64,000 nt of DNA. It comes from Kiritimatiellia bacterium. GTDB taxonomy: Bacteria > Verrucomicrobiota > Kiritimatiellia > RFP12 > UBA1067. A program made the position numbers and the translations under genes. The stretch spans positions 1 through 64,000 of the forward strand of contig JAFXTB010000003.1 in assembly GCA_017525225.1 (NCBI GenBank), read 5' to 3'. Positions 1 through 64,000 of this stretch are shown here, piece after piece. Each line of letters opens with the position of its first letter. The stretch's first letter is position 1. A model generated the notes under the pieces. That model did no database searches. It saw only the letters and a program-made list of their open reading frames with translations, and was not told the origin of the DNA.

Positions 1-1285
1 ACGCCGGACCTTCCGTGCCCCACAGGTCGCCTATGCGGTCGCAGCGGTACAGGCCGCGCACGTTGTTGTCGCGGAAGCGCTTCGCGAGCGTGGCGAGATG
101 CGCGAATGAATGCCGCGCCACGAGCCCGGGCATCAGGAAGGGTCCGTGGTAGAAATAAACCGTGAACCCCTGCGGCACGGTGTACGCCTTCCACAGGCGG
201 AACGCCGTCTCGTCGTACCGGCACATCTCGACCATCACGTTGGGGGGGAACACCTTGAACGTCTTCGGCGGCTCCTGCGTAATGTGGTAGCTCAGGATCT
301 GGACGACCTTCCCCGGCCGCTCCTTCAGGATGCGCTTTGCGATCTTGCAGTGGAACAGCCAGAACTTCTCGCCCCAGTCGTTGCCCGTGCCGAACAGATC
401 CCGGCAGTTTTCGCACTCGCAAAACACGTGCATGCTGTCGTGCTGCGAGAGCTGGCAGACATCCGCGCCCATGTCGAACTGGCGCTTCAGCTCGTTGACC
501 ATCAGCTCCTCCACCGCCGGGTTCGAGATGCACAGCGGCTGGTAGATGGGCTTGCTGGCGAGGAACCGCTTGCCGTTGCGCAGCGCGAAGTACTCGGGAT
601 GGTCCCTGTAGTACTTCTCGGACGGGCAGGCGTGATGAGACGAGTGTCCGCCATACGTGTGGAACGGCCCTCTTCCCCAGATGCCGTTCGCCACCTGGTA
701 GATCAGACCCTTGTCTATTGGGCCGCGCCCGCTGCCGTAGATCATCGCGGGATGCTCCTTCGAGAGCGTCCCGTCCGGCACTGACACCTCTTTGCGCCTC
801 GGGATTTCCTTGCCCACCTCGCCTGGCATGAGGAACCGCACGCCGGCGTAGTTCTCGAGGAAGCGCGTCGCGGCCTTTACGCTCGGAACCACGCATGTGA
901 ACCAGAAGGTCTGCCCCTTCTTCTCGGGATCTACGTACTTGCTCGGCATGTCGTTGCCGAACAGATAGACGCTGCCGCCCTTCTCCGCAATCGCGTTGTC
1001 GTACCACGCCATGCCGGAGAGGTCGAGCCCGGCCTTCTTCGCGGCCTCGGCGCCGATCCAGATGGCGGGAGCCTTCGCTTCCGACTCCGGCACCGCCTTG
1101 AGCTCCAGCCCCGTCGCCTCGTTGATGTCGTCGGCCACCTCCTCGGCGGCGATCTTGAGCGTCTGGCCGAGGTCGTCCGGCACTCCGACCGGGTACGCCA
1201 CGCACCAATCCGGTCCTACCGTCACGGCCTCAAGCTGCGCAGACGCCAGCGCTGCGGCGACCGCAAGGACATGCATCTTCTTCAT
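1..1285 (-). CDS. DUF4838-domain exported glycan-associated protein (3' end outside window)
   Basis: Reading the minus strand from the ATG at 1285 gives an open frame that runs off the window start with no stop, so about 428 residues are visible. It opens with a short signal peptide (MKKMHVLAVAAALASA) and an AGGAGGT ribosome site 8 nt before the ATG. The segment containing DHPEYFALRNGKR, LCISNPAV and FCECENC is typical of DUF4838, a family found next to glycoside hydrolases in polysaccharide-degrading bacteria and related to the alpha-glucuronidase N-terminal fold. It lies about 130 nt after the uronate operon, so it may be its last gene or a separate unit. The family call is by eye; the catalytic role is unknown. 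Confidence 0.75.
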   Translation of the reverse strand, partial: MKKMHVLAVAAALASAQLEAVTVGPDWCVAYPVGVPDDLGQTLKIAAEEVADDINEATGLELKAVPESEAKAPAIWIGAEAAKKAGLDLSGMAWYDNAIAEKGGSVYLFGNDMPSKYVDPEKKGQTFWFTCVVPSVKAATRFLENYAGVRFLMPGEVGKEIPRRKEVSVPDGTLSKEHPAMIYGSGRGPIDKGLIYQVANGIWGRGPFHTYGGHSSHHACPSEKYYRDHPEYFALRNGKRFLASKPIYQPLCISNPAVEELMVNELKRQFDMGADVCQLSQHDSMHVFCECENCRDLFGTGNDWGEKFWLFHCKIAKRILKERPGKVVQILSYHITQEPPKTFKVFPPNVMVEMCRYDETAFRLWKAYTVPQGFTVYFYHGPFLMPGLVARHSFAHLATLAKRFRDNNVRGLYRCDRIGDLWGTEGPA

Positions 1286-1414
1286 TTTGGACACCTCCTG
1301 CCTTGCCTTCATCGGATGCTGATGACCATGCCGCGGCATACGGCTTTCCACCGAGTACTTTTCCTGTTGTCATGGATACCTTTCTCTTGTTGTTCTTCTC
1401 TTTCTTTCTCTTCT

Positions 1415-2278
1415 TTACACACCTGCGCTTGCAAGAAAGCCGCCGTCGACGGGAACGGTGATGCCCGTCACGAACGCCGACGCGGAATCGTCCAGGAGCC
1501 AGTTCACGCATCCGAGCAGATCGTCGGCCTCGCCGAAGCGCCCGGCGGGCGTATGGCGCATCACCTGTTCCCCGCGCGCGGAAAGTCCGCCGTCGGGCGT
1601 CATGAGATACTGCTTAGACCGTTCGTTCACCATGAAGCCGGGCGCGACGGCGTTGACGCGCACCTTCGCGGGCGCCATGTACTGCGCGAAGAACATCGTC
1701 CAGTTCGCTATCGCCGCCTTGCTCATCGCATACGGTGCCACGCGCGTGAGCGGACGGTACGTGTTCATCGAAGCGAAATTCAGGATCACGCCGCCGCCGG
1801 CCCTAGCCATCTGGAGACCGAAGATGCGGCTTGGGATCACCGTGCCGAGCGTGTTGATCTCCAGTACCGATCTGAAAGCCTCCATGTCGATATCGAAGAA
1901 GCCGCGATCCTTGGCGAAGTCCGCCGTAGGCGCGTAGTCCGCCTCGCTGAACCTGAGACGCGTTGGCATGGCCTTCACGTTGTTGCCGCCTGCGCCGTTC
2001 ACGAGGTAGCGGCACGGACCCCATTCCAGTCCGACGCGCTCCGCGATCGCCTGAACCACCTTCTCGTCGGTCACATCGCCCGGTTCAATCCGCGAGACTC
2101 CTCCGGCCTCTGCGATGGCGGCTGCTGTCTTCTCCAGCTTCTCGCGCGTGCGGCCTACGAGCACCACCTTCGCGCCCTTCGCGGCGAGGTCCACCGCGAT
2201 GCGGCTGCAGAGCGTCCCGCCCGCACCCGTCACCACAGCCACGCTGTCCGCGCAATATTGTTTTCCGCCTTCCATCAT
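1415..2278 (-). CDS. uxuB: SDR-family D-mannonate oxidoreductase / fructuronate reductase
   Basis: A 287-residue short-chain dehydrogenase. The N-terminal glycine-rich cofactor motif TGAGGTLC, the NGAG motif near residue 90, and the Ser...Tyr-x-x-x-Lys triad (NFAS, then APYAMSK) are all visible. Next to uxuA and uxaC it most likely interconverts fructuronate and mannonate; many non-enterobacterial uronate pathways use an SDR here instead of the classical UxuB fold. The ATG at 2278 overlaps the uxuA stop (ATGA) and has GGAGG 6 nt upstream, which favours it over the ATG at 2284. The substrate is inferred from context and was not read from specificity residues. Confidence 0.8.
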   Translation of the reverse strand: MMEGGKQYCADSVAVVTGAGGTLCSRIAVDLAAKGAKVVLVGRTREKLEKTAAAIAEAGGVSRIEPGDVTDEKVVQAIAERVGLEWGPCRYLVNGAGGNNVKAMPTRLRFSEADYAPTADFAKDRGFFDIDMEAFRSVLEINTLGTVIPSRIFGLQMARAGGGVILNFASMNTYRPLTRVAPYAMSKAAIANWTMFFAQYMAPAKVRVNAVAPGFMVNERSKQYLMTPDGGLSARGEQVMRHTPAGRFGEADDLLGCVNWLLDDSASAFVTGITVPVDGGFLASAGV

Positions 2279-3348
2279 GCACATCCTCCCTTTCTGCGGT
2301 TGTCCGTATCCGTCCCTTCAAGCAATGCCTTGAGATAGCCATTGGCGAAGAGGCGTCCCATCGTGAAATAGCCGGGGATGCAGTCGGCATCGAGAAGCCG
2401 GTCCCCCTCCATCTCCGGCACATGGTCGCCGCGCACCGGCACGTCTAGGCCAAGGTCGCGGTAGACACGCATGAGCGCGAACTGGTCGGTATCGCCCTGA
2501 TCGTGGAAAAGTTCGGTGAAATCCTCCTTCGTACCCTCCACGTCGCGCACATGGATGAACGCGATGCGCCTGCCGAAATGGCGCGCCATCGCGGCAAGCA
2601 CGCACTCCCATTCCCCGTTCCCCATTCCCCATTCCCCGTTCCCCGCCATCAGCTTGAAGTTGGCCTGGCAGAACGTAACGGCGTTCGAAGGCGATGGATA
2701 TAGCGCGTAAGCGCGGTCGAACGCTTCGACGCTCCCGAAGATGCGTGCATATCCGCCGAGCGAGGGAAGGCATGGATCGTCGGGATGGAGCCCCATCCTG
2801 ACGCCGCACTTCTCGGCCACCGGCATCACCGACTTGATGAAGTATCCGTAGTTCGCCCACACCTGCTCCGCATCAAGGCGCAGCTGCGCGTTCTCCTGTC
2901 TCCATCTTTCGCCATCGATCCTGAAGCATGTAGCCTTCGCGCCGCCGCGCCCTTCGCGTACGCCAGTACGCGACCAGCCCTTGCCAACCATGAAGTTGTA
3001 GCAAAGAAGCCCGATCCCCAGCCGCCCCATCGATTCCAGCAGCTCGCGGTATCTCGCAAGCGCACACTCCCGTTCCCCATTCCCCGTTCCCCGTTCCCCA
3101 TTCCCCGTTCCCCGTTCCCCATATTCCTTTATCGGCCCCATGTCGAACGGGTCACCCTCGAGACCCACGACATTCAGGCCAGCATCCTTGAGGCGCGAGA
3201 CTATCGTCGACAGGGTCTCGAACCGCCACGGATCGGGTAACCCCGTGAGATCAGGGTTGACCTTCACCACGACGTCGCCGATCCCCATCTGCAGGCAGAG
3301 CTTCCAGAGGGGATGCGGGACGGGCGGTACGAATTCGACAAGCTTCAT
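2275..3348 (-). CDS. uxuA: Mannonate dehydratase with two in-frame heptamer-repeat insertions
   Basis: A 357-residue TIM-barrel protein resembling UxuA, which dehydrates D-mannonate to 2-keto-3-deoxygluconate in the hexuronate pathway. Recognisable parts are LHPDDPC, FCQANFKLM, FIHVRDVEG and GDHVPEM. The ATG at 3348 overlaps the upstream glycosidase stop (ATGA), so translation is probably coupled. Two stretches, near residues 77-95 and 235-250, are low-complexity Gly/Asn/Glu/Arg/Trp peptides encoded by tandem 7-bp units (2610-2644 and 3072-3120). They stay in frame and interrupt otherwise family-like sequence, so the enzyme may still work if the loops face solvent. The open frame extends far upstream of 3348, but that part overlaps the glycosidase gene and is a shadow. 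Confidence 0.85.
   Translation of the reverse strand: MKLVEFVPPVPHPLWKLCLQMGIGDVVVKVNPDLTGLPDPWRFETLSTIVSRLKDAGLNVVGLEGDPFDMGPIKEYGERGTGNGERGTGNGERECALARYRELLESMGRLGIGLLCYNFMVGKGWSRTGVREGRGGAKATCFRIDGERWRQENAQLRLDAEQVWANYGYFIKSVMPVAEKCGVRMGLHPDDPCLPSLGGYARIFGSVEAFDRAYALYPSPSNAVTFCQANFKLMAGNGEWGMGNGEWECVLAAMARHFGRRIAFIHVRDVEGTKEDFTELFHDQGDTDQFALMRVYRDLGLDVPVRGDHVPEMEGDRLLDADCIPGYFTMGRLFANGYLKALLEGTDTDNRRKGGCA
2610..2644. repeat. Short tandem heptamer repeat inside uxuA (5 units)
   Basis: Five consecutive 7-bp units of RTTCCCC (GGGGAAY on the coding strand). They are read in frame as Gly-Asn-Gly-Glu-Trp-type peptide. The flank after the repeat in coding order (GGGAGTGCG) matches the flank of the second array at 3072-3120, so both appear to derive from one element. 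Confidence 0.9.
3072..3120. repeat. Short tandem heptamer repeat inside uxuA (7 units)
   Basis: Seven 7-bp units of GTTCCCC or ATTCCCC in a row, translated as a GERGTGN-type heptapeptide because three units make seven codons. The pattern resembles the short tandemly repeated repetitive (STRR) heptamers known from cyanobacterial genomes. Here it sits inside a catabolic enzyme gene without breaking the frame. Confidence 0.9.
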
Positions 3349-4880
3349 TTCGCGTATGGGACCTGGATGATTGCGGAACGTTCGGTCAAGAGGCACGGAG
3401 AATCGTAGACGGGCACGTTCAGGTAGCGCACCGTGCCGTTGCGGGAGACTACGACATTGGCCTTGGGGAAGGCGTAGATGCGCCCGGTGAAAAGGTCCAC
3501 CCACACCGGATCCTGGAGCGCGCGGCCCTTGTTGCACCTGAACACGGCAGGACGCGTCGTGAACGAGTCGCCGGGACGCTCGTACGGTATGATCCATCTG
3601 TTGTCGCCCTTCTTCTCGGAGTCGGCCACGAGGTCGCGACCGTGGACCCAGAACACGAACAGCCTCTCGCCGGTCTCGCGGCGGTATTCGTAGGTGGAGA
3701 TGGTTTCGTCCCTCGTGCCGAACCCGTTCTCGTAGCTGGAATCCCCTACCCGCGACCAGGCGTCGTCGAAGACGCTCACAACGTTCTGCACCGCGTAGTA
3801 CGCGCGCTTGACCGCGATCACGTTGTGCTCCTCGTCCGCCCGTAGCAGTCCCTTCAGGTTGAGGGTGATGCCTATGTGGTTGAAGTCGCATATCGTGAAC
3901 ACGCTCGACTCCACATCGTGCCCGAGGTCCCCCAGCATGCGGCGCATGTCCCACTTCGCCTGGGAGTATTCGCTCCAGGCAACCCGGCCCATCGCGAAGC
4001 GGATGGTCATCTCGCTTGGAGCGCCATTCTCGCCCTGGCGCATCCTCGCGGCGGGGTTGTACTTGGCGAGCACCGCCTTCAGTCCTTCCACATTGGCGTA
4101 CGATGCCTCCGGCGCGGGCACGTAGCCGTGGTAGATGAACCAGTCGAAGAGCTTCACGTCGTCGCCCATCGCCTTGAGGCACGACTCGAAGTAGGCAGGG
4201 TCGTTGCGCGCCAGCGAAAGGCCGGCGATCCTTGAATCGGGGATGTTGTGCCGGATGATCCTGGCGGTGCGCACGTTGAATTCGGCGATCTGCTCGACGC
4301 TCTTGCGTGGGCTGCCGTCGCGTGGCTGGTTGTCCGGCTCGTTCCACATCGCCCAGTCGCGCACGCGCCCCTTGAAATGCCGCGAGAGCGCGTCTACCCA
4401 GGCATCCCACGCGGCCAGCCCCTCCTGCGAGGACGGAAATCCGCCGGAGAGGTCCCAGCCGCCGCCGCCCGGGTATATCGGGTTGCCGTAGTCTGTCTCA
4501 AGGAGGACGTTCAGCCCCTTGGAACATGCGTAGTCCACTATCCTGTCGAGCCATGAGAAGTCGTACCTGCCCTTCTCCTTCTCGCATTTCGCCCAGCCGC
4601 CCTGCAGGCGGATGGTCTTGATGCCCAGCGGCACGAGGTATTCCTTGTACTCCTCGAAGTTCGCGAAGTCGCGGTCCAGCACCTCGCAGCCGAGCGTCCA
4701 GTTCGAACCGCGTATCTCGGACGCGGCCCGCGGGCGGATCGTGCCGATGCGATCGAACTCTACGGCAAGAGGCGTCCTCGACCGGTCTGCCGATGCATCC
4801 AGCTTCACGCCGAACGTCCCGCCCAGCACAGCCGCCGACAGGCCGGCTGAAAGGAACATCATCTCGATATGTCTTTCCAT
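3345..4880 (-). CDS. Exported clan GH-A glycoside hydrolase
   Basis: A 511-residue protein with a hydrophobic N terminus (residues 6-22) that reads as a signal peptide. The beta/alpha-barrel carries MWNEPDN, the clan GH-A acid/base site, and later GENGAPSE, a good candidate for the nucleophile strand. Overall it is closest to GH39/GH5-like enzymes, though I cannot fix the family by eye. In a uronate operon it may release uronic acids or xylose units from a polysaccharide outside the inner membrane. ATG 4880 has AGGAGG 10 nt upstream; the ATG at 4889 would lie too close to it. Its stop overlaps the uxuA start. Confidence 0.75.
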   Translation of the reverse strand: MERHIEMMFLSAGLSAAVLGGTFGVKLDASADRSRTPLAVEFDRIGTIRPRAASEIRGSNWTLGCEVLDRDFANFEEYKEYLVPLGIKTIRLQGGWAKCEKEKGRYDFSWLDRIVDYACSKGLNVLLETDYGNPIYPGGGGWDLSGGFPSSQEGLAAWDAWVDALSRHFKGRVRDWAMWNEPDNQPRDGSPRKSVEQIAEFNVRTARIIRHNIPDSRIAGLSLARNDPAYFESCLKAMGDDVKLFDWFIYHGYVPAPEASYANVEGLKAVLAKYNPAARMRQGENGAPSEMTIRFAMGRVAWSEYSQAKWDMRRMLGDLGHDVESSVFTICDFNHIGITLNLKGLLRADEEHNVIAVKRAYYAVQNVVSVFDDAWSRVGDSSYENGFGTRDETISTYEYRRETGERLFVFWVHGRDLVADSEKKGDNRWIIPYERPGDSFTTRPAVFRCNKGRALQDPVWVDLFTGRIYAFPKANVVVSRNGTVRYLNVPVYDSPCLLTERSAIIQVPYAK

Positions 4881-4882
4881 TG

Positions 4883-6082
4883 CTAGCATTCCTCCTTGTC
4901 TGAAATCACCATGCGATCCGCCATGAGCATGCGTCTTGCGTTTCCGTGGCAGATTCCCGCGAGCATCGGCCTCAGCAGCGATTCGTCGTCCGGGAACTCG
5001 CCGAAGGCCACCTTCTCCGCCACCCATCTGCAGAGGACGCGACGGAAGAAGTCGTGGCGCACGAGCGAAAGGAGCGATCGCGAATCGGTCGTCATGCCGA
5101 CGAACGTCGAGAGGACCCCATAGGCGGCGTTCTTCTCCAGGACGTCTCGTATGCCCGCCTCGTGGTCGCACCACCACCATGCAGGCCCCAGCTGCACCTT
5201 GCCCGGGACGCCCGCCTCCACGAACGACCCTGAAAGGACCGCGAGCTGGGCATGCGCCTCCGGATTCAGGGACATGAGGATCGTCCGGGGAAGCGACGTT
5301 CCCACGCGACCGAACGGGTTGCGAGCGCCCTCGAGCGCGTCCAGGAACGCCGCCACCGCGGCAGGATCGACGGGCGAGCGCATCCCCGCGAATCCGCCCG
5401 CGGGCCCTGCGGCGGCACGAAGCCGCGCCGATGTCTCGCGCAGCGCACCGAGATGCAACAGCATCGTCCATCCATGCGCGGCGGCGAACGCGGAGACCGT
5501 TCCCAGCCGCGAAGGATCCAGGGAAGAGACGTCGTCCACGGAGACATCGACCACCCGGCATCCGGCTTCATGGAAGCGGCCGAGCGTCTCCACCGCCACC
5601 TCGTCGCCGGCGTTCATCCGCAGCGACGGCGAGACCCTTGCGATCCTCGTGGACAGATCGAAATCCGGACCTACGCACGGGCTCAGATACTCCACCTGGA
5701 ACTTCTCCAGCATCCTTGATGGCGTCCAGCCCGAAAGCGACACGTTCTCGATCCCGCGCCACCAGTCCCGTTCCATGTTCCCGAGCCCGAGCCATACAAG
5801 CTCCATCCGCGCCCATGCGAAAAGCGGATTGCCCACGAGCTTCGGGAGCGTCCTCGTCCACGCCGCCCATTTCTCATCCTCCGGAGCGTCGCCGGTCACC
5901 ACCCTCTCGTTCTCGCCGCAGATCCTCATCGCGCGGTGCTTGTACGGATCGGATCCGACCCACGTCTCATAGAGCGAACCGAGCGGCCTGTCCCCGGCCA
6001 GCATCTTCATGTCGAGATGGTTGTGCCAGTCGACTATCGGCAGATCCTTCACCCAGGCGTACATGTCCTCGAAATGGATCAT
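4883..6082 (-). CDS. uxaC: Uronate isomerase
   Basis: A 399-residue amidohydrolase-superfamily protein. The N-terminal segment with DWHNHLD, GSDPYKHRAMR and VTGDAPEDEKWAAW matches the start of UxaC, which converts glucuronate/galacturonate to fructuronate/tagaturonate. The two histidines of HNH are the metal ligands expected for the family. At 399 residues it is shorter than the usual ~470, so peripheral segments are reduced. ATG 6082 overlaps the transporter stop (ATGA) and follows GGGAGGTGGAAC, indicating coupled translation. Confidence 0.88.
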   Translation of the reverse strand: MIHFEDMYAWVKDLPIVDWHNHLDMKMLAGDRPLGSLYETWVGSDPYKHRAMRICGENERVVTGDAPEDEKWAAWTRTLPKLVGNPLFAWARMELVWLGLGNMERDWWRGIENVSLSGWTPSRMLEKFQVEYLSPCVGPDFDLSTRIARVSPSLRMNAGDEVAVETLGRFHEAGCRVVDVSVDDVSSLDPSRLGTVSAFAAAHGWTMLLHLGALRETSARLRAAAGPAGGFAGMRSPVDPAAVAAFLDALEGARNPFGRVGTSLPRTILMSLNPEAHAQLAVLSGSFVEAGVPGKVQLGPAWWWCDHEAGIRDVLEKNAAYGVLSTFVGMTTDSRSLLSLVRHDFFRRVLCRWVAEKVAFGEFPDDESLLRPMLAGICHGNARRMLMADRMVISDKEEC

Positions 6083-7563
6083 GTTCCACCTCCCGGTTCG
6101 TCCGCATCCGCGGATTCGATCTCGAGGAAGAGCGCATCCTTCTCGCGCCGTTCGCCCTGCGGCGTTCCGAAGAGCGCACCTGCGAAGAACCCGGCGAGAC
6201 ACACCGCGACCTGTATGATCGTGCCAGCCTCCCACGAAAGATCCTTGAAGCACGTCTTCAGCAGAAGCCCCGAAGCGACCCCGAGCGCGATGCACAGATA
6301 CGCCCCTTTCGCGTTCGGCCGCCGCCAGACGATGCCGAACACGCTCGGCACGACGATCGGCACGCCGAAAAGCGCCATCAGTAGCTTGTTCGCCTCGAAT
6401 GCGCCGCCGAGCCTTGAGACGAACAAGGCGCCGAAGGCTATGAGCGCGGCCACGCCAAGCGTGGCGAGACGCGCCACGAGAAGAGTCTCGCGCTCTCCGG
6501 CGCCCTTTCTGAAAAGACGGCGGTAGATGTCCGTTGTGAACACGCCGCTCGTGACATTGAATTCGGCGGCAAGGGTGGATAGCGACGCCGCGATCATCGC
6601 GGAGACCATCAGCCCAAGCATGCCGTGCGGCAGAAGCCGCGTGCACATCTCTATGTAGCAGCGCTCGTGCATCTCGGGCGGCAGGTCGGGCAGATATACG
6701 CGCGCGGCGACGGCCGGCAGGACGGCGAACACGGGAAAGACGAAGAAGATCGCCGCCGACAGAAGCCCCATCTTCACCGCATCGCGCTCGCTCGGCACGG
6801 ATGCGAGCCTCTGCACGAACGCCCAGCTGCCGTTGTACTTGATGAACACTATCATGTAGTACGCGGCAAGGAACCACAACGTACCCCGATGCCCGCCGAA
6901 GAGGGAGAAGTGCCCCGGAACGGCATCCTTGAGCGCACCCAGCCCGCCAACGGCGCCCAGAGACAGCGGCAGGATCGTGATCGCCACCGTCATCAGCACG
7001 GCACACTGCAGGATGTCCGTGGCCAGCACGCTCCACAGCCCGCCTGAGAGCGTGTACACAAGCACTATCGCGGCGCCGAGGGCGATGCCGGCCGGAAGCG
7101 GGACGCCGAGGAACTGCGATGCGATGATCCCGAGCGTATACAGGCGCACGGTATTGTCGAGAACGCGGAACCCCACGCCACACCACGACACGACCTGCCT
7201 CACACCCGCACCATAGCGGCGCTCCAGATACTCAACCGGCGTGGCCAGCCTCGCCCGCTGCCAGCGACGGGCGAAGATGAACGTGCCCGCAAGGATCGCA
7301 AACGCCGTGGACCAGAACACCGTAAGCCCCACGAGACCATCCTCGTAGCCGATCTGCGCGTACGCGATGAACACGAAGCAGCTTATCATCGCCATGTAGC
7401 TGGAGATCGCCCCCATCCACCAAGGCACCTTTCTGCCGCCGGAGAAGAAGTCCCCGGTGTTCCTCACGAAGCGGCCCATGAACAGTCCGACCGACAACGT
7501 GACCGCGAAATATGCGGCTATCACGGCCAGATCAAGTCCGGAGAGTGTCGACTTTATGTCCAT
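6079..7563 (-). CDS. Sodium:solute symporter (SSS family), probable uronate transporter
   Basis: A 494-residue polytopic membrane protein with roughly 13 hydrophobic segments. NTGDFFSGGRKVPWWMGAISSYMA near the N terminus and FNVTSGVFTTDIYRR in the middle are hallmarks of SSS family sodium-driven symporters. As first gene of the operon with uxaC, uxuA and uxuB it probably imports a hexuronate or an oligouronide. ATG 7563 was chosen because upstream in-frame ATGs lie in the regulatory region; only a weak AGGATG precedes it. A TATAAT hexamer ends 9 nt before this ATG. Confidence 0.85.
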   Translation of the reverse strand: MDIKSTLSGLDLAVIAAYFAVTLSVGLFMGRFVRNTGDFFSGGRKVPWWMGAISSYMAMISCFVFIAYAQIGYEDGLVGLTVFWSTAFAILAGTFIFARRWQRARLATPVEYLERRYGAGVRQVVSWCGVGFRVLDNTVRLYTLGIIASQFLGVPLPAGIALGAAIVLVYTLSGGLWSVLATDILQCAVLMTVAITILPLSLGAVGGLGALKDAVPGHFSLFGGHRGTLWFLAAYYMIVFIKYNGSWAFVQRLASVPSERDAVKMGLLSAAIFFVFPVFAVLPAVAARVYLPDLPPEMHERCYIEMCTRLLPHGMLGLMVSAMIAASLSTLAAEFNVTSGVFTTDIYRRLFRKGAGERETLLVARLATLGVAALIAFGALFVSRLGGAFEANKLLMALFGVPIVVPSVFGIVWRRPNAKGAYLCIALGVASGLLLKTCFKDLSWEAGTIIQVAVCLAGFFAGALFGTPQGERREKDALFLEIESADADEPGGGT

Positions 7564-7572
7564 GCATCCTAG

Positions 7573-7578
7573 ATTATA
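7573..7578 (-). promoter_or_regulatory. -10 hexamer of the uronate operon
   Basis: On the minus strand the sequence is a perfect TATAAT, 9 nt before the symporter ATG at 7563. No good -35 is present at 16-18 nt, which fits an activator-dependent promoter. Transcription would start within 1-3 nt of the ATG. Confidence 0.55.
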
Positions 7579-7613
7579 CACCGACAAGGCCATTGCAAGC
7601 CAATTCAGAGGTT

Positions 7614-7638
7614 TGCAAATTCTTCCTTTTGATTTGCA
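7614..7638. promoter_or_regulatory. Inverted repeat, candidate operator of the XylR-type regulator
   Basis: TGCAAAT (7614-7620) and its reverse complement ATTTGCA (7632-7638) are separated by 11 nt, a helical spacing suited to a dimeric regulator. The right half overlaps the -35 of the regulator's own promoter, and the site lies about 36 nt upstream of the -10 of the divergent uronate operon. Autoregulation plus activation of the operon is the simple reading; this is inference from position. Confidence 0.5.
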
Positions 7639-7663
7639 TATATGTATCATGATGTGATATACT
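7634..7663 (+). promoter_or_regulatory. Promoter of the regulator gene, leaderless geometry
   Basis: TTGCAT (7634-7639), an 18-nt spacer and TATACT (7658-7663). Exactly 7 nt separate the -10 from the ATG at 7671, so the transcript is predicted to begin at or within a base of the start codon. No ribosome-binding site precedes the gene. Confidence 0.6.
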
Positions 7664-7670
7664 TACGCGC

Positions 7671-8810
7671 ATGAACACGCGACATGTCCTGCTGCAGCTT
7701 GGCTACACGTCGAGGCGACGCCTTGCCGGCATAGCGCGGTTTGCCCGCGACCATGGCTGGAACATAACGCTCGAAGACCGTTCTGCGCTGCCGCGCGGGT
7801 GGTCCGGTGACGGCATTCTGACGATTCTGCGCGCGCGCCAGCCGCAGACCCTCGCGTATGCGAGGCGGATGGTGAAGGCCGGCGTGCCGCTCGTCGACTT
7901 CATGATATGCCATCCGGAGTTCCGCGTACCGCGCGTCATAGGCGACCATGCGGCGATAGGGGCCATCGTGGCGGAGCATTTCATGGAGCGGCGCTTCCGG
8001 CATGTGGCCTGGTTCTCGATGGACTGGACGCATGTGCAGGCCTTGCGCCTTGGCGGATTCGCGAGGCGCTGGGAGGGCGAGCGCTGCATGGAGTGGGTAT
8101 GGCGGCGTACCGTCGCGGCCCGACGTTTCGACGACTGGCTGGGGCTCATGCGATGGCTTCGGGGAAATCTTGTGCACGCGCCAAAGCCTCTGGGCATATT
8201 CGCCTTCAACGACGCGGATGCCGCGCGCATCCTCAACGCCGCGCTCGCCATAGGTGCATCCGTGCCGGAGGAGATCGCCATAATCGGCGTGGACGACGAA
8301 TCGATAATAGTGGAGAACCAGCCGGTACAGCTATCGTCCGTCCGCCACGACCTGGAGCGTCTCGGCTACGAAGGCGCGGCGCTGCTGGAGAGGCTCATGA
8401 ACGGCGAAACGCCGCCCCGAAGGCCGATCCTCGTGCCACCGCTCGGCGTGGCGGTACGGCGTTCAACCGATGTGATAGCCGTGGATTCGCCGATCATGCG
8501 CCGCGCCCTTCTGGCCATGTCGACGCATCTCGCCAGCAGCTACGGCACCGACCAGCTAGCCCAGGACCTGGGCGTATCGCGCTCCTCCCTGAACCGCATC
8601 TTCGCCGCCGAACTCGACACCTCCCCCTCCGCCGAGATGCAGAGGCAGAGACTCGCCCGCGCGAAGCTGCTTCTCGCATCCACGCAGATGCCGATCAAGG
8701 CCGTGGCGGCCGCATGCGGGTTCTGCCACATGGCGCACCTCTCCAACGTGTTCCGGCGCATGGTCGGATGCACGCCCAGCCACTACCGGGCGCGCCCGCA
8801 GGAACCGTGA
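7671..8810 (+). CDS. XylR-type transcriptional regulator (LacI-like sensor plus AraC DNA-binding domain)
   Basis: A 379-residue protein. Residues ~1-270 form a periplasmic-binding-protein-like sugar sensor (IFAFNDADAARIL, IAIIGVDDE, RRPILVPPLGVAVRRSTD). Residues ~280-378 carry two AraC-type helix-turn-helix units (TDQLAQDLGVSRSSLNRIFAAELD and IKAVAAACGF...HLSNVFRRMVGCTPSHYR). This sensor-first architecture is that of XylR-family regulators in Bacteroidota and PVC bacteria. Being divergent from the uronate operon with an inverted repeat between them, it probably responds to a uronate or xylose-type ligand and activates the operon. Confidence 0.85.
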   Translation: MNTRHVLLQLGYTSRRRLAGIARFARDHGWNITLEDRSALPRGWSGDGILTILRARQPQTLAYARRMVKAGVPLVDFMICHPEFRVPRVIGDHAAIGAIVAEHFMERRFRHVAWFSMDWTHVQALRLGGFARRWEGERCMEWVWRRTVAARRFDDWLGLMRWLRGNLVHAPKPLGIFAFNDADAARILNAALAIGASVPEEIAIIGVDDESIIVENQPVQLSSVRHDLERLGYEGAALLERLMNGETPPRRPILVPPLGVAVRRSTDVIAVDSPIMRRALLAMSTHLASSYGTDQLAQDLGVSRSSLNRIFAAELDTSPSAEMQRQRLARAKLLLASTQMPIKAVAAACGFCHMAHLSNVFRRMVGCTPSHYRARPQEP

Positions 8811-8837
8811 CCGCCCGGCGCGTCAGGTTCCGGGCGG
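8811..8837. terminator. Bidirectional stem-loop between convergent genes
   Basis: CCGCCCGG (8811-8818) pairs with CCGGGCGG (8830-8837) across an 11-nt loop, exactly between the regulator stop and the convergent gene's stop at 8823. There is no U-run, so intrinsic termination is uncertain. Confidence 0.45.
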
Positions 8838-11800
8838 CGCCACCTTCATCGTCACCGGGCCGAGGATCCCGTTGTCCACGAGCGGGGTATCGGCCGTGAA
8901 CTCCGGCACCGTTTTCCCGCGATGCTCGCCCACAGGGTGGACTGCGTTGTATATGAAGCCGTTCGCCTCGGAGCTGGTCACCGCGATCTCAAGCTCGTTG
9001 AGCCCGGGCTTGACGAAGGGCGCGATGTCGGCGCGGTACGGAGATCGGCCGAGCGTCGCCGCGCATGCGCCGTTGACGCGCACCACGGCCTGCGTCTCCA
9101 CCCGGCCGAGGTCGAGCGTCAACGGCCGGCCCGCGCACTCCGGCGGCAGCACGAAGCGCGCATGGTAGGTGGCCGTGCCCGAGAAGTAGCGTGCGCGCGC
9201 GGAATGGCTCTTGCGCAGATCGTCGAACGCGGCACGCCACGGCACGAGCACCTGCATCGTCACGGACCTCGGCGTAAGGTAGCGGTCCCTCGGGAACTCC
9301 ACGCGCCAGGGGCCGTCGAACCGCGTCTCGCCCAGGCCCACCTTCTTCGCGTACGCGGGGATGGGCTCCACGACCTTGCCCAGCTTCTGGGACTCCACAT
9401 CGAAGTCATGCGCGATGTAGGCGCCGCCCGAATCCATGAACACGACAAGCCTCCTCATCTCCTCGTCCGTAAGCTTCACGCCATGGTGGCCCGCCTTCAG
9501 CATCCTGTAGAGGGGCGAGGCGAGCGCGCCGTTCCTTCCCGGCTCGGAATACGACTGCACGAACGCATCGCGCTGGCGGCCGCTCTTCTCCCAGCCACGT
9601 CCCGAGTAATGGTTGGTGTAGAACTTCACGAGCGAGCGCGAGATGAATTCGCAGAACGACCTGCAGAAGCCGAACGGGTTGGCCGCCAGGTCGCCGCGCC
9701 TGAGGTCCGGCATCCCCTCCTTGCGCCTCTCGCCGTGGCAGGATACGCATCTGGCGTCGAGGACAGGCTGCACGAGGCGCGGGTAGTTGTACGGCTTCGA
9801 ACCATCGGGCTCGGGCGCTATGCGCGAAGGCGCCCGCTTCAACGCCGTGGGCGTGGGACCGGACACGTTGCGCATGCGTTCCTCGCGGCTCTCGTGGCAT
9901 CCGTTGCAGGTGAGCGTCTCGCCAGGCGCCACGTACGTGTCGGACCGCATCGTCTGCACGGCGCATCCATCGGCATCGAGCGCCTGGAAGAATATCGGCA
10001 CGCCCACGGGCGCCTCGAACGCGGCGCTACCATCCTCCTCCACCGGCACCGTTCCCAGGCACTGGCGGCCGGGCGTCTGGTCGCACGCGCCAAGCCTCGG
10101 GACGCCGTCGAAGGGCAGGGTCTTCGGCAGTATCTCCCAGATGCGCAGGGCCTTTATGGAGCCAGGCTTCGCCGCCTCCTCGGGGAAGGGATAGCGCGAG
10201 TTGTACACGTTCATCAGCTGCACGACGGCGGTCTTCGGCAGCTCGGCCTCGGGGATGGGGTCGGGGCGGCGACCGTCGGCGTCGGCAGGGCGCCCGGTGA
10301 GCGTCTTGTGCGGGATCACGGGCGGCTTGCGCCTAGCCTGCAGCGGCATCGGGTCGAAGCAGGATATGGTCGGATGCGAATAGATGCATATCTTGTTGCC
10401 GAAGGCGTCGAGAAGCGTCACGTCGTACTTGCGCCGCACGGTGTCAGGCGGACTGTCGGGATACTGGCTGTTGGCGGCGCCGTCGTACACGCAGATGTGG
10501 TATTTCTCCGAGAGCGGCCAGTCGGTGGCGTACGCGCCCGAGAACTTGCTCAAGCCGTGGGTCACCTCGGACTCCGGAAAGAGCTGGTCGGGCGTGAGGC
10601 GCTTGAGCTGGCCCATCGCGCCATCGTCGTGCGCGGAGGGGTCTATCATCACCAACGAGCCTCGTATGAGAGAATGGTGGCTGCATGCCGTGGCCACGTA
10701 GAGCCGCGAGCCGGGAACCGCCCGTATGGACTGCTGGGCGTGGCATCCGATCCACTCGTTCGTGCGCGTGTTGCCCTGCAGCTCGCGCGGGTCGCGGCCG
10801 TCGGGATAGGTGGTCCAGGCATGGTGCGCCTGGTTGAAGCCGCGGTCCACGTAGTCCCAGCGCATGTAGACGATGCGTCCGTCGTTGTCCACGCTAGGCT
10901 CGAACTCGTTCGTCTCGTGCGGCGAGATGCACACCATGTCGGATCCATCGGGGAACATGGTATGGAGCGTGTAGTTGGGCACCTCGCGCTGGTGGCAGCG
11001 TCCGTATCCGCCGCGCCGCTCGCTGCAGAACACGATCCGCCCGTTGGGGAGCCAGCACGGGAAGAGGTCGTTCACGGCACCCTGCGTGATCTGCACCAGC
11101 CCGGAGCCGTCGGCGCGGCAGCGGAAGATGTGGAACACGGTCGAGTCGTCCCATTCGCGGAGGCGGGACTCGCCCTCGGTGGCGGAGAATACGATCTCCT
11201 CGCCGTCCCATGAGACGTCCGGCGAGAGGAACGCGAAGTTGGACTCGCTGTCCCAGCCTGCGCGGTTCACGAGGATGCGCCCCTTCAGCGCGCCCTCTTC
11301 GACCTTCTGCCTGAAGAGTATGCTGCGCGCCACGGGACGCTTCCCTTCGGCGAACGGCTCGTCTACCACGTAGATGCCGTTGCCGCGCGATATGCCCTTG
11401 ATCCTCGCATGGAAGCCGAAGAACTGGTCGCAGACGTGCGGACCCCATTCGTACTCGTTCGGCGGCTCTACCTCCCGGCCGATGAAAAGAAGCCTGCGTA
11501 TGCTCCTCACGAGTGGATTCGCGAATGCGATGCGCCGCCTCAGGCGCATGGTCTTCGCGAAGACCAGATACCGCGCATCGCCATCTGCCACGTCGGTCGA
11601 GGCCGCCTTGTCCGCAAGCGACTCAAGCTGCGCGGCAAGCGAGGAGAATGTCTCGCCGGATGAAAAGCCGTCGGCGTCCGCCATGCCAGCCTTGGCCCGT
11701 TCGCTAGCCACGTCCGCCGCGAGCGCCTTCGTGCGCCTGAGCAGCACGTCGAGCGGATCGCGGTCGTCCGCATGGATGAGCGCCTCCTGGTTGAAGCACT

Positions 11801-12038
11801 GCTCCGCCGGAGGCTGGTACTTGGGCGAGCATGTGATGGAACGCACGGCGGTGCGGTCCTTGTCCCAATGCGCGAGGTCGCGTTCGAGAAGACGCCATGT
11901 CTTCTGTATCTCGTCGCGTTCATCGGCCACGGACGGAAACTCGCCCGGCACGTCGGCAACGGCTGCGCAGGCCAACAATGCGGCCGCCATGCATAGCGCC
12001 ATGCCGCCACCCCGGATCGTCAACTTCGAACTGTCCAT
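8823..12038 (-). CDS. Exported hydrazine-synthase-alpha-like beta-propeller protein with two CxxCH heme motifs
   Basis: 1071 residues. A signal peptide (MALCMAAALLACAAVA, residues ~12-27) is followed by a helical region, a TolB/WD-like propeller (LSPDVSWDGEEIVF, GRIVFCSERRGG, GRIVYMRWDY), then two c-type heme sites, CNGCH near residue 700 and CVSCH near 755. The last ~150 residues form a beta-sandwich module. This arrangement matches the HzsA-related proteins scattered through PVC bacteria that do not make hydrazine. A true hydrazine synthase role is unlikely, since beta and gamma subunits are absent here. GGAGGAG ten nt before ATG 12038 fixes the start. Monocistronic, with its own promoter. 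Confidence 0.75.
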   Translation of the reverse strand: MDSSKLTIRGGGMALCMAAALLACAAVADVPGEFPSVADERDEIQKTWRLLERDLAHWDKDRTAVRSITCSPKYQPPAEQCFNQEALIHADDRDPLDVLLRRTKALAADVASERAKAGMADADGFSSGETFSSLAAQLESLADKAASTDVADGDARYLVFAKTMRLRRRIAFANPLVRSIRRLLFIGREVEPPNEYEWGPHVCDQFFGFHARIKGISRGNGIYVVDEPFAEGKRPVARSILFRQKVEEGALKGRILVNRAGWDSESNFAFLSPDVSWDGEEIVFSATEGESRLREWDDSTVFHIFRCRADGSGLVQITQGAVNDLFPCWLPNGRIVFCSERRGGYGRCHQREVPNYTLHTMFPDGSDMVCISPHETNEFEPSVDNDGRIVYMRWDYVDRGFNQAHHAWTTYPDGRDPRELQGNTRTNEWIGCHAQQSIRAVPGSRLYVATACSHHSLIRGSLVMIDPSAHDDGAMGQLKRLTPDQLFPESEVTHGLSKFSGAYATDWPLSEKYHICVYDGAANSQYPDSPPDTVRRKYDVTLLDAFGNKICIYSHPTISCFDPMPLQARRKPPVIPHKTLTGRPADADGRRPDPIPEAELPKTAVVQLMNVYNSRYPFPEEAAKPGSIKALRIWEILPKTLPFDGVPRLGACDQTPGRQCLGTVPVEEDGSAAFEAPVGVPIFFQALDADGCAVQTMRSDTYVAPGETLTCNGCHESREERMRNVSGPTPTALKRAPSRIAPEPDGSKPYNYPRLVQPVLDARCVSCHGERRKEGMPDLRRGDLAANPFGFCRSFCEFISRSLVKFYTNHYSGRGWEKSGRQRDAFVQSYSEPGRNGALASPLYRMLKAGHHGVKLTDEEMRRLVVFMDSGGAYIAHDFDVESQKLGKVVEPIPAYAKKVGLGETRFDGPWRVEFPRDRYLTPRSVTMQVLVPWRAAFDDLRKSHSARARYFSGTATYHARFVLPPECAGRPLTLDLGRVETQAVVRVNGACAATLGRSPYRADIAPFVKPGLNELEIAVTSSEANGFIYNAVHPVGEHRGKTVPEFTADTPLVDNGILGPVTMKVAPPGT

Positions 12039-12112
12039 CTGCTTTCGCTCCTCCATGAATCGAATGCCCTTCTCCGCCGCCCAGCATCCTGGCAACCGGC
12101 GGAAGCGTAGAT

Positions 12113-12118
12113 ATTATA
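12113..12118 (-). promoter_or_regulatory. Extended -10 promoter of the heme-motif protein
   Basis: On the minus strand TATGGTATAAT contains a consensus -10 with a TG extension, about 75 nt before the ATG at 12038. No clear -35 is visible. Confidence 0.5.
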
Positions 12119-12147
12119 CCATACAAAAGGGCATGGACGGCACATCT

Positions 12148-13236
12148 TCAAGAAACTTTTACATCCGCAAGAAGCCCGCCAATGATCGCATCGCACACCT
12201 CCATGCCACGCGCCGTGGGCGCATACGCCGTACCTCGCCTTGCCAGAAGTCCCTCGGCGACATTGAAATCCAGTTCGCGCCGCCAGCCTTCGAGCAGCGG
12301 CGCCAGCACCGGACGGCGCGCCACGGCGGCATCTGGATCGAAGCCGGCGCGCGTACGGAGCGCGAACAGCTCGCGTTCCTGCGCGTCCTCCAGCGCGGAG
12401 ACCTTCCGGCGGACATACCCATTCCCCTCGCCAACAGTACGTACCAGTCCCTCGCGTCCATGCGCACCGTCACCCAGGCCCACATAGTCCTCGCCGCGCC
12501 ACACGGCGCAGTTATGGCGACACTCGAACCCCGCTCGCGCATGGTTGGATATCTCGTAGCGATCCAGCCCGGCGGCGGCGAGCATCCCCGCCACCTCGGC
12601 AAGGGCGTCAAGCGTCTGGTCATCGCCGGGAAGTACCGCCCTGCCACGACGGATGTCCTTGTCAAGCGCCGTGCCCGGTTCGCGGATGAGCGAGTATGCG
12701 CTCACATGCGCCGGACGCAGCCTCTCGAGCATCCTCGGCAGAATCTCCCGGTGCGTACGCGCGCCTGGCGGCGCCGGATGGCCCACGATGAGATCGAAGC
12801 CCGAGTTGGGGAATACGCGGCGGACGGCCTCGAACGCCTCCACTGCCTCGGCGGACGTGTGGGTGCGTCCCATGGCGGCGAGCGTGGCGTCGTCGAACGA
12901 CTGCACCCCGAGCGATATGCGGTTCACCCCGCCGGCAGCAAGCGCCACGAGCGTCCCGGGCGTGGCGTCCGCCGGGTGTAGCTCCACCGTGAACTCGGCA
13001 TCGCGCGAAAGCCCCCTTTCGCGAAGCACCCTGAAGATCGGCCCGAGGTCGCAGAGCGCGGGCGTGCCACCGCCGAGATAGACGGTGTTCCACCCGCTCT
13101 CCGGCCGGGCACGTATCTCGTCCGCCAGACGCGCCGCGTAGGCGTTCCGGACGGATTCCGACGCGCCGGCGCGTGACTTGAGAGCGCAGTACGCGCACTT
13201 GCGGCGGCAGAACGGGAAGTGTAGGTAGAGGTTCAC
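12148..13236 (-). CDS. hemW: HemW-like radical SAM protein (heme chaperone / coproporphyrinogen dehydrogenase-like)
   Basis: 362 residues. The N terminus LYLHFPFCRRKCAYC supplies the CxxxCxxC cluster of the HemW/HemN radical-SAM group, followed by YLGGGTP and ISLGVQSFDD. The region EISNHAR...HNCAVWRGEDYVGLGDGAHG is typical of HemW. It probably binds an iron-sulfur cluster and SAM and handles heme in the cytoplasm. Start is a GTG at 13236 overlapping the previous stop (GTGA), with no ribosome site of its own, so translation depends on the upstream gene. Confidence 0.85.
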   Translation of the reverse strand: MNLYLHFPFCRRKCAYCALKSRAGASESVRNAYAARLADEIRARPESGWNTVYLGGGTPALCDLGPIFRVLRERGLSRDAEFTVELHPADATPGTLVALAAGGVNRISLGVQSFDDATLAAMGRTHTSAEAVEAFEAVRRVFPNSGFDLIVGHPAPPGARTHREILPRMLERLRPAHVSAYSLIREPGTALDKDIRRGRAVLPGDDQTLDALAEVAGMLAAAGLDRYEISNHARAGFECRHNCAVWRGEDYVGLGDGAHGREGLVRTVGEGNGYVRRKVSALEDAQERELFALRTRAGFDPDAAVARRPVLAPLLEGWRRELDFNVAEGLLARRGTAYAPTARGMEVCDAIIGGLLADVKVS

Positions 13237-13931
13237 CTGTTGAATGGCAGTATCGACCAGCAGTAGAGAAGGAAGCGCCACACGGCGAGATAGGCGGCGG
13301 ACACGTGCGCGCAGAAGGTCCGCCACACCTCCACGGAAGAGATCTCCGTGACAACCAGCATCCATACGACCACGCCCAGCACGTTGAACGTCCAGATGAA
13401 CACCCACGAGAAGAGATGCCCGTATTCGACGACGTCCGGCTGGCGCTGCGCCAGCGAGCGGAGGGTGAAGCACACGTGGAAGCACCAGGTGAAACCAACC
13501 GCGAAGAGCCACGCACCGGTCCACGGCAGAGGCGACACGAAGAGGCGCGTCGCCAGCGCCACCAGCACCACGACCATCGTGTAGAAAGGGAAGAAGTACG
13601 GCGCGAGCGTGATCAGCACGTTGGATTTGGTGAGCGTGACCGAGCCTCCATTGAGCGAGACCTTGAGGTTGGAGACCCGCGCCCCGAAGGCGAGAGCCCA
13701 CACCGCATGCGTGAGCTCGTGCCCCAGTACGTACAGCCGCACGGGCTTGGACGGCAGCGCCATCCACAGGACGAGAAAGGCCGCGAATCCGCCGCCTGCC
13801 GCAAGCAGGACGTGCGGAAGGCCCGAGCCGCCGGAAACCGCCACCTTCTTGAACACATCTGCGAACAGCGGCACAAGCGCCACCGCAAGCGGCAACGCCA
13901 CGACGGCAAGAAGGAAACGCAGCGCACCCAC
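13233..13931 (-). CDS. Membrane protein with HELTH zinc-protease-like motif
   Basis: 232 residues with about six hydrophobic segments. GHELTHAVWA near residue 71 is an HExxH motif at the edge of a membrane segment, as in site-2-type (M50) peptidases. I do not see a clear second metal-ligand motif such as LDG or NPDG. It lies between ftsB-like and hemW genes and overlaps the latter. Similar uncharacterised membrane proteins occur in PVC genomes; protease activity is only a possibility. Confidence 0.6.
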   Translation of the reverse strand: MGALRFLLAVVALPLAVALVPLFADVFKKVAVSGGSGLPHVLLAAGGGFAAFLVLWMALPSKPVRLYVLGHELTHAVWALAFGARVSNLKVSLNGGSVTLTKSNVLITLAPYFFPFYTMVVVLVALATRLFVSPLPWTGAWLFAVGFTWCFHVCFTLRSLAQRQPDVVEYGHLFSWVFIWTFNVLGVVVWMLVVTEISSVEVWRTFCAHVSAAYLAVWRFLLYCWSILPFNR

Positions 13932-13943
13932 GGCCTTGCGGCT

Positions 13944-14228
13944 TCAGTTCTCGAACACGAACACCAGCTCGTTCGGGAATACGCGCCGGTTCTCGCGCGC
14001 CAGCGCCTCCACGAACTCGCGGTCGGTGGTGAACCGGCGCTGGCGGTCGCGGATGGCCGCGATCTCGCGCTTCTTCTCCTCGATGCGCTGGCGGATCTCG
14101 TCGCGCTGGCGGCTGAGACCCTGCGCCTGGTCGTACTTAGGGTACGACATTATCGCCCCGATCACCAGCACGGCGCCAAAGGCGATAAAGAAGAATATCT
14201 GGCAAAGTTTGTCCCAAAATTTTCCCAT
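13944..14228 (-). CDS. ftsB: Septum formation initiator (FtsB/DivIC-like) protein
   Basis: 94 residues: a short cytoplasmic N terminus, one transmembrane helix (about residues 8-27, IFFFIAFGAVLVIGAIM), then a coiled coil (residues ~38-70) and a short C-terminal domain ending NELVFVFEN. Length and layout match FtsB/DivIC, which bridge FtsL and FtsQ in the divisome. ATG 14228 sits exactly 7 nt after a TAAAAT -10 box, so the mRNA is predicted to be leaderless; upstream in-frame ATGs lie beyond that promoter and are not used. First gene of the ftsB-protease-hemW operon. Confidence 0.7.
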   Translation of the reverse strand: MGKFWDKLCQIFFFIAFGAVLVIGAIMSYPKYDQAQGLSRQRDEIRQRIEEKKREIAAIRDRQRRFTTDREFVEALARENRRVFPNELVFVFEN

Positions 14229-14235
14229 GCCGGAT

Positions 14236-14264
14236 ATTTTAGAAAAAAGACCGTGGCAGGTCAA
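14236..14264 (-). promoter_or_regulatory. Promoter of the ftsB-like operon, leaderless geometry
   Basis: TTGACC (14259-14264), a 17-nt spacer and TAAAAT (14236-14241) on the minus strand. Seven nt separate the -10 from the ATG at 14228. Confidence 0.65.
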
Positions 14265-14276
14265 CCCCAAATCTGA

Positions 14277-14282
14277 TATAAT
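14277..14282 (+). promoter_or_regulatory. -10 box of the lipoprotein-hisC-thrC operon, leaderless geometry
   Basis: A perfect TATAAT followed by 7 nt and the ATG at 14290. It is divergent from the ftsB promoter within a ~60-nt region. The -35 is weak. Confidence 0.6.
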
Positions 14283-14289
14283 TATCGCC

Positions 14290-14829
14290 ATGAAAACACC
14301 CGTATTGATCTTGGCGATGGCGGCCGCACTGGGCATGTGCGCCGGATGCTTCACCATGGCATCGGCGACCACGGAATCCCTCAGAAACTCCTTCCATACA
14401 GGGATGTCCGGCAAGCCTCGCGAGCATGTGGTGGTGGCGAACTACGGATGGTTCCTCTTCAACGCCGTGCCGATCGTATGCGGCAACTCCCGCAAGGGCG
14501 CCTCGTTCCCGTGGGTGTTCTTCCGCGACGAGGTCACCACGGACATCGTGCACGCCCGCCTTACGGACTATGCCTCGCGCAAGGGCGCGAACGTCGCAGA
14601 GCTCAACCTCTACATCAACGACAACGTGCTGTTCGAGGTTCCGGGGACGTCCATCCCGATCCCCATGCCGTACGTCCTGTGCTACAAGGAGCGGCTCGTC
14701 TCGGCGCTGCTGATCGATCCGCCGCCTCCCCCGCCCCCGCCCGGCGAGGAGACCGCAGTCGGCAACGACGCGCAGAAGAACGAGGTGAAGCGTCTTCTAG
14801 GCAACATTCCAGATGGAGGTGTGAAATGA
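14290..14829 (+). CDS. Lipoprotein of unknown function (paralogue of the next gene)
   Basis: 179 residues with a lipoprotein signal (LILAMAAALGMCAGC, lipobox ending at Cys-19/20). The core contains NYGWFLFNAVPIVCGNS and a later DDEVTT-like acidic stretch; it ends with an eight-proline run and a charged tail. Its core aligns by eye with the neighbouring lipoprotein (NSGWELFKFIPLASGNP), so the pair are tandem duplicates. Probably anchored in the outer or inner membrane facing the periplasm. First gene of a six-gene operon with amino-acid genes. Confidence 0.7.
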   Translation: MKTPVLILAMAAALGMCAGCFTMASATTESLRNSFHTGMSGKPREHVVVANYGWFLFNAVPIVCGNSRKGASFPWVFFRDEVTTDIVHARLTDYASRKGANVAELNLYINDNVLFEVPGTSIPIPMPYVLCYKERLVSALLIDPPPPPPPPGEETAVGNDAQKNEVKRLLGNIPDGGVK

Positions 14830-15236
14830 AGTCCCTTTCGGCCATCATGGCCTGCGCACTTCTCTTCGCGGGCTGTGCATCCATCCGCCACTCCACCTCG
14901 TTCAACGGCGTGAAGGTGGAGGACAACGAGGAACCGCTCGAGATCGTGGAGGTGGAGAACTCGGGATGGGAGCTGTTCAAGTTCATCCCGCTCGCCAGCG
15001 GCAATCCGCTCAAGCCTAACCGCTTCTCATGCCGGTGGTTCACCGACACCGTGACCCTCCAGAACAACCTCAATCTTCTGGAGATGGAGATGAAGTCCAA
15101 GGGCGCCACGCGCTTCACCAACCTCACGAGCCGCAATTCAGAGGAGACGTTCCTCTTCATACTCATCACCCGCAACGCCTACCACACGTCCGCCGTGCTG
15201 CTCAAGGGCGTTCCGTCCAAGGACGTATCAAAATGA
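14826..15236 (+). CDS. Lipoprotein of unknown function (second paralogue)
   Basis: 136 residues. Signal MKSLSAIMACALLFAGC gives a clear lipobox (FAGC). The mature part contains ENSGWELFKFIPLASGNP and matches the preceding gene in order and spacing of motifs, but lacks its proline-rich tail. ATG 14826 overlaps the upstream stop (ATGA). No function recognised. Confidence 0.7.
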   Translation: MKSLSAIMACALLFAGCASIRHSTSFNGVKVEDNEEPLEIVEVENSGWELFKFIPLASGNPLKPNRFSCRWFTDTVTLQNNLNLLEMEMKSKGATRFTNLTSRNSEETFLFILITRNAYHTSAVLLKGVPSKDVSK

Positions 15237-16291
15237 AGGTCGCACGCCATGTACGGGCCTTGACGCCGTATACTCCCGGCGAACAGCCTGGAAGCCGCCG
15301 CGTCGTGAAGCTCAACACGAACGAGAACCCATACCCGCCGTCGCCACGATGCGCGAAGGTCCTTGCCAGCTTCGATCTCGACCGCCTTCGCCGCTACCCG
15401 GACCCGCTGTGCGGTGCGCTGCGCGAACGCCTAGCCAGGATCTGGGGAACCGTGCCGGAGCGGATCTTCATCGGCAACGGGTCCGACGAGATCCTCACGC
15501 TCGCGGCCAGGGCGTTCGTGGAGGACGACGAGGCGATCGGCTCGCTCGATCCCAGCTATTCGCTGTACAAGACGCTTGCGGCGATACGCAACGTGCCGTT
15601 CGTCCCCACGCCGCTCGCCGCCGACTTCACGTGGAACGGACGCATAGCCGCCGGCGGCAGGGACGGAAAGGTGTCGCTCTTCCTGCTCACCAACCCCAAC
15701 GCGCCAACGGGCGTGATGGCGGATGCTGATACGATCGCCGCCGCCGCCAGGAGATTTCCGGGCGTGCTCGTCGTCGACGAGGCGTATGCCGACTTCTCGG
15801 CGGCAAACGCCGTGCCGCTGGTGACCGCGGCCGGGAACCGCAACGTGATCGTGATGCGTACGCTCTCGAAGTCCTTCTCGCTCGCGGGGCTGCGCCTCGG
15901 CTACTGCATCGGGCCCGAGGATCTCATCGAGGCCCTCTACAAGGTGAAGGATTCGTACAACGTCGATGCCGTGGCGCAGGCCGTGGCGCTCGCCGCGCTG
16001 AACGACCTCAGATGGATGAACGCCAATGTGCGGAAGGTGCGCCGCACGCGGGCATGGCTCGCGAAGGAGCTCGCCAGGCGCGGCTGGGACGTGCCGCCAT
16101 CGGAATCGAACTTCCTTTTCGCACGTCCGCCCCGGCGGCCGGCGGCGGAGCTCTTCGAGGCGCTCAGGGCGCGGCGGATCTTCGTGCGCTACTTCAAGGG
16201 ACCGCGCACCGGGGACCGCCTTCGCATCACGATAGGCACGGACCAGGAGGCCCGCACCCTCCTCGAAGCGCTGGACGCGCTTGGCGCATAG
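15233..16291 (+). CDS. hisC: Histidinol-phosphate aminotransferase
   Basis: 352 residues, fold-type I PLP aminotransferase. KLNTNENPYPPSP at the N terminus, IGNGSDEIL, TNPNAPTG, VDEAYADFS and TLSKSFSLAGLRLGY (PLP lysine in the SKS segment) are the standard HisC order. It converts imidazole-acetol phosphate and glutamate to histidinol phosphate; close relatives also act on aromatic amino acids. ATG 15233 overlaps the lipoprotein stop (ATGA). Confidence 0.88.
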   Translation: MKVARHVRALTPYTPGEQPGSRRVVKLNTNENPYPPSPRCAKVLASFDLDRLRRYPDPLCGALRERLARIWGTVPERIFIGNGSDEILTLAARAFVEDDEAIGSLDPSYSLYKTLAAIRNVPFVPTPLAADFTWNGRIAAGGRDGKVSLFLLTNPNAPTGVMADADTIAAAARRFPGVLVVDEAYADFSAANAVPLVTAAGNRNVIVMRTLSKSFSLAGLRLGYCIGPEDLIEALYKVKDSYNVDAVAQAVALAALNDLRWMNANVRKVRRTRAWLAKELARRGWDVPPSESNFLFARPPRRPAAELFEALRARRIFVRYFKGPRTGDRLRITIGTDQEARTLLEALDALGA

Positions 16292-16325
16292 TCCAAAAGG
16301 CACATTCAAAAGAAGGAACAGAGCA

Positions 16326-17666
16326 ATGGTATACCCCGAACTTCCGCATGACGTCAACTCGCCGACGCATCCCGTATCGGCCATGGACTACATGCCCGTA
16401 GAACCCCTCCGCGCGCTGCAGCTGCACCGCCTCCAATGGACGGTCAAGTACGCCTACGAGCGCGTGCCACTCTTCCGCAAGCGCTGCGACGAGCGCGGCG
16501 TCAGGCCCGAGCACATCAAGACGCTCGCCGACATCAAGCTGCTCCCCTTCTCGAAGAAGACCGACCTGCGCGACGAGTATCCGATGGGACTGAGAGGCGC
16601 GCCGATGGACGAGATCGTCCGTTTCCACTGCTCCTCCGGCACCACGGGCAAGCCCATCTGCATCCCCAACACGATGCAGGACATCGAGGTGTGGAAGAAC
16701 GGCGCGATGCGATGCCTGACGATGTACGGCATCCGCGCGGGCGACGTGATACAGGTCGCCTACGGCTACGGGCTCTTCACCGGCGGCCTCGGCCTCCACT
16801 ACGGTGGCGAGGGTCTCGGCTGCGCCGTGCTGCCCATCTCCGGCGGCAACACCGAACGCCAGATCATGCTCATGCGCGACCTCGGCGTCACGGCGATCGC
16901 GGCCACGCCATCCTACTTCCTGCGCATCATGGACGAGGCGAAGAAGCAGGGCGTCGACTTCCGGCGCGACACGAAGCTGCGCCACGGCATCTTCGGTGCC
17001 GAGCCGTGGACGGACGAGATGCGCGACACCATCGAGCGCGAGACGGGAATCATCGCCCACGACATCTACGGCCTCACCGAGATAGCGGGGCCCGGCGTGG
17101 CGGGAGCCTGCTCGCACCGCACGGGCCTCCACATCTGGGAAGACCACTTCTACCCCGAGATCATCGACCCCGAGACGCTTGAACCGCTGCCCGACGGCGA
17201 GACGGGCGAGCTCGTGTTCACCACGATCTCCCGCTGCGGCACGCCGATGATCCGCTACCGCACGCGCGACCTCACGCGCCTCCACACGGAGAAGTGTCCG
17301 TGTGGCAGGACGATGCGCGTGATGGACCGCATCTCCGCCCGCTCGGACGACATGCTCATCATCCACGGCGTGAACGTGTTCCCGGGACAGATCGAGGCCG
17401 GTCTCCTCCGCGTGCCCGAAGTCGCCCCGCACTACCAGATCGTGCTCGAATCCACCGACACGCTCGACCGCTTCGAGATCAAGGTGGAGGTGACGGACGA
17501 GGCGTTCTCGGACGACATCCGCCACATGGAGAACCTCCGCAAGCGCGTCCTCGACGCCGTGAAGTCGATCATCGGCCTCACCCCGAAGATCTCCCTCGTG
17601 GAGCCGAACACCCTTCCGCGCTCGGAAGGCAAGATCAAGCGCGTCATCGACAACAGAAAGAAGTAA
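16326..17666 (+). CDS. paaK: Phenylacetate-CoA ligase-like AMP-forming enzyme
   Basis: 446 residues. HCSSGTTGKP is the adenylate-forming P-loop, DIYGLTEIAGPG the second core motif, YRTRDLTRL and DMLIIHGVNVFPGQIE the hinge and C-terminal domain, and KIKRVIDN carries the catalytic lysine near the end. This is the PaaK branch, activating an aryl-acetate to its CoA thioester. In anaerobes such genes are commonly paired with an ACT-domain protein, as here, and may serve aryl-acid scavenging for aromatic amino acid synthesis. Start at 16326 follows GGAACAGAGCA. Confidence 0.85.
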   Translation: MVYPELPHDVNSPTHPVSAMDYMPVEPLRALQLHRLQWTVKYAYERVPLFRKRCDERGVRPEHIKTLADIKLLPFSKKTDLRDEYPMGLRGAPMDEIVRFHCSSGTTGKPICIPNTMQDIEVWKNGAMRCLTMYGIRAGDVIQVAYGYGLFTGGLGLHYGGEGLGCAVLPISGGNTERQIMLMRDLGVTAIAATPSYFLRIMDEAKKQGVDFRRDTKLRHGIFGAEPWTDEMRDTIERETGIIAHDIYGLTEIAGPGVAGACSHRTGLHIWEDHFYPEIIDPETLEPLPDGETGELVFTTISRCGTPMIRYRTRDLTRLHTEKCPCGRTMRVMDRISARSDDMLIIHGVNVFPGQIEAGLLRVPEVAPHYQIVLESTDTLDRFEIKVEVTDEAFSDDIRHMENLRKRVLDAVKSIIGLTPKISLVEPNTLPRSEGKIKRVIDNRKK

Positions 17667-17671
17667 CCGCC

Positions 17672-18109
17672 ATGACCATCAACCAAATCAGCGTCTTCCT
17701 CGAGAACCGTCCCGGCCAGCTCGCCAACATCTGCCGCACGCTTGCCAACGCCGGTATCTCCATCGTCACCCTCTCGCTCGCCGATACGGCCGAATTCGGC
17801 ATCGTGCGCATGATCGTGAGCGACCACGAGAAGGCCCGCGAAGTCCTCAAGCAGGCGGGCCACGTCGCGAACATGCGCGAGGTCGTGGCCGTCACCGTGC
17901 CCGACCGCCCCGGTGGCATGGCCGAGATACTGGACATACTCGACGGCGCGAAGGTGGACATAGAATACTCCTACGCCTTCGCGTTCCACCACGGCGAGAA
18001 GGCGGTGCTCGTGTTCCGCTTCGATGACAACGAGAAGGCCTGCGCCGCACTCGCCGCCGCCGGACACCCGGTCCTGGACTACAAGTCCGTGCTGGAAGAG
18101 GCGAAATAG
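17672..18109 (+). CDS. Double ACT-domain amino-acid-binding protein
   Basis: 145 residues made of two ACT domains (about 4-70 and 72-140), each starting with a beta strand and a Pro-Gly loop (NRPGQLANI, DRPGGMAEI). ACT domains bind amino acids and control metabolic enzymes. It starts 5 nt after the paaK stop, so it probably senses an aromatic amino acid for that enzyme. Confidence 0.82.
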   Translation: MTINQISVFLENRPGQLANICRTLANAGISIVTLSLADTAEFGIVRMIVSDHEKAREVLKQAGHVANMREVVAVTVPDRPGGMAEILDILDGAKVDIEYSYAFAFHHGEKAVLVFRFDDNEKACAALAAAGHPVLDYKSVLEEAK

Positions 18110-18146
18110 CGGAAACGGCCGGGAAATCCCGGCAGGAAGGAATACC

Positions 18147-19634
18147 ATGACATTCACCAGCACGCGTTCCGTACTTTCGGTGGACAGCCTTGCCACCATC
18201 CTGCGCGGGCTCGCGCCAGACGGCGGGCTCTTCGTGCCAACGGCCATTAACGGCTTTAAGGGCGTTAAGGGCCTTAAAGGTGTTGAGGGTGTTGAGGGCG
18301 CTAAGGGCCTTGAGGGCGCTGGGACTCTGGCAGGGGCGGAGCGCTTCGCGCTTGGAGCCTTCTTCGACGACATTCCCGAAGAGGTCCGCGAAGCCGCCAT
18401 CGCCAATCTGCTCGCCAAATTCCCAGCCTCCGACCCTGTGCCGCTTGTGGACCTGGGCGACTTCAAGATGCTCGAGCTGTTCCACGGTCCCACGGGAGCG
18501 TTCAAGGATGTGGCGCTCTCCATCCTGCCCGTTCTCATGGCCGAGGCCGCCAGGCGCGCCGGACGCGAGAAGGTGCTTGTGCTCACAGCCACCTCCGGCG
18601 ACACCGGCTCCGCCGCGATGGCTGGCTTCGCCAACGTGCCGGGCGTGGAAGTGGCCGTATTCTTCCCGCACACCGGTACATCGCGCATCCAGCGCCTGCA
18701 GATGACCACGCCATCCGCCGCCAACGTGCATGGCATCGCCATCCGCGGGAATTTCGACGACGCCCAGGCCGCCGTCAAGAGGGTATTCTCATCCGCCGAG
18801 TTCCGCGCCGAGGCGGAGGCCGCGGGCATCACGCTCTCCTCGGCCAACTCGATCAACACAGGCCGCCTCGTGCCGCAGATAGCCTACTACCTGCACGCGG
18901 CCGCCAAAATAAAAGAACAGATCGGGGAGGCCGATCTCCGCGTCGGCAAATTCGATGTGGTAGTTCCCTCGGGCAACTTCGGCAACATCCTCGCGGCCTA
19001 CTACGCCAAGCTGCTCGGCGCACCCATCGACAGACTCGTGTGCGCCTCCAACGTGAACGATGTGCTCACGCGTTTCATCGCCACGGGCACATACGACCCG
19101 GGCGACCGCTTCACCGTGACGAACTCGCCTTCAATGGACATCCGCAAGTCATCCAACGTCGAACGCCTTCTGTGGCTCGTGAATGGCGGACTTGACGATC
19201 CTGCGAAGGCGGCGGAGAAGACGAAGCAGCTGATGGAGGACTTCGCGTCCACGGGGCGCTATACCCTTGACGACGACGCCCGTGCGCGGCTCCAGGCGGA
19301 TTTCGTCTGCGGCATGGCCGATCCCGACGAAACCGAAGCCGAGATGCGCCATCTGCGCGCCGATACGCGCGGATACATCGTCGATCCCCACACCGCAGTG
19401 GCCACATGCGTCGCACGCAAGCTGGGCCTGCCGGACGGCAAGCCATGCGTGGTCGCCGCCACAGCCACCCCGTACAAGTTCCCGGAGACATGCCTGCGGG
19501 CGTTCGGAGAGGATGTGCTGGGAAATCCGCCGCCGGCATTCGTGGCGCTGGAAAGCGCCCCCGTGACGCAGAACCAGGTGGTGGACGTTGAAGCGATCCC
19601 TGCCGCGGTCCGTGCGCTCTTCGCCGCGCAATGA
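18147..19634 (+). CDS. thrC: Threonine synthase with an in-frame nonamer-repeat insertion
   Basis: 495 residues, fold-type II PLP enzyme converting O-phosphohomoserine to threonine. FHGPTGAFKDVAL includes the PLP lysine, followed by TATSGDTGSAAMAGF and VPSGNFGNILAAYYAK (phosphate-binding loop). Near residues 35-58 there is a repeat-derived segment of (K/E)G(V/L/A/F) triplets, encoded by eight tandem 9-bp units, between DGGLFVP and the next helix. This is a surface region in the family, so function may survive. GGAAGG precedes ATG 18147. Last gene of the operon; it converges on the next gene with only 6 nt between stops. Confidence 0.88.
   Translation: MTFTSTRSVLSVDSLATILRGLAPDGGLFVPTAINGFKGVKGLKGVEGVEGAKGLEGAGTLAGAERFALGAFFDDIPEEVREAAIANLLAKFPASDPVPLVDLGDFKMLELFHGPTGAFKDVALSILPVLMAEAARRAGREKVLVLTATSGDTGSAAMAGFANVPGVEVAVFFPHTGTSRIQRLQMTTPSAANVHGIAIRGNFDDAQAAVKRVFSSAEFRAEAEAAGITLSSANSINTGRLVPQIAYYLHAAAKIKEQIGEADLRVGKFDVVVPSGNFGNILAAYYAKLLGAPIDRLVCASNVNDVLTRFIATGTYDPGDRFTVTNSPSMDIRKSSNVERLLWLVNGGLDDPAKAAEKTKQLMEDFASTGRYTLDDDARARLQADFVCGMADPDETEAEMRHLRADTRGYIVDPHTAVATCVARKLGLPDGKPCVVAATATPYKFPETCLRAFGEDVLGNPPPAFVALESAPVTQNQVVDVEAIPAAVRALFAAQ
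18249..18320. repeat. Tandem 9-bp repeat inside thrC (8 units)
   Basis: Eight imperfect units of the form RAGGGYSTT encoding Lys/Glu-Gly-Val/Leu/Ala triplets. The unit length keeps the frame regardless of copy number, so the array could expand or contract without inactivating the gene. Confidence 0.85.
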
Positions 19635-19640
19635 CCTCGG

Positions 19641-22061
19641 CTACGGGCCGAATTCAAGCACGCGCACGGTCTCGGGCGGCAGTTCTACGGCATGCCCGCC
19701 CGACTTGAAGTCCCATGTGCCGCCTGTGAGCAGCTCCCTGGCGGACTTCGGGGCATCGCAAAGCAGGCGCAGCCGGGCGTTGCGGGGCTTCGGCCCTGGA
19801 TTGAACACCGTAAGGTACCGTTCGCCGAACTGCTCCACGAACACGTCCGGCGTCTCGGAGCTGGCAAGCGTGTTCACCGGGCGCCATCCAGCCTCTGATA
19901 TCCGCTTGCAGACAGGCACGTACCTCTTGAACAGCGGCCGATGCCGGTTGTACAGCTCGGGACGCGAGAAGTAGTGTCCTCCGGAGGCATTCGGGCTGAA
20001 GAAGCTCGCGAACATGCCATAGGCGAGCGCGCGCTGCATGTACTTCTCCACCATCTCGTCGGTGAACCTGTCGAAGTTGACGTTCATGAGAAAGCAGTAC
20101 GGTTTGCCGCCCGACATCGCGCGCCGGTAGAGGAGGTCCCTGTCGCGCATCGGTGCCCATGCCCCTTCACCATGCTCGATCCACTGCGTCTCCTGTCCGC
20201 CATAGTCGCTGAACGGCACGAGCCACGGCCATGAGTACGGGATGCCGTTGCCCATGAGATAGCGGTTCATGGCATGGACCCGGTTTGCGGTCTCGCGGAC
20301 GTATTCGTATACGGAGAGGCACTTCGCGACGCCTGGCGCATGTGTATCCTTCGAGAATACGAGCGGCGTGCGCGCGACGGAGAAGTGCGCACGGTTGAAG
20401 TCGATGGCCGGCGTCATGTATGGCTCGGCGGAGTCGATATACTCGCCGTCAATGCCCGCAGGCGGAACACGCCCCGCATACCGCTTGTCCCACGTGGCCC
20501 CCCTCAGCTTGAACGAATACTCGCCGTCTGCAAGCCCCGGCAGCGAACAGAGGTTCCATACCGCGCCGCAGCACCAGGGCGTATCGCGCACAGCGCCCGT
20601 GATGCGTCCTTCCTCGTCGTGGTAGGTGCTGACGCGCCATGCCTTCGCGATCGGCACGCCTGCGTCGGCCTGGCGGTTCGCCTCGGCGAGGCAGTCTGCC
20701 AGCGAATACGATCCGGCATCGCCTTTCATCCGCATCCACCAGCTCGTCGGCTCCGTGTAGTGGAATGTCGTGATGCCGTGCTCGTCGTCCCAGCCAGGCT
20801 CGCCATCGCCTTCCTTTATGCGGAAGCCAAAGTCCTCCCATCCCTGCACGGAGCTGATATTCCTGAACGCCATCCAAAGCCCATGGTCGTGCAATCGCAC
20901 GCGATGGTGTTCCGGGAAGATGCCCTGGTAGGCCGCGAGCGCGCCGCGAAAGCCATCCTGTGCCCGGAACGGGAAGACTACGAAACGGAAATGCGCCCTG
21001 GGATGCTCGGGGGCGAGGCCGATGTCGAAGGCGATGTAGAGAACGCGCAGCCTGGGATGTACGCCTGTACGAAAGAAGGCGGGCGCATCCGGATCGTATC
21101 CAACGGCCTTGCCGCCGGGCGCAGTGACCGCGCCGAACGGCCAGCGCGACAGCACCCCGCAGCCGGCACGGTAGGTGGAGGCATTGCGGCGCTGTCCGGA
21201 ACCCGAGGCGAGTGTCTCGGACGTGCGGGGATCGTTCCACCATGTGATCGGGGCATCCCCGCCAAGCGGGATCGTGTAGACCAGCGTCACGGCGCGGTCG
21301 CGTCCCGTGGTCTCCGCAAGCGTCACATCGTGGAACGCGACTCCGTCCGCGCGGCTTTCCACATCATCCTTCACCGATACGCCGAACGCCCCTCTGCCGA
21401 CGGGCGCGCGCACGAAGCCCGTGCCGACCGCCACATCGCGCATGAGATAGCCGGGACTCGACGGCATGCGGGCGGAGGTCATGTCGATGCAGACCGTGTC
21501 GAACAAGTCGGCGGAAGCAGACTGGTACGAGATGAAGGCCGGCCTGCGGAAGCGGACGCGTCCAGGACGGTGGCGGTAGAGCAGGTAGGCGTTGACGGAC
21601 CGTACCGGCTTGTCCGGCACCACGTTCACGATCCTGCGCTGCCAGCCGCGTTTCGGTTCGCAGGCGAACTCCGCGGTCTGCCCGTAAAGATGGTCGCCGT
21701 CCATGAAGGTGACATCGAGATAGAGCGAGTAGTCGGTCCCATGACCGTCTGTCGGCGCCTCGGCGAGACTCTCGGCGGACACGGCGAACGGCGTCGCGTT
21801 CGTCTGCCTGAGGACGATGTTCCATATCCAGCCGTTCTGGACCTTCGGATCGCCGACAGGATTCTCGCAGACGATCTCGTCGCCGACGCGCATACAGCTG
21901 CCCTTGCCTACGGCACGGCCCGACTCGAACGCCAGCGGACGCTCCATGCGTCCAGCCATCGCATCCATCGGTGCCAAGGCGGTTTCTTCGCCAGGGCATG
22001 CGCCACATGCGAAAAACGCTAGAACTGCCATGCAGGCTCTGCTCAGACAATGCTCGTCCAT
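19641..22061 (-). CDS. Large exported protein, probable carbohydrate-active enzyme of unknown family
   Basis: 806 residues with an N-terminal signal peptide (about residues 8-24). The first ~300 residues look beta-rich (HDVTLAETTGRDRAVTLVYTIPLGG); the second half has features of a TIM-barrel hydrolase (DGEYIDSAEPYM, WPWLVPFSDYGGQETQW, FFSPNASGGHYFSRPELY) and it ends with a small beta domain (LTVFNPGPKPRNARL). I do not recognise a named GH family. Last gene of the ten-gene operon. Confidence 0.55.
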   Translation of the reverse strand: MDEHCLSRACMAVLAFFACGACPGEETALAPMDAMAGRMERPLAFESGRAVGKGSCMRVGDEIVCENPVGDPKVQNGWIWNIVLRQTNATPFAVSAESLAEAPTDGHGTDYSLYLDVTFMDGDHLYGQTAEFACEPKRGWQRRIVNVVPDKPVRSVNAYLLYRHRPGRVRFRRPAFISYQSASADLFDTVCIDMTSARMPSSPGYLMRDVAVGTGFVRAPVGRGAFGVSVKDDVESRADGVAFHDVTLAETTGRDRAVTLVYTIPLGGDAPITWWNDPRTSETLASGSGQRRNASTYRAGCGVLSRWPFGAVTAPGGKAVGYDPDAPAFFRTGVHPRLRVLYIAFDIGLAPEHPRAHFRFVVFPFRAQDGFRGALAAYQGIFPEHHRVRLHDHGLWMAFRNISSVQGWEDFGFRIKEGDGEPGWDDEHGITTFHYTEPTSWWMRMKGDAGSYSLADCLAEANRQADAGVPIAKAWRVSTYHDEEGRITGAVRDTPWCCGAVWNLCSLPGLADGEYSFKLRGATWDKRYAGRVPPAGIDGEYIDSAEPYMTPAIDFNRAHFSVARTPLVFSKDTHAPGVAKCLSVYEYVRETANRVHAMNRYLMGNGIPYSWPWLVPFSDYGGQETQWIEHGEGAWAPMRDRDLLYRRAMSGGKPYCFLMNVNFDRFTDEMVEKYMQRALAYGMFASFFSPNASGGHYFSRPELYNRHRPLFKRYVPVCKRISEAGWRPVNTLASSETPDVFVEQFGERYLTVFNPGPKPRNARLRLLCDAPKSARELLTGGTWDFKSGGHAVELPPETVRVLEFGP

Positions 22062-22080
22062 AAGACCTCCAGGGGTGCCG

Positions 22081-23079
22081 TCACTTGCCGAGACGCAGGG
22101 TCATCGCCTTGCCGGGAGGCAGCTCGATCTCGATCCATCTGCCGTCTATCTCGGCGGGGAGGCGGTTTGAGACGTTGATTGCCTTCTCGAAGATCTCGTT
22201 CAGCTCCACGGTTCCGGAGACGGTCCCGCCCGTGCGGTTGGCGATGTCCAGAAACACCGCGCCGTCCTTCATCCATGTACGGCAGGATGTTCCGGCAGGC
22301 TTGTCCAGTACCTTTAGCGCACACGCGGCGCGGTTTTCCACAAGCCGGGGCAGTTCACGGAAGAACGCCACGAACTCCATGTTGGTCGGGTGGTTGAAAG
22401 CCTTCGCCCCTTCCGGCACGCTCAGCAGCTCCGGATGGAACTGCACGCCTATCGCCGGATAGTCCACGCCCTCGATGCATTCCACCACTCCGTCCGGTGC
22501 CCGCGCCGCCACTCGAAACCCGGGCGCCAGGTCTTTCACCGCCTGGTGATGGGAGGAATTGACCAGATGTTCGCCGGCACCGAGCACGTCCGCGAGGCGC
22601 GTGCCGGGAAGTATCTCGACCTTGTGCGAACGAGATCCGCGGGCATGGACCACATCCGGGCGGCACCCTGGATATTCGCTCGGCAGATCCTGCCAGAGCG
22701 TGCCGCCGAAGAAGATGTTGAGCGCCTGCTCGCCGCGGCAGATGCCCACGATCGGGATGCGGCGGCGGCGCGCAAGCTCCATCAGCGTGAAGTCGAACGT
22801 GTCGCGCGCAGGAATCGGCTTGCCCAGCTTCGGCGACGGTTTCGCTCCATAGCGCCATGGCTCGAAATCCGCCCCGCCCGTCATCAGCAGGATGTCAATG
22901 TGGGACATCACCTCCTCCAGACGGTTCGTGTCCGTATCGAAGTGGATCAGCACGGCGGCGTGTCCGCCCTGCCGTACGGCTTCCGAGTAGCGGTGGTCCC
23001 ATTGAGGATCGTAGTCGGGTATGGTCGGATCGCTTATGCCCACGACAAGGGCGGCGAGAAAGGGCAGTACGGCGAACAT
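22081..23079 (-). CDS. Class I glutamine amidotransferase-like / gamma-glutamyl hydrolase (peptidase C26) family protein
   Basis: 332 residues. The first ~230 form a C26 domain: LLMTGGADFEPWRYG, then GICRGEQALN with the nucleophile Cys, and GVQFHPE with the catalytic His and Glu. Such enzymes hydrolyse gamma-glutamyl linkages. The C-terminal ~100 residues are an extra beta-rich extension (VFLDIANRTGGTVSGTVELNE). A hydrophobic N terminus (MFAVLPFLAALVVG) may act as a signal sequence, which is unusual for this family but fits an operon of exported proteins. It starts 4 nt after the upstream stop. Confidence 0.72.
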   Translation of the reverse strand: MFAVLPFLAALVVGISDPTIPDYDPQWDHRYSEAVRQGGHAAVLIHFDTDTNRLEEVMSHIDILLMTGGADFEPWRYGAKPSPKLGKPIPARDTFDFTLMELARRRRIPIVGICRGEQALNIFFGGTLWQDLPSEYPGCRPDVVHARGSRSHKVEILPGTRLADVLGAGEHLVNSSHHQAVKDLAPGFRVAARAPDGVVECIEGVDYPAIGVQFHPELLSVPEGAKAFNHPTNMEFVAFFRELPRLVENRAACALKVLDKPAGTSCRTWMKDGAVFLDIANRTGGTVSGTVELNEIFEKAINVSNRLPAEIDGRWIEIELPPGKAMTLRLGK

Positions 23080-23083
23080 GGCT

Positions 23084-24241
23084 TCAGACCCTCATGAAAG
23101 TGTCCTTGCGGTAGAGCCAGTAGAGGACCAGCCAGTTCAGGACGAGCAGTCCCAGGGCGTTCACCGCCCCCGCATAGCCAGGGAGGTCGGAAAGTCCGGC
23201 AAGGCCGCCGGTGAAATACTTCGCCACGGGCGGCATGAGCCCCGTGCGGTTCATGAGGTAGATCGTTATCGAGTTCATGCCGACCACGCGCAGGAAGAAC
23301 GCCCATCGGCGGCATCCCTTCACGTCGATGATCCAGTAGAACAGTGCGAACAGCGCGAATGAATACGCGCCGTTCGCCAGGACGTACGTGGAACTCCACA
23401 GCTTCATGTTCACGGGGAAGAACGGCGCCCAGACGAGCGTTGCCGCGAGGCAGGCCGCCGCGCACCCGAGCAGCATCAGTGCCTTGCGGCCGCCGGAGCG
23501 CAGCGAGTCCGGCTGGCGCACGATCTCGCCCGCGAACACGCCCAGCATGGCCGTGGCTATGGCGGAGATGTTGTGCAGGATGCCGTCCTCCTCGAACACG
23601 CCCACGCCGTCCGGCCCCACATAAGTGTAGTAGTTGCCGGGCAGCAGGCAGCGGTCCACATAGCCGCAGAGGTTGCCGAGCAGCGAGAACGGCCCCGTAC
23701 CCTGCCATTCCGGCGACGCCGGCACGGGCAGGGAGGCGACGTCCGGAGCCGGCACGAACCGCAGCAGCAGATAGTAGCCTACGAGTATGGCCACCAGGAT
23801 GCCGAGGCGCGCCTTCACGCATGGAACGTACATGTAGATCACGGCGGAGATGCCACCGCACACGCCGATCGTCGTGAGGACGTCCAAATAGCGGATCCTG
23901 GGCCAGTCGAACGTGAGCAGCCCGCCGAACACGGCGGCGAAAAGCGAGAAGACTGCCGCACGGCGCAGCAGCCTCAGCAGTATCCTGCCGTTCGTCGACC
24001 CCTTCGCGCGCTGGGATGCCAGCGAGAACGGCCACGACACGCCCGCCATGAAGAGGAAGAGCGGGAAGATCGTATCGTGATGGTGCAGTCCGTTCCAGGC
24101 CGTATGGCGCATCTGCTCCGCGAGCCAGCACTCGGGCGCGCCGGCCAGCGTACAGAGCGAGATCACAAGACCCGACAGGCCTGATATGAAGAGCATGTCG
24201 AAGCCACGCAGGGCATCCAGCGACTCAAGCCTCTTCTTCAT
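23084..24241 (-). CDS. Heparan-alpha-glucosaminide N-acetyltransferase-like (DUF5009/HGSNAT) membrane protein
   Basis: 385 residues, about ten transmembrane segments. The N terminus RLESLDALRGFDMLFI is diagnostic for the HGSNAT/DUF5009 group, and the HHHDTIFPLFLFMAGVSWPF segment carries the histidines expected near the acyl-transfer site. Family members move acetyl groups across the membrane onto amino sugars. In this operon it may acetylate an exported glycan. Confidence 0.78.
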   Translation of the reverse strand: MKKRLESLDALRGFDMLFISGLSGLVISLCTLAGAPECWLAEQMRHTAWNGLHHHDTIFPLFLFMAGVSWPFSLASQRAKGSTNGRILLRLLRRAAVFSLFAAVFGGLLTFDWPRIRYLDVLTTIGVCGGISAVIYMYVPCVKARLGILVAILVGYYLLLRFVPAPDVASLPVPASPEWQGTGPFSLLGNLCGYVDRCLLPGNYYTYVGPDGVGVFEEDGILHNISAIATAMLGVFAGEIVRQPDSLRSGGRKALMLLGCAAACLAATLVWAPFFPVNMKLWSSTYVLANGAYSFALFALFYWIIDVKGCRRWAFFLRVVGMNSITIYLMNRTGLMPPVAKYFTGGLAGLSDLPGYAGAVNALGLLVLNWLVLYWLYRKDTFMRV

Positions 24242-24273
24242 GCAGTCACTTCCTTACGAATGGCGGGTCACGC

Positions 24274-25446
24274 CTACCGGAATTCGTTCAGCACCTTGTT
24301 GATCTCCGGCGGGTAGTTGCCCCAGTCCACGCATTCGAGGATTACGCCCTGGCCGCCGACGTCGCGCGCAAGCTCCATGAGCCGACGCGCCGCCTCAGCC
24401 GGCTTGTCGCCCGTAAGGCGGCAGTAGGTGGGGATTCCGGGCATGTAGTCGTAGGTGTTGCAGTGGAACCACACGTCGCACTTGCCGCGGTTGCGCATCA
24501 CGTACTCGTACACCTTCCGCGTGGAGCCATAGGGATCCTTCGCATCGGGCGGAACGCTCTCCACCACTAGACCGTCGAACACGCCTTCCGCCGCGAGGCG
24601 CTTCCAGTCGACCGCGTACCTCTCCCACATGAAGCGGTCGGCGAGGTCCATCTTCACTAGCGACACGAGGAACCGCACGTTCTTCGCCGCCAGCTTTGCC
24701 TTGACGGCCCGCAGGTACCTGTCCATGTATCCGCTCACGAGCTTGAGCCAGCGCTCGTCCTTGGCGTCATGCGGCACAGGCTCGCTGCCGTACCGCTCGC
24801 GCCACGCCTTGAGGACAGGCTCCACGTACTCCAGAGCGGGCGTCCAGGAGCCGGACCTGAAGAAGTCCATGTAGATCGTGTCCGGATTCATCGCGAGAAG
24901 CTCGTCCAGAAGCCTCATCTTGTGCGCCATCACCTCGTCGAACGCGAAGGAGGACCTGCCGCAGCTTGGCGTGCCGCTGTACGTGCGGCACCAGTACTGC
25001 GGATGGTCCAGGTTCCATCCGCCGAACGTGAACGCGGCGAAGTGATTCTCCTCGAACGTGAGATGTATGCCGGGCCTACGGCCAAGCGACGAGATGTATC
25101 CGAACGCATGCGCGATCAGGTTCGTCTCGCCGACATCCAGCCTCGCCCAGCCGTGGATCGTCTCGAGCGGCACGCGGCGCTTGTCGATGGGCGGCTCCTT
25201 GAAGGGCCTCGCCTCCTCCGCGCTCGGATACCGCACGATCGAGCCGGACTGGTTGCGCCACAGCAGCGTGTCGGCGCCCGTGAGCAGCACGTGGTCCACG
25301 ATCTTCTCGGTGCCGGCCTTCGTCTCGGCATCAACGCAGGTTATGAAATCGAAGCTGTCGATCAGCGCGATCTTCTCGAACGCCCCGGCGGAGAACGCAA
25401 GCGCGCAGGACGCGCCGCACAGCAGGATGGATGCATTGTGTCTCAT
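24274..25446 (-). CDS. Exported TIM-barrel-like protein of unknown function
   Basis: 390 residues with signal peptide MRHNASILLCGASCALAFSAG. Segments such as GIHLTFEENHFAAFT, DTIYMDFFRSGSW, VRFLVSLVKMDL and DVWFHCNTYDYMPG alternate predicted beta strands and helices as in glycosidase-like barrels, with acidic residues at strand ends. I do not recognise the family. ATG 25446 overlaps the upstream stop (ATGA). Confidence 0.55.
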   Translation of the reverse strand: MRHNASILLCGASCALAFSAGAFEKIALIDSFDFITCVDAETKAGTEKIVDHVLLTGADTLLWRNQSGSIVRYPSAEEARPFKEPPIDKRRVPLETIHGWARLDVGETNLIAHAFGYISSLGRRPGIHLTFEENHFAAFTFGGWNLDHPQYWCRTYSGTPSCGRSSFAFDEVMAHKMRLLDELLAMNPDTIYMDFFRSGSWTPALEYVEPVLKAWRERYGSEPVPHDAKDERWLKLVSGYMDRYLRAVKAKLAAKNVRFLVSLVKMDLADRFMWERYAVDWKRLAAEGVFDGLVVESVPPDAKDPYGSTRKVYEYVMRNRGKCDVWFHCNTYDYMPGIPTYCRLTGDKPAEAARRLMELARDVGGQGVILECVDWGNYPPEINKVLNEFR

Positions 25447-26927
25447 TTGAAGAACTCCTTTCTGGTTGGCGGCAGAGGCAGGTTGGACGGCCAGCCGACG
25501 CCGATCTCAAGCTTGTCTATGCGGCCCTTGAACGGACGCGACGCGGCCCCTTCGCCGCCGACCGGTCCTACCGTGAAGGTACGCGGGCCAAGGCACTGCA
25601 TCAGGCCGTTGGGCGCGAGGCTCGTGGCGGCAGGCTGCCCGTCCACCTTTATGATGCACATGTCGCCATGCCTCACGCCGGTCATCGTACCCTCGAAATC
25701 CTTCGGCAGCTGCTTAACCGATACGCCCGCGAAGGTACCGTCGGAATGGCGGGTCGCCCAGTACGGGAGCCCCTTGCCCTCGAAATAGAGCTGGAACGCA
25801 TGCGAATGCTCCTTGAAGCTACCGCAGAAGATGTGCTCGAAGCCGATCTTGCGGTTCCCTGCCGCGATCCTGGCGCGTACGAAGAGCGTCTTCGCCGAAG
25901 TGTTGAAGCCTTCCGGCAGCGGCTGGGCCGGACCGCCGGGCTTTACGTTCTCGGCGGACCAGAGTACCTTCTCGGCGGACACGTCCCGGAACGGGCTTTC
26001 TTCTTCAAGCGTCTCCCAGGGCACCTTGTCCGCCTCGAACGGACGCAGCACGAGCGATCCCTGCGTTGTCTCGTACACTATCTGCCGCCCATCCGGCGAG
26101 AACGCACCCTCGCGCCCCTCGCACACGCGCCCGATCGTCCCCGCATACACGTCCATCACATACACGCACCAGCCGGGATCGCCCGCCTTGCAGCCCGTGA
26201 ACACGATCCTGCGGCCGTCGGGACTCCACCTCGGCGCATACGAAGGCATCTTCGTGGTCGTGAGCCTGCATGCCCGGTCAAGATCCTCCACCCGCGCGCA
26301 CATAATGTGCCATACATCGCCGCAGACATCCACCTCGGCCCAGGCCAGGAACCGCCCGTCTGGCGACTGCACGGGCTGCGACACCCCGCCCCCGGAACGC
26401 TCGCCGGGGGATGTGCGGCGCAGCGTAGCCTCGCCACCCTCGATCGGACAAGAGTACATGTAGTTGTTGCCCTGCACGCAGAGGCCGGGCCGCGCCGCGC
26501 CGCGCGTCGTCGCGAACCACACGGTCCTGCCGTCGGGCGAGACGGACGGCGTCGAATCGCGCCAGCGTCCGTGCGTCAGATCCTTCTTGACGCCATTCTT
26601 CCAGAGCCGGATGTTGTAGCCCTCGTCCGAATTGCGCTTGCGAGCCTCGTATGCGCTCAACGTCAGATGACCGCAGGCGTACACAAGCCCGCCGTCCGGC
26701 GTCCATGCCGGATGGAACGCATTCCCAGGCCCCTTCTCTACCCATTCTACACACCCCGTATCCAGCCGCAGCACGCCCACGGCCAGCCGGCCGTCCTGCT
26801 CCTGCTGAAACGCGACCGAACGCCCATCCGGCGAGAACACACCGCAAGACGCCTTCTCAAGCGGGAAGCCTCCTGCGAAGGACGCCACGGCGGCCATCAT
26901 GCAGGATTGAATCACAATGCATCTCAT
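25443..26927 (-). CDS. Exported TolB-like beta-propeller protein with C-terminal lectin-like domain
   Basis: 494 residues. After a short signal peptide come repeated SPDG-type blades (CGVFSPDGRSVAFQQ, PSVSPDGRTVWFATT, PRWSPDGRRIVFTG, GAFSPDGRQIVYET), a TolB/WD40-like propeller covering about residues 20-310. The last ~170 residues (GKGLPYWATRHSDGTFAG, FKGRIDKLEIG) resemble a concanavalin/LamG jelly roll. Such proteins often bind glycans or act as scaffolds. GGAGG sits 8 nt before ATG 26927. Confidence 0.7.
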   Translation of the reverse strand: MRCIVIQSCMMAAVASFAGGFPLEKASCGVFSPDGRSVAFQQEQDGRLAVGVLRLDTGCVEWVEKGPGNAFHPAWTPDGGLVYACGHLTLSAYEARKRNSDEGYNIRLWKNGVKKDLTHGRWRDSTPSVSPDGRTVWFATTRGAARPGLCVQGNNYMYSCPIEGGEATLRRTSPGERSGGGVSQPVQSPDGRFLAWAEVDVCGDVWHIMCARVEDLDRACRLTTTKMPSYAPRWSPDGRRIVFTGCKAGDPGWCVYVMDVYAGTIGRVCEGREGAFSPDGRQIVYETTQGSLVLRPFEADKVPWETLEEESPFRDVSAEKVLWSAENVKPGGPAQPLPEGFNTSAKTLFVRARIAAGNRKIGFEHIFCGSFKEHSHAFQLYFEGKGLPYWATRHSDGTFAGVSVKQLPKDFEGTMTGVRHGDMCIIKVDGQPAATSLAPNGLMQCLGPRTFTVGPVGGEGAASRPFKGRIDKLEIGVGWPSNLPLPPTRKEFFK

Positions 26928-26941
26928 TTCAGAATCCTCCT

Positions 26942-28288
26942 TCAATGCGTCACGTCTATCGAACACCACAGGCGAAAGCCGATGTTTTCATGTCCCTGCA
27001 GGTCATCGACGAACCGGTAGCGGGCACCTGAATTTCCAAGCGACCTGAACGTGGAGCCTGTCCACGCATAGCAGCCGCCGCGATCCACTCGATTAAAATG
27101 GCCGCCCCATGACAGATCACCCTGCAAGGAACCTTTCGGATCGACCGCATCGACGAGTATGTCTGCGGCGCTGGCGTTATACCAGTCCAGGCACCACTCG
27201 GCCACGTTGCCGTGCATATCGTATATGCCCCAGGCGTTCGGCACCTTCGTGCCGACCTCGTGCGTCTGCTCAACGTTGACGCTGGCGTTCGTATGGCTAG
27301 GGGCGCTGCTGTTTTCGCCAGTCCATGCGATGTTCGTATATACGGAAGAATCGTTGTTGAATTCCGCCGTCGTGCCGGCCCGGCAGGCGAACTCCCACTG
27401 CGCCTCGGTGGGAAGATCCACATATACGCCCGTGAACGAACGGAACTTCCCGATCCAGCGGTCGGAATCGACGTCATACCCCGTTGAAGGCCAGTTGTAT
27501 GTGGGGACCGACCCCCGAAGATGGGCATACCACACCCTTTCAACCGGGCGCAAGGGGGAATTGGCGTATTCGCTGAAGAACGACGGATTCGACGACGACA
27601 CCGTCACCCCTCTCTTGTGGATGTTCGCCCACTGGCCTTGCGTAACCTCGTAGATGCCGATATAGTAGTCCTTCGTGAAAGTGACGTAGTGTATCGGGGA
27701 ATTGGTGGTCTGACTGTATTCATAACCATTGGGATGCGCCGCCATCGCGATCGGCGACGCACCCATGCGGAACGATGTGTATGCCGCCGGAACGCGACGG
27801 AACACCATCTTGTCGGTCTTGTAGATGCTGCTGCCCACGCCATGCGGCACATCGTTGGACGTGGCATAGTAGCAGAATGAATTCTCCTTCGTGAGATCAA
27901 CCACCATGTAGTCCGGCGGCGCGTTCGTGGCCCACGCGGTCAGGACGGCGCGTATCCTGCCGCCATCCAGCACCTGGTCAGGCCATGACTTGTTCGGATT
28001 CCAGGTGATCGCATGCGCGCCCGTCTCCGGGACGAGCCTGCCCACGTCACCCTTCATGTTGTCGAAATTCTCCGCGCCGATGGACGCCCACTTCGTCTCG
28101 CCGCCGTCCACGTAGTTAGTCTGGATGTCGGCGGTGACGATCCCCGGTTCGCCGGTGAGCGTATACGATATCGTCACCTTGCGCGAACGCGAATCCTGCG
28201 CCATGGTGACATCGCCGTTGTCGATCCTCGGCGCGGCGAACGCCGCGGCAACGCATCCAACAGCCATTGCGAAAAGAACTCTCTTCAT
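26942..28288 (-). CDS. Exported FGE-sulfatase-fold (SUMF1-like) protein, copy C
   Basis: 448 residues: signal peptide, an N-terminal domain of ~120 residues (ISYTLTGEPGIVTADIQTNYVDGG), then a formylglycine-generating-enzyme fold with TKDYYIGIYEVTQGQW, VDLPTEAQWEFACRAGT, YDMHGNVAEWCLDWY and ENIGFRLWC. In true FGEs two copper-binding cysteines follow the GGS motif; here that stretch reads GGCYAWTGSTFRS and by eye lacks both. No sulfatase gene is in the window. It probably serves as a ligand-binding or structural protein. AAGGAGGAG precedes ATG 28288. Confidence 0.75.
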   Translation of the reverse strand: MKRVLFAMAVGCVAAAFAAPRIDNGDVTMAQDSRSRKVTISYTLTGEPGIVTADIQTNYVDGGETKWASIGAENFDNMKGDVGRLVPETGAHAITWNPNKSWPDQVLDGGRIRAVLTAWATNAPPDYMVVDLTKENSFCYYATSNDVPHGVGSSIYKTDKMVFRRVPAAYTSFRMGASPIAMAAHPNGYEYSQTTNSPIHYVTFTKDYYIGIYEVTQGQWANIHKRGVTVSSSNPSFFSEYANSPLRPVERVWYAHLRGSVPTYNWPSTGYDVDSDRWIGKFRSFTGVYVDLPTEAQWEFACRAGTTAEFNNDSSVYTNIAWTGENSSAPSHTNASVNVEQTHEVGTKVPNAWGIYDMHGNVAEWCLDWYNASAADILVDAVDPKGSLQGDLSWGGHFNRVDRGGCYAWTGSTFRSLGNSGARYRFVDDLQGHENIGFRLWCSIDVTH

Positions 28289-28351
28289 CGCTTCTCCTCC
28301 TTCTCCAGACACTTCAACGCTTCTTCGCCAACTGGGAACATGCACGCCTCC

Positions 28352-29707
28352 CTACTCGCACACTCTCGCCGGGCACCACAGGCGGAACCCTATGCCGGGA
28401 AAACTCCCCTTGCCAACATCCGTCCTGCTTATCTGCACCCTGTACCGCGAAGCGGACCTGCCCAGATTCATGAATGTGGTGCCACTCCAGTTGTAACCGG
28501 CGCCACGGTACGTCCGCTGGGTTTGAAGGGATGTCGCCGGGCCGGCGGGATCCGTACCTTCGAAAACACCCTCTCCGTAGTCGCTGTCGTTGTACAGCCA
28601 GTCGAGACACCACTCGTTCACGTTCCCATGCATGTCGTAAAGTCCCCAGGCGTTGGGCTTCTTGAGACCTACCGCATGGGTCTGCTGCCCTACCGATGCA
28701 GAATCAGGAGGATTCTCCGTGGCACTGTTGTCGCCGCTCCATGCCACATCGCCATGGGTGGACTTGCCGTTGTTGAACGGCGTCTTCGTGCCGGCCCTGC
28801 ATGCATATTCCCATTGCGACTCCGTCGGGAGATCGAACATTATCCCGCCAGAAAGCGTGCGCAGCTTCCCGATCCAGAGGCCGGGATCGACATCGTGGCC
28901 GTCGATAGGCCAATCGTAGCCATTGGCGGCAAGACCGCGCAACTGCGAATACGACACGTACTCCATCGGCCGCAACGCGGAATCGGAGTAGCTCTTGTAC
29001 GTCGCATTGAAGGTCGTCAGACCCGTCGCGTACGACAGTTCGAGCCACTGCCCCTGCGTGACCTCGTAGACTCCGATGTAGAAATCGTCCGAGAAAGACA
29101 CTTGATGAAGAGGTTCGTCACGTCTGTGACCTGCCCGGCTGCCGACGGCTAGGGCCGCGATGTCCTCTTCCGTGGCTCCCATGCGGAAAGTGACACCTGC
29201 GGCGTGAATCTTCCGCATGAGAAGAAGCGATGTCTTGTACCGCCTGTCGCAGATGCCATGCGGAACGGCATTCGAGGATGTGTAGAAACGGACATGCTTC
29301 TTCTGTCCAAGATCCACCACCATGTAGTCCGGCGGCGCGTTCGTCGCCCACGCCGTCAGGACGGCGCGCACGTTGCCCTCGGTAAAGAGATGGTCCGGCC
29401 AGAAGCGTTCCGGCAGCCACTGTATGGTCTGCGTCTCGTTGAGGTTGGTGACTACGCGGTTGACGGCGCCAAGCATGTTGGCGAAATGCTCCGCACCTAT
29501 CGACGCCCACTTCGTCTCGCCTTCCTCGACATAGTTCGTCTGGATGTCGGCCGTCACGATCCCGGGCTCGCCCTTGAGCGTGTACGAGATCGTCACAAGC
29601 CGCGAATGCACATCCTGCGAGAGCGTCACTTCACTATCGTCTATGATAGGCTCCGCGAACGCACCGCAGGCCCACACGGCAGTCATTGCGGTAAAAACTC
29701 TTTTCAT
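28352..29707 (-). CDS. Exported FGE-sulfatase-fold (SUMF1-like) protein, copy B
   Basis: 451 residues, same architecture as its two neighbours: signal peptide, GEPGIVTADIQTNYVEEGETKWASIG module, and FGE fold (FYIGVYEVTQGQW, FDLPTESQWEYACRAGT, YDMHGNVNEWCLDW, GIGFRLWC). The active-site stretch reads RGAGYNWSGTTFMNLG, again without the FGE cysteines by eye. The three copies share gene order of domains and clearly arose by tandem duplication. Confidence 0.75.
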   Translation of the reverse strand: MKRVFTAMTAVWACGAFAEPIIDDSEVTLSQDVHSRLVTISYTLKGEPGIVTADIQTNYVEEGETKWASIGAEHFANMLGAVNRVVTNLNETQTIQWLPERFWPDHLFTEGNVRAVLTAWATNAPPDYMVVDLGQKKHVRFYTSSNAVPHGICDRRYKTSLLLMRKIHAAGVTFRMGATEEDIAALAVGSRAGHRRDEPLHQVSFSDDFYIGVYEVTQGQWLELSYATGLTTFNATYKSYSDSALRPMEYVSYSQLRGLAANGYDWPIDGHDVDPGLWIGKLRTLSGGIMFDLPTESQWEYACRAGTKTPFNNGKSTHGDVAWSGDNSATENPPDSASVGQQTHAVGLKKPNAWGLYDMHGNVNEWCLDWLYNDSDYGEGVFEGTDPAGPATSLQTQRTYRGAGYNWSGTTFMNLGRSASRYRVQISRTDVGKGSFPGIGFRLWCPARVCE

Positions 29708-29719
29708 CGCCTTTCCTCC

Positions 29720-31054
29720 TTACTCCACACACACGCCAGCCGGACAACAGATACGGAATCCTGTGACGTCGAAACCCTGGTAGGCGAGAGCCCTGTACCG
29801 GCGGCAGGACGGGGTGAAAGTGGAAGCCCAGCTATAGCATCCCCCCCTTGCCGCCCGAGTGTCCTGCGATGGACACGACGAGGCGCCCTTCGGATCGGTC
29901 TCGTCCACAAGCGCGTACGTGGCCGGGACATTTCCATGGAACCAATCGAGGCACATTTCAGCCACATTGCCGTGCATGTCGTAGAGTCCCCATGCGTTAG
30001 GCCGCTTCTTCCCCACAACATGGGTTTCGTTGCCGGAATTGCCGCTCTGCCACGCGACATCCGAATCCGAATCCGTTCCGTCGTTGTATACGGACGACGT
30101 CCCGGCACGGCAGGCGTACTCCCACTGCGCCTCTGTGGGGAGATCGACCTGCAGTCCCGTGAAGATGCGGAAACGTCCAAGCCAGAACCTATCGTCCACC
30201 ACATGAGCCGGAGAGCTGTTGGGCCAATCCACCGCAACGGCCAGCGTAAGATTGGTATTGCCGCGCACACCCCAGTGCGAGACATACTCGACCGGCCGTA
30301 GCGGTGAATCGTCCGCGGTGCTGAATTTCGACGGCACAAGGATCGACCTGTACTTTGTGTCGGATTCCGAGCGGACCCCTGCATACACGAACACGTTAGA
30401 CCACTGACTCTGCGTCACCTCGTATATGCCCATGTAGTAGTCCTCGGTGAGCGTCACCCTGTGGGGAGGGGCATGTTTGGCGTTATTCGTGCTGCCGACG
30501 GCATTCGTTTCCGCCACCGTGGCGCATCCCATGCGCCATACGACGCCTGCGGCGGGAATGCGGCGCATCACCAGCTTTTCAGTCCTGTAGATGTTGTCCT
30601 GCACGCCGAAGGGAATCGCGTTGGTGGATGTGTAGAAGCGGAGGCTTTTCTTCGCCAGGAGGTCAACCACCACGTAGTCGGGCGGCGAGTTTGTGGCCCA
30701 CGCCTTGAGTACCGCGCGAACGCCGCTGGCGGGGATCTTGTGGCCTGGCCAGATCTTCTCGGGCTTCCACCAGATAGTCGAGACGGTGCCAACGTTCGTG
30801 ACGACTCGGTTGACGTCGCCCACGATGTTGGCGAAATTCTCCTCGCCTATCGACGCCCACTTCGTCACGCCGCCGTCCACGTAGTTCGTCTGGATGTCGG
30901 CCGTGACTATCCCCGGCTCGCCCGTCAGGGTATAACGGATCTCCAGCTGGCGCGTAGCGGTGTTTCTGGACAGCGTCACGTCGCTGGCGATGTTCGGCGC
31001 GGCTGAGAGCCCTGCCGCCATGAGTGCGACGGCGGAAAGGATGGTTGCTTTCAT
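29720..31054 (-). CDS. Exported FGE-sulfatase-fold (SUMF1-like) protein, copy A
   Basis: 444 residues. Signal peptide MKATILSAVALMAAGLSA, N-terminal GEPGIVTADIQTNYVDGG domain, then YYMGIYEVTQSQW, VDLPTEAQWEYACRAGT, YDMHGNVAEMCLDWF and VTGFRICCPAG. The site equivalent to the FGE cysteines reads RGGCYSWASTFTPSC. Start at 31054 chosen because it follows GAGGAACGTCCG and opens the signal peptide; the longer frame upstream overlaps the previous gene. Confidence 0.75.
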   Translation of the reverse strand: MKATILSAVALMAAGLSAAPNIASDVTLSRNTATRQLEIRYTLTGEPGIVTADIQTNYVDGGVTKWASIGEENFANIVGDVNRVVTNVGTVSTIWWKPEKIWPGHKIPASGVRAVLKAWATNSPPDYVVVDLLAKKSLRFYTSTNAIPFGVQDNIYRTEKLVMRRIPAAGVVWRMGCATVAETNAVGSTNNAKHAPPHRVTLTEDYYMGIYEVTQSQWSNVFVYAGVRSESDTKYRSILVPSKFSTADDSPLRPVEYVSHWGVRGNTNLTLAVAVDWPNSSPAHVVDDRFWLGRFRIFTGLQVDLPTEAQWEYACRAGTSSVYNDGTDSDSDVAWQSGNSGNETHVVGKKRPNAWGLYDMHGNVAEMCLDWFHGNVPATYALVDETDPKGASSCPSQDTRAARGGCYSWASTFTPSCRRYRALAYQGFDVTGFRICCPAGVCVE

Positions 31055-31064
31055 CGGACGTTCC

Positions 31065-31385
31065 TCACTTGAAATAGAGCGCGAGCCCAGGAGCGTCGCT
31101 ACGGAAGCGTTCCAGGGGCGCGGATTCGTTGACTGTACGGTAGACGCTGTCGAAGCGGTCATCCGCCGCCGGGACGGACGCGCGGGCGGTCGCGACAACG
31201 GAATCGAACGGCGCTTCGAGCGTTGCCGCCTTCGTATCCGGCGACGGATTCACATAGCCCGTAGTATTCCAGAAATCGTTGTTGATCGTGTTGTCAAGGG
31301 CGAACGCCGCCGCAAACGCCAAGAACGCCGCAAGCGCAGCCACAGTCCGGATGCGCGAACCGGCCGATGCCGTACTATCCTTCAT
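31065..31385 (-). CDS. Small exported protein of unknown function, first gene of the operon
   Basis: 106 residues with an arginine-containing N terminus and a hydrophobic stretch (VAALAAFLAFAAAFA) that reads as a signal peptide. The mature ~70 residues (INNDFWNTTGYVNPSPD, SVPAADDRFDSVYR) match nothing I know. AGGAG sits 7 nt before ATG 31385. Ten nt separate it from the first FGE-fold gene, so they are likely co-translated. Confidence 0.6.
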   Translation of the reverse strand: MKDSTASAGSRIRTVAALAAFLAFAAAFALDNTINNDFWNTTGYVNPSPDTKAATLEAPFDSVVATARASVPAADDRFDSVYRTVNESAPLERFRSDAPGLALYFK

Positions 31386-31428
31386 TTTCGCTCCTTTACC
31401 ATAGTGCCATAGGATGAAAATCGCTTGA

Positions 31429-31457
31429 ATTATAATTCATGCATGTTGGTTTGTCAA
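31429..31457 (-). promoter_or_regulatory. Consensus sigma-70-type promoter of the ten-gene exported-protein operon
   Basis: TTGACA (31452-31457), a 17-nt spacer and TATAAT (31429-31434) on the minus strand: both hexamers perfect. It lies ~45 nt before the first ATG at 31385. Genes from 31385 to 19641 are all on this strand, none separated by more than 63 nt, and no terminator is evident among them. Confidence 0.8.
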
Positions 31458-31905
31458 TGACCCACCCGGGGCATATTTTCATAACAAAAATGTCACGATT
31501 TTAGTTGCCATCATCCTCCACGGAACACACATGATATTCGAAAGTCATTCATCCACCAACCGTCAGAGGCGCTGGGAACGCCCCGCGACATGATGAAACG
31601 ACACATCTCGATTGCCTGCGCACCCATCTTGGCGGTGCCGCGGATGTCAACTACACGGGGCAGTTGAAAGCCCCCGGGACGGGGAGGTTCTTGGAGGTCG
31701 TTTCCAATATCCCCGCCCCGGGGTGAAACCTGCATCGAGTCGCTGCATGATAAGTTTTAATTTTTACCTTTTGCATGTTACGAGCTAAGTCCTTGACCCT
31801 TACGGTCTAAGCCCTTGAAACAGGACCCGGTCTCAACATCGTTAACAAATGAGGACAGAGCCCGAAGACTCCGCCAGGTGCAACGACTGCAATGCTGATT
31901 TCAAT
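31458..31905. other. Intergenic region with no confident gene
   Basis: About 450 nt between the operon promoter and the next gene. A 74-codon minus-strand frame (31511-31735, ending NDFRISCVFRGG) is present but has no ribosome site or recognisable domain; it could be a decayed fragment. The rest is comparatively AT-rich, with no tRNA or clear stem-loop that I can defend. Confidence 0.4.
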
Positions 31906-32370
31906 TCACTCATCAATCTCGATCTCAACATTCGTGGTCGCGTTGAACTCGTCAAGCTCGTCCTGAATACGGTCCGCGCGCGCCTGGAGGGCCGCGACCT
32001 CGTCCAGGACCTGCTGCTTGCGGATAACCGCATCAATGTCCGACTCGATGCGCGAACCATAGTTCGTCGTGACGAACTTGCCCTCCTTCACATCCAGACC
32101 GTTCAGAAAGGAGATCTCCGACTTGATCTCGTCAAGCTCGATGATTTTCGAGACGATAGGCTTGTTCGCCTCTGCGATGGCGCTCTTGATCGCAACCAGC
32201 CGATTGCGAAGCACCTTCGCAAGGTCGTACATCGCAGCCACGTCAACACCGCGCGACACGCTCTTGTCCTTCGAATTCTCCGCACCGACAAGCTCCCGCG
32301 CCCTTACGAGACGCCCCGCCACGCGGTTTTTCTCCTTGAGCGCCCGTGCGATTACCACCATTGTTTTCAT
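31906..32370 (-). CDS. Small coiled-coil protein of unknown function
   Basis: 154 residues, strongly charged and predicted helical throughout (ARALKEKNRVAGRLVRARELVG, RKQQVLDEVAALQARADRIQDELDEF). It recalls the short DIP1984/DUF6847-like helical proteins found in bacteria and phages, but the resemblance is by eye. AGGAGAAAAGAC precedes ATG 32370. First protein gene of the accessory island, downstream of the tRNA cluster on the same strand. Confidence 0.5.
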   Translation of the reverse strand: MKTMVVIARALKEKNRVAGRLVRARELVGAENSKDKSVSRGVDVAAMYDLAKVLRNRLVAIKSAIAEANKPIVSKIIELDEIKSEISFLNGLDVKEGKFVTTNYGSRIESDIDAVIRKQQVLDEVAALQARADRIQDELDEFNATTNVEIEIDE

Positions 32371-32405
32371 GTCTTTTCTCCTGTTTCGTTTTCAATCTTG
32401 AGCGG

Positions 32406-32473
32406 CGCCAGGTGCCAGAGTTGAACCAACCGATCGGTTTTGGAGACCGCTGCTCCCACGAGCTACCATCGGC
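32406..32473 (-). tRNA. Degenerate tRNA-Trp-like sequence (anticodon CCA)
   Basis: The minus strand contains a standard Trp anticodon loop CTCCAAA on a GCGGT/ACCGA stem and a T-arm GTTGG-TTCAACT-CTGGC held by wobble pairs. The D-stem GCTC/GAGC closes only a 4-nt loop, and in the acceptor only the outer four positions can pair (GCCG with TGGC-side), the inner three being mismatched. It ends CCG rather than CCA. A pseudogene, or a tRNA needing repair or editing, are both possible. Confidence 0.35.
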
Positions 32474-32783
32474 GACAAAAGAACATGAGCAACAACCGTA
32501 CCAATCCGGCCCGAAGGAATAATACCGTCAAAAAAATCCTGACAATCCTGCCATTCCGCCTTGATCTCGCACCCAACCATATTTAATGTACAACCGCCGC
32601 CCTACAACAACATATCCGATATTATAGGCTTTATACAGGAATATACACACGAGCCCTGAATCTTTATGTCATGCGCAGACATACGAGCGGAAGATTCACT
32701 GATATGGTTTTTCTATTTCAACTGATATGCCTATGGAAATCTCACTGGAAACGTCACTTGGTGGAACACAAGGCGAGGGATGG
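32474..32783. other. Intergenic stretch between the Trp-like sequence and tRNA-Asn
   Basis: About 310 nt, AT-richer than the surroundings. It contains a minus-strand TATAAT at 32621-32626 that could drive the Trp-like tRNA and the coiled-coil gene. No other feature seen. Confidence 0.4.
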
Positions 32784-32855
32784 CTCGGATGGCTGGACTC
32801 GGACCAGCAACGGCCGCATTAACGGTGCGGTGCTCTACCATTGAACTACATCCGA
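32784..32855 (-). tRNA. tRNA-Asn (anticodon GTT) with C33
   Basis: Seven perfect acceptor pairs (TCGGATG with CATCCGA), D-arm GTTC-AATGGTA-GAGC, anticodon stem CCGCA/TGCGG, T-arm GCTGG-TCCGAGT-CCAGC, discriminator G, and an encoded CCA at 32781-32783. U1-A72 and discriminator G are as in bacterial tRNA-Asn. The anticodon loop reads CCGTTAA, so position 33 is C where U is nearly universal. Confidence 0.85.
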
Positions 32856-32860
32856 ATTGG

Positions 32861-32935
32861 AGGCGGGAGTCGGATTCGAACCGACGTTCCTCAGGTTATG
32901 AACCTGCCGCTGGTACCACTCCAGTCAATCCCGCT
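32861..32935 (-). tRNA. tRNA with CAT anticodon (Met, initiator Met or Ile2), mismatched 1:72
   Basis: Anticodon loop TTCATAA on a CAGG/CCTG stem, T-arm GTCGG-TTCGAAT-CCGAC, D-stem CTGG/CCAG, encoded CCA at 32858-32860. Acceptor strands are AGCGGGA and TCCCGCC, so the first pair is A1-C72, unpaired. Initiator tRNAs also lack a 1:72 pair, but the three G:C pairs typical of an initiator anticodon stem are absent. Assignment among Met, fMet and Ile2 is open. Confidence 0.8.
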
Positions 32936-33026
32936 CTTTCACATGAGACCATTGAAAAACCATGCCAGATTTTGCAACTGCCTCGCAGATCACGACATCA
33001 GCATAAACGCATCCCGCGCAAAAGCG

Positions 33027-33593
33027 TTACACCTTTTTCGCGGCTTTTCTCTCCTTGGCCAGTCCCCGATGACGGATAATCCGCACGAAGCCGGGCGAGA
33101 CGCCGAAATCCCGTGCAACTTCCGCCGCGCTGCGCCCTCCGACCGTACAGGCCTCGAAGATCGCCCGCGTGCGGTCGGAACAGCGCCAACCGGACACCGC
33201 CCGCGTCCGTGCCCTGACGCGGATCGCCGCCTCCTCGCGCGCCTCAACAATCTGCGGCACCACGGCCGGAACCGCGATCTCGATTTCGTCAATCTCAATG
33301 GTCACATCCCGACAGCGCGCCTTCGCCCGTCGATGGTAGTCAATCACCTGACGGGCAACCTGTGTCTTCAGATACGAACACGTCTCGGCCGCGCTCCGCG
33401 CCTGAAAGCGTCCGTCCCGAACCGCCGCGACGAACTTGACGAACACGTCCTGCACGGCGTCGTCCGGCTCGTCACAACCCCGCCTCACGGCGTATGCGCG
33501 CATGACGGGTGCGAAGGCGGCGTAGAACGCCGTCCATGCCTGGTCGTCATCTTGCTCAATGTCCGAGCAGATCGAATCATCTATCTTTTCCAT
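33027..33593 (-). CDS. Small ECF-like sigma factor / sigma-70-family regulator
   Basis: 188 residues. An N-terminal region-2-like segment (DDQAWTAFYAAFAPVMRAYAVRRG, DEPDDAVQDVFVKF) is followed by a C-terminal helix-turn-helix of region-4 type (GRSAAEVARDFGVSPGFVRIIRHRGLAK). Length fits an ECF sigma factor. AAGGATTTT lies just before ATG 33593. It sits between two blocks of tRNA genes on the same strand, so the tRNAs and this gene may share a transcript. No anti-sigma factor is adjacent. Confidence 0.65.
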   Translation of the reverse strand: MEKIDDSICSDIEQDDDQAWTAFYAAFAPVMRAYAVRRGCDEPDDAVQDVFVKFVAAVRDGRFQARSAAETCSYLKTQVARQVIDYHRRAKARCRDVTIEIDEIEIAVPAVVPQIVEAREEAAIRVRARTRAVSGWRCSDRTRAIFEACTVGGRSAAEVARDFGVSPGFVRIIRHRGLAKERKAAKKV

Positions 33594-33616
33594 GTCTGAA
33601 AATCCTTTTGAACTGG

Positions 33617-33692
33617 TGGGCCTGGCGGGAGTCGAACCCGCAAAGACCTGCGGTCTGAACGCAGTATGTCTGCCAAGTTGCATCACAGGCCC
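33617..33692 (-). tRNA. tRNA with leucine anticodon CAG but a short variable loop
   Basis: Acceptor GGGCCTG/CAGGCCC, three-pair D-stem ATG/CAT, anticodon stem CTGCG/CGCAG with loop TTCAGAC, T-arm GCGGG-TTCGACT-CCCGC, discriminator A and encoded CCA (33614-33616). Only ~5-6 nt separate the anticodon and T stems, whereas bacterial tRNA-Leu normally has a long variable arm. Confidence 0.82.
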
Positions 33693-33697
33693 ATTGG

Positions 33698-33771
33698 TGC
33701 TCCCGGAGGGATTCGAACCCACAAAACAGATGGTTTGGGCATCCGATGTCTGCCTGTTGCATCACGGGAGC
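33698..33771 (-). tRNA. tRNA with leucine anticodon CAA, short variable loop and C33
   Basis: Acceptor GCTCCCG/CGGGAGC, D-stem ATG/CAT, anticodon stem GGATG/CATCT with loop CCCAAAC, T-stem GTGGG/CCCTC with one mismatch, discriminator A and encoded CCA (33695-33697). Position 33 is C and the variable region is ~5 nt. Close relative of the preceding tRNA, 5 nt away. Confidence 0.78.
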
Positions 33772-33776
33772 GTTGG

Positions 33777-33851
33777 TGGAACCGGCGGGATTCGAACCCG
33801 CACTGTCTTGCACCTCAAGCAAGCGCCTCCTGCCAGTTGGGCTACGGTTCC
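33777..33851 (-). tRNA. tRNA with leucine anticodon GAG but a short variable loop
   Basis: Acceptor GGAACCG/CGGTTCC, D-stem GCC/GGC, anticodon stem CTTGC/GCAAG with loop TTGAGGT (normal U33), T-arm GCGGG-TTCGAAT-CCCGC, discriminator A and encoded CCA (33774-33776). Fully paired and class I in shape, so it looks functional despite the leucine anticodon. Confidence 0.83.
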
Positions 33852-33878
33852 GTGCGTTGTGAAAGATCAAGGTATGCA

Positions 33879-33917
33879 AAGAGGCCGGCTCCGCGTGTGC
33901 GGGGCCGGCCTCTTTTT
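33879..33917. terminator. Intrinsic terminator upstream of the tRNA cluster
   Basis: GAGGCCGGC (33881-33889) pairs with GCCGGCCTC (33904-33912), followed by five T on the plus strand and flanked by AAA on the other side, so it may act in both directions. It separates the ATPase transcript from the tRNA cluster. Confidence 0.65.
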
Positions 33918-33943
33918 CCGACTGCTGACGATTCCAGCAAGCT

Positions 33944-34030
33944 TCAATTGATGAACCCCGAGCAATAGCGTCCAAGCAGCAGATTCAACATCTGCCGCGT
34001 CGCGCGCAATAACTCTAGGTTCTTCTTCAT
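33944..34030 (-). CDS. Possible 28-residue microprotein
   Basis: An ATG at 34030 opens a 28-codon frame ending TGA at 33944; it begins MKKNLELLRATRQ and continues with a leucine-rich helix. There is no convincing ribosome site. It lies in the ~300-nt gap between the ATPase gene and the terminator; otherwise that gap (33918-34158) appears empty. Confidence 0.25.
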   Translation of the reverse strand: MKKNLELLRATRQMLNLLLGRYCSGFIN

Positions 34031-34158
34031 TTGAAAACTCTTTTCCTTCTCGCTTTCACCAGCATAAACGCATTCAACCAGAAAACGTTACACCAGTTTT
34101 TACAAAACTTACAAGCAATAACCGTGCCAACCCCACCATTCGCAAGTCATGCTAAAAC

Positions 34159-35487
34159 CTACTCGATCTCATCCCGATGTAACAACCATTTCCATGCCGG
34201 AATGACCTTGACTGTTCTACCGCGTTCGGTAAGCAAGGCCTCCTCATCATGTGTGATAATCGTCAGGTTAGAGCAATCGAGCGCCTCGGAAGCGTCGAAA
34301 AGTCCGTTCAACTCGCGTTTGCGCGTCGTTCGCCCGGCTTCATCCTGACCGGACATATTCCACGTCACCTGTACAAGACGAGAGACGTTCTCACCGTCAC
34401 CGATGACAAAGTCGCATTCGCCATTGTCCTGGTAATAGGTTATGGTTTCAGTTCCTGAGAGGCGCCGACGAAGTTCCAAGAACACCGTATTTTCAAGCTG
34501 TTTGCCCTGATCGTCGGACTGCAAGGGTATGACCGCGTTACGCAGTCCGTTGTCGACGACATAGTACTTGGCCTGAGCCGTAGCCTGTTTGGCAATCGAA
34601 CGCGAATACTTCGGCACCTTCAGGAACAAATAGATGTCGCACGCATCCTCAAGCCAGCCATACAGTTCGTCCTTGGCGATCTTGAGGCCCTGCGCATGGA
34701 TGTCCCCGTAGATGGCGTTCACCGAAAGTGGATTCGAGATTCCTGCCATCGCCCGCTTCAGGAAGAAACGCAGAATCAAAGGATTCTTCACGTTGAAATG
34801 CTCAATGAAGTCCTTCAGGATCATCGTGTCGAAATATCCCTGAAGCCGCTTGTACTTGAGTGAGACGCTCTCCGTCAGCGTCACGGCCGGCATTCCTCCC
34901 AGACGGTTGAATTCGTCAAATCCGACTCGTAGTTTCGCCTGTTCGCTTTCAAGCGCACTGGATCTGTCGAACCCCTTGAAATCGCAGAATTCGCGGAATG
35001 ACAGCGGCCAGGTCTCAAACTCAAGCGGCCATCCCCTCAGTTCGCTCTTCATCTCCTTGGACAAGGTATGCGCATTTGAACCGCAAATAAAAATATGCCG
35101 ACAATAGCTCTTGTATACCCTAAGGGCGAACAGTTCCCAATCCTTAACCAAAGGCAATTCATCAAAGAACATCCAGACGTCCTTCAGCGGCGTATCGGGA
35201 TACATTTCCCGATAGGCGTCAAGAATAAGATCAAGCTCCAGGACAGTCATCGACGCGAACCGTTCGTCATCAAATCCAACCCATAGAATGTTCTCCTTGG
35301 GAACACCCCGTGCGATAAGACCATTGATTGCCAACTCCATCCGCGTCGACTTCCCGCACCGACGAACGCCAGGAATCGTGATGATGTCCCGTCCATCAAG
35401 CGGCAGACGCTCCTCACGTTCCTTAACGTCAAACGGCATTTCTTGCTGTTTCAGCAGAATACAGGCCTTTATCTCATCTTTAGTCAT
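34159..35487 (-). CDS. AAA-family ATPase with DUF4143 C-terminal domain
   Basis: 442 residues. PGVRRCGKST is the Walker A motif, VWMFFDELPLV the Walker B, and IFICGSNAH a sensor; the C-terminal part with YYVVDNGLRNAV, LENTVFLELRRR and TYYQDNGECDFVI is the DUF4143 domain, which has a PD-(D/E)xK nuclease-like core (ENxV ... ECDFV). Such proteins are common in mobile and accessory regions; role unknown. ATG 35487 follows GAGGAAATGGT and lies 54 nt after the -10 box. Confidence 0.85.
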   Translation of the reverse strand: MTKDEIKACILLKQQEMPFDVKEREERLPLDGRDIITIPGVRRCGKSTRMELAINGLIARGVPKENILWVGFDDERFASMTVLELDLILDAYREMYPDTPLKDVWMFFDELPLVKDWELFALRVYKSYCRHIFICGSNAHTLSKEMKSELRGWPLEFETWPLSFREFCDFKGFDRSSALESEQAKLRVGFDEFNRLGGMPAVTLTESVSLKYKRLQGYFDTMILKDFIEHFNVKNPLILRFFLKRAMAGISNPLSVNAIYGDIHAQGLKIAKDELYGWLEDACDIYLFLKVPKYSRSIAKQATAQAKYYVVDNGLRNAVIPLQSDDQGKQLENTVFLELRRRLSGTETITYYQDNGECDFVIGDGENVSRLVQVTWNMSGQDEAGRTTRKRELNGLFDASEALDCSNLTIITHDEEALLTERGRTVKVIPAWKWLLHRDEIE

Positions 35488-35541
35488 ACCATTTCCTCGA
35501 ATCAAGGAAAGAATTCGGAAATCTTTCCGTCGTTCGCGGAA

Positions 35542-35570
35542 ATATTATCATATTTTTTCCGTGAAGTCAA
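35542..35570 (-). promoter_or_regulatory. Promoter of the AAA/DUF4143 ATPase gene
   Basis: TTGACT (35565-35570), a 17-nt spacer and TAATAT (35542-35547) on the minus strand. Repeated GGAAA/TTTCC motifs flank the -10 and could bind a regulator. Confidence 0.6.
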
Positions 35571-35625
35571 ACAGGCCCTGCGAGCTTTTGGAACATTGGG
35601 AATTTAGTCGGCGAGCCGTATGCGA

Positions 35626-36009
35626 TTACTCTTTATAATCGGCGTCGCCGCGGCGGACATATCGGCAACCCTTGTAGGCGACGCCGCGGCGCACGTGCGG
35701 AACTTGGATATACACGATGTGGTGCCGGTTCACGACCAGCTCCTGAATACACACCGGCACCGCTTTCGTGAATAGACCATTCGCGGAACACGCCTGCATG
35801 ATATCCCGCTTGATGCCGTCACGTGTTTCTTGCGACAGCCCTACGACCTGTCCGTGGTCGTTGACGCCAAGGAACATGTCGCCGCCGCGTCCGTTGGCGA
35901 ACGAGCAGACCGTCTCGAACACGTCGTCATGCACGCCTGCCGACGCCAATTTGAACTCAACAGTACTGCCCTCCCCGAGTGCAATCAACTTTTGCGGGTT
36001 CCTTCTCAT
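35626..36009 (-). CDS. AlbA/Schlafen-type DNA-binding domain protein, probably truncated
   Basis: 127 residues. EGSTVEFKLASAGV, VCSFANGRGGDMFLGVNDHGQVVGL and VYIQVPHVRRGVAYKGCRYVRRGDADY are the successive signatures of the AlbA_2 (Schlafen AAA-4-like) domain. Full-length relatives carry a further winged-helix or helicase part of several hundred residues; here the protein ends just after the domain. It may be a remnant or a compact stand-alone form. Confidence 0.75.
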   Translation of the reverse strand: MRRNPQKLIALGEGSTVEFKLASAGVHDDVFETVCSFANGRGGDMFLGVNDHGQVVGLSQETRDGIKRDIMQACSANGLFTKAVPVCIQELVVNRHHIVYIQVPHVRRGVAYKGCRYVRRGDADYKE

Positions 36010-36090
36010 CGCCTTATCTCGTCTCCGACTCTGTGAACATCATTTATCTGCATGCGAAACCTGATTTCACCCCCAATGACAAGATTGCTG

Positions 36091-36288
36091 CTACTTAGCT
36101 AACTCCTTTAAACAATCCTCATATCCCCTATCTTTACAGATGGCAATGATTGCGGCCATCTCGTCATCAGTAACGGGGACACGGATTCCATTGAGAAGGA
36201 ATAAGACAAAGTCAGTAAAGAACTCTTGCGAGGAAGCTCCTTCCTTGGGACTATAGGTTTCATAGTCTTCAATCCGTATTTGATGCAA
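36091..36288 (-). CDS. Short ORF at the tail of the ankyrin gene
   Basis: A 65-residue acidic product if started at TTG 36288 (HQIRIEDYETYSPKEG, then a hydrophobic stretch FFTDFVLFLLNGI). The open frame continues upstream but there overlaps the ankyrin gene. It may be a separate small protein, or the remaining part of the ankyrin gene after a frameshift. Start and status are uncertain. Confidence 0.4.
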   Translation of the reverse strand: MHQIRIEDYETYSPKEGASSQEFFTDFVLFLLNGIRVPVTDDEMAAIIAICKDRGYEDCLKELAK

Positions 36289-36745
36289 GTTCGGAATCCG
36301 AGAAAACAGTCGCAAGGAACGCCTCCTTGTTGTGCAATTTCGCAAACTCACGCACGGTCTGTCCACCGTATGCCATCGACCTTGTCTTGGACCATGGCCG
36401 TACCCCCATGAAGCGAAGATATCTGGCGATACACGCACTGCCCGACTCAGTCGCCGCACAAAACAGATCGGCTTTCTTGAAACCATACCACATATCACAG
36501 GTTGGGCAACAATACTCGTCGACCTCTAGTTTAGCCCCAAGTTCGACGAGGCGGAAGAACATTTCCTCTCGACCATTTTCCGCCGCTATCGCGATTGGCC
36601 ATTCTTCCGCCTCCCTGTTCCCAAGGTTAACATCAGCCCCTGCGGCAACAAGGTTTTCAAATCGCACCATGTCGCCATCCTCAACGGCGTGCATGAGCGG
36701 CGTCCAGAAGTCGTCGTCAAAATCGTTTGTTTCTTCTTGGTTCAT
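36269..36745 (-). CDS. Ankyrin-repeat protein
   Basis: 158 residues. DFWTPLMHAVEDGDMVRFENLVAAGADVNLGN and WPIAIAAENGREEMFFRLVELGAKL are ankyrin repeats; a CCPTCDMWYG segment and a later AIA-type helix pair follow. ATG 36745 overlaps the next ankyrin gene's stop (ATGA), so the two are co-translated. Ankyrin arrays mediate protein-protein contacts. Confidence 0.75.
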   Translation of the reverse strand: MNQEETNDFDDDFWTPLMHAVEDGDMVRFENLVAAGADVNLGNREAEEWPIAIAAENGREEMFFRLVELGAKLEVDEYCCPTCDMWYGFKKADLFCAATESGSACIARYLRFMGVRPWSKTRSMAYGGQTVREFAKLHNKEAFLATVFSDSELASNTD

Positions 36746-37467
36746 TTCGGTTTTGCTCCAAACTCTATGAACAGTGCCTTTCGGATTGGATCAAGGATGT
36801 CTACGACTCGCCCTTCATCGTACCCATCATCATAATCTGGATCCAAGCCACATTCAAGCAGGACACGGATATTTTCAAGCGGCGCATCGACAAATGAGTT
36901 CATGCTGATGCATTCCAAGTCGCTTCCATGCTCGACAAAGAACCGAACACGGTCTGGGGAACCTTCCTTTAACGCAATATCCAGCTCCGTTCCGCCAAAA
37001 CATGCGTCTCCGATTCCAACACCATGTGCAATGAGAAATTCCAAGACACGAACATCGGGATTTAAGGCAGACCAGGACAAAACCGTTCCTCCGTCGTCAT
37101 CGCACTTACCTGGATCGTTTCCGAGTTCCACCAGATGCTTGACCATTTCCAACGAATTGTACTGTCCTGCATAGGCAAGCGGTTGCCGCCCCCAATACTC
37201 ACACATATTTGGATCAGCGCCATGCTCGACAAGTAAATCAATTACACGGATATCGGGATTTTGGGCTGCCTCATGAACGCAATAGTAATCCTCGGTATAG
37301 AGATTGGGATCCAGATCGTCGGGCCATGGCTCAACCCAATAAGGAGCAGACGGATTCGCGCCCTGACCAATTAGGCATTCCACTTCTTTTACAGATCCCT
37401 TGGCACATGCTTGATAGAGTTTAATGTCTATCGCGCGCATTGAGTATTTGTCGGTCTTCGTAGTCAT
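36742..37467 (-). CDS. Ankyrin-repeat protein
   Basis: 241 residues with about six ankyrin repeats (IKLYQACAKGSVKEVECLIGQGANP, IRVIDLLVEHGADPNMCE, LEMVKHLVELGNDPGKCD, VRVLEFLIAHGVGIG, PDRVRFFVEHGSDLE). No other domain is visible. It starts 3 nt after the Thg1-like gene's stop, so it is the next gene of that operon and its product could be a partner of the RNA-modifying pair. Confidence 0.82.
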   Translation of the reverse strand: MTTKTDKYSMRAIDIKLYQACAKGSVKEVECLIGQGANPSAPYWVEPWPDDLDPNLYTEDYYCVHEAAQNPDIRVIDLLVEHGADPNMCEYWGRQPLAYAGQYNSLEMVKHLVELGNDPGKCDDDGGTVLSWSALNPDVRVLEFLIAHGVGIGDACFGGTELDIALKEGSPDRVRFFVEHGSDLECISMNSFVDAPLENIRVLLECGLDPDYDDGYDEGRVVDILDPIRKALFIEFGAKPK

Positions 37468-37470
37468 CCA

Positions 37471-38253
37471 TCACTCCCGTAACAATTTTTCTTTTGCTTC
37501 CCGTATCTGCTCTCCAGACACCACGAATGCGCTCCACCAGGCATCGGCGTCAGGTGACGTGAAGATAGGAATGTTCAAGTCGATGAAGAACTTCATCCGC
37601 TTCACGGGACCATCGCGGCCGCTGACTTCGACCTCGTGGCGATAGATGCATGCGCCGCGTTTCTCGACAACCTCAAGGTCATTCCAGTTCCGCCCTTTTT
37701 GCCAGCACATCTCCTGTAGCTCGGCCCATTTCTTGTTCTGAAGCTCATTGTGGCGATACAAACTCTGCGCCAGCATCGACAGGCTGTTCGTCGTGGCGTC
37801 TTCCTGCCGCCAGATGAAGTAGTTCCTCACCTCGCTCTCCGGCAACACGAATGCCCGCGCATCAAAAAACGCAGGCTCCTTCTTTTCAAACAGGTTGTTG
37901 GCGTTGAACCAATACGTCGCCAAGGACGCCGCAACCGACACGACCTTCTGGAGCCGCTTGTCGAACCAAGCATCCGTGTCAATGTTCTGGTCGTCACGGA
38001 CGAGGATCGATATTTCGTCCGACTGCGTGTACCCAAGTTCCGCGCCACCGATGTTCTCGCACAGATACTGCGTCAACGCGGCCATCATGTCCATCAGCCT
38101 GTGGTCAAACGGCCGTACGCATCCAGACTTCTTCGTCCAGGAATGGAACGCCTTGCCGTCCAGACGGATGATCATCGGCAACCGACGCGTGAGCTTCACG
38201 TCGCTCGCGCGTTCGTATTCCTTCATCCGTTCTCCGAGATTATTCTTTCTCAT
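37471..38253 (-). CDS. Thg1-like protein (tRNA 5'-end 3'-5' polymerase)
   Basis: 260 residues. MIIRLDGKAFHSWTKK near residue 30 supplies the first metal-binding Asp of the Thg1 palm domain, GYTQSDEISILV the second acidic pair, and FDARAFVLP and YFIWRQEDATTNSL the following conserved blocks. Thg1 adds G-1 to tRNA-His; bacterial Thg1-like proteins instead rebuild truncated or mismatched tRNA 5' ends in the 3'-5' direction using the 3' strand as template. ATG 38253 follows GGAGGTGTTGG and overlaps the kinase gene by 14 nt, so both are made together. Structurally odd tRNA genes lie about 4 kb downstream. Confidence 0.88.
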   Translation of the reverse strand: MRKNNLGERMKEYERASDVKLTRRLPMIIRLDGKAFHSWTKKSGCVRPFDHRLMDMMAALTQYLCENIGGAELGYTQSDEISILVRDDQNIDTDAWFDKRLQKVVSVAASLATYWFNANNLFEKKEPAFFDARAFVLPESEVRNYFIWRQEDATTNSLSMLAQSLYRHNELQNKKWAELQEMCWQKGRNWNDLEVVEKRGACIYRHEVEVSGRDGPVKRMKFFIDLNIPIFTSPDADAWWSAFVVSGEQIREAKEKLLRE

Positions 38254-38695
38254 CCAACACCTCCACATCAAATCCTTGCTCCGTAACCTTCACGCGATAG
38301 AGCGCGTCAAAGCCCTCGTCTGGGCTCGGGCGCTCAAACCGCGACAGCTTCTGCCGAATCACGTGTTCCGGAACGCGGGCCTTGCCGATGCGCTTCGCGT
38401 TCCGCGCGATACATGCCTCCAGGTCGGACTCGAAGAAGTAGCCGACCACGCGCGCACCCTCCCGCTTCGCGGCAGGGATGTAGCGCGACCGTTCAAGCGC
38501 GTTGATGTTCGTGTTGTCGATCACGCAATTCTTCCGCCGCCTCAACGCAAAGGCAAACAGCTCCGCCTCGGCGGACCGCGTCCGCAGCTGGTCCAGCGAG
38601 ATGTACAAGTGATGTGGAAACAACCGCTCGCGGCAAAACGTCGTCTTGCCGCTTCCGGGTATTCCAATCATCAACGCGACGATGAATCCGTCCAT
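38240..38695 (-). CDS. Polynucleotide-kinase-like P-loop protein
   Basis: 151 residues. GIPGSGKTTFC is the Walker A loop, YISLDQLR the acceptor-side Asp, CVIDNTN the second strand typical of T4-Pnkp-like and AAA_33 kinases, and IARNAKRIGKARVP a lid with arginines. The length fits a stand-alone 5'-OH kinase domain without a phosphatase. It overlaps the Thg1-like gene by 14 nt. A 5' kinase would supply the 5' phosphate that a Thg1-type enzyme activates. Start at ATG 38695, with AGGAG 12 nt upstream. Confidence 0.8.
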   Translation of the reverse strand: MDGFIVALMIGIPGSGKTTFCRERLFPHHLYISLDQLRTRSAEAELFAFALRRRKNCVIDNTNINALERSRYIPAAKREGARVVGYFFESDLEACIARNAKRIGKARVPEHVIRQKLSRFERPSPDEGFDALYRVKVTEQGFDVEVLDEKE

Positions 38696-38738
38696 GTTAA
38701 TCACGATCTCCTTCCTGATGAAAATACGAAGGTTACAC

Positions 38739-39794
38739 CTAGTTCTGCTGACGGTTCTCCACATCCGCATACGAGATGCCGAGATGATTCTTCCTGTATC
38801 GACAGCACCCAAATGACTCAAGCATCTGAATGTAATCGGCGCACGAATATTTTTTCGTCCTGTTCGGCGAATACCAATCTGTCGAGTTGAGTACATACTG
38901 CGTGTACCAGATCGGCGTGTTGCCGAAGTAGTCGACTGCCCCCGCAACCGTTCCTGGCTCAACCGCCTCTATTGCGCGGACAACCTCTATTGCCACATCC
39001 CAGTCACCGTATGCGGAGACATAGAACAAGAGTTCCGTCCTGCTGATTTTGCAAAGGAGTTCAGGCAAGTCACGTGCAATGTATGAAAGCAGTTTTCCCC
39101 TTCCTTGTCGCATGAGGTACACAATTTGTTCCAGCCCAAACCTGACGCCATACATGTCGCACATCAACGCAAGCGATCCCGGATTCTCTTCATTGATCAA
39201 GGCACCAATGGTGTCTCGGTCTATGGTTCCGGAAAGTGAATCCTTCATCGATGCAAATCGAGGGAAGGAACACCGAATAATCCGATAACCCGGCAACTTG
39301 CTCCGCGACCACTGGTACCGAATGTATCCCGACTCAGCGTAGGTCTCCTGAACCTTTTCGCATACAGCGAGCTGATAATCCGGATCGTTCGCATTATCGG
39401 AATACGCCTTTGTGAGTCCGTTGTGTGCGCCATTGACATACGCCTTGTGTCCAAGTATGCGTGTGGCGATCTTTATGTCTTCATGCCGCTCGCGCGTGGT
39501 GTACTCCTTAAATGGACGCAGGGCGCTATATACGCCCACCTTCGACTTCGCGTCCACTGCATCGCCGGTCATCACCTGCGAGACAAACAACCTTCGGACG
39601 ACCGGGTTCGTGTTATGTGCAAGTTCCAGCAAGAAATGGCGTCCCTTGTCGCTCGCGAGCGCGTACACATCGTCCTGCAAGATTCTTCCCACCAGCCTTC
39701 CATGTGCATTGACAATGCCCTTTGCCCACGAGATTCGAGCGTCGTCATCGCTTTGCAAGTCGGACAGGAGACGTTTAACGAACTCCAAACCCAT
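38739..39794 (-). CDS. Helical-repeat protein of unknown function with ankyrin-like C terminus
   Basis: 351 residues, mostly helical. The N-terminal third resembles HEAT-like repeats (GRHFLLELAHNTNPVVRRLFVSQVM); near the C terminus AGAVDYFGNTPIWYTQYVL resembles a single ankyrin repeat. No enzyme motif is visible. GGGAGGGG lies 8 nt before ATG 39794. It is the first gene of the run leading to the kinase and Thg1-like genes. Confidence 0.55.
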   Translation of the reverse strand: MGLEFVKRLLSDLQSDDDARISWAKGIVNAHGRLVGRILQDDVYALASDKGRHFLLELAHNTNPVVRRLFVSQVMTGDAVDAKSKVGVYSALRPFKEYTTRERHEDIKIATRILGHKAYVNGAHNGLTKAYSDNANDPDYQLAVCEKVQETYAESGYIRYQWSRSKLPGYRIIRCSFPRFASMKDSLSGTIDRDTIGALINEENPGSLALMCDMYGVRFGLEQIVYLMRQGRGKLLSYIARDLPELLCKISRTELLFYVSAYGDWDVAIEVVRAIEAVEPGTVAGAVDYFGNTPIWYTQYVLNSTDWYSPNRTKKYSCADYIQMLESFGCCRYRKNHLGISYADVENRQQN

Positions 39795-40054
39795 CCCTGT
39801 CCCCCCTCCCAACGCCTTTTGGTAGGCCTTAGGCACAGTATCGTAACGGCGCGAATGTAATGGTTTGGGTTGGGAATCTGATAGTGTGACGTGGGATAAG
39901 GGTTGAATCGCAGGGGGATCACTGGGGATTCGCGAGGGATTCCCTTGTAGACTATAGAGGAAGAAGAACCCCGCTGTGCCTGTCACGCGCATGGTCTTGG
40001 CGTGGAGGTCCTGGCGGGGAAGATATTCTTGTCGATAGCGGTTGACGGCGAGGG

Positions 40055-40549
40055 TTATTCCTCGCACTGTGCCAATATCGCGTCGGCCGTGACGTCATCG
40101 ACGCCGAGCACTTGTTTTGCCGCCGTGAAATACTGCATGAAAAGCGGGTGGTCTGTCCTCAATTCATTCGCTATCAGAAACGCCGTGTATGCGTTCACGC
40201 CGTCTATCGTCTGCGATTTAAGCCATGTTTCCAGCGCATCCCATTTCCCCATCCGGGCAATCGCAGCATACAGCTTCAGCCTTGAATACCGCGTAGGCTG
40301 TATTGCTCCGTCGACGTGTCGCACCGCGTTTGTCTCGCTCCACGTTTTGCCGCCCTGCGTGAACGTGTAGACAACGTTCGTTCCCACGACCTCGCGGCTC
40401 AACAGCCTTTTCGTCCGTATGAACGATTCAAGTCTCGACACCGTAGCCGGATCGAGAGTTTTTGGCGTTGCCGCCGTCTGCGCGTGTGAAACGACCGCAA
40501 AGCACGTCAGTACGGCGGCAACGCCGAAATTCAATAGCCTATTCTTCAT
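40055..40549 (-). CDS. Exported protein at the distal end of the phage-like region
   Basis: 164 residues with a clear signal peptide (LLNFGVAAVLTCFAVVSHAQ). The mature part (ATVSRLESFIRTKRLLSREV, FLIANELRTDHPLFMQYFTAAKQVLG) is helical and unrecognised. Its start overlaps the preceding gene's end by 11 nt. Signal peptides are not expected on virion proteins, which makes this cluster unusual. Confidence 0.6.
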   Translation of the reverse strand: MKNRLLNFGVAAVLTCFAVVSHAQTAATPKTLDPATVSRLESFIRTKRLLSREVVGTNVVYTFTQGGKTWSETNAVRHVDGAIQPTRYSRLKLYAAIARMGKWDALETWLKSQTIDGVNAYTAFLIANELRTDHPLFMQYFTAAKQVLGVDDVTADAILAQCEE

Positions 40550-41372
40550 CTTCTTGCTCCGTTGGTTTCTTGCTGATAAGTTGTCCGTTCACAAATTCCC
40601 AGTCGTTCACGCCGTCAGTCAGCGTCGCCGTGATCGACGCTCTGCCGTTGTACGTTGTCTGCACCTTGCCCCAGCTTATGCCGGTCTCCGGGTTTCCGAA
40701 GTTCCCTACCCGCCGTAGGTTCATCACTGCTCCCGCGTATTCTTCCGGCCTTTCGACGAAAAGCAGATGGCATTTATCGTACGTATAACCGCCTTTAACC
40801 ACCGTGTAGACGTTCGTCCAATTCGCCGCCGTCCCCGCTGGTTTCCACGTTCCCGCTACTCGCTTCGTTTCGCCGCCGCATGTGTACGGCACTTCTACGG
40901 TCGGCTTTGGCAATTCGTGATTAAAATACACCCACAAGAGATCATAGCCGGTCACGCTGTCGTAATGGTTTGATACGACGTAGATATCGATTGCCGCCCG
41001 GCTCTGCGTGGGATCATACGGGATATCAACGGCCAGATACGCGCCGTTCGTTGGAGCGTTCGCCCATGCCGCCTGCAGCGACTCCACGCCGTTTGAAAAT
41101 CCCTGCTTCCAACTTTCGGTAACTTCGTTCGCCCCTGCGACTGTGACTTGCTCTGCCACCAGCTGCGCAAGCTGCGCGAACACCCGCTTACGATCCATCA
41201 GGTGATAGCCGGTCGAATCGTGCCGCTGCGTGATACGTTCCTTCACCCTCGCCGGTGCGCTGTGGATCGACGAATAGTAAACCACGTTCGTGCTGCCTCT
41301 GTCCGCGCCAAGCTGCGCAAATGCCGCCGCTGCGCAAACTGCCGCCCATGCCAGAATTGCCGTCCGCCTCAT
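40539..41372 (-). CDS. Exported protein of the phage-like region, unknown function
   Basis: 277 residues. Signal peptide MRRTAILAWAAVCAAAAFAQ, then a mixed domain (YYSSIHSAPARVKERITQRHDSTGYHLM, GAYLAVDIPYDPTQSRAAIDIYVVSN) and a Cys-containing module (YTCGGETKRVAGTWKP). GGAGGTACCGCA precedes ATG 41372. Start overlaps the previous stop, as throughout this operon. Confidence 0.6.
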   Translation of the reverse strand: MRRTAILAWAAVCAAAAFAQLGADRGSTNVVYYSSIHSAPARVKERITQRHDSTGYHLMDRKRVFAQLAQLVAEQVTVAGANEVTESWKQGFSNGVESLQAAWANAPTNGAYLAVDIPYDPTQSRAAIDIYVVSNHYDSVTGYDLLWVYFNHELPKPTVEVPYTCGGETKRVAGTWKPAGTAANWTNVYTVVKGGYTYDKCHLLFVERPEEYAGAVMNLRRVGNFGNPETGISWGKVQTTYNGRASITATLTDGVNDWEFVNGQLISKKPTEQEDEE

Positions 41373-42133
41373 TGCGGTACCTCCAGCTTTAGCCGCCACC
41401 TCGTGGCATATCCGACAAACCATCCCTGCACGGCCATTGTGCCACTTCTGCCGCCGCCCGGAGATAGCTGCTGTTCTACCGCCGTCTCGAAAGTAGCGCT
41501 ACCCGCCGCCTTTTCGAGAATCACCGTCGAACCTTCGGCGATTTCCACATCGTCGGCAATGTGCCAATCGACCTCAACGCCGCGCCCCGTTCCGCGCCAT
41601 GCGTCGAGAAAGATACCGTCCGCAACTACAATCTCCACCGGCGGCGGATTGTCGCCAAACCAGTACATAGCCATCGGCGTATATTCTTCCTCGGCTCTCG
41701 CCCATGCGTTCGAGTAGACGCCATCGACCGTGCCTGAAAATTCGTGCGTGAAGCCGTCTGCCGTCGCAAGCGTCCAATTGTTGCTGATTGAATCGCGGTA
41801 ATACATCGGCTGTGCGCTTGCCCCTGTGGATGTTGCCGATATGCGCGTAACGCCGTTCGTGTTTATCGCAATCACGGCCTGCAGTGTGATACCATCGTCG
41901 GCTGAACTGCGCGGCTTTATCTCCATCTTTGAACCGCCGTAAATCGTCCCCAAAACAGCCGCCGCAATCAGTATCGCGCTTTGCGTCCATCCGATGCGTT
42001 TCCAAACATCGATCATGCGGCGCGTCGTGCCTCTGACAAGCGCAATGCCGCCGCACACGGTGAGCAAGATTCCAAGCCCAGCCACGGCCATTACTGCCAC
42101 CGCAAAGGCGGCATTCTGCAACATACCCTGCAT
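41369..42133 (-). CDS. Membrane-anchored protein of the phage-like region
   Basis: 254 residues with two N-terminal hydrophobic segments (about 8-34 and 50-66), then a beta-rich exterior part (AINTNGVTRISATSTG, SISNNWTLATADGFTHEFSG). Unrecognised. It starts at the previous stop (TAATG), so it is translationally coupled. Confidence 0.55.
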   Translation of the reverse strand: MQGMLQNAAFAVAVMAVAGLGILLTVCGGIALVRGTTRRMIDVWKRIGWTQSAILIAAAVLGTIYGGSKMEIKPRSSADDGITLQAVIAINTNGVTRISATSTGASAQPMYYRDSISNNWTLATADGFTHEFSGTVDGVYSNAWARAEEEYTPMAMYWFGDNPPPVEIVVADGIFLDAWRGTGRGVEVDWHIADDVEIAEGSTVILEKAAGSATFETAVEQQLSPGGGRSGTMAVQGWFVGYATRWRLKLEVPQ

Positions 42134-42894
42134 TAGTCCTCCTTACGGTATGCTACGCCGTTGACGAATTCAACTCGATTGGTGCCAATCTGCATCTCAC
42201 CGTTAAAGCCTCCAGCCGCGCCCGGAAACTCCATAACCATGCCGTCGCCTGATATCGCGTCGTTCGGTACTCGAACAAATACAAAGCCCGTGTTTCTGTT
42301 CGGTAGCCAAATGTCCATCAGGTAAACGTTCGCGTATGTGTTCCCCGCGCCGTCCGTCCACGGTCCCGGCTGCAATACCGGCGTTCCTACAAGCACGGGG
42401 TTCAGGTTGTCCCAGTCCGCCCTGCCGTTTATGTTCGTGCTGTATGCAATATCCGGCTGAACGCCTTGCAAGGCTTCGGTGAACGCAAGCCCCATTTCGT
42501 AGCGGCGGCATTCGATCACGGCTTCATCGACCGTCTTTGATTCGACGTCAGAAGTCATGTTGAACCGGCATACCGCGCATTTCGCGTCATCGCCGAAAGC
42601 TACCGCCGCCTCGAACCCCACGACATCCACGCCGTAGAACACTATCGGCCTTGTCGACATCGATTGCGCGACAGCCGTAAGCAGCCGTATCGCGGTCTGA
42701 TAGCCGTCCTCGACTGCCGCCATTTTGGCGACCACGATTTCGTTTGACGCCGCCACGGCGGCCATCTGCGCTTGCGTGACCAGCGCGTTGGTCGGCGATA
42801 CGTTGCCGTATTCATCGACCGTCAAGACGGTATTGGTCACTGATGCAAGCGCAGAGGCCGCCCCCAGCGTAGTTACTAGCGATATAAACTTCAT
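42133..42894 (-). CDS. Exported protein of the phage-like region
   Basis: 253 residues with signal peptide MKFISLVTTLGAASALAS. The segment QMAAVAASNEIVVAKMAAVEDGYQTAIRLL is a helical linker; the rest is beta-rich and ends GTNRVEFVNGVAYRKED, a pattern shared with the C terminus of the 40539-41372 product (WEFVNGQLISKK). Start overlaps the previous stop (ATGA). Confidence 0.55.
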   Translation of the reverse strand: MKFISLVTTLGAASALASVTNTVLTVDEYGNVSPTNALVTQAQMAAVAASNEIVVAKMAAVEDGYQTAIRLLTAVAQSMSTRPIVFYGVDVVGFEAAVAFGDDAKCAVCRFNMTSDVESKTVDEAVIECRRYEMGLAFTEALQGVQPDIAYSTNINGRADWDNLNPVLVGTPVLQPGPWTDGAGNTYANVYLMDIWLPNRNTGFVFVRVPNDAISGDGMVMEFPGAAGGFNGEMQIGTNRVEFVNGVAYRKED

Positions 42895-44027
42895 CGGTTG
42901 GCCTCCCGCCATGCTTTCAACGCCGCCGCGTTCACGGGGTTCGTGAGATCGATGTTGGTAACGGCAATGTATTCGTCGTGTCCCTGCCTTATCTTGTGCC
43001 AGTACAAAATGCTCTCCGTCGCATCCCACATGAGATCATGCACATCGTACACCGCCCGGGCGGCGGTATCCGGGATCGAGTTGGTGAGCGGCGGGAGGTC
43101 GATAAGCCTGGCGAGGCCGAGGGAGTTGCGAGTGGGCAGGGGATCTCGGACAATTGTGATTTCCCACAGTCCTCCCTCATAACTCCTATAGGTAATGTTC
43201 GTGGCATCCGGAGGACCCTCCGTCCCACTATCAACCCCACCATACACATACAAATAATGTTGTCCCGTCGCCTTGACTGATATGTCGAATCCTCCCCAAA
43301 TCTGCCCCGTTTCACCTAAATCCTCCCATCTCGGTTGGCGGCTAATAACAAGTTCAGAAAATGGAAGTGACACCCCGATGTCCGGCGCGGTTGAGTCGAT
43401 CCATCCGCTATCCAGCCGCCATTCCGTAAACCCCGCCACCTCGTTGGTGACGATTGCCTGCACGTCGTTGGTGGTCATTGTCTGCGGTGGGGTTTCGGCC
43501 TTCGCCCAGGCGGGGACGGTGGGGTCGGTCTCCTCGCGCGGAGGATTGTCGGCGAGCCAGGCGGCGAAGACTGGATCCTGCTCGGTGTAGCCGGACTCGG
43601 GCGCGGGCAGTACGTTGGGCGTGAAGCCGGGCGAATGCCGGAGCCGCAGCACCGCCGAGGCGTAGGCGTTGGACGGCGCGCCGAAGAAGAGCGAGAGTCT
43701 GTCCGCGCCCGGATCGGCCTGCGGCGGAAAGGTGGCGGAGAGGACATTTGAGGAAACAGACGCCGGGACGCTCCACCAGGCGGCGGCCATGCCGTTGGTC
43801 TGGTACCAGAGGCGGATGTCGGCCGCCTGGCCGAACGGCAGTTCGCCGAAGCCGGAGAAAACGCAGCGGAACTCCAGCGTCTCGCCGTGGTGCCGGTCGA
43901 AGGCGACGGGCGCGGGGTTGCGCGGCGTGGCCGTCCAGGAGAGCGGGACGGAGGCGCGGAGGCATGCGGCAAGCGCTATTGCAATGGTTGTGAACAGGTG
44001 TTTCATAGGCTTTGCATATCCTTTCAT
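42891..44027 (-). CDS. Exported fibre- or baseplate-like protein
   Basis: 378 residues. A signal-peptide-like N terminus (HLFTTIAIALAACLRASV) precedes a beta-sandwich (PVAFDRHHGETLEFRCVFSGFGELPFG, ADIRLWYQTNGM) that resembles the N-terminal module of upper-baseplate proteins (BppU-like). The C-terminal half has linker-like and beta segments. AAGGAGCCAAC supports ATG 44027. The next downstream gene overlaps its stop. Confidence 0.55.
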   Translation of the reverse strand: MKGYAKPMKHLFTTIAIALAACLRASVPLSWTATPRNPAPVAFDRHHGETLEFRCVFSGFGELPFGQAADIRLWYQTNGMAAAWWSVPASVSSNVLSATFPPQADPGADRLSLFFGAPSNAYASAVLRLRHSPGFTPNVLPAPESGYTEQDPVFAAWLADNPPREETDPTVPAWAKAETPPQTMTTNDVQAIVTNEVAGFTEWRLDSGWIDSTAPDIGVSLPFSELVISRQPRWEDLGETGQIWGGFDISVKATGQHYLYVYGGVDSGTEGPPDATNITYRSYEGGLWEITIVRDPLPTRNSLGLARLIDLPPLTNSIPDTAARAVYDVHDLMWDATESILYWHKIRQGHDEYIAVTNIDLTNPVNAAALKAWREANR

Positions 44028-44053
44028 GTTGGCTCCTTTCAATCGTCATTATT

Positions 44054-44299
44054 CTAACCCGATGTGTTTCCGGGGTCGAGGCTTATACCGGCGAGATCGG
44101 CGAGGGCTGCGGACTGCCCGCCGTTCTGGAGAAACGTCCATATCATGATCTTGAGGGTGTTCTGGTCGATGGAAAACACAAACGAGCCGTCGCGCTTCTC
44201 GATCGAGATGCCGATGCCAGGCTCCGGGTTCATCGCCCGGCGCAACCCCTTCAGGTCGTCCCGTGTGAGCTGCGTGATATATTTCTCGTTGCCCGTCAT
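44054..44299 (-). CDS. Small protein of the tail region
   Basis: 81 residues (MTGNEKYITQLTRDDLKGLRRAM, then VFSIDQNTLKIMIWTFLQNGG). No family recognised. Start overlaps the previous stop (ATGA); conserved spacing within the operon supports it as real. Confidence 0.55.
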   Translation of the reverse strand: MTGNEKYITQLTRDDLKGLRRAMNPEPGIGISIEKRDGSFVFSIDQNTLKIMIWTFLQNGGQSAALADLAGISLDPGNTSG

Positions 44300-44643
44300 G
44301 GCGTCTGCCAAGCTCCATTGTCGAGTTTCGCCGACGTGACGGTCTCCTCGATATTCAGCTCGTAGAGGTTCGAGCCGTCTATCTGGGAATACGATACGCT
44401 TTTCTCCCTGCCCTTTGCGCCCGGGGCGGAATACCACGCACTGCCGATATAGAAGGTAATGTCCTCTACCGACAAGGAGGACTGTTCGTTCTGCGCGGTA
44501 CTGAGCGACACGCCCGACTTGCGCGTGGAGGTGGACGCCTTGCGCTGGTAGCAGACGTGGGTCCCGTTCCAGATGTACCGCTGGAACACGCTGATGCTCT
44601 CGCCGCCTGCCGTCACCTTGCCGCTGCCCGTGTAGTAGCCCAT
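44296..44643 (-). CDS. Small tail-fibre-associated protein
   Basis: 115 residues, beta-rich, starting MGYYTGSGKVTAGGESISVFQRY. It begins at the stop codon of the InlB-repeat gene (TAATG). Probably a structural accessory of the fibre; no family recognised. Confidence 0.55.
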   Translation of the reverse strand: MGYYTGSGKVTAGGESISVFQRYIWNGTHVCYQRKASTSTRKSGVSLSTAQNEQSSLSVEDITFYIGSAWYSAPGAKGREKSVSYSQIDGSNLYELNIEETVTSAKLDNGAWQTP

Positions 44644-46946
44644 TATGCAATCTCCCTTCTGCCCGTGACCGAATACCGGACGTATTCCGTGCCGCCGCCC
44701 GTGCGGTCCGTGGCCGTGATCGTGAATCCGCCTTTTGAGTTGGCATCGTGAAATGCCTGGGCGGTAGGCGCGGACTCCCTGTTGGTCGCCAGCGTCTCCG
44801 CCGAGAGCTCGTAGCGCCCGCGCACCACGTCCGAGGCGCACGGCATCATGTCCTCCTCGCACACCACGGGGTCGCAGCACGCCCGGACCTTCATGGCATG
44901 CAGGAACCCGCCGCCGGAGATGGCATCCAGCATGTCCTGCGCCCTTGCCCGCGCCTTCACGGGGATTGACACGCCGAACTGGTTGATGGCGTTCACTCCC
45001 TCGTTGGCCGTGGCGGACACCGTGACGGTCGGGAAGCTGCCGAGCCGCGTGGACACCTCCACCGAGGTTATCATGTAGCCGGATATGGTCATCACCCCGC
45101 CCGACTTTGTGGCCGCGAACGCCTTGCCGAGAGTCGCCGCGACGGTGACGTTCTTCACCACGGCGTATGTGACCGTGGGATTGCGCCAGATGCCGGACGT
45201 CTGGGACACGCCGGACGAGTACCGCCCGCCGTTCACGGCGTTGGTGTGCCGTTGGCTATCGCCGCTGTCGGATGAGACCGGGATGAGCGATGACGACTTC
45301 ATCCCGAACCAGTCGTCCACTTGCCCGAACGGGGTCTCCCATTCCGCCACGGCGATGGCATCCTCGCCCTTCCAGACGGTGGAGGATGTGACCTTCTCGC
45401 CGTCCACGTACCAGCCCTTGAAGGTCCACGTGTTGCGCGGCGGCGTAACTGTCGGCAGTGCGCCGACGGCCTGTCCCCACGTGACGTACTTCATCGACGG
45501 GGTACCGCTTCCGCCCGCGTAGTCGAAATGCAGCACATACGTGCCGGGCGTCCACTGCGCGTAGAGGAAGGTCGAGTCGCCAGAAACGACTTCACTGTGG
45601 ACGATGGAACCGTCCGCGTCCACCCATTTCGTGCCGCCGCTGTCCGCCGACCACAACCCGGTGCAGACATGGCCGAGAAGGCTTGGAAGCTCCACAGAGA
45701 CGAGGGGGTCCTCTTCGCAGAGGTCGTCGGGGTACAGGTCGGTGGTGGAGCCGTCGTTGTACAGCCCCTCCGGGCCGCCGTCGCCGCCTTGCGGGTCGAT
45801 GAGGATCTTGTACGATACCCTAGGGGCGTAGGCGTAGAGGGTCGTGGCCGTGGACGGAGGGTTGGATGTGAGCGGCGAGAGGAGTGTGCCGTCGGCATCG
45901 ATGCACTTCGTGCCGCCGCCGTTCATCTCCGTGTAATAGCCCATGAAGCGGCGGCACTCGAACTGTGGCGGGATGACGGAGGTGATGCCGCCGTCGCCAT
46001 CCTCGCGGTGGAACTTGGAATCGGCGGAATCGTAGAAGATGGAGGCATCGCCGCCACCGGTGCCGGGGAAGAGCGTGATTTCCACGACAGTGCGGAACTG
46101 CGCGTAGATGGTGTCGCCGTCGGAAGGCGCCCAGCTTCCGGAGATCGTGCCGTCCGGGGCTATTACCTGCGTGCCATCCGTGCCGTCCGTGAGGTAGCAG
46201 CCGAGGAACACGGCGGAATCGACTCGCGGCGGGTTGATGGCGGTTATGGGCGTGGTGGCGGCATCATCGGAGTAGAACGCGCCGTCGCAGTAGTAGAGGT
46301 ACTTGCCGTCCGGGTAGTAGACGGAATGGCCGGTGGTCTCGATGGTGATCTCGTCAATCTGGAGCCAGTGGGCGTAGATCGTAGTGGCGGCGGAGAGGAT
46401 GAGTAGCTCGAAGTCCGTGGTGAACGAACCGTCGGCGTTGATGTACTTCGTGCCAGCGCCGCCCGTCTGCGAGTAGTAGCCCACGAAACGGTAGCCTGTG
46501 CGCGTGGGCGGCGTGATGGATGTGACGGGGCTCTTGCACTCGGCATCGGAACACCAGCCCCCCGTGCCCGTCTTGCCGTAGAGCGTCGCCGTGCCGCCCG
46601 TGCCGCTCTGGCGATCAAGGGTCAAAGGCCAGCAGATCCGGGTCCACCATGTGTACAGCGTCATGTCGGCGGTAGGCCGGGCGGCCGATTCGCCGTATGC
46701 CCGCAGATAGCCGCCGGATTCGGCGTACTGCGTCTCGTTGCCTGTGACGGGCGCCTTGATGGCGTAGTAGCCCTTGAACTTGAAATACTGGCGGGTCGGC
46801 ACGGATACGTGCGTTACCATTGCGCCGGTGGAGCTTGTGCCGGTCGTGTACTTGACCGAGCCGGTATGGTAGTACAGCACGGTCGGGGAGATGCCGGACA
46901 CCCCCGACCCCACATTGCTCTTGAACTGTACGGTATACCGAGCCAT
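44643..46946 (-). CDS. Tail-fibre-like protein with InlB-type B-repeats
   Basis: 767 residues. About seven repeats of 60-70 residues end in YAHW, YAQF or YAQW and contain FVGYYSQ- or FKGWYVDG-type cores (for example GTYVLHFDYAGGSGTP...FKGWYVDGEKV), the Listeria-Bacteroides (InlB B-repeat/Flg_new) signature of surface adhesins. The C-terminal ~230 residues form a different domain with several Cys. Position after the tape-measure gene suggests a fibre or distal tail protein, but with a bacterial adhesin repeat array. No signal peptide. Confidence 0.72.
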   Translation of the reverse strand: MARYTVQFKSNVGSGVSGISPTVLYYHTGSVKYTTGTSSTGAMVTHVSVPTRQYFKFKGYYAIKAPVTGNETQYAESGGYLRAYGESAARPTADMTLYTWWTRICWPLTLDRQSGTGGTATLYGKTGTGGWCSDAECKSPVTSITPPTRTGYRFVGYYSQTGGAGTKYINADGSFTTDFELLILSAATTIYAHWLQIDEITIETTGHSVYYPDGKYLYYCDGAFYSDDAATTPITAINPPRVDSAVFLGCYLTDGTDGTQVIAPDGTISGSWAPSDGDTIYAQFRTVVEITLFPGTGGGDASIFYDSADSKFHREDGDGGITSVIPPQFECRRFMGYYTEMNGGGTKCIDADGTLLSPLTSNPPSTATTLYAYAPRVSYKILIDPQGGDGGPEGLYNDGSTTDLYPDDLCEEDPLVSVELPSLLGHVCTGLWSADSGGTKWVDADGSIVHSEVVSGDSTFLYAQWTPGTYVLHFDYAGGSGTPSMKYVTWGQAVGALPTVTPPRNTWTFKGWYVDGEKVTSSTVWKGEDAIAVAEWETPFGQVDDWFGMKSSSLIPVSSDSGDSQRHTNAVNGGRYSSGVSQTSGIWRNPTVTYAVVKNVTVAATLGKAFAATKSGGVMTISGYMITSVEVSTRLGSFPTVTVSATANEGVNAINQFGVSIPVKARARAQDMLDAISGGGFLHAMKVRACCDPVVCEEDMMPCASDVVRGRYELSAETLATNRESAPTAQAFHDANSKGGFTITATDRTGGGTEYVRYSVTGRREIA

Positions 46947-46950
46947 CGCG

Positions 46951-48861
46951 TCACCCCTTCACCTTCAGGAGTTCATCCAGCTTTGACGCGAGTTCGGCGG
47001 TGTTGGCCTCTATCTTGCGCAGCTCGTCCTCGGCGGTGGTCTTCGTCTGCTCGGCGGCGGAGGCGCGCACCATCGCCTCCACCTCGGGCGTGAAGGACTT
47101 GGACTTGCGCCACTGGGCGAGCGTGTCGGAGACGCCCTGCGAGTCGCCGCGCGACATGAGCGCGGAAAGCTCGTCGATTCGCCACTTGCCGCCGTAGCGG
47201 CGCGCGTCCTTGTGGAGCCGGTCGAGGTCGGCGCGGTAGTCCTTCTCCTCGCCGATCTCGGCGGCGGCGCGCGAGGGGTCGCGGTACATCGCGAACGCGC
47301 GATCGAACTCTGACTGGGCGGCGGAGGCGATGGACTTCTGCACCTCGGCTTTCTTCGTCTCCGCTTCCTGTTCCTCCTTGAGCTGCGCCATGCGCCTTTC
47401 GTGCGCCTCGACATCGAGCCTCATGCGTTCCTGCGCGGCGGCCTTGGCGTATGCGGACTCAGCTTCGCGGATCTTCTTCTCGCGAGCCTCTTCGGCAGAG
47501 ATGTATGCGGACTTTGCCTCTTCGACTGCGGCGGCGGCTTCCTTTTCGGCGGCGACCCTCTTCTGGTCGTTCGTGTCCATGTCCTGGCGCATGATGGACA
47601 ACGCGTCTTTTTGCTCCTTTGCGCTTTTCTGTTCGGCCTTGGCGCGTTTCACGGCGGCATCCGCCACGTCCTGAAATTCTTTCACATAGGCTTTGTCGGT
47701 TTTCCCGAATATAGCCTCTATCTGTTGCGCCTTTTGCTCGGCACGCATGGCTTCGGCGTTCAAGACCTCCACATTCTGCTCCGTGACGGCGAGTTTCTTT
47801 TCAGCCGACGCCAACGCAGATTCTTCGTCCGCCCTCGCCTGTTCTGCGGCCTGTGCCTTCAGCTCGGCCTCCTTCTTGGCGATCTCGTATTTCCATGCGG
47901 CATCAATCCGTTCCTTGTCGGATTCGGACGCTTCGGCCTTGTCTTGCGCGGCCAGCTCTTTCATGCGCTGGATTTCCACGGAGGCGTCGGCTTCTTCCCG
48001 GCGCCGTCTCGCTGCGGCATCGTCGGCCTGTTTCTTCGCTTCGTATTCCGCGTCCTCGGTTCTCTTGTCGGCCTTTTCGGCTGCTTCGCCAGTACGGTTC
48101 TTGTACACGTCAAGTTGCTGTTCTTTCGTGAAAGCAAGCGCCTCCGCCGTCTTCGCCGCCGCCTTCTGGGCCGTTTCCACCATCTTATCGGCCTTCTTCT
48201 TCAAGTGGTCGAAGATGGCGTCTATCCCCGCCTGCGCTCCACCGATTATTGCGCCGGCAGGGCCGAACGCCATGAACATTCCGGCAACGCTCGTAAGTGC
48301 CTGCCCGAACTTTGCTGTAGCCCCTTGGCCTTCGCCCATGGCCTTGTTCACCATCATCAGCGCCGGCCATGCCTTTCGAGCCGCGCCGCTCATTTCCTTC
48401 AGCCGCTCGACAAATGACTTCGGCACGGCCTCTTCCACGCCGTGGAGCTTGTCGAGGTTCTTTGCCGTGTCCGGATCGAACGCGTTGTAGTAGTGCTTCT
48501 TGGCGTACGTGGCCTTTTGGCGGTTAGCCGATTCCTGGAGCAGCCGGTTGTACCGCTCGATAGCCTTGTTGAGTTCCTCCTGGTACTTTGCCGCTTCCTT
48601 CGGCGCGTCGATACGCTTGTTTATCTGCTCCAGCGTCTCGTATGTGGCAAGGGCGGACTTGTGGAGCTTCACGAACGCATCGGACTCCGTGGCCAGCGAT
48701 TGTCCGATGGCCGCCGCGCGGGCGCGAAACGCCGCCACGGCCTTGCGCGTCCCCTCGACCGTGCCGTCCACGAAGCCCTTGACCGACTTCGCCGCCGACG
48801 CGAGCATGGAGGAAATACCGTCTTTGCCGCCGATCGTGATGGTGATCGAATCGCTTGCCAT
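46951..48861 (-). CDS. Tape-measure-like coiled-coil protein
   Basis: 636 residues. The N-terminal TITIGGKDGISSMLASAAKSVKGFV is the usual start of phage tape-measure proteins; a hydrophobic stretch follows (ALTSVAGMFMAFGPAGAIIGG, residues ~185-210), then ~300 residues of Ala/Glu/Lys-rich coiled coil. It would set tail length and form the ejection channel. GGAGGTGTG precedes ATG 48861. At this length the tail would be short for a myophage. Confidence 0.72.
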   Translation of the reverse strand: MASDSITITIGGKDGISSMLASAAKSVKGFVDGTVEGTRKAVAAFRARAAAIGQSLATESDAFVKLHKSALATYETLEQINKRIDAPKEAAKYQEELNKAIERYNRLLQESANRQKATYAKKHYYNAFDPDTAKNLDKLHGVEEAVPKSFVERLKEMSGAARKAWPALMMVNKAMGEGQGATAKFGQALTSVAGMFMAFGPAGAIIGGAQAGIDAIFDHLKKKADKMVETAQKAAAKTAEALAFTKEQQLDVYKNRTGEAAEKADKRTEDAEYEAKKQADDAAARRRREEADASVEIQRMKELAAQDKAEASESDKERIDAAWKYEIAKKEAELKAQAAEQARADEESALASAEKKLAVTEQNVEVLNAEAMRAEQKAQQIEAIFGKTDKAYVKEFQDVADAAVKRAKAEQKSAKEQKDALSIMRQDMDTNDQKRVAAEKEAAAAVEEAKSAYISAEEAREKKIREAESAYAKAAAQERMRLDVEAHERRMAQLKEEQEAETKKAEVQKSIASAAQSEFDRAFAMYRDPSRAAAEIGEEKDYRADLDRLHKDARRYGGKWRIDELSALMSRGDSQGVSDTLAQWRKSKSFTPEVEAMVRASAAEQTKTTAEDELRKIEANTAELASKLDELLKVKG

Positions 48862-48884
48862 CACACCTCCCCTTGTGGTACAAT
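48855..48884 (+). promoter_or_regulatory. Plus-strand promoter inside the minus-strand tail operon
   Basis: TTGCCA (48855-48860), an 18-nt spacer and TACAAT (48879-48884), 9 nt before an ATG at 48894. It faces against the whole operon. Confidence 0.4.
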
Positions 48885-49754
48885 GTTCGCGCCATGAGCA
48901 ACAGCGACTTCATAGACGGCCTTGTCTTTGGCTTTCTCATTGCCGACGGGGATGCCTCCGGCTGGCGGTGGATCGACTTTGTCGTCTATGGCATCGCCGG
49001 CGTCGCCTCCGCCATCGTGTTCGGCGGTATCGCGTACCTTTTCTGCCGCTAGCTTCTCCGCCTTCAGCCGCAGGCGTATCTCGCGGAGGGTGAGATCGTA
49101 GTCCGCCTGCAGCAGCGCCTCGTCCTTCGTCATCGGCTTGCCAAGTTCAACTGTAGCCTGTTCGCAGATGAGGTCCAGGCGCGACGGCGTTTCCGCCATG
49201 AGGTCGGCCGGATTGGCATGGAGCTTCGCGCAGGCGCGGGCAAGGCGCTCTTCCAGATTGGCAAGGTTGCGCGCGGCCTCGTCGGTTGCGGAGCGGTGGC
49301 GCACGTCGGCAGAACCTTCGCGCTTGGCGGGTTCCGCGTCGTCGAAGCCTGTGGTCGCGTAGCGGCAGGCGCGGACGACCTCGTCGCGGGTGACGGGCAG
49401 GGACGCCGCCCATGCGCTCGCGGCCTTGTCGATCACCTCGGGCGTGACGAGCGAATCGAAGAAGTGCGGCTCGCGGGCGTGTGCCAGCGCGAACGCCCAC
49501 AGCGAAGTCTCCGTCTCGACATTCGCCGCCGCCCGCACCGCGTACTGGTGGTACCACGCGAACGCCTGGATGGTCGGCTCGAAGAACGGCACGTCGCCCG
49601 CCCAGCCGACGCGCGGGAAGTTGGCGCAAGTGGTCTCCGCGCCGTCCTTGAGGCGGAGGGCGATGAGGTTCAGGCGGTCGAAGTCTTCGAGCGTCGGGGC
49701 AAGCCCCTCGTCGCGAAGATCCTCCCAGTCGCCTTTTGCCAGTTTGGAGACCAT
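48861..49754 (-). CDS. Phage protein between tail tube and tape measure, possible assembly chaperone
   Basis: 297 residues, helical, starting MVSKLAKGDWEDLRDEG. A long middle helix (NLANLEERLARACAKLHANPADLM) and a Glu/Lys-rich tail are visible. Its position is that of tail assembly chaperones. The last ~55 residues are low-complexity (Gly/Asp/Pro-rich) and lie opposite a plausible plus-strand gene at 48894-49052, so the C terminus may be partly constrained by the other strand. Confidence 0.55.
   Translation of the reverse strand: MVSKLAKGDWEDLRDEGLAPTLEDFDRLNLIALRLKDGAETTCANFPRVGWAGDVPFFEPTIQAFAWYHQYAVRAAANVETETSLWAFALAHAREPHFFDSLVTPEVIDKAASAWAASLPVTRDEVVRACRYATTGFDDAEPAKREGSADVRHRSATDEAARNLANLEERLARACAKLHANPADLMAETPSRLDLICEQATVELGKPMTKDEALLQADYDLTLREIRLRLKAEKLAAEKVRDTAEHDGGGDAGDAIDDKVDPPPAGGIPVGNEKAKDKAVYEVAVAHGANIVPQGEV
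48894..49052 (+). CDS. Antisense 52-residue membrane protein candidate
   Basis: Starts MSNSDFIDGLVFGFLIADG and ends with a strong transmembrane helix (FVVYGIAGVASAIVFGGIAYLF) followed by CR. It is entirely opposite the end of the preceding gene, yet has a promoter-like sequence at the right distance. Size and hydrophobicity recall small holin-like or membrane regulatory proteins. It could be a chance frame; codon-level conservation would decide. Confidence 0.4.
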   Translation: MSNSDFIDGLVFGFLIADGDASGWRWIDFVVYGIAGVASAIVFGGIAYLFCR

Positions 49755-49772
49755 GCGCGAAACTCCATGTTA

Positions 49773-50624
49773 TCAGGATGCAGAGTAGTCGCTGCCGACG
49801 AGCGGTATGGAGATCTGGAACGTGTACTGCGTGTAGCCGTTTTCGGGGTCGCTGCGGCTCTGCGGCGTCGTCAGCGTCATCGCGGCGTTGAACACGTTGT
49901 CGTCGTCAATCGTTATCGGAATGATGCCGCCCGCCCAGTCCGTGGTGTTCAAGGCGATGACGGGCGCGGTGGCGCTGTACCAGTTCAGCGCGTAGTCAAC
50001 GGTTATCATGCCGCCGTGGAGGTCGTAGTTGACGAGATCGCCCTGCGGCTGCGCAAGCGTAAACTCTATCGGGAAGTTCGCGTTCACGGAGGAAAGCCCG
50101 TAGTCGTACTCGGAGCTGGCGGCGTTCGCGCCCTTCGTTATCGTGAAGAGCGGGTTCGCGAAGATGTCCTGCGCGCGGTGGCGCGTGGACAGCGTGATCG
50201 CCGGAAGCTTGTACGTGCGAATGGGCGTGGTCATGCTTGCGGGGACTACCTGGCCGCTCGCGGATATCTTCGGCGCGGATCCCGTCTGCGTGGAGATCGA
50301 AAGCGAACCGAGGCAGACGGGCGTGTTCGCCGTGCCGTCTATCGTGTTCGTGGTGATCGTGCCGAGCGTGATGACCTGGTTCGATATGGCGGCGACAAGC
50401 TCGTATTCGGACGAAGGCGCGTATGTCTTGCCGTAGGCGTCGACCACCACGGGGTCGCCGTAGGTGTTCTGCCCGGAGGTGGTCTGTATGGAAGGGTTCT
50501 CGGCGGAAGCGGTGACCTTCAGCTTGGGCGAGCCCGCCGAGCCTCCCAAAGCGGTATTGAGGGTGAAGTAATCTACCTTCGCCAGACGTGTCGACGTTGA
50601 TGAGTGTGCGGTTGGTGTGGACAT
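49773..50624 (-). CDS. Tail tube-like protein
   Basis: 283 residues, almost all beta (KVDYFTLNTALGGSAGSPKLKVTAS, ITLGTITTNTIDGTANTPV, DWAGGIIPITIDDDNVF), no signal peptide. Composition and position between the neck genes and the tape measure fit a tail tube or major tail protein. I see no sheath gene next to it. Confidence 0.55.
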   Translation of the reverse strand: MSTPTAHSSTSTRLAKVDYFTLNTALGGSAGSPKLKVTASAENPSIQTTSGQNTYGDPVVVDAYGKTYAPSSEYELVAAISNQVITLGTITTNTIDGTANTPVCLGSLSISTQTGSAPKISASGQVVPASMTTPIRTYKLPAITLSTRHRAQDIFANPLFTITKGANAASSEYDYGLSSVNANFPIEFTLAQPQGDLVNYDLHGGMITVDYALNWYSATAPVIALNTTDWAGGIIPITIDDDNVFNAAMTLTTPQSRSDPENGYTQYTFQISIPLVGSDYSAS

Positions 50625-50645
50625 GACGGATTCCTTTCTTGTTGG

Positions 50646-51581
50646 TTAAGGGGTTGTTTCGGGTTCGTCGTCTTGTGGTTCGTTGAAGCGGCCGGTTACG
50701 GTCGCCGTGTACGTTTTTCTCATCCCGCCGGAATCGGCGGAAGAATCTTGTTGGGTCTCCGTGCTGCCGAGCACGAACGAATCGCACGCGAAGCCATCGC
50801 CGTCCATCGCGGCGCAGCCGTCGCCGAGCAGCTGGCGCAGCGCGGCGCGCATCGCGCGGCAGGCGTCGCGGAAGACCTTGCCGGTCCTGTCGTCCGCGTC
50901 CGAGCAGCGTACCGCCACGCGGGCGGAGTACGTGCGCGGTATGCCGGGGCCGGTCCAGTCGAGCTCCTGGGAGACCACATCGACGGCGACCGTCACGCGC
51001 GTGTCGGGCAGTTCCTTCATCTCGCCTTCCGGCGCGGCGGCGAGCGTCCCGATCACGTCCCAGCCCGGTAGCGCCTCGGAAGCGAGCGCCACAAGCCTGG
51101 CCTCTATGATTTCCTCGGGCTCGGTTTCCGCCGGGGTGGCCGAAATCGCCCGATCCGAGAGGGGCAGCGCGACGAACTCCACCGTCATGCGGTAGTCGCC
51201 TTCGTCCACGTCCTCGCGCCGCATGCCCTCGTACACGAGATGCGCGTCACCCACCGTTCGCCAGTGCAGCGCGTCCTTGGCGGCTTCCGCCACCGATGTG
51301 ACGGTCGGCCCGGTCGCGCCGCTCTTGCGGTTGCGCTTCGGGTTCTCGATGACGACGAGGGCGAGGGAAAGGTCGCCGTCGGTGCGGGCACCCGAGCCGG
51401 ACCTGCGGCGGTGCCCGCTCGCCGCCACCATGACGAGCACGCCGAAGCTCCCAAGCGTCTTCTCGATCGCCTCAGAAGGATTGCAGGCGTCCTCCACCGC
51501 CACGGTCACACCCGGCATTCCGCCGAAGGTCTCCTTCAGCGCCGCCGCCACGGCGTGGCATATCGCCGCCTGCCGGCTCAC
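50646..51581 (-). CDS. Mu gp37-position neck/tail completion protein
   Basis: 311 residues from GTG 51581, which overlaps the gp36 stop (GTGA). The N-terminal ~150 residues (ICHAVAAALKETFGGMPGVTVAVED, LVYEGMRREDVDEGDYRMTVEF) and a second half with similar strand order (TYSARVAVRCSDADDRTGKVF) suggest an internal duplication. Mu-like phages carry a tail-terminator-type protein here. Family assignment is positional. Confidence 0.5.
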   Translation of the reverse strand: MSRQAAICHAVAAALKETFGGMPGVTVAVEDACNPSEAIEKTLGSFGVLVMVAASGHRRRSGSGARTDGDLSLALVVIENPKRNRKSGATGPTVTSVAEAAKDALHWRTVGDAHLVYEGMRREDVDEGDYRMTVEFVALPLSDRAISATPAETEPEEIIEARLVALASEALPGWDVIGTLAAAPEGEMKELPDTRVTVAVDVVSQELDWTGPGIPRTYSARVAVRCSDADDRTGKVFRDACRAMRAALRQLLGDGCAAMDGDGFACDSFVLGSTETQQDSSADSGGMRKTYTATVTGRFNEPQDDEPETTP

Positions 51582-51973
51582 GACATCACCCCCAGCGAGT
51601 TGTAGACCTTCGCCGGCTTCGAGATGATCACGCCGTCCGTCGTGCCGTCTATCGCCTCCGTGCCGTTCGCGAGCGCCCTCAGCCTCGCCTCCTGCTCCGC
51701 CGCCAGTTTCGCCCACGGGTTCTTCCCGTCGTCGTCGCCGTGGCGGCGGTAAAGGAGGTCGAGCAGGAACACCCGCACGGCGTAGTCCGCCGCCACGGAG
51801 TACTGCGCGGGAATCGGCCCGCCGAAGATGGCCTCGGCGCGGGCGTTCGCGGATGCGAGCGCCGCGTCGAAGGCCTTCTCGTCGGCGAAGCCGTCCCGGT
51901 CGTCGTCGAGGGCCGCGATGATCATCTGCTCCGGCATGTCGCCGGTCAGATCGTCTATCGTGAGCCTCGTCAT
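51578..51973 (-). CDS. Mu gp36-like protein (DUF1320)
   Basis: 131 residues. RLTIDDLTGDMPEQMIIAALDDDRDG and SVAADYAVRVFLLDLLYRRHGDDDGKNPW follow the DUF1320 pattern of Mu gp36, a head-tail connector protein downstream of the major capsid gene. Length fits. It starts 7 nt after the capsid gene stop. Confidence 0.8.
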   Translation of the reverse strand: MTRLTIDDLTGDMPEQMIIAALDDDRDGFADEKAFDAALASANARAEAIFGGPIPAQYSVAADYAVRVFLLDLLYRRHGDDDGKNPWAKLAAEQEARLRALANGTEAIDGTTDGVIISKPAKVYNSLGVMS

Positions 51974-51979
51974 GGAGCC

Positions 51980-52918
51980 TTACTTCTCCTCCCAGGCGTC
52001 CACGGCCGCCGCGCCGCCCTTGTAGGCCAGGAACGGAAGCGTCATGAAGCCCTCGCCGCGCGCGTGCACGCCGTAGAGGAAGTCGTTCGTCATGAAGACG
52101 TTCGTGTCCTCGTCGCGGTCCTTGCGCGTCAGCACCGGCAGCTTGCGCTTCTGGATGCCCACGGCCTTCACGCCGTTCTTGTCGCCCAGCACGTACCACT
52201 CGTTCGCGTGGCCGCCGATGAGCGACTGGCAGACGCGCACCTTCAGCGCCTTCGCCGGCGAGACGTTCGACACCGTCGTGGTGCCGTCGCTCACCAGGTC
52301 CGCCTCGCAGATCTGCTTGGCGGTCGCCTCGAGCGACGGACCCACCAGAAGCACGTCCGGCCTCACCTCGCCCGGCTCGCCGCCGTAGAGCGTCCAGCCG
52401 CGCATCGCCGCGATCGCCGCCTCCACCGCCGCCTTCGAGAGCGCGGTCGTCACGGCGTTCGTGAAGGTGCTCTTCCCCAGCACGCGGCCCGAGCAGAAGA
52501 ACGGGTTGCCGTCCGCCCACTCATCGTTCCCGAGAAGCGCTTCGATCGCGAGCTTCTTCCACAGGTTTTCGGCGTCCGAGCCCATCATGCCGATCAGCGG
52601 CGCGTACACGCCGTACTGGTCGTCCTCGATCTCGTTGCGCGAGACCTTGATCGTGTTCTCGAAGTCGCGGTTGATCACCGTGAGCTTGCCGAGCTTCGCG
52701 CTCTCGAGCACGCGCTCGCCCACCCACTCGTGGATGCCCTTGATCTGGTTCAGCCAGCTGTGCTGCGTGGCGGAGCCGCTGCCCACGAAGGGAACCGCGA
52801 TGTCATCGGGGATGAGGTCGTTCGGAGTCACGCGTCCCTGCGCGGCCTTCTGCGCCTCGGTGAACCTCGTCTGGAACGTCTTGAAGAGCGCGTCCAGGTT
52901 CGATGCTGTGATGTTCAT
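51980..52918 (-). CDS. Major capsid protein (Mu gpT-like)
   Basis: 312 residues. NLDALFKTFQTRFTEAQKAA, IPFV-type N-arm, FENTIKVSRNEIEDDQYGVYAPLIGMMG and WYVLGDKNGVKAVGIQKRKLPVLTRKDRDEDTNVFMTNDFLYGVHARG are the usual blocks of Mu-type (gpT) major head subunits with the HK97 fold. Length matches the family. It is preceded by a copy of the 22-bp repeat carrying its ribosome site. Confidence 0.92.
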   Translation of the reverse strand: MNITASNLDALFKTFQTRFTEAQKAAQGRVTPNDLIPDDIAVPFVGSGSATQHSWLNQIKGIHEWVGERVLESAKLGKLTVINRDFENTIKVSRNEIEDDQYGVYAPLIGMMGSDAENLWKKLAIEALLGNDEWADGNPFFCSGRVLGKSTFTNAVTTALSKAAVEAAIAAMRGWTLYGGEPGEVRPDVLLVGPSLEATAKQICEADLVSDGTTTVSNVSPAKALKVRVCQSLIGGHANEWYVLGDKNGVKAVGIQKRKLPVLTRKDRDEDTNVFMTNDFLYGVHARGEGFMTLPFLAYKGGAAAVDAWEEK

Positions 52919-52931
52919 GTCTTGTCCTTTC

Positions 52932-52953
52932 CTTGCTGTTGTACGCTTGCTGT
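52932..52953. repeat. 22-bp joint repeat, copy 1 (between decoration and capsid genes)
   Basis: On the coding (minus) strand: two ACAGCAAG octamers separated by CGTACA. It runs straight into the AAGGAAAGG ribosome site of the capsid gene. Confidence 0.95.
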
Positions 52954-52963
52954 TTCCTCGCCG

Positions 52964-53398
52964 CTACCGGCCGATCACCACCACCACCGAGCCGTCGTCG
53001 CGAACGTCGGCCACCTTGCCGACGGTCTTCGTGCCGCTCGTCTTGGTGACGGTCCAGGCGTTCGTAGAGATGGAGTAGGCGGTAGCGCCGATCTCCTTCT
53101 TCGTGATGTTCCCCACCTGTTCCAGGATGTATCCACCGCGCTTCGCGATCACGGATTCACCCTGCGCCGCCGAGTGCTGGAACACGCCGCACACGGTGAG
53201 ATCGCCGGTGGCGGGCGTGGCCGAGTTCACGGCGTACGCCAGGCCGTTCGTCCACACGCCGGCGATGTTGCCGGCATATACCGCCTCGCCCGCCGTGAGC
53301 TTGGCGTAGTCGCCGCTCGCCTGCGGCGTGTCGTGCTCTCCGGCGATCGCGCCGAAGGCCATTGCCGCCATCGCGGCCATTGCAATCAGTTTTTTCAT
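52964..53398 (-). CDS. Capsid decoration-like protein (DUF2190-like) with a signal peptide
   Basis: 144 residues. The body (YAKLTAGEAVYAGNIAGVWTNGLAYAV, VCGVFQHSAAQGESVIAKRGGYIL) matches the strand order of the small head-decoration proteins encoded beside phage capsid genes. The first ~20 residues (KKLIAMAAMAAMAFGAIAGE) are a textbook Sec signal peptide, which is not expected on a protein added to the capsid in the cytoplasm. Confidence 0.65.
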   Translation of the reverse strand: MKKLIAMAAMAAMAFGAIAGEHDTPQASGDYAKLTAGEAVYAGNIAGVWTNGLAYAVNSATPATGDLTVCGVFQHSAAQGESVIAKRGGYILEQVGNITKKEIGATAYSISTNAWTVTKTSGTKTVGKVADVRDDGSVVVVIGR

Positions 53399-53410
53399 GG
53401 TTTTCCTTTC

Positions 53411-53432
53411 CTTGCTGTTGTACGCTTGCTGT
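53411..53432. repeat. 22-bp joint repeat, copy 2 (between scaffold and decoration genes)
   Basis: Two ACAGCAAG octamers separated by CGTACA on the minus strand. The first bases overlap the TGA stop of the scaffold gene and the last overlap the ribosome site of the decoration gene, so the repeat is the entire joint. Confidence 0.95.
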
Positions 53433-53920
53433 CACTTCCCGGCTTTGAAGATCTCCGGATCCACCCCGCAGTTCAGCGCGATCTTCCGGAACTCCTCGGG
53501 AACCTCGCCCGCAGGCGGATTCTCCTTCATGTTCGCGGGCGTCTTCGCGTTGAGCGGCACCGTCGCGGGCGTCTTCGCGATCGTGGCCTTGAGGTCATCG
53601 ACCGTGATCTTTCCGATGGCGTCCGCGCCGAGCGCGATCACCTTGCCCTCGCGGGCGGCCTCGGCGATGAGGTCGGCCTTCTCGTGGGCGACGGCGGCGG
53701 CGGAGAGCGCGGCCACCTTCTCCTCGATCGGCTTCACGGCCTCGGCGACCGCAGTCTTCACGGCGGCGGAGAGCGCGGCCTTGTTGTCCTCCTCGTTTTG
53801 TGCCCGCTCCTCCGCGAGCTGAGCCACCGCCTTGGCGGCGGCCTTGCAGGCAGTGAGGATTTCCTCCTCGCTTGCATCTTCGCCCAGCCCTAAGGCTTGG
53901 GCTATTTCCTTTAGATCCAT
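53432..53920 (-). CDS. Scaffold-like protein
   Basis: 162 residues, Ala/Glu/Lys-rich and helical (AACKAAAKAVAQLAEERAQNEED, VAALSAAAVAHEKADLIAEA), ending with a compact domain (PAGEVPEEFRKIALNCGVDPEIFKAGK). Located between the Mu gpI-like protease and the capsid genes, the position of Mu gpZ/scaffold. GGAAAGG precedes ATG 53920. Confidence 0.7.
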   Translation of the reverse strand: MDLKEIAQALGLGEDASEEEILTACKAAAKAVAQLAEERAQNEEDNKAALSAAVKTAVAEAVKPIEEKVAALSAAAVAHEKADLIAEAAREGKVIALGADAIGKITVDDLKATIAKTPATVPLNAKTPANMKENPPAGEVPEEFRKIALNCGVDPEIFKAGK

Positions 53921-53999
53921 AATGGACCTTTCCTTTCTGCCCATACGGGCGTTGTTTTTGTTGGTGTCTGTACTTTCGCCAGACGTTGGAAGTCCGGTA

Positions 54000-54875
54000 T
54001 CATTCGTAAGAATGGGTTTTGCGGTTATACGATAACCCTGCAAAAATGGCAGCGCGGTGTTGTGCCCGCACGCTTTGATATTCGTTGAGGCGATTCCAAT
54101 GGTCTGACCGCTGGGCACGGAGCCTCCCACGGAACATTTTCAACCCCTCGTTGATTTCCCGCGCTCTTGCCGGACGTTCGAGCCGACCGATGCGAGAATA
54201 AGTCTGCGCAGCTTCCTCTGCGATAGTGTGCCTGTCCTTTTCTGCCTTGAATCCGCCGTCTGGACGATCATTGTCGTTTCCGCCGCCGCCACCACCGCTG
54301 GTTGAAAACTTGCCGTCATTGGCTCGCGGATGATCCGCTTCGTTCCACGTACCCAGTGCGATGCTCTTCAAAAATCCGCCCAGCGCGCCACTCAGCGGCG
54401 CCTCCACGAAATCCATGCCGTCCACCGCGCCGGCGCGGCACAGCGCCACGCTCGCCACGGCCACGAGGTTTCCTTCCTTGTCGGTCACGGCCCCGGCCGA
54501 GACGTCGGCGTAGTTCGCCGCCATCTTCTCGCCGTCCGGAGTCCAGCTCGACATCGTGATGTACACGCCGTCGCCCTCGACGGCCTCGATCGTGCCGAAT
54601 CCCGCGACGGGACGCGGCTCCTTCGACTCCTTGTACGCCGCCGTGCCGGGGAAGGTGTTGTGCTCGAAGTCGAGCGCCACCTTGCGGTAGGGATAGGTCT
54701 CGGCGGCGAGGCACCTCACGAAGAGCTCGCCCACGTTCACGCGCTTGCCGTGGCTGTTCGGGTTGTCGCCCCAGTTCAGCACCTTGATCCGGCGCGGCAG
54801 CTTCGCCGCGTCAGCCGATAGGCTCACGGTGACGCCGGTGGTGCGCAGCAGTATGACTTTCGCTGGTTTGTCCAT
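54000..54875 (-). CDS. Mu gpI-like prohead protease with an extra C-terminal domain
   Basis: 291 residues. Residues ~1-200 (KVALDFEHNTFPG with the catalytic-type His, ADVSAGAVTDKEGNLVAVASVALC with the Ser region, VEAPLSGALGGFLKS) match Mu I-type phage proteases. A glycine-rich linker (FSTSGGGGGGN) then joins a ~75-residue basic helical tail (IGRLERPARAREINEGLKMFRGRLRAQRSDHW) not usual in the family. ATG 54875 lies 10 nt after GATAAT, just downstream of a terminator. Confidence 0.8.
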   Translation of the reverse strand: MDKPAKVILLRTTGVTVSLSADAAKLPRRIKVLNWGDNPNSHGKRVNVGELFVRCLAAETYPYRKVALDFEHNTFPGTAAYKESKEPRPVAGFGTIEAVEGDGVYITMSSWTPDGEKMAANYADVSAGAVTDKEGNLVAVASVALCRAGAVDGMDFVEAPLSGALGGFLKSIALGTWNEADHPRANDGKFSTSGGGGGGNDNDRPDGGFKAEKDRHTIAEEAAQTYSRIGRLERPARAREINEGLKMFRGRLRAQRSDHWNRLNEYQSVRAQHRAAIFAGLSYNRKTHSYE

Positions 54876-54885
54876 GACGCCGCGA

Positions 54886-54891
54886 ATTATC
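54886..54891 (-). promoter_or_regulatory. -10-like box before the protease gene
   Basis: GATAAT on the minus strand between the terminator and ATG 54875. It would restart transcription of the head and tail genes. No clear -35. Confidence 0.35.
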
Positions 54892-54895
54892 GCAT

Positions 54896-54926
54896 AAAAA
54901 AGCCGCGCGGGCATTCGCCCGTGCGG
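54896..54926 (-). terminator. Intrinsic terminator between gpG and gpI genes
   Basis: On the minus strand CCGCACGGGC and GCCCGCGCGG form a near-perfect stem with a GAAT loop, followed by six T. It would separate the gpF-gpG transcript from the capsid transcript. Confidence 0.8.
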
Positions 54927-54961
54927 ATTGTGCGGCGATGAAACGGCCTGCCAGTGAAGAT

Positions 54962-54980
54962 GGCCGAGCTGCGCTCGGCC
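54962..54980. repeat. Palindromic element after gpG stop
   Basis: GGCCGAGC and GCTCGGCC with a 3-nt loop, starting at the TAG of gpG. Same family as the elements at 58208 and 58870. Confidence 0.75.
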
Positions 54981-55429
54981 TATCCCTCGCCCAGCTTCCC
55001 CAGCTCCTCTGTGTATATTCTCTCGACAGTGCGCGCAACCTTGCTGGCCATCGCCGGCACGAGCTGCCCGTGCCTGTCGATCGGGAAGAACGGACGCGCC
55101 GGCATGTTCTTCGTGCCGTGCTGGTGGAAGGGTGCGTATTTCGTCGGTGTGCCGATCGCCACGGTGTCGGCTCCGCGCAGTTCCCACCTGATCGACTGCC
55201 GCATGTTTCCGCTCCGGATCAGCAGCGGATGTCCGTCGTCGCGCTTCGACGGCTTGCGCGGCGCCCACGGCGAAGGCCGCAGCGACGGCGAGCGGAAGGC
55301 CTGCGTCGCCCGCGACGCCACAGCCTGCCCGATGGCTTCCAGCGCGCGTTTCTTCGCCGCCGCGAGCCGCACCGGGAAGTCCGCCATCATTCGGTCAAAC
55401 TTCGACGTGTCAACCGTAATCGTGATCAT
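54980..55429 (-). CDS. Mu gpG-like virion morphogenesis protein
   Basis: 149 residues. ITITVDTSKFDRMMADFPVRL, PLLIRSGNMRQSIRW and YAPFHQHGTKNMPARPFFPI are the signature of the phage virion morphogenesis (gpG) family, a neck/tail-completion protein. ATG 55429 overlaps the preceding small gene's stop (ATGA). Confidence 0.87.
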   Translation of the reverse strand: MITITVDTSKFDRMMADFPVRLAAAKKRALEAIGQAVASRATQAFRSPSLRPSPWAPRKPSKRDDGHPLLIRSGNMRQSIRWELRGADTVAIGTPTKYAPFHQHGTKNMPARPFFPIDRHGQLVPAMASKVARTVERIYTEELGKLGEG

Positions 55430-55617
55430 GGCTCCACGCCCTCCGGAATAGGCGGCATCTCCCACGGGCCGGGATCCTTGCCGTTCTCGCAATAGACGTA
55501 ATTGAAAAGGGCGTCATGGCGGTCGCGCACCGCCTCGTGCCAGGGATCGTCCGCCCGCCAGTTCTTGACGATGTCGTAATGGCTCTGGAACTCTTCAAAT
55601 GCTTCGTCCTTCGTCAT
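55426..55617 (-). CDS. Small acidic protein between gpF and gpG
   Basis: 63 residues (TKDEAFEEFQSHYDIVKNW, then MPPIPEGVEP). Overlaps both neighbours by 4 nt (ATGA junctions), which supports expression. No family recognised. Confidence 0.65.
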   Translation of the reverse strand: MTKDEAFEEFQSHYDIVKNWRADDPWHEAVRDRHDALFNYVYCENGKDPGPWEMPPIPEGVEP

Positions 55618-56804
55618 GGCAGCTCCTCCATCTTGATGTATCCGTCTGTGACAAGTCGGCGCAGAAATTCATTATAGTCATTGATGTCGATTGTTCCGGC
55701 GTTGTTGTCGGCATCGAAAGCCTGGATGCGCTTCGCGACCTCCGGAGTCGGCGTCTTGAGCCACTGCCACCGGCGCAGCTGCTTGCCGGCAGCGATGTAG
55801 TCCACCTTGCTGCCGATGTTGTGTCCGAAGAGCAGGTCCGCCGGAGAAGGGGTGTTGTCGCCCTTCGGATGCGTGTGCAGCGTGCACACGGTCGTGTCTT
55901 CCGGCACTTCGATCTTCACGCCGCGTTCGTCGCCGGTGGCCTCCGCGATTTTCTTGCCGGTTATGTAGTCCCGTACCACGGCCCGTTCCCTGCCATCGGT
56001 ATCAGTGCGGCTCCCTTCAGCCCGCGCCGTCTTCTGCATCTTCTGGTCGAGCATCAGTTCCCACATCGTCGCCGGCTTGCGCCCGGCCGCCTGCACCGTC
56101 GCCGAACGGCACATGTTGGCGAAGAGCCTCATGTCCGGCTCGTCGCGGCTCGCGTTGAGCGCGTCGATGTCGATCGAGGCGTCCGTCGGATCGAACATGA
56201 ACGTCCCGCTTCGCTGCGGCGTGGGCATTTCGGCGCGGGTCGAGATTCCGATCTCCTGCGCGTCCTCCTCGTCGAGCGCCACCACGATGCACCTGCAGCC
56301 CCAGTCCCATGGCGGATAGTGCGTATTCCACCACGGATCGTCGGCGCGAAGCACCTTGCCGTCCAGCGCGGCGTGCCCCGCGCGCACCCGGCTGTCGCCC
56401 ACAGTCTCGTACTTCCAGTAGGGGAAGTCCCGCGCAGTCTCCATCTGCTGCTGGTGCCGCGCCACCGCATACGCCTGGAAACCGTGCGTCCTCAGTAGAA
56501 ACTCCGCGCGCGCCCTGCTTGCTGTCGTACGCTTGCTGTCGTCGTCGCCGCCCACATACGGCGATATCTCCGAGGCGATCTCCCTCTTCGCCTCGTCCCA
56601 GCTCGCGCCCTCCGGCAGCTTCGCCACCGCGTCGCGGATGCGCCTCAAGGCGTCCATCTGCTCGATGCCCGCCACGGCGAACGCCCGCTGCTTCAGCTGC
56701 GCGGGAAGGTTGCCGAAGTTCGTCGGATCCGCGACGGCCTTGCCGCGGATGTAGTCCGCCGCCGCCTCGTTCGGAAAGGTCTCTATTGTAAGTGTCGCTG
56801 TCAT
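55614..56804 (-). CDS. Mu gpF-like minor head protein fused to a JAMM-type metalloprotease domain
   Basis: 396 residues. Residues ~100-190 with RVRAGHAALDGKVLRADDPWW and PPWDWGCRCIVVAL are the gpF/head-morphogenesis core. After ~270 comes a second domain with VCTLHTHPKGDNTPSPADLLFG, which fits the JAMM zinc motif HxHPx6SxxD; an upstream Glu is also present. Mu gpF itself lacks this. Near residue 90 the 22-bp repeat is translated as DSKRTTA. GGAGCCAAGA precedes ATG 56804. Confidence 0.82.
   Translation of the reverse strand: MTATLTIETFPNEAAADYIRGKAVADPTNFGNLPAQLKQRAFAVAGIEQMDALRRIRDAVAKLPEGASWDEAKREIASEISPYVGGDDDSKRTTASRARAEFLLRTHGFQAYAVARHQQQMETARDFPYWKYETVGDSRVRAGHAALDGKVLRADDPWWNTHYPPWDWGCRCIVVALDEEDAQEIGISTRAEMPTPQRSGTFMFDPTDASIDIDALNASRDEPDMRLFANMCRSATVQAAGRKPATMWELMLDQKMQKTARAEGSRTDTDGRERAVVRDYITGKKIAEATGDERGVKIEVPEDTTVCTLHTHPKGDNTPSPADLLFGHNIGSKVDYIAAGKQLRRWQWLKTPTPEVAKRIQAFDADNNAGTIDINDYNEFLRRLVTDGYIKMEELP
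56518..56539. repeat. 22-bp joint repeat, copy 3 (in frame inside gpF gene)
   Basis: Two ACAGCAAG octamers separated by CGTACG, translated in frame as DSKRTTA between the N-terminal helical part and the core of gpF. Confidence 0.95.
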
Positions 56805-56829
56805 TCTTGGCTCCTATTATAGCATAAAA

Positions 56830-57372
56830 TCACACATACCGCTTCCACCCTCCGAGCCCGTTGGCCTTCAGGTACGTCTCGCGGTCTTCGCCGCCCTCGT
56901 CCCACCTGTCCGGATCGTCCATGCAGTCCGCGAGGTGGCGGTACCAGCTGTCGAGGTCCAGCAGGATCGTGTTCGGCGCAACCCGCACCACATCGATGAA
57001 ACCGGCGCGCCCGAGGCGGAGGATCGTATCATAGCGGCAGCGCTCGTTGCCATCCTCGCCCGTTCTCGCCGGAAAGCCGAGAAGGGTGGCGGTCCTGGAA
57101 TCGAGCCGCACGTACCGCCCGGCCACTGGCACCGGCGCGTACGTGCCGTCCGGCTGCTTGGACCACCGGCACATCACGTATTCGTCGGGTGGCGTCGCCG
57201 CGTCCTTCGGCACCCAGGCGTGCCGTCCCGGTGCCACGCGCACCATGTTCGGCTCCGGCGCCACGTCCAGCGGCGGCGGAATGCGTCCGTCTCGGGGCGC
57301 GGGGCCGTCGTGCCCCGCGTACCCCGCGCTTTCGCCCCCGAAAAGGTCCATCTGCACCCTGTTTTCCGCCAT
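56830..57372 (-). CDS. Phage protein of unknown function in the portal/terminase position
   Basis: 180 residues (VQMDLFGGESAGYAG, GRHAWVPKDAATPPDEYVMCRW, NTILLDLDSWYRHLADCMDD). No ATPase or portal motif. It occupies the place where Mu-like phages have terminase and portal genes, which are missing. Start at ATG 57372. Confidence 0.55.
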   Translation of the reverse strand: MAENRVQMDLFGGESAGYAGHDGPAPRDGRIPPPLDVAPEPNMVRVAPGRHAWVPKDAATPPDEYVMCRWSKQPDGTYAPVPVAGRYVRLDSRTATLLGFPARTGEDGNERCRYDTILRLGRAGFIDVVRVAPNTILLDLDSWYRHLADCMDDPDRWDEGGEDRETYLKANGLGGWKRYV

Positions 57373-57400
57373 AGCCGCACGCCTCCAGCCGTGGAATCGC

Positions 57401-58027
57401 CTACAAGCCGCGGGAAAACGCGGGAAAACGCTTGGAAGCGCCGGGGAGCGGCAAGTGTACCCCCGCCGCCCCGCGCGCTCCTAGGGCCGTTTTTGAGCGT
57501 CTCGGGGTGGCGGGCGTCTCAGCCCGCTTCCTTGCCCGCTTCCTCAGCGTGAAAATGACCGCCCACACCTGCCGCGCCGTGGCGGCGAATCGGTTGGTCT
57601 TGTGAATCTTCGCGAAGAGCGCGTCGGCATACCGCCGCGCCCCCTCGCGTCCCCCGAAGGCATCCGCCGTTTCTCCCTCCACGAGTCCCAGCGACCACAG
57701 CGCCCGCGCCTGTTCGTCGTCGCTCCTCATGGTATCGGGGCGGCGGGCTTCAGCCCGCCTGTCCCCCGCCAGCTCCTGGAAGTAGCCGATCACCGCCGCG
57801 TAGTCGCGCTGCGTCACCGCCCGGAACGAATCCGGCGCGGATGGCCCCACCACATCGTGCAGGGTCGCCCGCCGCCAGGCGTCGAAGCCAACCCCGTCGT
57901 CCACGAGGCCGGCCTTCGCCTGTTCCATGTATGCGCGGCGCGCGGCGAGGATCATGGCCTTCACCTGGTGCGGCTTCACCACTGCCCCGCCCTGCGCGCG
58001 CACGGCCTTGTCGATGGCGTCCGCCAT
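57401..58027 (-). CDS. GemA/Mu gp16-like protein with two in-frame palindromic elements
   Basis: 208 residues. HQVKAMILAARRAYMEQAKAGLVDDGVGFDAWRRATLHDVVG is the gp16/GemA (DUF1018) start, and ALFAKIHKTNRFAATARQVWAVIFTLRKRA a later helical block. GemA in Mu affects host gyrase expression. Palindromes at 57742-57759 and 57510-57527 are translated as RRAEARRP and RAETPATP. ATG 58027 overlaps the previous stop (TGATG). Confidence 0.78.
   Translation of the reverse strand: MADAIDKAVRAQGGAVVKPHQVKAMILAARRAYMEQAKAGLVDDGVGFDAWRRATLHDVVGPSAPDSFRAVTQRDYAAVIGYFQELAGDRRAEARRPDTMRSDDEQARALWSLGLVEGETADAFGGREGARRYADALFAKIHKTNRFAATARQVWAVIFTLRKRARKRAETPATPRRSKTALGARGAAGVHLPLPGASKRFPAFSRGL
57510..57527. repeat. 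Palindromic element in the gemA gene
   Basis: GCGGGC and GCCCGC around TGAGAC on the coding strand; same family as the element at 57742. Confidence 0.65.
57742..57759. repeat. Palindromic element in the gemA gene
   Basis: GGCGGGC and GCCCGCC with a TGAA loop on the coding strand, read in frame. Confidence 0.75.
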
Positions 58028-58179
58028 CACTTGGCCTCCTTCTTGGCTTTGGGCTTGTCGTCGCCTTTCGGCTTGCCGCCCTTCGGCTTGTCGGCCTTCG
58101 GCTTCTCGGGCTTCGGCGCACTTGCTGTCGTACGCTTGCTGTCCGCCGCCTTCTTTGGCTTTGTCCATTTAACCGGCAT
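58027..58179 (-). CDS. 50-residue lysine-rich protein containing the repeat-derived peptide
   Basis: Starts MPVKWTKPKKAADSKRTTAS and continues as Lys/Pro/Gly repeats (KPKGGKPKGDDKPKAKKEAK). Very basic, likely nucleic-acid-binding. The DSKRTTA segment is the translated 22-bp repeat. Stop overlaps the gemA start (TGATG), and it begins 2 nt before the DUF3164 stop region. Confidence 0.6.
   Translation of the reverse strand: MPVKWTKPKKAADSKRTTASAPKPEKPKADKPKGGKPKGDDKPKAKKEAK
58121..58142. repeat. 22-bp joint repeat, copy 4 (in frame in the 50-residue gene)
   Basis: Octamers ACAGCAAG separated by CGTACG, translated DSKRTTA. Confidence 0.95.
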
Positions 58180-58180
58180 C

Positions 58181-58837
58181 TCAATCACCTCCTTCCCCTG
58201 TCCTGATGGCCGGGCTCTGCCCGGCCTCCTCCGGCCAGCAATCCGCGATGTCCAGCCGCACCGGGCGGAACTCCGCCTGCGTGCTCGCGCGCCGCTCGCA
58301 CACGAGATACCGCTTTCCCTTCTGCGGCTTGATCGAATCCTGGAGGATCCTCTTCGCCTCGCGCCAGTCGGCGTTGTCGATCTCCATCCGGAGCAGCGAC
58401 ATGATCTTCCCCGTCGAGAGGAAGCCCTGCGCGTTCGCCTTGAACGCCTCCGCCACGATGAGCCGCAGCGCCTGCGCGTCGTTGCCGCCCACCTTCGCCA
58501 GCACCTTCTCCACGTAGCCGAGCATGAGTTCGCGCGCCTTCACCACGCGCTCGTCGAGGAAGATGTTGTACTGCTGCCGGATGCTCACCTGGATGAGTCC
58601 GTCGAAGCTGCGCGCCGAGAAGTTTCCCTTCGCGCCAAGCTTCTCCTTCGTGTCCGCGAGCGCCTCCAGCTCGGCGATGGTCTCGGCGACCACGCCCTCC
58701 AGCAGCTCCCGCGCGCGGAGGAACCGGGCCAGCACCTTGCGCACGGCCTTGTCCTTCGCCTTGTCGTACTTGCTCACGTACTTGAGCGGGATGTCGTTCC
58801 CGTTCGAGTCGCGCATCGTCGTTATCGTCTTTGCCAT
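58181..58837 (-). CDS. DUF3164 phage protein
   Basis: 218 residues. TMRDSNGNDIPLKYVSKYDKAKDK, GLIQVSIRQQYNIFLDERV and ALRLIVAEAF...GFLSTGKIMSLLRMEI...DWREAKRIL are typical DUF3164 blocks, a Mu-like early gene of unknown function downstream of MuB. The last 17 residues (AGQSPAIRTGEGGD) come from a palindromic element that has replaced the original stop. Confidence 0.85.
   Translation of the reverse strand: MAKTITTMRDSNGNDIPLKYVSKYDKAKDKAVRKVLARFLRARELLEGVVAETIAELEALADTKEKLGAKGNFSARSFDGLIQVSIRQQYNIFLDERVVKARELMLGYVEKVLAKVGGNDAQALRLIVAEAFKANAQGFLSTGKIMSLLRMEIDNADWREAKRILQDSIKPQKGKRYLVCERRASTQAEFRPVRLDIADCWPEEAGQSPAIRTGEGGD
58208..58226. repeat. Palindromic element at the DUF3164 3' end, translated
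   Basis: GGCCGGGC and GCCCGGCC with a short loop, followed by ATCAGGACA on the coding strand. Gives the peptide SPAIRT at the C terminus. Confidence 0.85.
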
Positions 58838-58869
58838 TTCCTGTCTTTCCTTTCCTTGAATGTCCTGAT

Positions 58870-58887
58870 GGCCGGGCTCGCCCGGCC
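58870..58887. repeat. Palindromic element between muB and DUF3164 genes
   Basis: GGCCGGGC and GCCCGGCC immediately after the muB TAG, with the same ATCAGGACA flank as at 58208. Confidence 0.85.
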
Positions 58888-59837
58888 TACCTTCTCCCCG
58901 TCACCGCCGTCACCGCGCGAGAGACCGCGTCGGCCTCGAGCGAGGCGAGCTCGCGCGCCACGTCGCGCACGAAGGCGTAGTTGCCCGCGAGGAGCGCGTT
59001 GGGGCGGATGATCTTCGCCGCCACCTTCAGCTCCGCCGGCTGGGCGTCCTTGAACCGCTTCGAGAGGTACGTGCGGATGTCCGCCTCGTCGAGCGTGAGC
59101 TTCACGCGCTCCGAGAGGCGGTTCGTCGCGATCTGCTTCGCCTCCTGGTAGGCGTGCGCCTGCAGTTTGTTCCACAGGGTCGGGATCGCCACCAGGATGA
59201 ACTCCCCCGGCGTCGTGTTCACCAGCGTCTTCACCGTGTTGAGGCAGTGCGGCCCGAGGTGGTGCGCCTCGTCGATCACGAGGCACCGCCGCGAGATCGC
59301 AAGCCGCGCCTGCACCTCCTCCAGCCTCTGCACCCGCCCCGCCGGCAGCTCCGTTACGCCGAGCGCCCTCAGGATCGCGCCGAGGAACGCGTTGGGCGAG
59401 TCCGCCCACACGTCGCTCGCCTCCACGTAGCTGATGCGGCCCGTGCCGTACTTCCCGCGCAGGAGGCCCACGGCGGTGGTCTTCCCCGCGCCGCTTTCGC
59501 CCTGCACGATCAGGACGCGGTTCGTGCCCGTGGCCTTCACCACGCCCAGGAACGCCCTGCGTATCTTCACCACGGTGCCGAGGTCGTCGTAGATCTGCTC
59601 CTCGCCGCCCTGGTTCGCCAGCTCCTCCATCGTGGCGTACACCGCCCGGTACTTCGTGAGCTGGTTTTCGGCGTTGTAGCCCTCGAGGTTCCCCGCCGAG
59701 ATGTCGCGGAAGCTCTTCTCGCTTCCGAGGTCGGTGAAGTTGCGCACGAGCTGCGCGCGGCTCATGCCGTGCGACTCGCCCCACGCCGCGATCTTCGCGG
59801 CGGTCTCCACCAGTTCGTTTTCCACTTGGTTTCTCAT
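58887..59837 (-). CDS. MuB-like AAA ATPase (target DNA activator)
   Basis: 316 residues. An N-terminal helix-turn-helix (SHGMSRAQLVRNFTDLGSEKSFRDIS) precedes the AAA domain: Walker A GESGAGKTT near residue 115, Walker B CLVIDEAHHLG near 190, then LVAIPTLWNKL. MuB binds target DNA and stimulates the transposase. AAGGAGCATCA precedes ATG 59837. Directly follows muA in the operon after one microprotein gene. Confidence 0.9.
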   Translation of the reverse strand: MRNQVENELVETAAKIAAWGESHGMSRAQLVRNFTDLGSEKSFRDISAGNLEGYNAENQLTKYRAVYATMEELANQGGEEQIYDDLGTVVKIRRAFLGVVKATGTNRVLIVQGESGAGKTTAVGLLRGKYGTGRISYVEASDVWADSPNAFLGAILRALGVTELPAGRVQRLEEVQARLAISRRCLVIDEAHHLGPHCLNTVKTLVNTTPGEFILVAIPTLWNKLQAHAYQEAKQIATNRLSERVKLTLDEADIRTYLSKRFKDAQPAELKVAAKIIRPNALLAGNYAFVRDVARELASLEADAVSRAVTAVTGRR

Positions 59838-59854
59838 TGATGCTCCTTCTTATC

Positions 59855-59876
59855 CTTGCTGTTGTACGCTTGCTGT
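59855..59876. repeat. 22-bp joint repeat, copy 5 (between microprotein and muB genes)
   Basis: Octamers ACAGCAAG separated by CGTACA on the minus strand; begins within the TGA of the microprotein gene and ends at the muB ribosome site. Confidence 0.95.
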
Positions 59877-59962
59877 CACTTCGCCTCGCTGATGAAGTAG
59901 GCTATCGCGATCGGCAGCCATGCGGCCAGCCACGCGAAGAATATGATCTCATCTGTATGCAT
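59876..59962 (-). CDS. 28-residue membrane microprotein between muA and muB
   Basis: MHTDEIIFFAWLAAWLPIAI followed by AYFISEAK: one transmembrane helix. AAGGAGCAGACA lies just before ATG 59962, a strong ribosome site. Small membrane peptides are not described at this place in Mu. Confidence 0.65.
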   Translation of the reverse strand: MHTDEIIFFAWLAAWLPIAIAYFISEAK

Positions 59963-60021
59963 TGTCTGCTCCTTCTTTCGTTTGTTGGTTTGTCGAATCC
60001 CCCGCGAAAGCGGGGAAATTG

Positions 60022-61749
60022 TCATGCGTAGGCCAGCATCCGTTCCTCCGCCTCCAGGGCCGCAAGCCTTGCTGTCGTACGCTTGCTGTCGCATTCCTCC
60101 GCCGCTTCCGGCGCCTCCGCCGCCGCGGGCACGCCCCCGCGCAGCCCCCAGCCCGTCGCCGCGCCGTCGTCGAGCCGCGTGCGGATCGCCCCGCGCGTGT
60201 CGTAGGCCGTCACCACCGTGCGCACCGCCGCGCGGTTCGCCCGCTGCTCGTGCCGCCCCGCGCCCCGCAGGTCGAAGAGCCCCGCGTCGTTCACGAAGTC
60301 CGGAGGCGCGCTCACGCACGGCGCCGCGCCGTCGATCACCGTCCCCGCGCGGAAGTCGTGCCACGCCTGGGCAAGCTCGATCGACGCCCCCCGCGCCGCC
60401 GCCGTCACCGGGTCGAAGCGCACCACCACCGGCGCGCCGTCGTACTTCCAGCCGTCCCGCGTCGCGAAGGCGTACTCGTGCCGCAAGCCCTCCAGCTGCG
60501 TCTCCGCCGTCACGAACACCATCCCGCCGCGACGCAGCGTCCGGCGCGCCGCCACCGGCATCGCGTACCGCTCCAGACCCTCCACGAGCGGCAGACCGTT
60601 CGCCGCCGCGCCCTGGTACAGCTCCTCCGGACTCCACGTCCCGTAGATCCGGCTCTCAACCTTCTCCCACCGCAGGTACGCCACCGCCTTGTTCAAGGCC
60701 TCCAGAAACTGCTTCAGCGTGGGGAAGTACTTCCTTGGATCGGCGCTTCCGCTCAGCACCCTCATCCAGTTCAGGTTCTCCTTCCTCATCTCGCCCCGGT
60801 AGCGGCCGATCTGGCCGTAGCCGGGCAGGAAGATGGAAAGCGCCGTCCAGAGACGGTTGAAGTAGTTCTCCACCAGCTTCTGGTTCGGCCGGCCCTTGGC
60901 GTCCACCACCCCCACGCCCGCCGTGCGCAGGAAGTCCATCGTCGGCTTCGCCTGCCAGCTGCCGCCCTCCAGCACCACCTTCTTCGGCATGTACCCCTGC
61001 TGACGCCACACCTCGTGCATCACGTTCGCGACGTCGCACGCCCGGTACCCGTCGCTCGTGCGCATCACGTAGCCGAACCCGCAGAAGAAGTCCGTCGCGC
61101 AGTCGATCCCGGCGAGGAGCTGGTACCTGGCAGCGCGCCATCCCCAGCGGTCGCCCGCCCTGTCCCCGCGCCCCGCCCACGGCACCGCCACCGCCACGTT
61201 CACGCTCGCGTCGTCCCACACCTGCCGCTCGCCCGGCTTGAGAAGCCGCCCCGTCTCCTCGTCGCGCCGCAGCCACCCCGGCACGTAGATGCCGTTGTTC
61301 TGCCCCTCGCGCGGGTCGCGGTAACGCGCCACCGCCACCGGCGAGACCTCCCGCATCGCCCGGCGCACCTCCACCGGAAGGTGGTGCTTCGAGGAGCGCT
61401 CCGCGAGGATCGCCGCCCGCGTCTCGGGCCGGAGGCACGTCGCCGGGTCGTGCGCCGCGATCCGCGCCGCCATCGTCATCGAGCCGCTGCGCTCCGCCCG
61501 GTTCGACTGGAGGTAGATGCGCCGCAGGCACTTCTTCTCATCCTCGTCGAGCTTCACCACCGGCGGACGCCCGCTCTTCGGCGCGTCCGAGAGCGCCGCA
61601 ACGCCGCCCTCGTCGAACTTCGCCGCCCAGCGCCGGTAGGTGGTCTCGCTCACCCCCGCCCGCGCGAGAGCGCGATCGAGCGGCATCCCGCCCGCGACCA
61701 GGCTCCGCACCTCGCCCACCTTCGCCGATCTCTTCGCCGCCTTTTCCAT
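60022..61749 (-). CDS. MuA-like transposase
   Basis: 575 residues. An N-terminal helix-turn-helix (MPLDRALARAGVSETTYRRWAAKF) precedes the RNase-H-fold core: GERQVWDDASVNVAV with the first Asp near 180, GIDCATDFFCGFGYVM, VVLEGGSWQAKPTMDFL and NQKLVENYFNRLW with the last Glu near 294. The place of the second catalytic Asp appears to be LEGG, that is Glu-261. The C-terminal beta domain (GLPLVEGLERYAMPVAARRTL) matches the Mu transposase C-terminal part. The end contains the repeat peptide DSKRTTA. Confidence 0.9.
   Translation of the reverse strand: MEKAAKRSAKVGEVRSLVAGGMPLDRALARAGVSETTYRRWAAKFDEGGVAALSDAPKSGRPPVVKLDEDEKKCLRRIYLQSNRAERSGSMTMAARIAAHDPATCLRPETRAAILAERSSKHHLPVEVRRAMREVSPVAVARYRDPREGQNNGIYVPGWLRRDEETGRLLKPGERQVWDDASVNVAVAVPWAGRGDRAGDRWGWRAARYQLLAGIDCATDFFCGFGYVMRTSDGYRACDVANVMHEVWRQQGYMPKKVVLEGGSWQAKPTMDFLRTAGVGVVDAKGRPNQKLVENYFNRLWTALSIFLPGYGQIGRYRGEMRKENLNWMRVLSGSADPRKYFPTLKQFLEALNKAVAYLRWEKVESRIYGTWSPEELYQGAAANGLPLVEGLERYAMPVAARRTLRRGGMVFVTAETQLEGLRHEYAFATRDGWKYDGAPVVVRFDPVTAAARGASIELAQAWHDFRAGTVIDGAAPCVSAPPDFVNDAGLFDLRGAGRHEQRANRAAVRTVVTAYDTRGAIRTRLDDGAATGWGLRGGVPAAAEAPEAAEECDSKRTTARLAALEAEERMLAYA
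60068..60089. repeat. 22-bp joint repeat, copy 6 (in frame near the muA 3' end)
   Basis: Octamers separated by CGTACG, translated DSKRTTA about 20 codons before the muA stop. Confidence 0.95.
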
Positions 61750-61752
61750 CGC

Positions 61753-63036
61753 CTATCGCCTTGCTTTTCTTGCTGTCGTACGCTTGCCGGGAAACTCCGC
61801 CTCGGCAAAGATCAGCCAGTCCTTGATTCGCGCCTGGAAATCCTCCGGGATGTAATTGAGTGCATTCCTGAATTCCTCGAGGATTAGCCCTCGGCTGTCC
61901 ATTGGAATCGTCTGCCAGTTTTCCCACACCCCCGCGAGGCTCTTCATCGTGCGAAAGCCGATCACCTCGTAGTCCGCGGCCGCCTTGCCGCCCACCTTGC
62001 TCACCTTGCCGCTCGCCGCCGCCTTCCACCGCCTGATCGGCGTCTCGCCGTGCATCACCGAGTCCATCGTCTCGAAAAGGTCCATCTGCTCATAGGTGGG
62101 GCGAGCCGTCCCCGGCGAGCCGCCATTCTCCCCGCTCACCTCCTTCAGCAGCTCAATCCCCGCCAGCACGTCCTGCTTCGACACCCCGATGCGCCCCGCA
62201 ATCTCCTTCGCGCTCCAACCCTTATCCCGTGCGGTCTCATGTGAGACCGCACGGTGGGAAAGGCGCCCGTTTCTGTCGCGAATCTGGTCTCTCTGCGTGT
62301 AGTTCTTTGGATCCGCCGCCGCCAGCACTTCGCGCTCATGGCACTTAAGATAGGCCATCACGCGCGTGCCGGTGGTCACCTTGCGCATCATGGCGTTCTT
62401 GCACACCACGAACTCGGCCACGCTCAGATCGCCGAGGTCGAAAACCTGGGCGTCGGTCTCGGTCTCGCCGGCGGCGATGAGGGCGTTCATGCGCCCGATG
62501 CCGTCGATCACGAACCAGGTGGGGCGAGCCGTCCCCGGCGAGCCGTCCTCGTCCGGCACAACGGCGATCGGCGAAAGCACCCCGGTCTCCTCGATCGAGT
62601 TGCCGAGTGCGGCGCGGTCCTCGGTGGAGGCCGAGTAGGCCTCCGCGTCGGCGTGTGGCTTGCAGTCCGCGAGCTTGATGCGCTGCATCTTGTAGGTGGG
62701 TCTTTTCATCTTCGGTTCCTTTTCCTTGCTGTTGTCCGCTTGCTGTATTGGAGCGGCGGGCTTCGGTCCGCGAATCGGCTCCCTGCATTCGCACCCTGCG
62801 CCGAAGCACCGGAATCCGCCGCCCTGCATGTTTTCGTTCGTGCAGAAGCCATATTCATCTGTGAATCTGCACCGTCCGCCACTGGCAGTGTTCATCTTCG
62901 GTTCCTTTTCCTTGTTGTTGTCCGCTTGCTGTACTAACTTGTCATAATCGGTTGCCGCCAAATACGACGCACACCTGCGACAGGGCTTTCCACTCCAGCT
63001 GCAGTTGCCATCCTTATCTGCCCGGAAGCATCCCAT
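61753..63036 (-). CDS. ParB-like protein fused in frame to two Cys-rich modules; three nested starts
   Basis: 427 codons without a stop. Module 1 starts at ATG 63036 (MMGCF-type, four Cys), module 2 at ATG 62895 (GGRCRFTDEYGFC, FRCFGAGCECR), module 3 at ATG 62709 is a ParB/Spo0J-like domain (KMQRIKLADCKPH, LGNSIEETGVLSPIAVV, FVIDGIGRMNAL, then a helix-turn-helix KGWSAKEIAGRIGVSKQDVL). Each inner ATG has its own AAGGAAAAGGAACCGAAG ribosome site inside a repeat copy. Either one fusion or three separate products could be made. Two 29-bp elements add the peptide GSPGTARPT inside the ParB part. Confidence 0.75.
   Translation of the reverse strand: MGCFRADKDGNCSWSGKPCRRCASYLAATDYDKLVQQADNNKEKEPKMNTASGGRCRFTDEYGFCTNENMQGGGFRCFGAGCECREPIRGPKPAAPIQQADNSKEKEPKMKRPTYKMQRIKLADCKPHADAEAYSASTEDRAALGNSIEETGVLSPIAVVPDEDGSPGTARPTWFVIDGIGRMNALIAAGETETDAQVFDLGDLSVAEFVVCKNAMMRKVTTGTRVMAYLKCHEREVLAAADPKNYTQRDQIRDRNGRLSHRAVSHETARDKGWSAKEIAGRIGVSKQDVLAGIELLKEVSGENGGSPGTARPTYEQMDLFETMDSVMHGETPIRRWKAAASGKVSKVGGKAAADYEVIGFRTMKSLAGVWENWQTIPMDSRGLILEEFRNALNYIPEDFQARIKDWLIFAEAEFPGKRTTARKARR
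61769..61790. repeat. 22-bp joint repeat, copy 7 (parB tail / upstream of muA)
   Basis: One octamer and the CGTACG core are intact; the other end has diverged by two bases. Translated GKRTTAR at the ParB C terminus and positioned just before the muA start. Confidence 0.85.
62094..62122. repeat. 29-bp element, copy 1, translated inside the ParB-like gene
   Basis: Contains GGCTCGCC, a GGGGAC centre and GGCTCGCC on the coding strand; read as GSPGTARPTY. Identical over 29 bp to the copy at 62517. Confidence 0.92.
62517..62545. repeat. 29-bp element, copy 2, translated inside the ParB-like gene
   Basis: Same sequence and reading frame as at 62094, giving GSPGTARPTW between two conserved ParB strands (VVPDED and FVIDGIGR). 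Confidence 0.92.
62725..62746. repeat. 22-bp joint repeat, copy 8 (before the ParB-domain start)
   Basis: Octamers separated by CGGACA; here read in a second frame as QQADNSK within the fused reading frame, and carrying the ribosome site of the ATG at 62709. Confidence 0.92.
62911..62932. repeat. 22-bp joint repeat, copy 9 (before the second Cys-rich module)
   Basis: As copy 8 with one further change in the second octamer; read as QQADNNK, with the ribosome site of ATG 62895 directly after. Confidence 0.9.
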
Positions 63037-63179
63037 CACTCATCCTCCAGGTTGTCGTTGTCGTCGAAGTCATCGATCGGATCCACGCCGTAGTCGTCGG
63101 CACCGTCGCAATCGCATCCACCGCCGAGCTTGGCGGGATCCTCGCAGTCCGCGAAGAACGGGCAGTTTGAACACCACAT
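63036..63179 (-). CDS. Cys-rich acidic small protein
   Basis: 47 residues: MWCSNCPFFADCEDP, GGGCDCDGADD, then an Asp-rich tail. Six Cys suggest a zinc or iron-sulfur site. ATG 63179 overlaps the previous stop (ATGA) and its TGA overlaps the next start (TGATG). Confidence 0.65.
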   Translation of the reverse strand: MWCSNCPFFADCEDPAKLGGGCDCDGADDYGVDPIDDFDDNDNLEDE

Positions 63180-63394
63180 CACGCCACCTCCTCTTCCGTG
63201 CCCCTGCGCTGGAGTTCCTGCGCAATTTCCTTGGCAACGTCTTGGAGTCCGAACAACCGCTCGAAGCTACGCTGCAAGGAGTCACACAGTAGCTCCAATG
63301 TGGTGAGCCTATCAGTCAACCGCACGAGCGCCACGGCAAAGACGATCGACAGGACCGTCCCGGCCGAAGCAACGGCTATGATTAGCATGTCCAT
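63179..63394 (-). CDS. Small single-pass membrane protein
   Basis: 71 residues: one N-terminal transmembrane helix (LIIAVASAGTVLSIVFAVALV) followed by a charged coiled coil (LTTLELLCDSLQRSFERLFGLQ). AGGAGGCGTGAAG precedes ATG 63394, and its stop overlaps the next gene. Confidence 0.65.
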   Translation of the reverse strand: MDMLIIAVASAGTVLSIVFAVALVRLTDRLTTLELLCDSLQRSFERLFGLQDVAKEIAQELQRRGTEEEVA

Positions 63395-63396
63395 CT

Positions 63397-64000
63397 TCAC
63401 GCCTCCTCCGCCTTGGCGGCTGCACGCGCCTTTCTGTACGTCCGCCACGCGGCGCGATGGCCGCGAATGAGATACCTGCGCATGGCTACGAGCGCGCATT
63501 CGATCGCAAGTCTCTTGCTGGAGCTTTCAAGCGCGAAAAGGACGGTCCCTCCCGTTTGCGCCAGCGCGCGAAACTTCGGGGCTCCGTCCGTCGCCGCGCC
63601 CGTGCACCACGGCTTGACCGTCAGCTCGTAGACGCGGCCATCCGGCTCCTGGTCGTTGTGCCACCAGCACAGGAACTTGTAGTAGTCCTTCGCGTGGTAC
63701 TCGTGGAACTTGATGTTGAGTTCGGGGATGCTCGCGAGCGAGGCGGTCGTGAACGGCTTCTCGCCCGGCAACATCTCCGGCGCCTTGGGGTCAATCGGCT
63801 CAGCGGCGGGCGGAATGTTGAACGGCGGATTGGCCATCACGGCGTCCAGCGCGGCCTTTGGCGTGCGGTACTCGCCAACGGTCTCCTTTTCCGGGCAAAC
63901 CAGATTGCGTATCTTGTTGATCGCCTCGCCGAGTATCGTGCCGCTCTCTTCGAGGGGCGGGACCGGCTTGTCGATCGGCGTGACGGCGGATAGAGCCTCC
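63397..64000 (-). CDS. Phage early-region protein of unknown function (5' end outside window)
   Basis: The frame is open from the right edge (GEAINKIRNLVCPEKETVGEYRTPKAALDAV...) to TGA at 63397, about 201 codons visible. An internal ATG at 63837 exists but the sequence before it reads as continuous protein. The C-terminal part (TVLFALESSSKRLAIECALVAMRRYLIRGHRAAWRTYRKARA) is basic and helical. No family recognised. Confidence 0.55.
   Translation of the reverse strand, partial: EALSAVTPIDKPVPPLEESGTILGEAINKIRNLVCPEKETVGEYRTPKAALDAVMANPPFNIPPAAEPIDPKAPEMLPGEKPFTTASLASIPELNIKFHEYHAKDYYKFLCWWHNDQEPDGRVYELTVKPWCTGAATDGAPKFRALAQTGGTVLFALESSSKRLAIECALVAMRRYLIRGHRAAWRTYRKARAAAKAEEA

Follow-up and report, generated by a model that had tools for sequence, protein, structure and literature searches.

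A polynucleotide-kinase-type gene coupled to a Thg1-like polymerase gene: a probable RNA 5'-end healing module in a Kiritimatiellia bacterium

We identified a pair of overlapping genes in a Kiritimatiellia genome, encoding a 5'-polynucleotide-kinase-type P-loop kinase and a Thg1-like protein (TLP) 3'-5' polymerase, two enzymes that probably work as a module to heal RNA 5' ends, with tRNAs as the likeliest substrate. The pairing is real, is widespread in bacteria, and was already described in 2010, when polynucleotide kinase was found to accompany bacterial Thg1 more persistently than any other gene and was proposed to make the 5' phosphate that Thg1 needs (Anantharaman, Iyer, and Aravind 2010, Biol Direct 5:43, PMC2904730), a prediction independent of this analysis. 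A preliminary description of this DNA knew of no described kinase/Thg1 operon, but one with the same proposed function is the subject of that paper; its core idea, a kinase readying 5'-OH ends that Thg1 then rebuilds, is the best-supported reading, whereas its novelty and the role it implied for ankyrin proteins did not survive. Our analysis adds quantified adjacency, both gene orders, the exchange of partners with RtcB and RlaP, evidence for a mobile unit, and a change in an activation residue.

The window, the 64,000-nucleotide stretch of DNA that was analysed, derives from a genome whose nearest public relatives are Kiritimatiellae MAGs from rumen and gut. Both genes lie on the reverse strand. 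The kinase gene comes first (38240..38695, ATG at 38695, 151 aa) and carries the motifs GIPGSGKTT and DNTN; the Thg1-like gene follows (37471..38253, ATG at 38253, 260 aa) with the motifs LDGKAFHSW and QSDEISILV, all as the preliminary description had read them. The kinase stop and the Thg1 start overlap by 14 nt (38240..38253, reverse strand), as it had also stated, which suggests translational coupling, and across the 20 pairs measured the two genes were spaced from -62 to +6 nt apart. The Embleya kinase row was only partly aligned in the spacing set and in the kinase tree, and the adjacency in Embleya was taken from BLAST coordinates. Two ankyrin ORFs continue the run, the first after a 3-nt gap and the second with a 4-nt overlap. 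Ankyrin genes did not recur at any of the related kinase-Thg1 loci examined, and the ankyrin proteins were rejected as partners in the system.

We surveyed the adjacency of the two genes, the check that the preliminary description had proposed, in several genome samples. Thg1 was identified in 10 of 288 genomes of the same class, and the kinase directly adjoined it in all 8 that had an intact Thg1 and full flanks; of the remaining two, one had both genes at a contig end and one had a broken Thg1. In the phylum sample, Thg1 was present in 10 of 388 genomes, 4 of them common to the class sample, and the kinase was adjacent in 10/10. Of the 16 distinct genomes in the two samples, 15 have the kinase beside Thg1, the exception being the one with the broken Thg1. 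The two genes also occur together in 3/3 cases among 399 Bacillota genomes searched, in the reverse order with Thg1 first, and on a Deinococcus plasmid and an Embleya megaplasmid. Direct adjacency is thus conserved across distant lineages, in at least 4 phyla (the phylum of the window, Bacillota, Deinococcota, and Actinomycetota) and in both gene orders. A kinase is not obligatory for Thg1, because no adjacent kinase was found at 14 of 14 phage Thg1 loci (nine from IMG/VR and five from named phages), at eight of the 10 Thg1 loci examined on plasmids or second replicons, only 2 of which had one adjacent, or in the Thg1-bearing Clostridia MAG at locus L007. A weak kinase relative was present elsewhere in some phage records, away from Thg1. 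In one viral contig (L057, G548:C1:33700-34152), the match to such a relative includes one in-frame TAA; possible reasons are a recoded stop codon and an alignment that extends beyond the gene end.

The reverse test started from the kinase, a type identified at E<=1e-10 in only 15 of 276 class genomes, so that chance adjacency is negligible. Among ten strong kinase copies, 7 adjoin Thg1, 2 adjoin RtcB (L085, 1498-3354, and L094, 56-3353, of one family), and 1 adjoins neither. The RtcB of L094 was assigned by PF01139 (1.9e-82), with RlaP nearby, and that of L085 by its near-identical sequence; one genome (G158) holds two kinase copies, one linked to Thg1 and one to RtcB. Further, a truncated kinase adjoins RlaP at L088, Thg1 itself stands with RlaP in Thiodictyon (L044), an RNA ligase gene (PF09414, 8e-11) lies upstream of Thg1-kinase in a Bacillota operon (L078), and Hen1 and a nucleotidyltransferase lie near the Deinococcus pair. 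With RNA-end enzymes as its neighbours, the kinase most likely serves in RNA repair. The two copies next to RtcB count against the repair-module reading, since RtcB requires 5'-OH ends and a 5' kinase makes an awkward chemical companion for it. At L002, a 98%-identical relative, we also observed Ro60-vWA, HD-domain, and cpYpsA SLOG proteins upstream of the pair, with the TROVE-like Ro60-vWA at 370-1998, about 3.5 kb upstream of kinase-Thg1; a larger RNA-repair island around this pair is possible.

The pair also moves between genomes. A block of DNA (37529..38690, reverse strand) is common to the window and to genome G210 of another genus (L002/L080), with 95.7% identity by blastn, and the only other match around the pair was a short repeat. 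The similarity breaks off at either edge of the pair, which therefore moves as a single unit; it travels laterally as such and swaps into larger RNA-repair sets with RNA ligase, RtcB, and RlaP. Short repeats with GGAAA...TTTCC arms separate the pair from the genes that come next, at 35490-35563 in the window and at 6879-6981 in L002.

In the window, the pair is placed after the genes of a Mu-like prophage and before a tRNA array. The prophage (about 40055-64000, reverse strand) was recognised from head, transposition, and DUF3164 genes at about 51-62 kb, all on that strand, including the transposase (60025-61749), a MuB-like ATPase (58890-59837), DUF3164 (58184-58837), Mu F (55617-56804), and gpT (51983-52918). 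A homologue of the ORF at 40055-40549 stands with the phage late genes of genome G178. The region from 31.5 to 40 kb is mostly GC-poor (about 0.49-0.58 vs about 0.60) and includes an array of five tRNAs on the reverse strand (32781-33851; Asn, Met, and three Leu with anticodons cag, caa, and gag). The Leu tRNAs of the array are 77-79 nt long with short variable arms, whereas the chromosomal Leu tRNAs examined in the same genome measure 84-87 nt. Downstream of the pair and in the same direction lies an AAA_14/DUF4143 ATPase (34159-35505, reverse strand), which matches the PADLOC candidate PDC-S01 (3.3e-93); neither the kinase nor Thg1 matched any defence system in PADLOC.

This neighbourhood makes it possible, though unlikely, that the pair is cargo, in the accessory end of the Mu-like prophage, that counters a host tRNA-cleaving defence by repairing tRNAs cut during infection. 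The prophage genes, the late-gene homologue, the GC-poor stretch with its three short-armed Leu tRNAs, and the frequency of Thg1 genes in large phages all fit this reading. However, with the contig stopping at 66,381 the prophage ends are not placeable, the surroundings of the near-identical G210 pair (L002) yielded no recognisable phage structural gene, and phage Thg1 genes come without an adjacent kinase. A more elaborate proposal, which we regard as doubtful, is that the pair is a mobile 5'-end repair cassette in the accessory end of the prophage, beside divergent tRNAs, that would restore or replace tRNAs destroyed by host tRNases, with the kinase as an interchangeable part also paired with RtcB and RlaP.

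We analysed the polymerase for the residues on which 5'-end repair would depend. The Thg1-like protein matched PF04446 (E=1.1e-30; 106.7 bits against a cut-off of 29.2) and phrog_4717, tRNA-His guanylyltransferase (E=1.3e-80), and its closest solved relative is the Bacillus thuringiensis TLP (BtTLP, 4kgk; E=3e-58). R30, D32, G33, S78, D79, and E80 were invariant in 19 aligned Thg1 proteins and correspond to R28, D30, G31, S74, D75, and E76 of BtTLP, whose metal-binding and activation residues have been described (4kgk/4kgm, PMC3701042). The two metal-binding aspartates (D32 and D79) and the activation serine (S78) are thus conserved, and the catalytic acids for which the preliminary description wanted an alignment (D32/D79/E80) are all in place. 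Templated 3'-5' nucleotide addition is predicted for this protein from its well-studied homologues. The window gene differs from BtTLP in its coupling to a kinase and in having R47 in place of K43, a position that is A in several other members, so the ATP-positioning lysine is missing. In BtTLP, K43 positions the activating ATP, and K43A lowers ATP activation and leaves GTP activation unaffected (PMC3701042). We treat the change as variation inside the TLP family that takes away no defining feature; ATP activation by the window TLP may be weak, and GTP may be its activator because only ATP activation falls in K43A.

Modification of RNA with no repair would offer another use for the same chemistry: the kinase would make the 5' phosphate and Thg1 would only adenylylate or guanylylate it, so that an RNA ligase would receive an activated or capped end. 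TLPs do form 5'-adenylylated and 5'-guanylylated intermediates (PMC3701042), ligation via 5'-App was raised in the 2010 paper (PMC2904730), and an RNA ligase gene does precede Thg1-kinase in L078. We nevertheless judge this improbable, as no ligase adjoins the window pair and R30, D32, D79, and E80 are intact, so that polymerisation should proceed. As an observation apart, a broken Thg1 (residues about 18-102), present without a kinase at L025 (1405-2103) and L009 (5902-6600), ends near an oppositely oriented tRNA-Pro gene, which suggests recombination at the tRNA gene.

The kinase was assigned to the polynucleotide-kinase clade by both sequence and fold. It matched AAA_33 (E=5.4e-19), and a profile of 15 members matched the PNKP kinase domain (4.5e-28) and the Clostridium thermocellum Pnkp kinase (1.6e-17) ahead of PSTK and T4 Pnk (5e-10). 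Its AlphaFold model (pLDDT 86.7) had mammalian PNK as its best PDB fold (1yj5, TMq 0.82), followed by bacterial Pnkp, with T4 Pnk and PSTK lower. G11, G16, K17, D35, R98, N99, and R102 were invariant in 15 kinase sequences, and the protein has the P-loop (G11-T18), an Asp after strand 2 (D35, which we take to be the catalytic Asp, as in T4 Pnk), and lid arginines (R98 and R102). It shares fold, P-loop, D35, and lid arginines with the kinase domains of mammalian PNKP, Clostridium thermocellum Pnkp, and T4 Pnk; it differs in being a stand-alone protein of 151 aa without phosphatase or ligase domains. Because those domains are absent, its scores fall below the cut-offs of the NCBIfam equivalogs for full-length Pnkp (49.4 of 502.8 bits) and PNK-3'Pase (41.8 of 750 bits), and by its sequence it is a stand-alone Pnk relative, not a Pnkp. 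Phosphorylation of 5'-OH RNA is predicted from family membership. In the kinase tree, 15 of 27 inner branches were unresolved; kinase and Thg1 distances were correlated (r=0.65, reached in 0 of 5000 permutations), a value that is confounded by common ancestry and is not counted as proof.

The preliminary description had allowed that the kinase might act on small molecules, and a PSTK-like action on a tRNA-linked amino acid is a related idea; in either case, the coupling to Thg1 would be one of expression only. PSTK is indeed a weaker relative of the kinase (profile 1.7e-13, fold 1.6e-6) and AAA_33 also covers small-molecule kinases, but PNKP and CthPnkp come first by sequence and fold and the neighbours of the kinase are RNA-end enzymes, and we consider such a substrate very improbable.

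We find it scarcely credible that this Thg1 is a tRNA-His guanylyltransferase performing G-1 addition, with the kinase only tidying the substrate, given that RNase P itself produces ends with a 5' phosphate, that the tRNA-His genes of three Thg1-positive genomes (G284, G496, and G333) encode G-1 and C73, as judged by eye, which makes the addition redundant there, and that Thg1, present in only 10/288 and 10/388 genomes, is too sporadic for a maturation step that is essential, even though the family bears that name and bacterial TLPs add G-1 to tRNA-His in vitro (PMC6471195). In the genome of the window, neither pattern searches nor an 81-base tRNA-His query identified a tRNA-His, and none was found among 48 tRNA matches, where an identity was assigned to each tRNA of class I length and the others are too long for tRNA-His.

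The healing module shares its logic, a kinase making the 5' phosphate, with the operon of the 2010 study (PMC2904730), where some operons include an RNA ligase and a subset a MACRO gene; no MACRO domain was identified among the subset of neighbours scanned here, and the window differs in the ankyrin genes that follow locally. The bacterial Pnkp1-Rnl-Hen1 system (PMC4411300) resembles it in the modular healing of ribotoxin-cut RNA, and Hen1 lies near the Deinococcus pair, whereas in the kinase-Thg1 pair the core partner is a Thg1 polymerase in place of a ligase. Our literature search found no experimental test of the kinase-Thg1 pair after 2010, and no substrate or activity.

In the mechanism that we propose, a metal-independent ribonuclease would leave a 5'-OH end on an RNA, and the kinase would phosphorylate that end at the expense of an NTP, probably with D35 acting as base. 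Next, the TLP would activate the 5' phosphate with ATP or GTP and, by analogy with its homologues, restore the lost nucleotides by 3'-5' addition with the opposite (3') strand as template. From context alone, tRNAs damaged by toxins or by host or phage nucleases would be the most likely substrate. In vitro, 5'-truncated tRNAs are the preferred substrates of bacterial TLPs (PMC6471195, PMC3701042), and so close a coupling to a kinase suggests 5'-OH ends of the sort that metal-independent ribonucleases produce. The window offers a compact, well-conserved example of the kinase-Thg1 pair, and such a small, co-translated pair makes the natural role of bacterial TLPs, and with it the source of the 5'-truncated tRNAs that they repair in vitro, directly testable.
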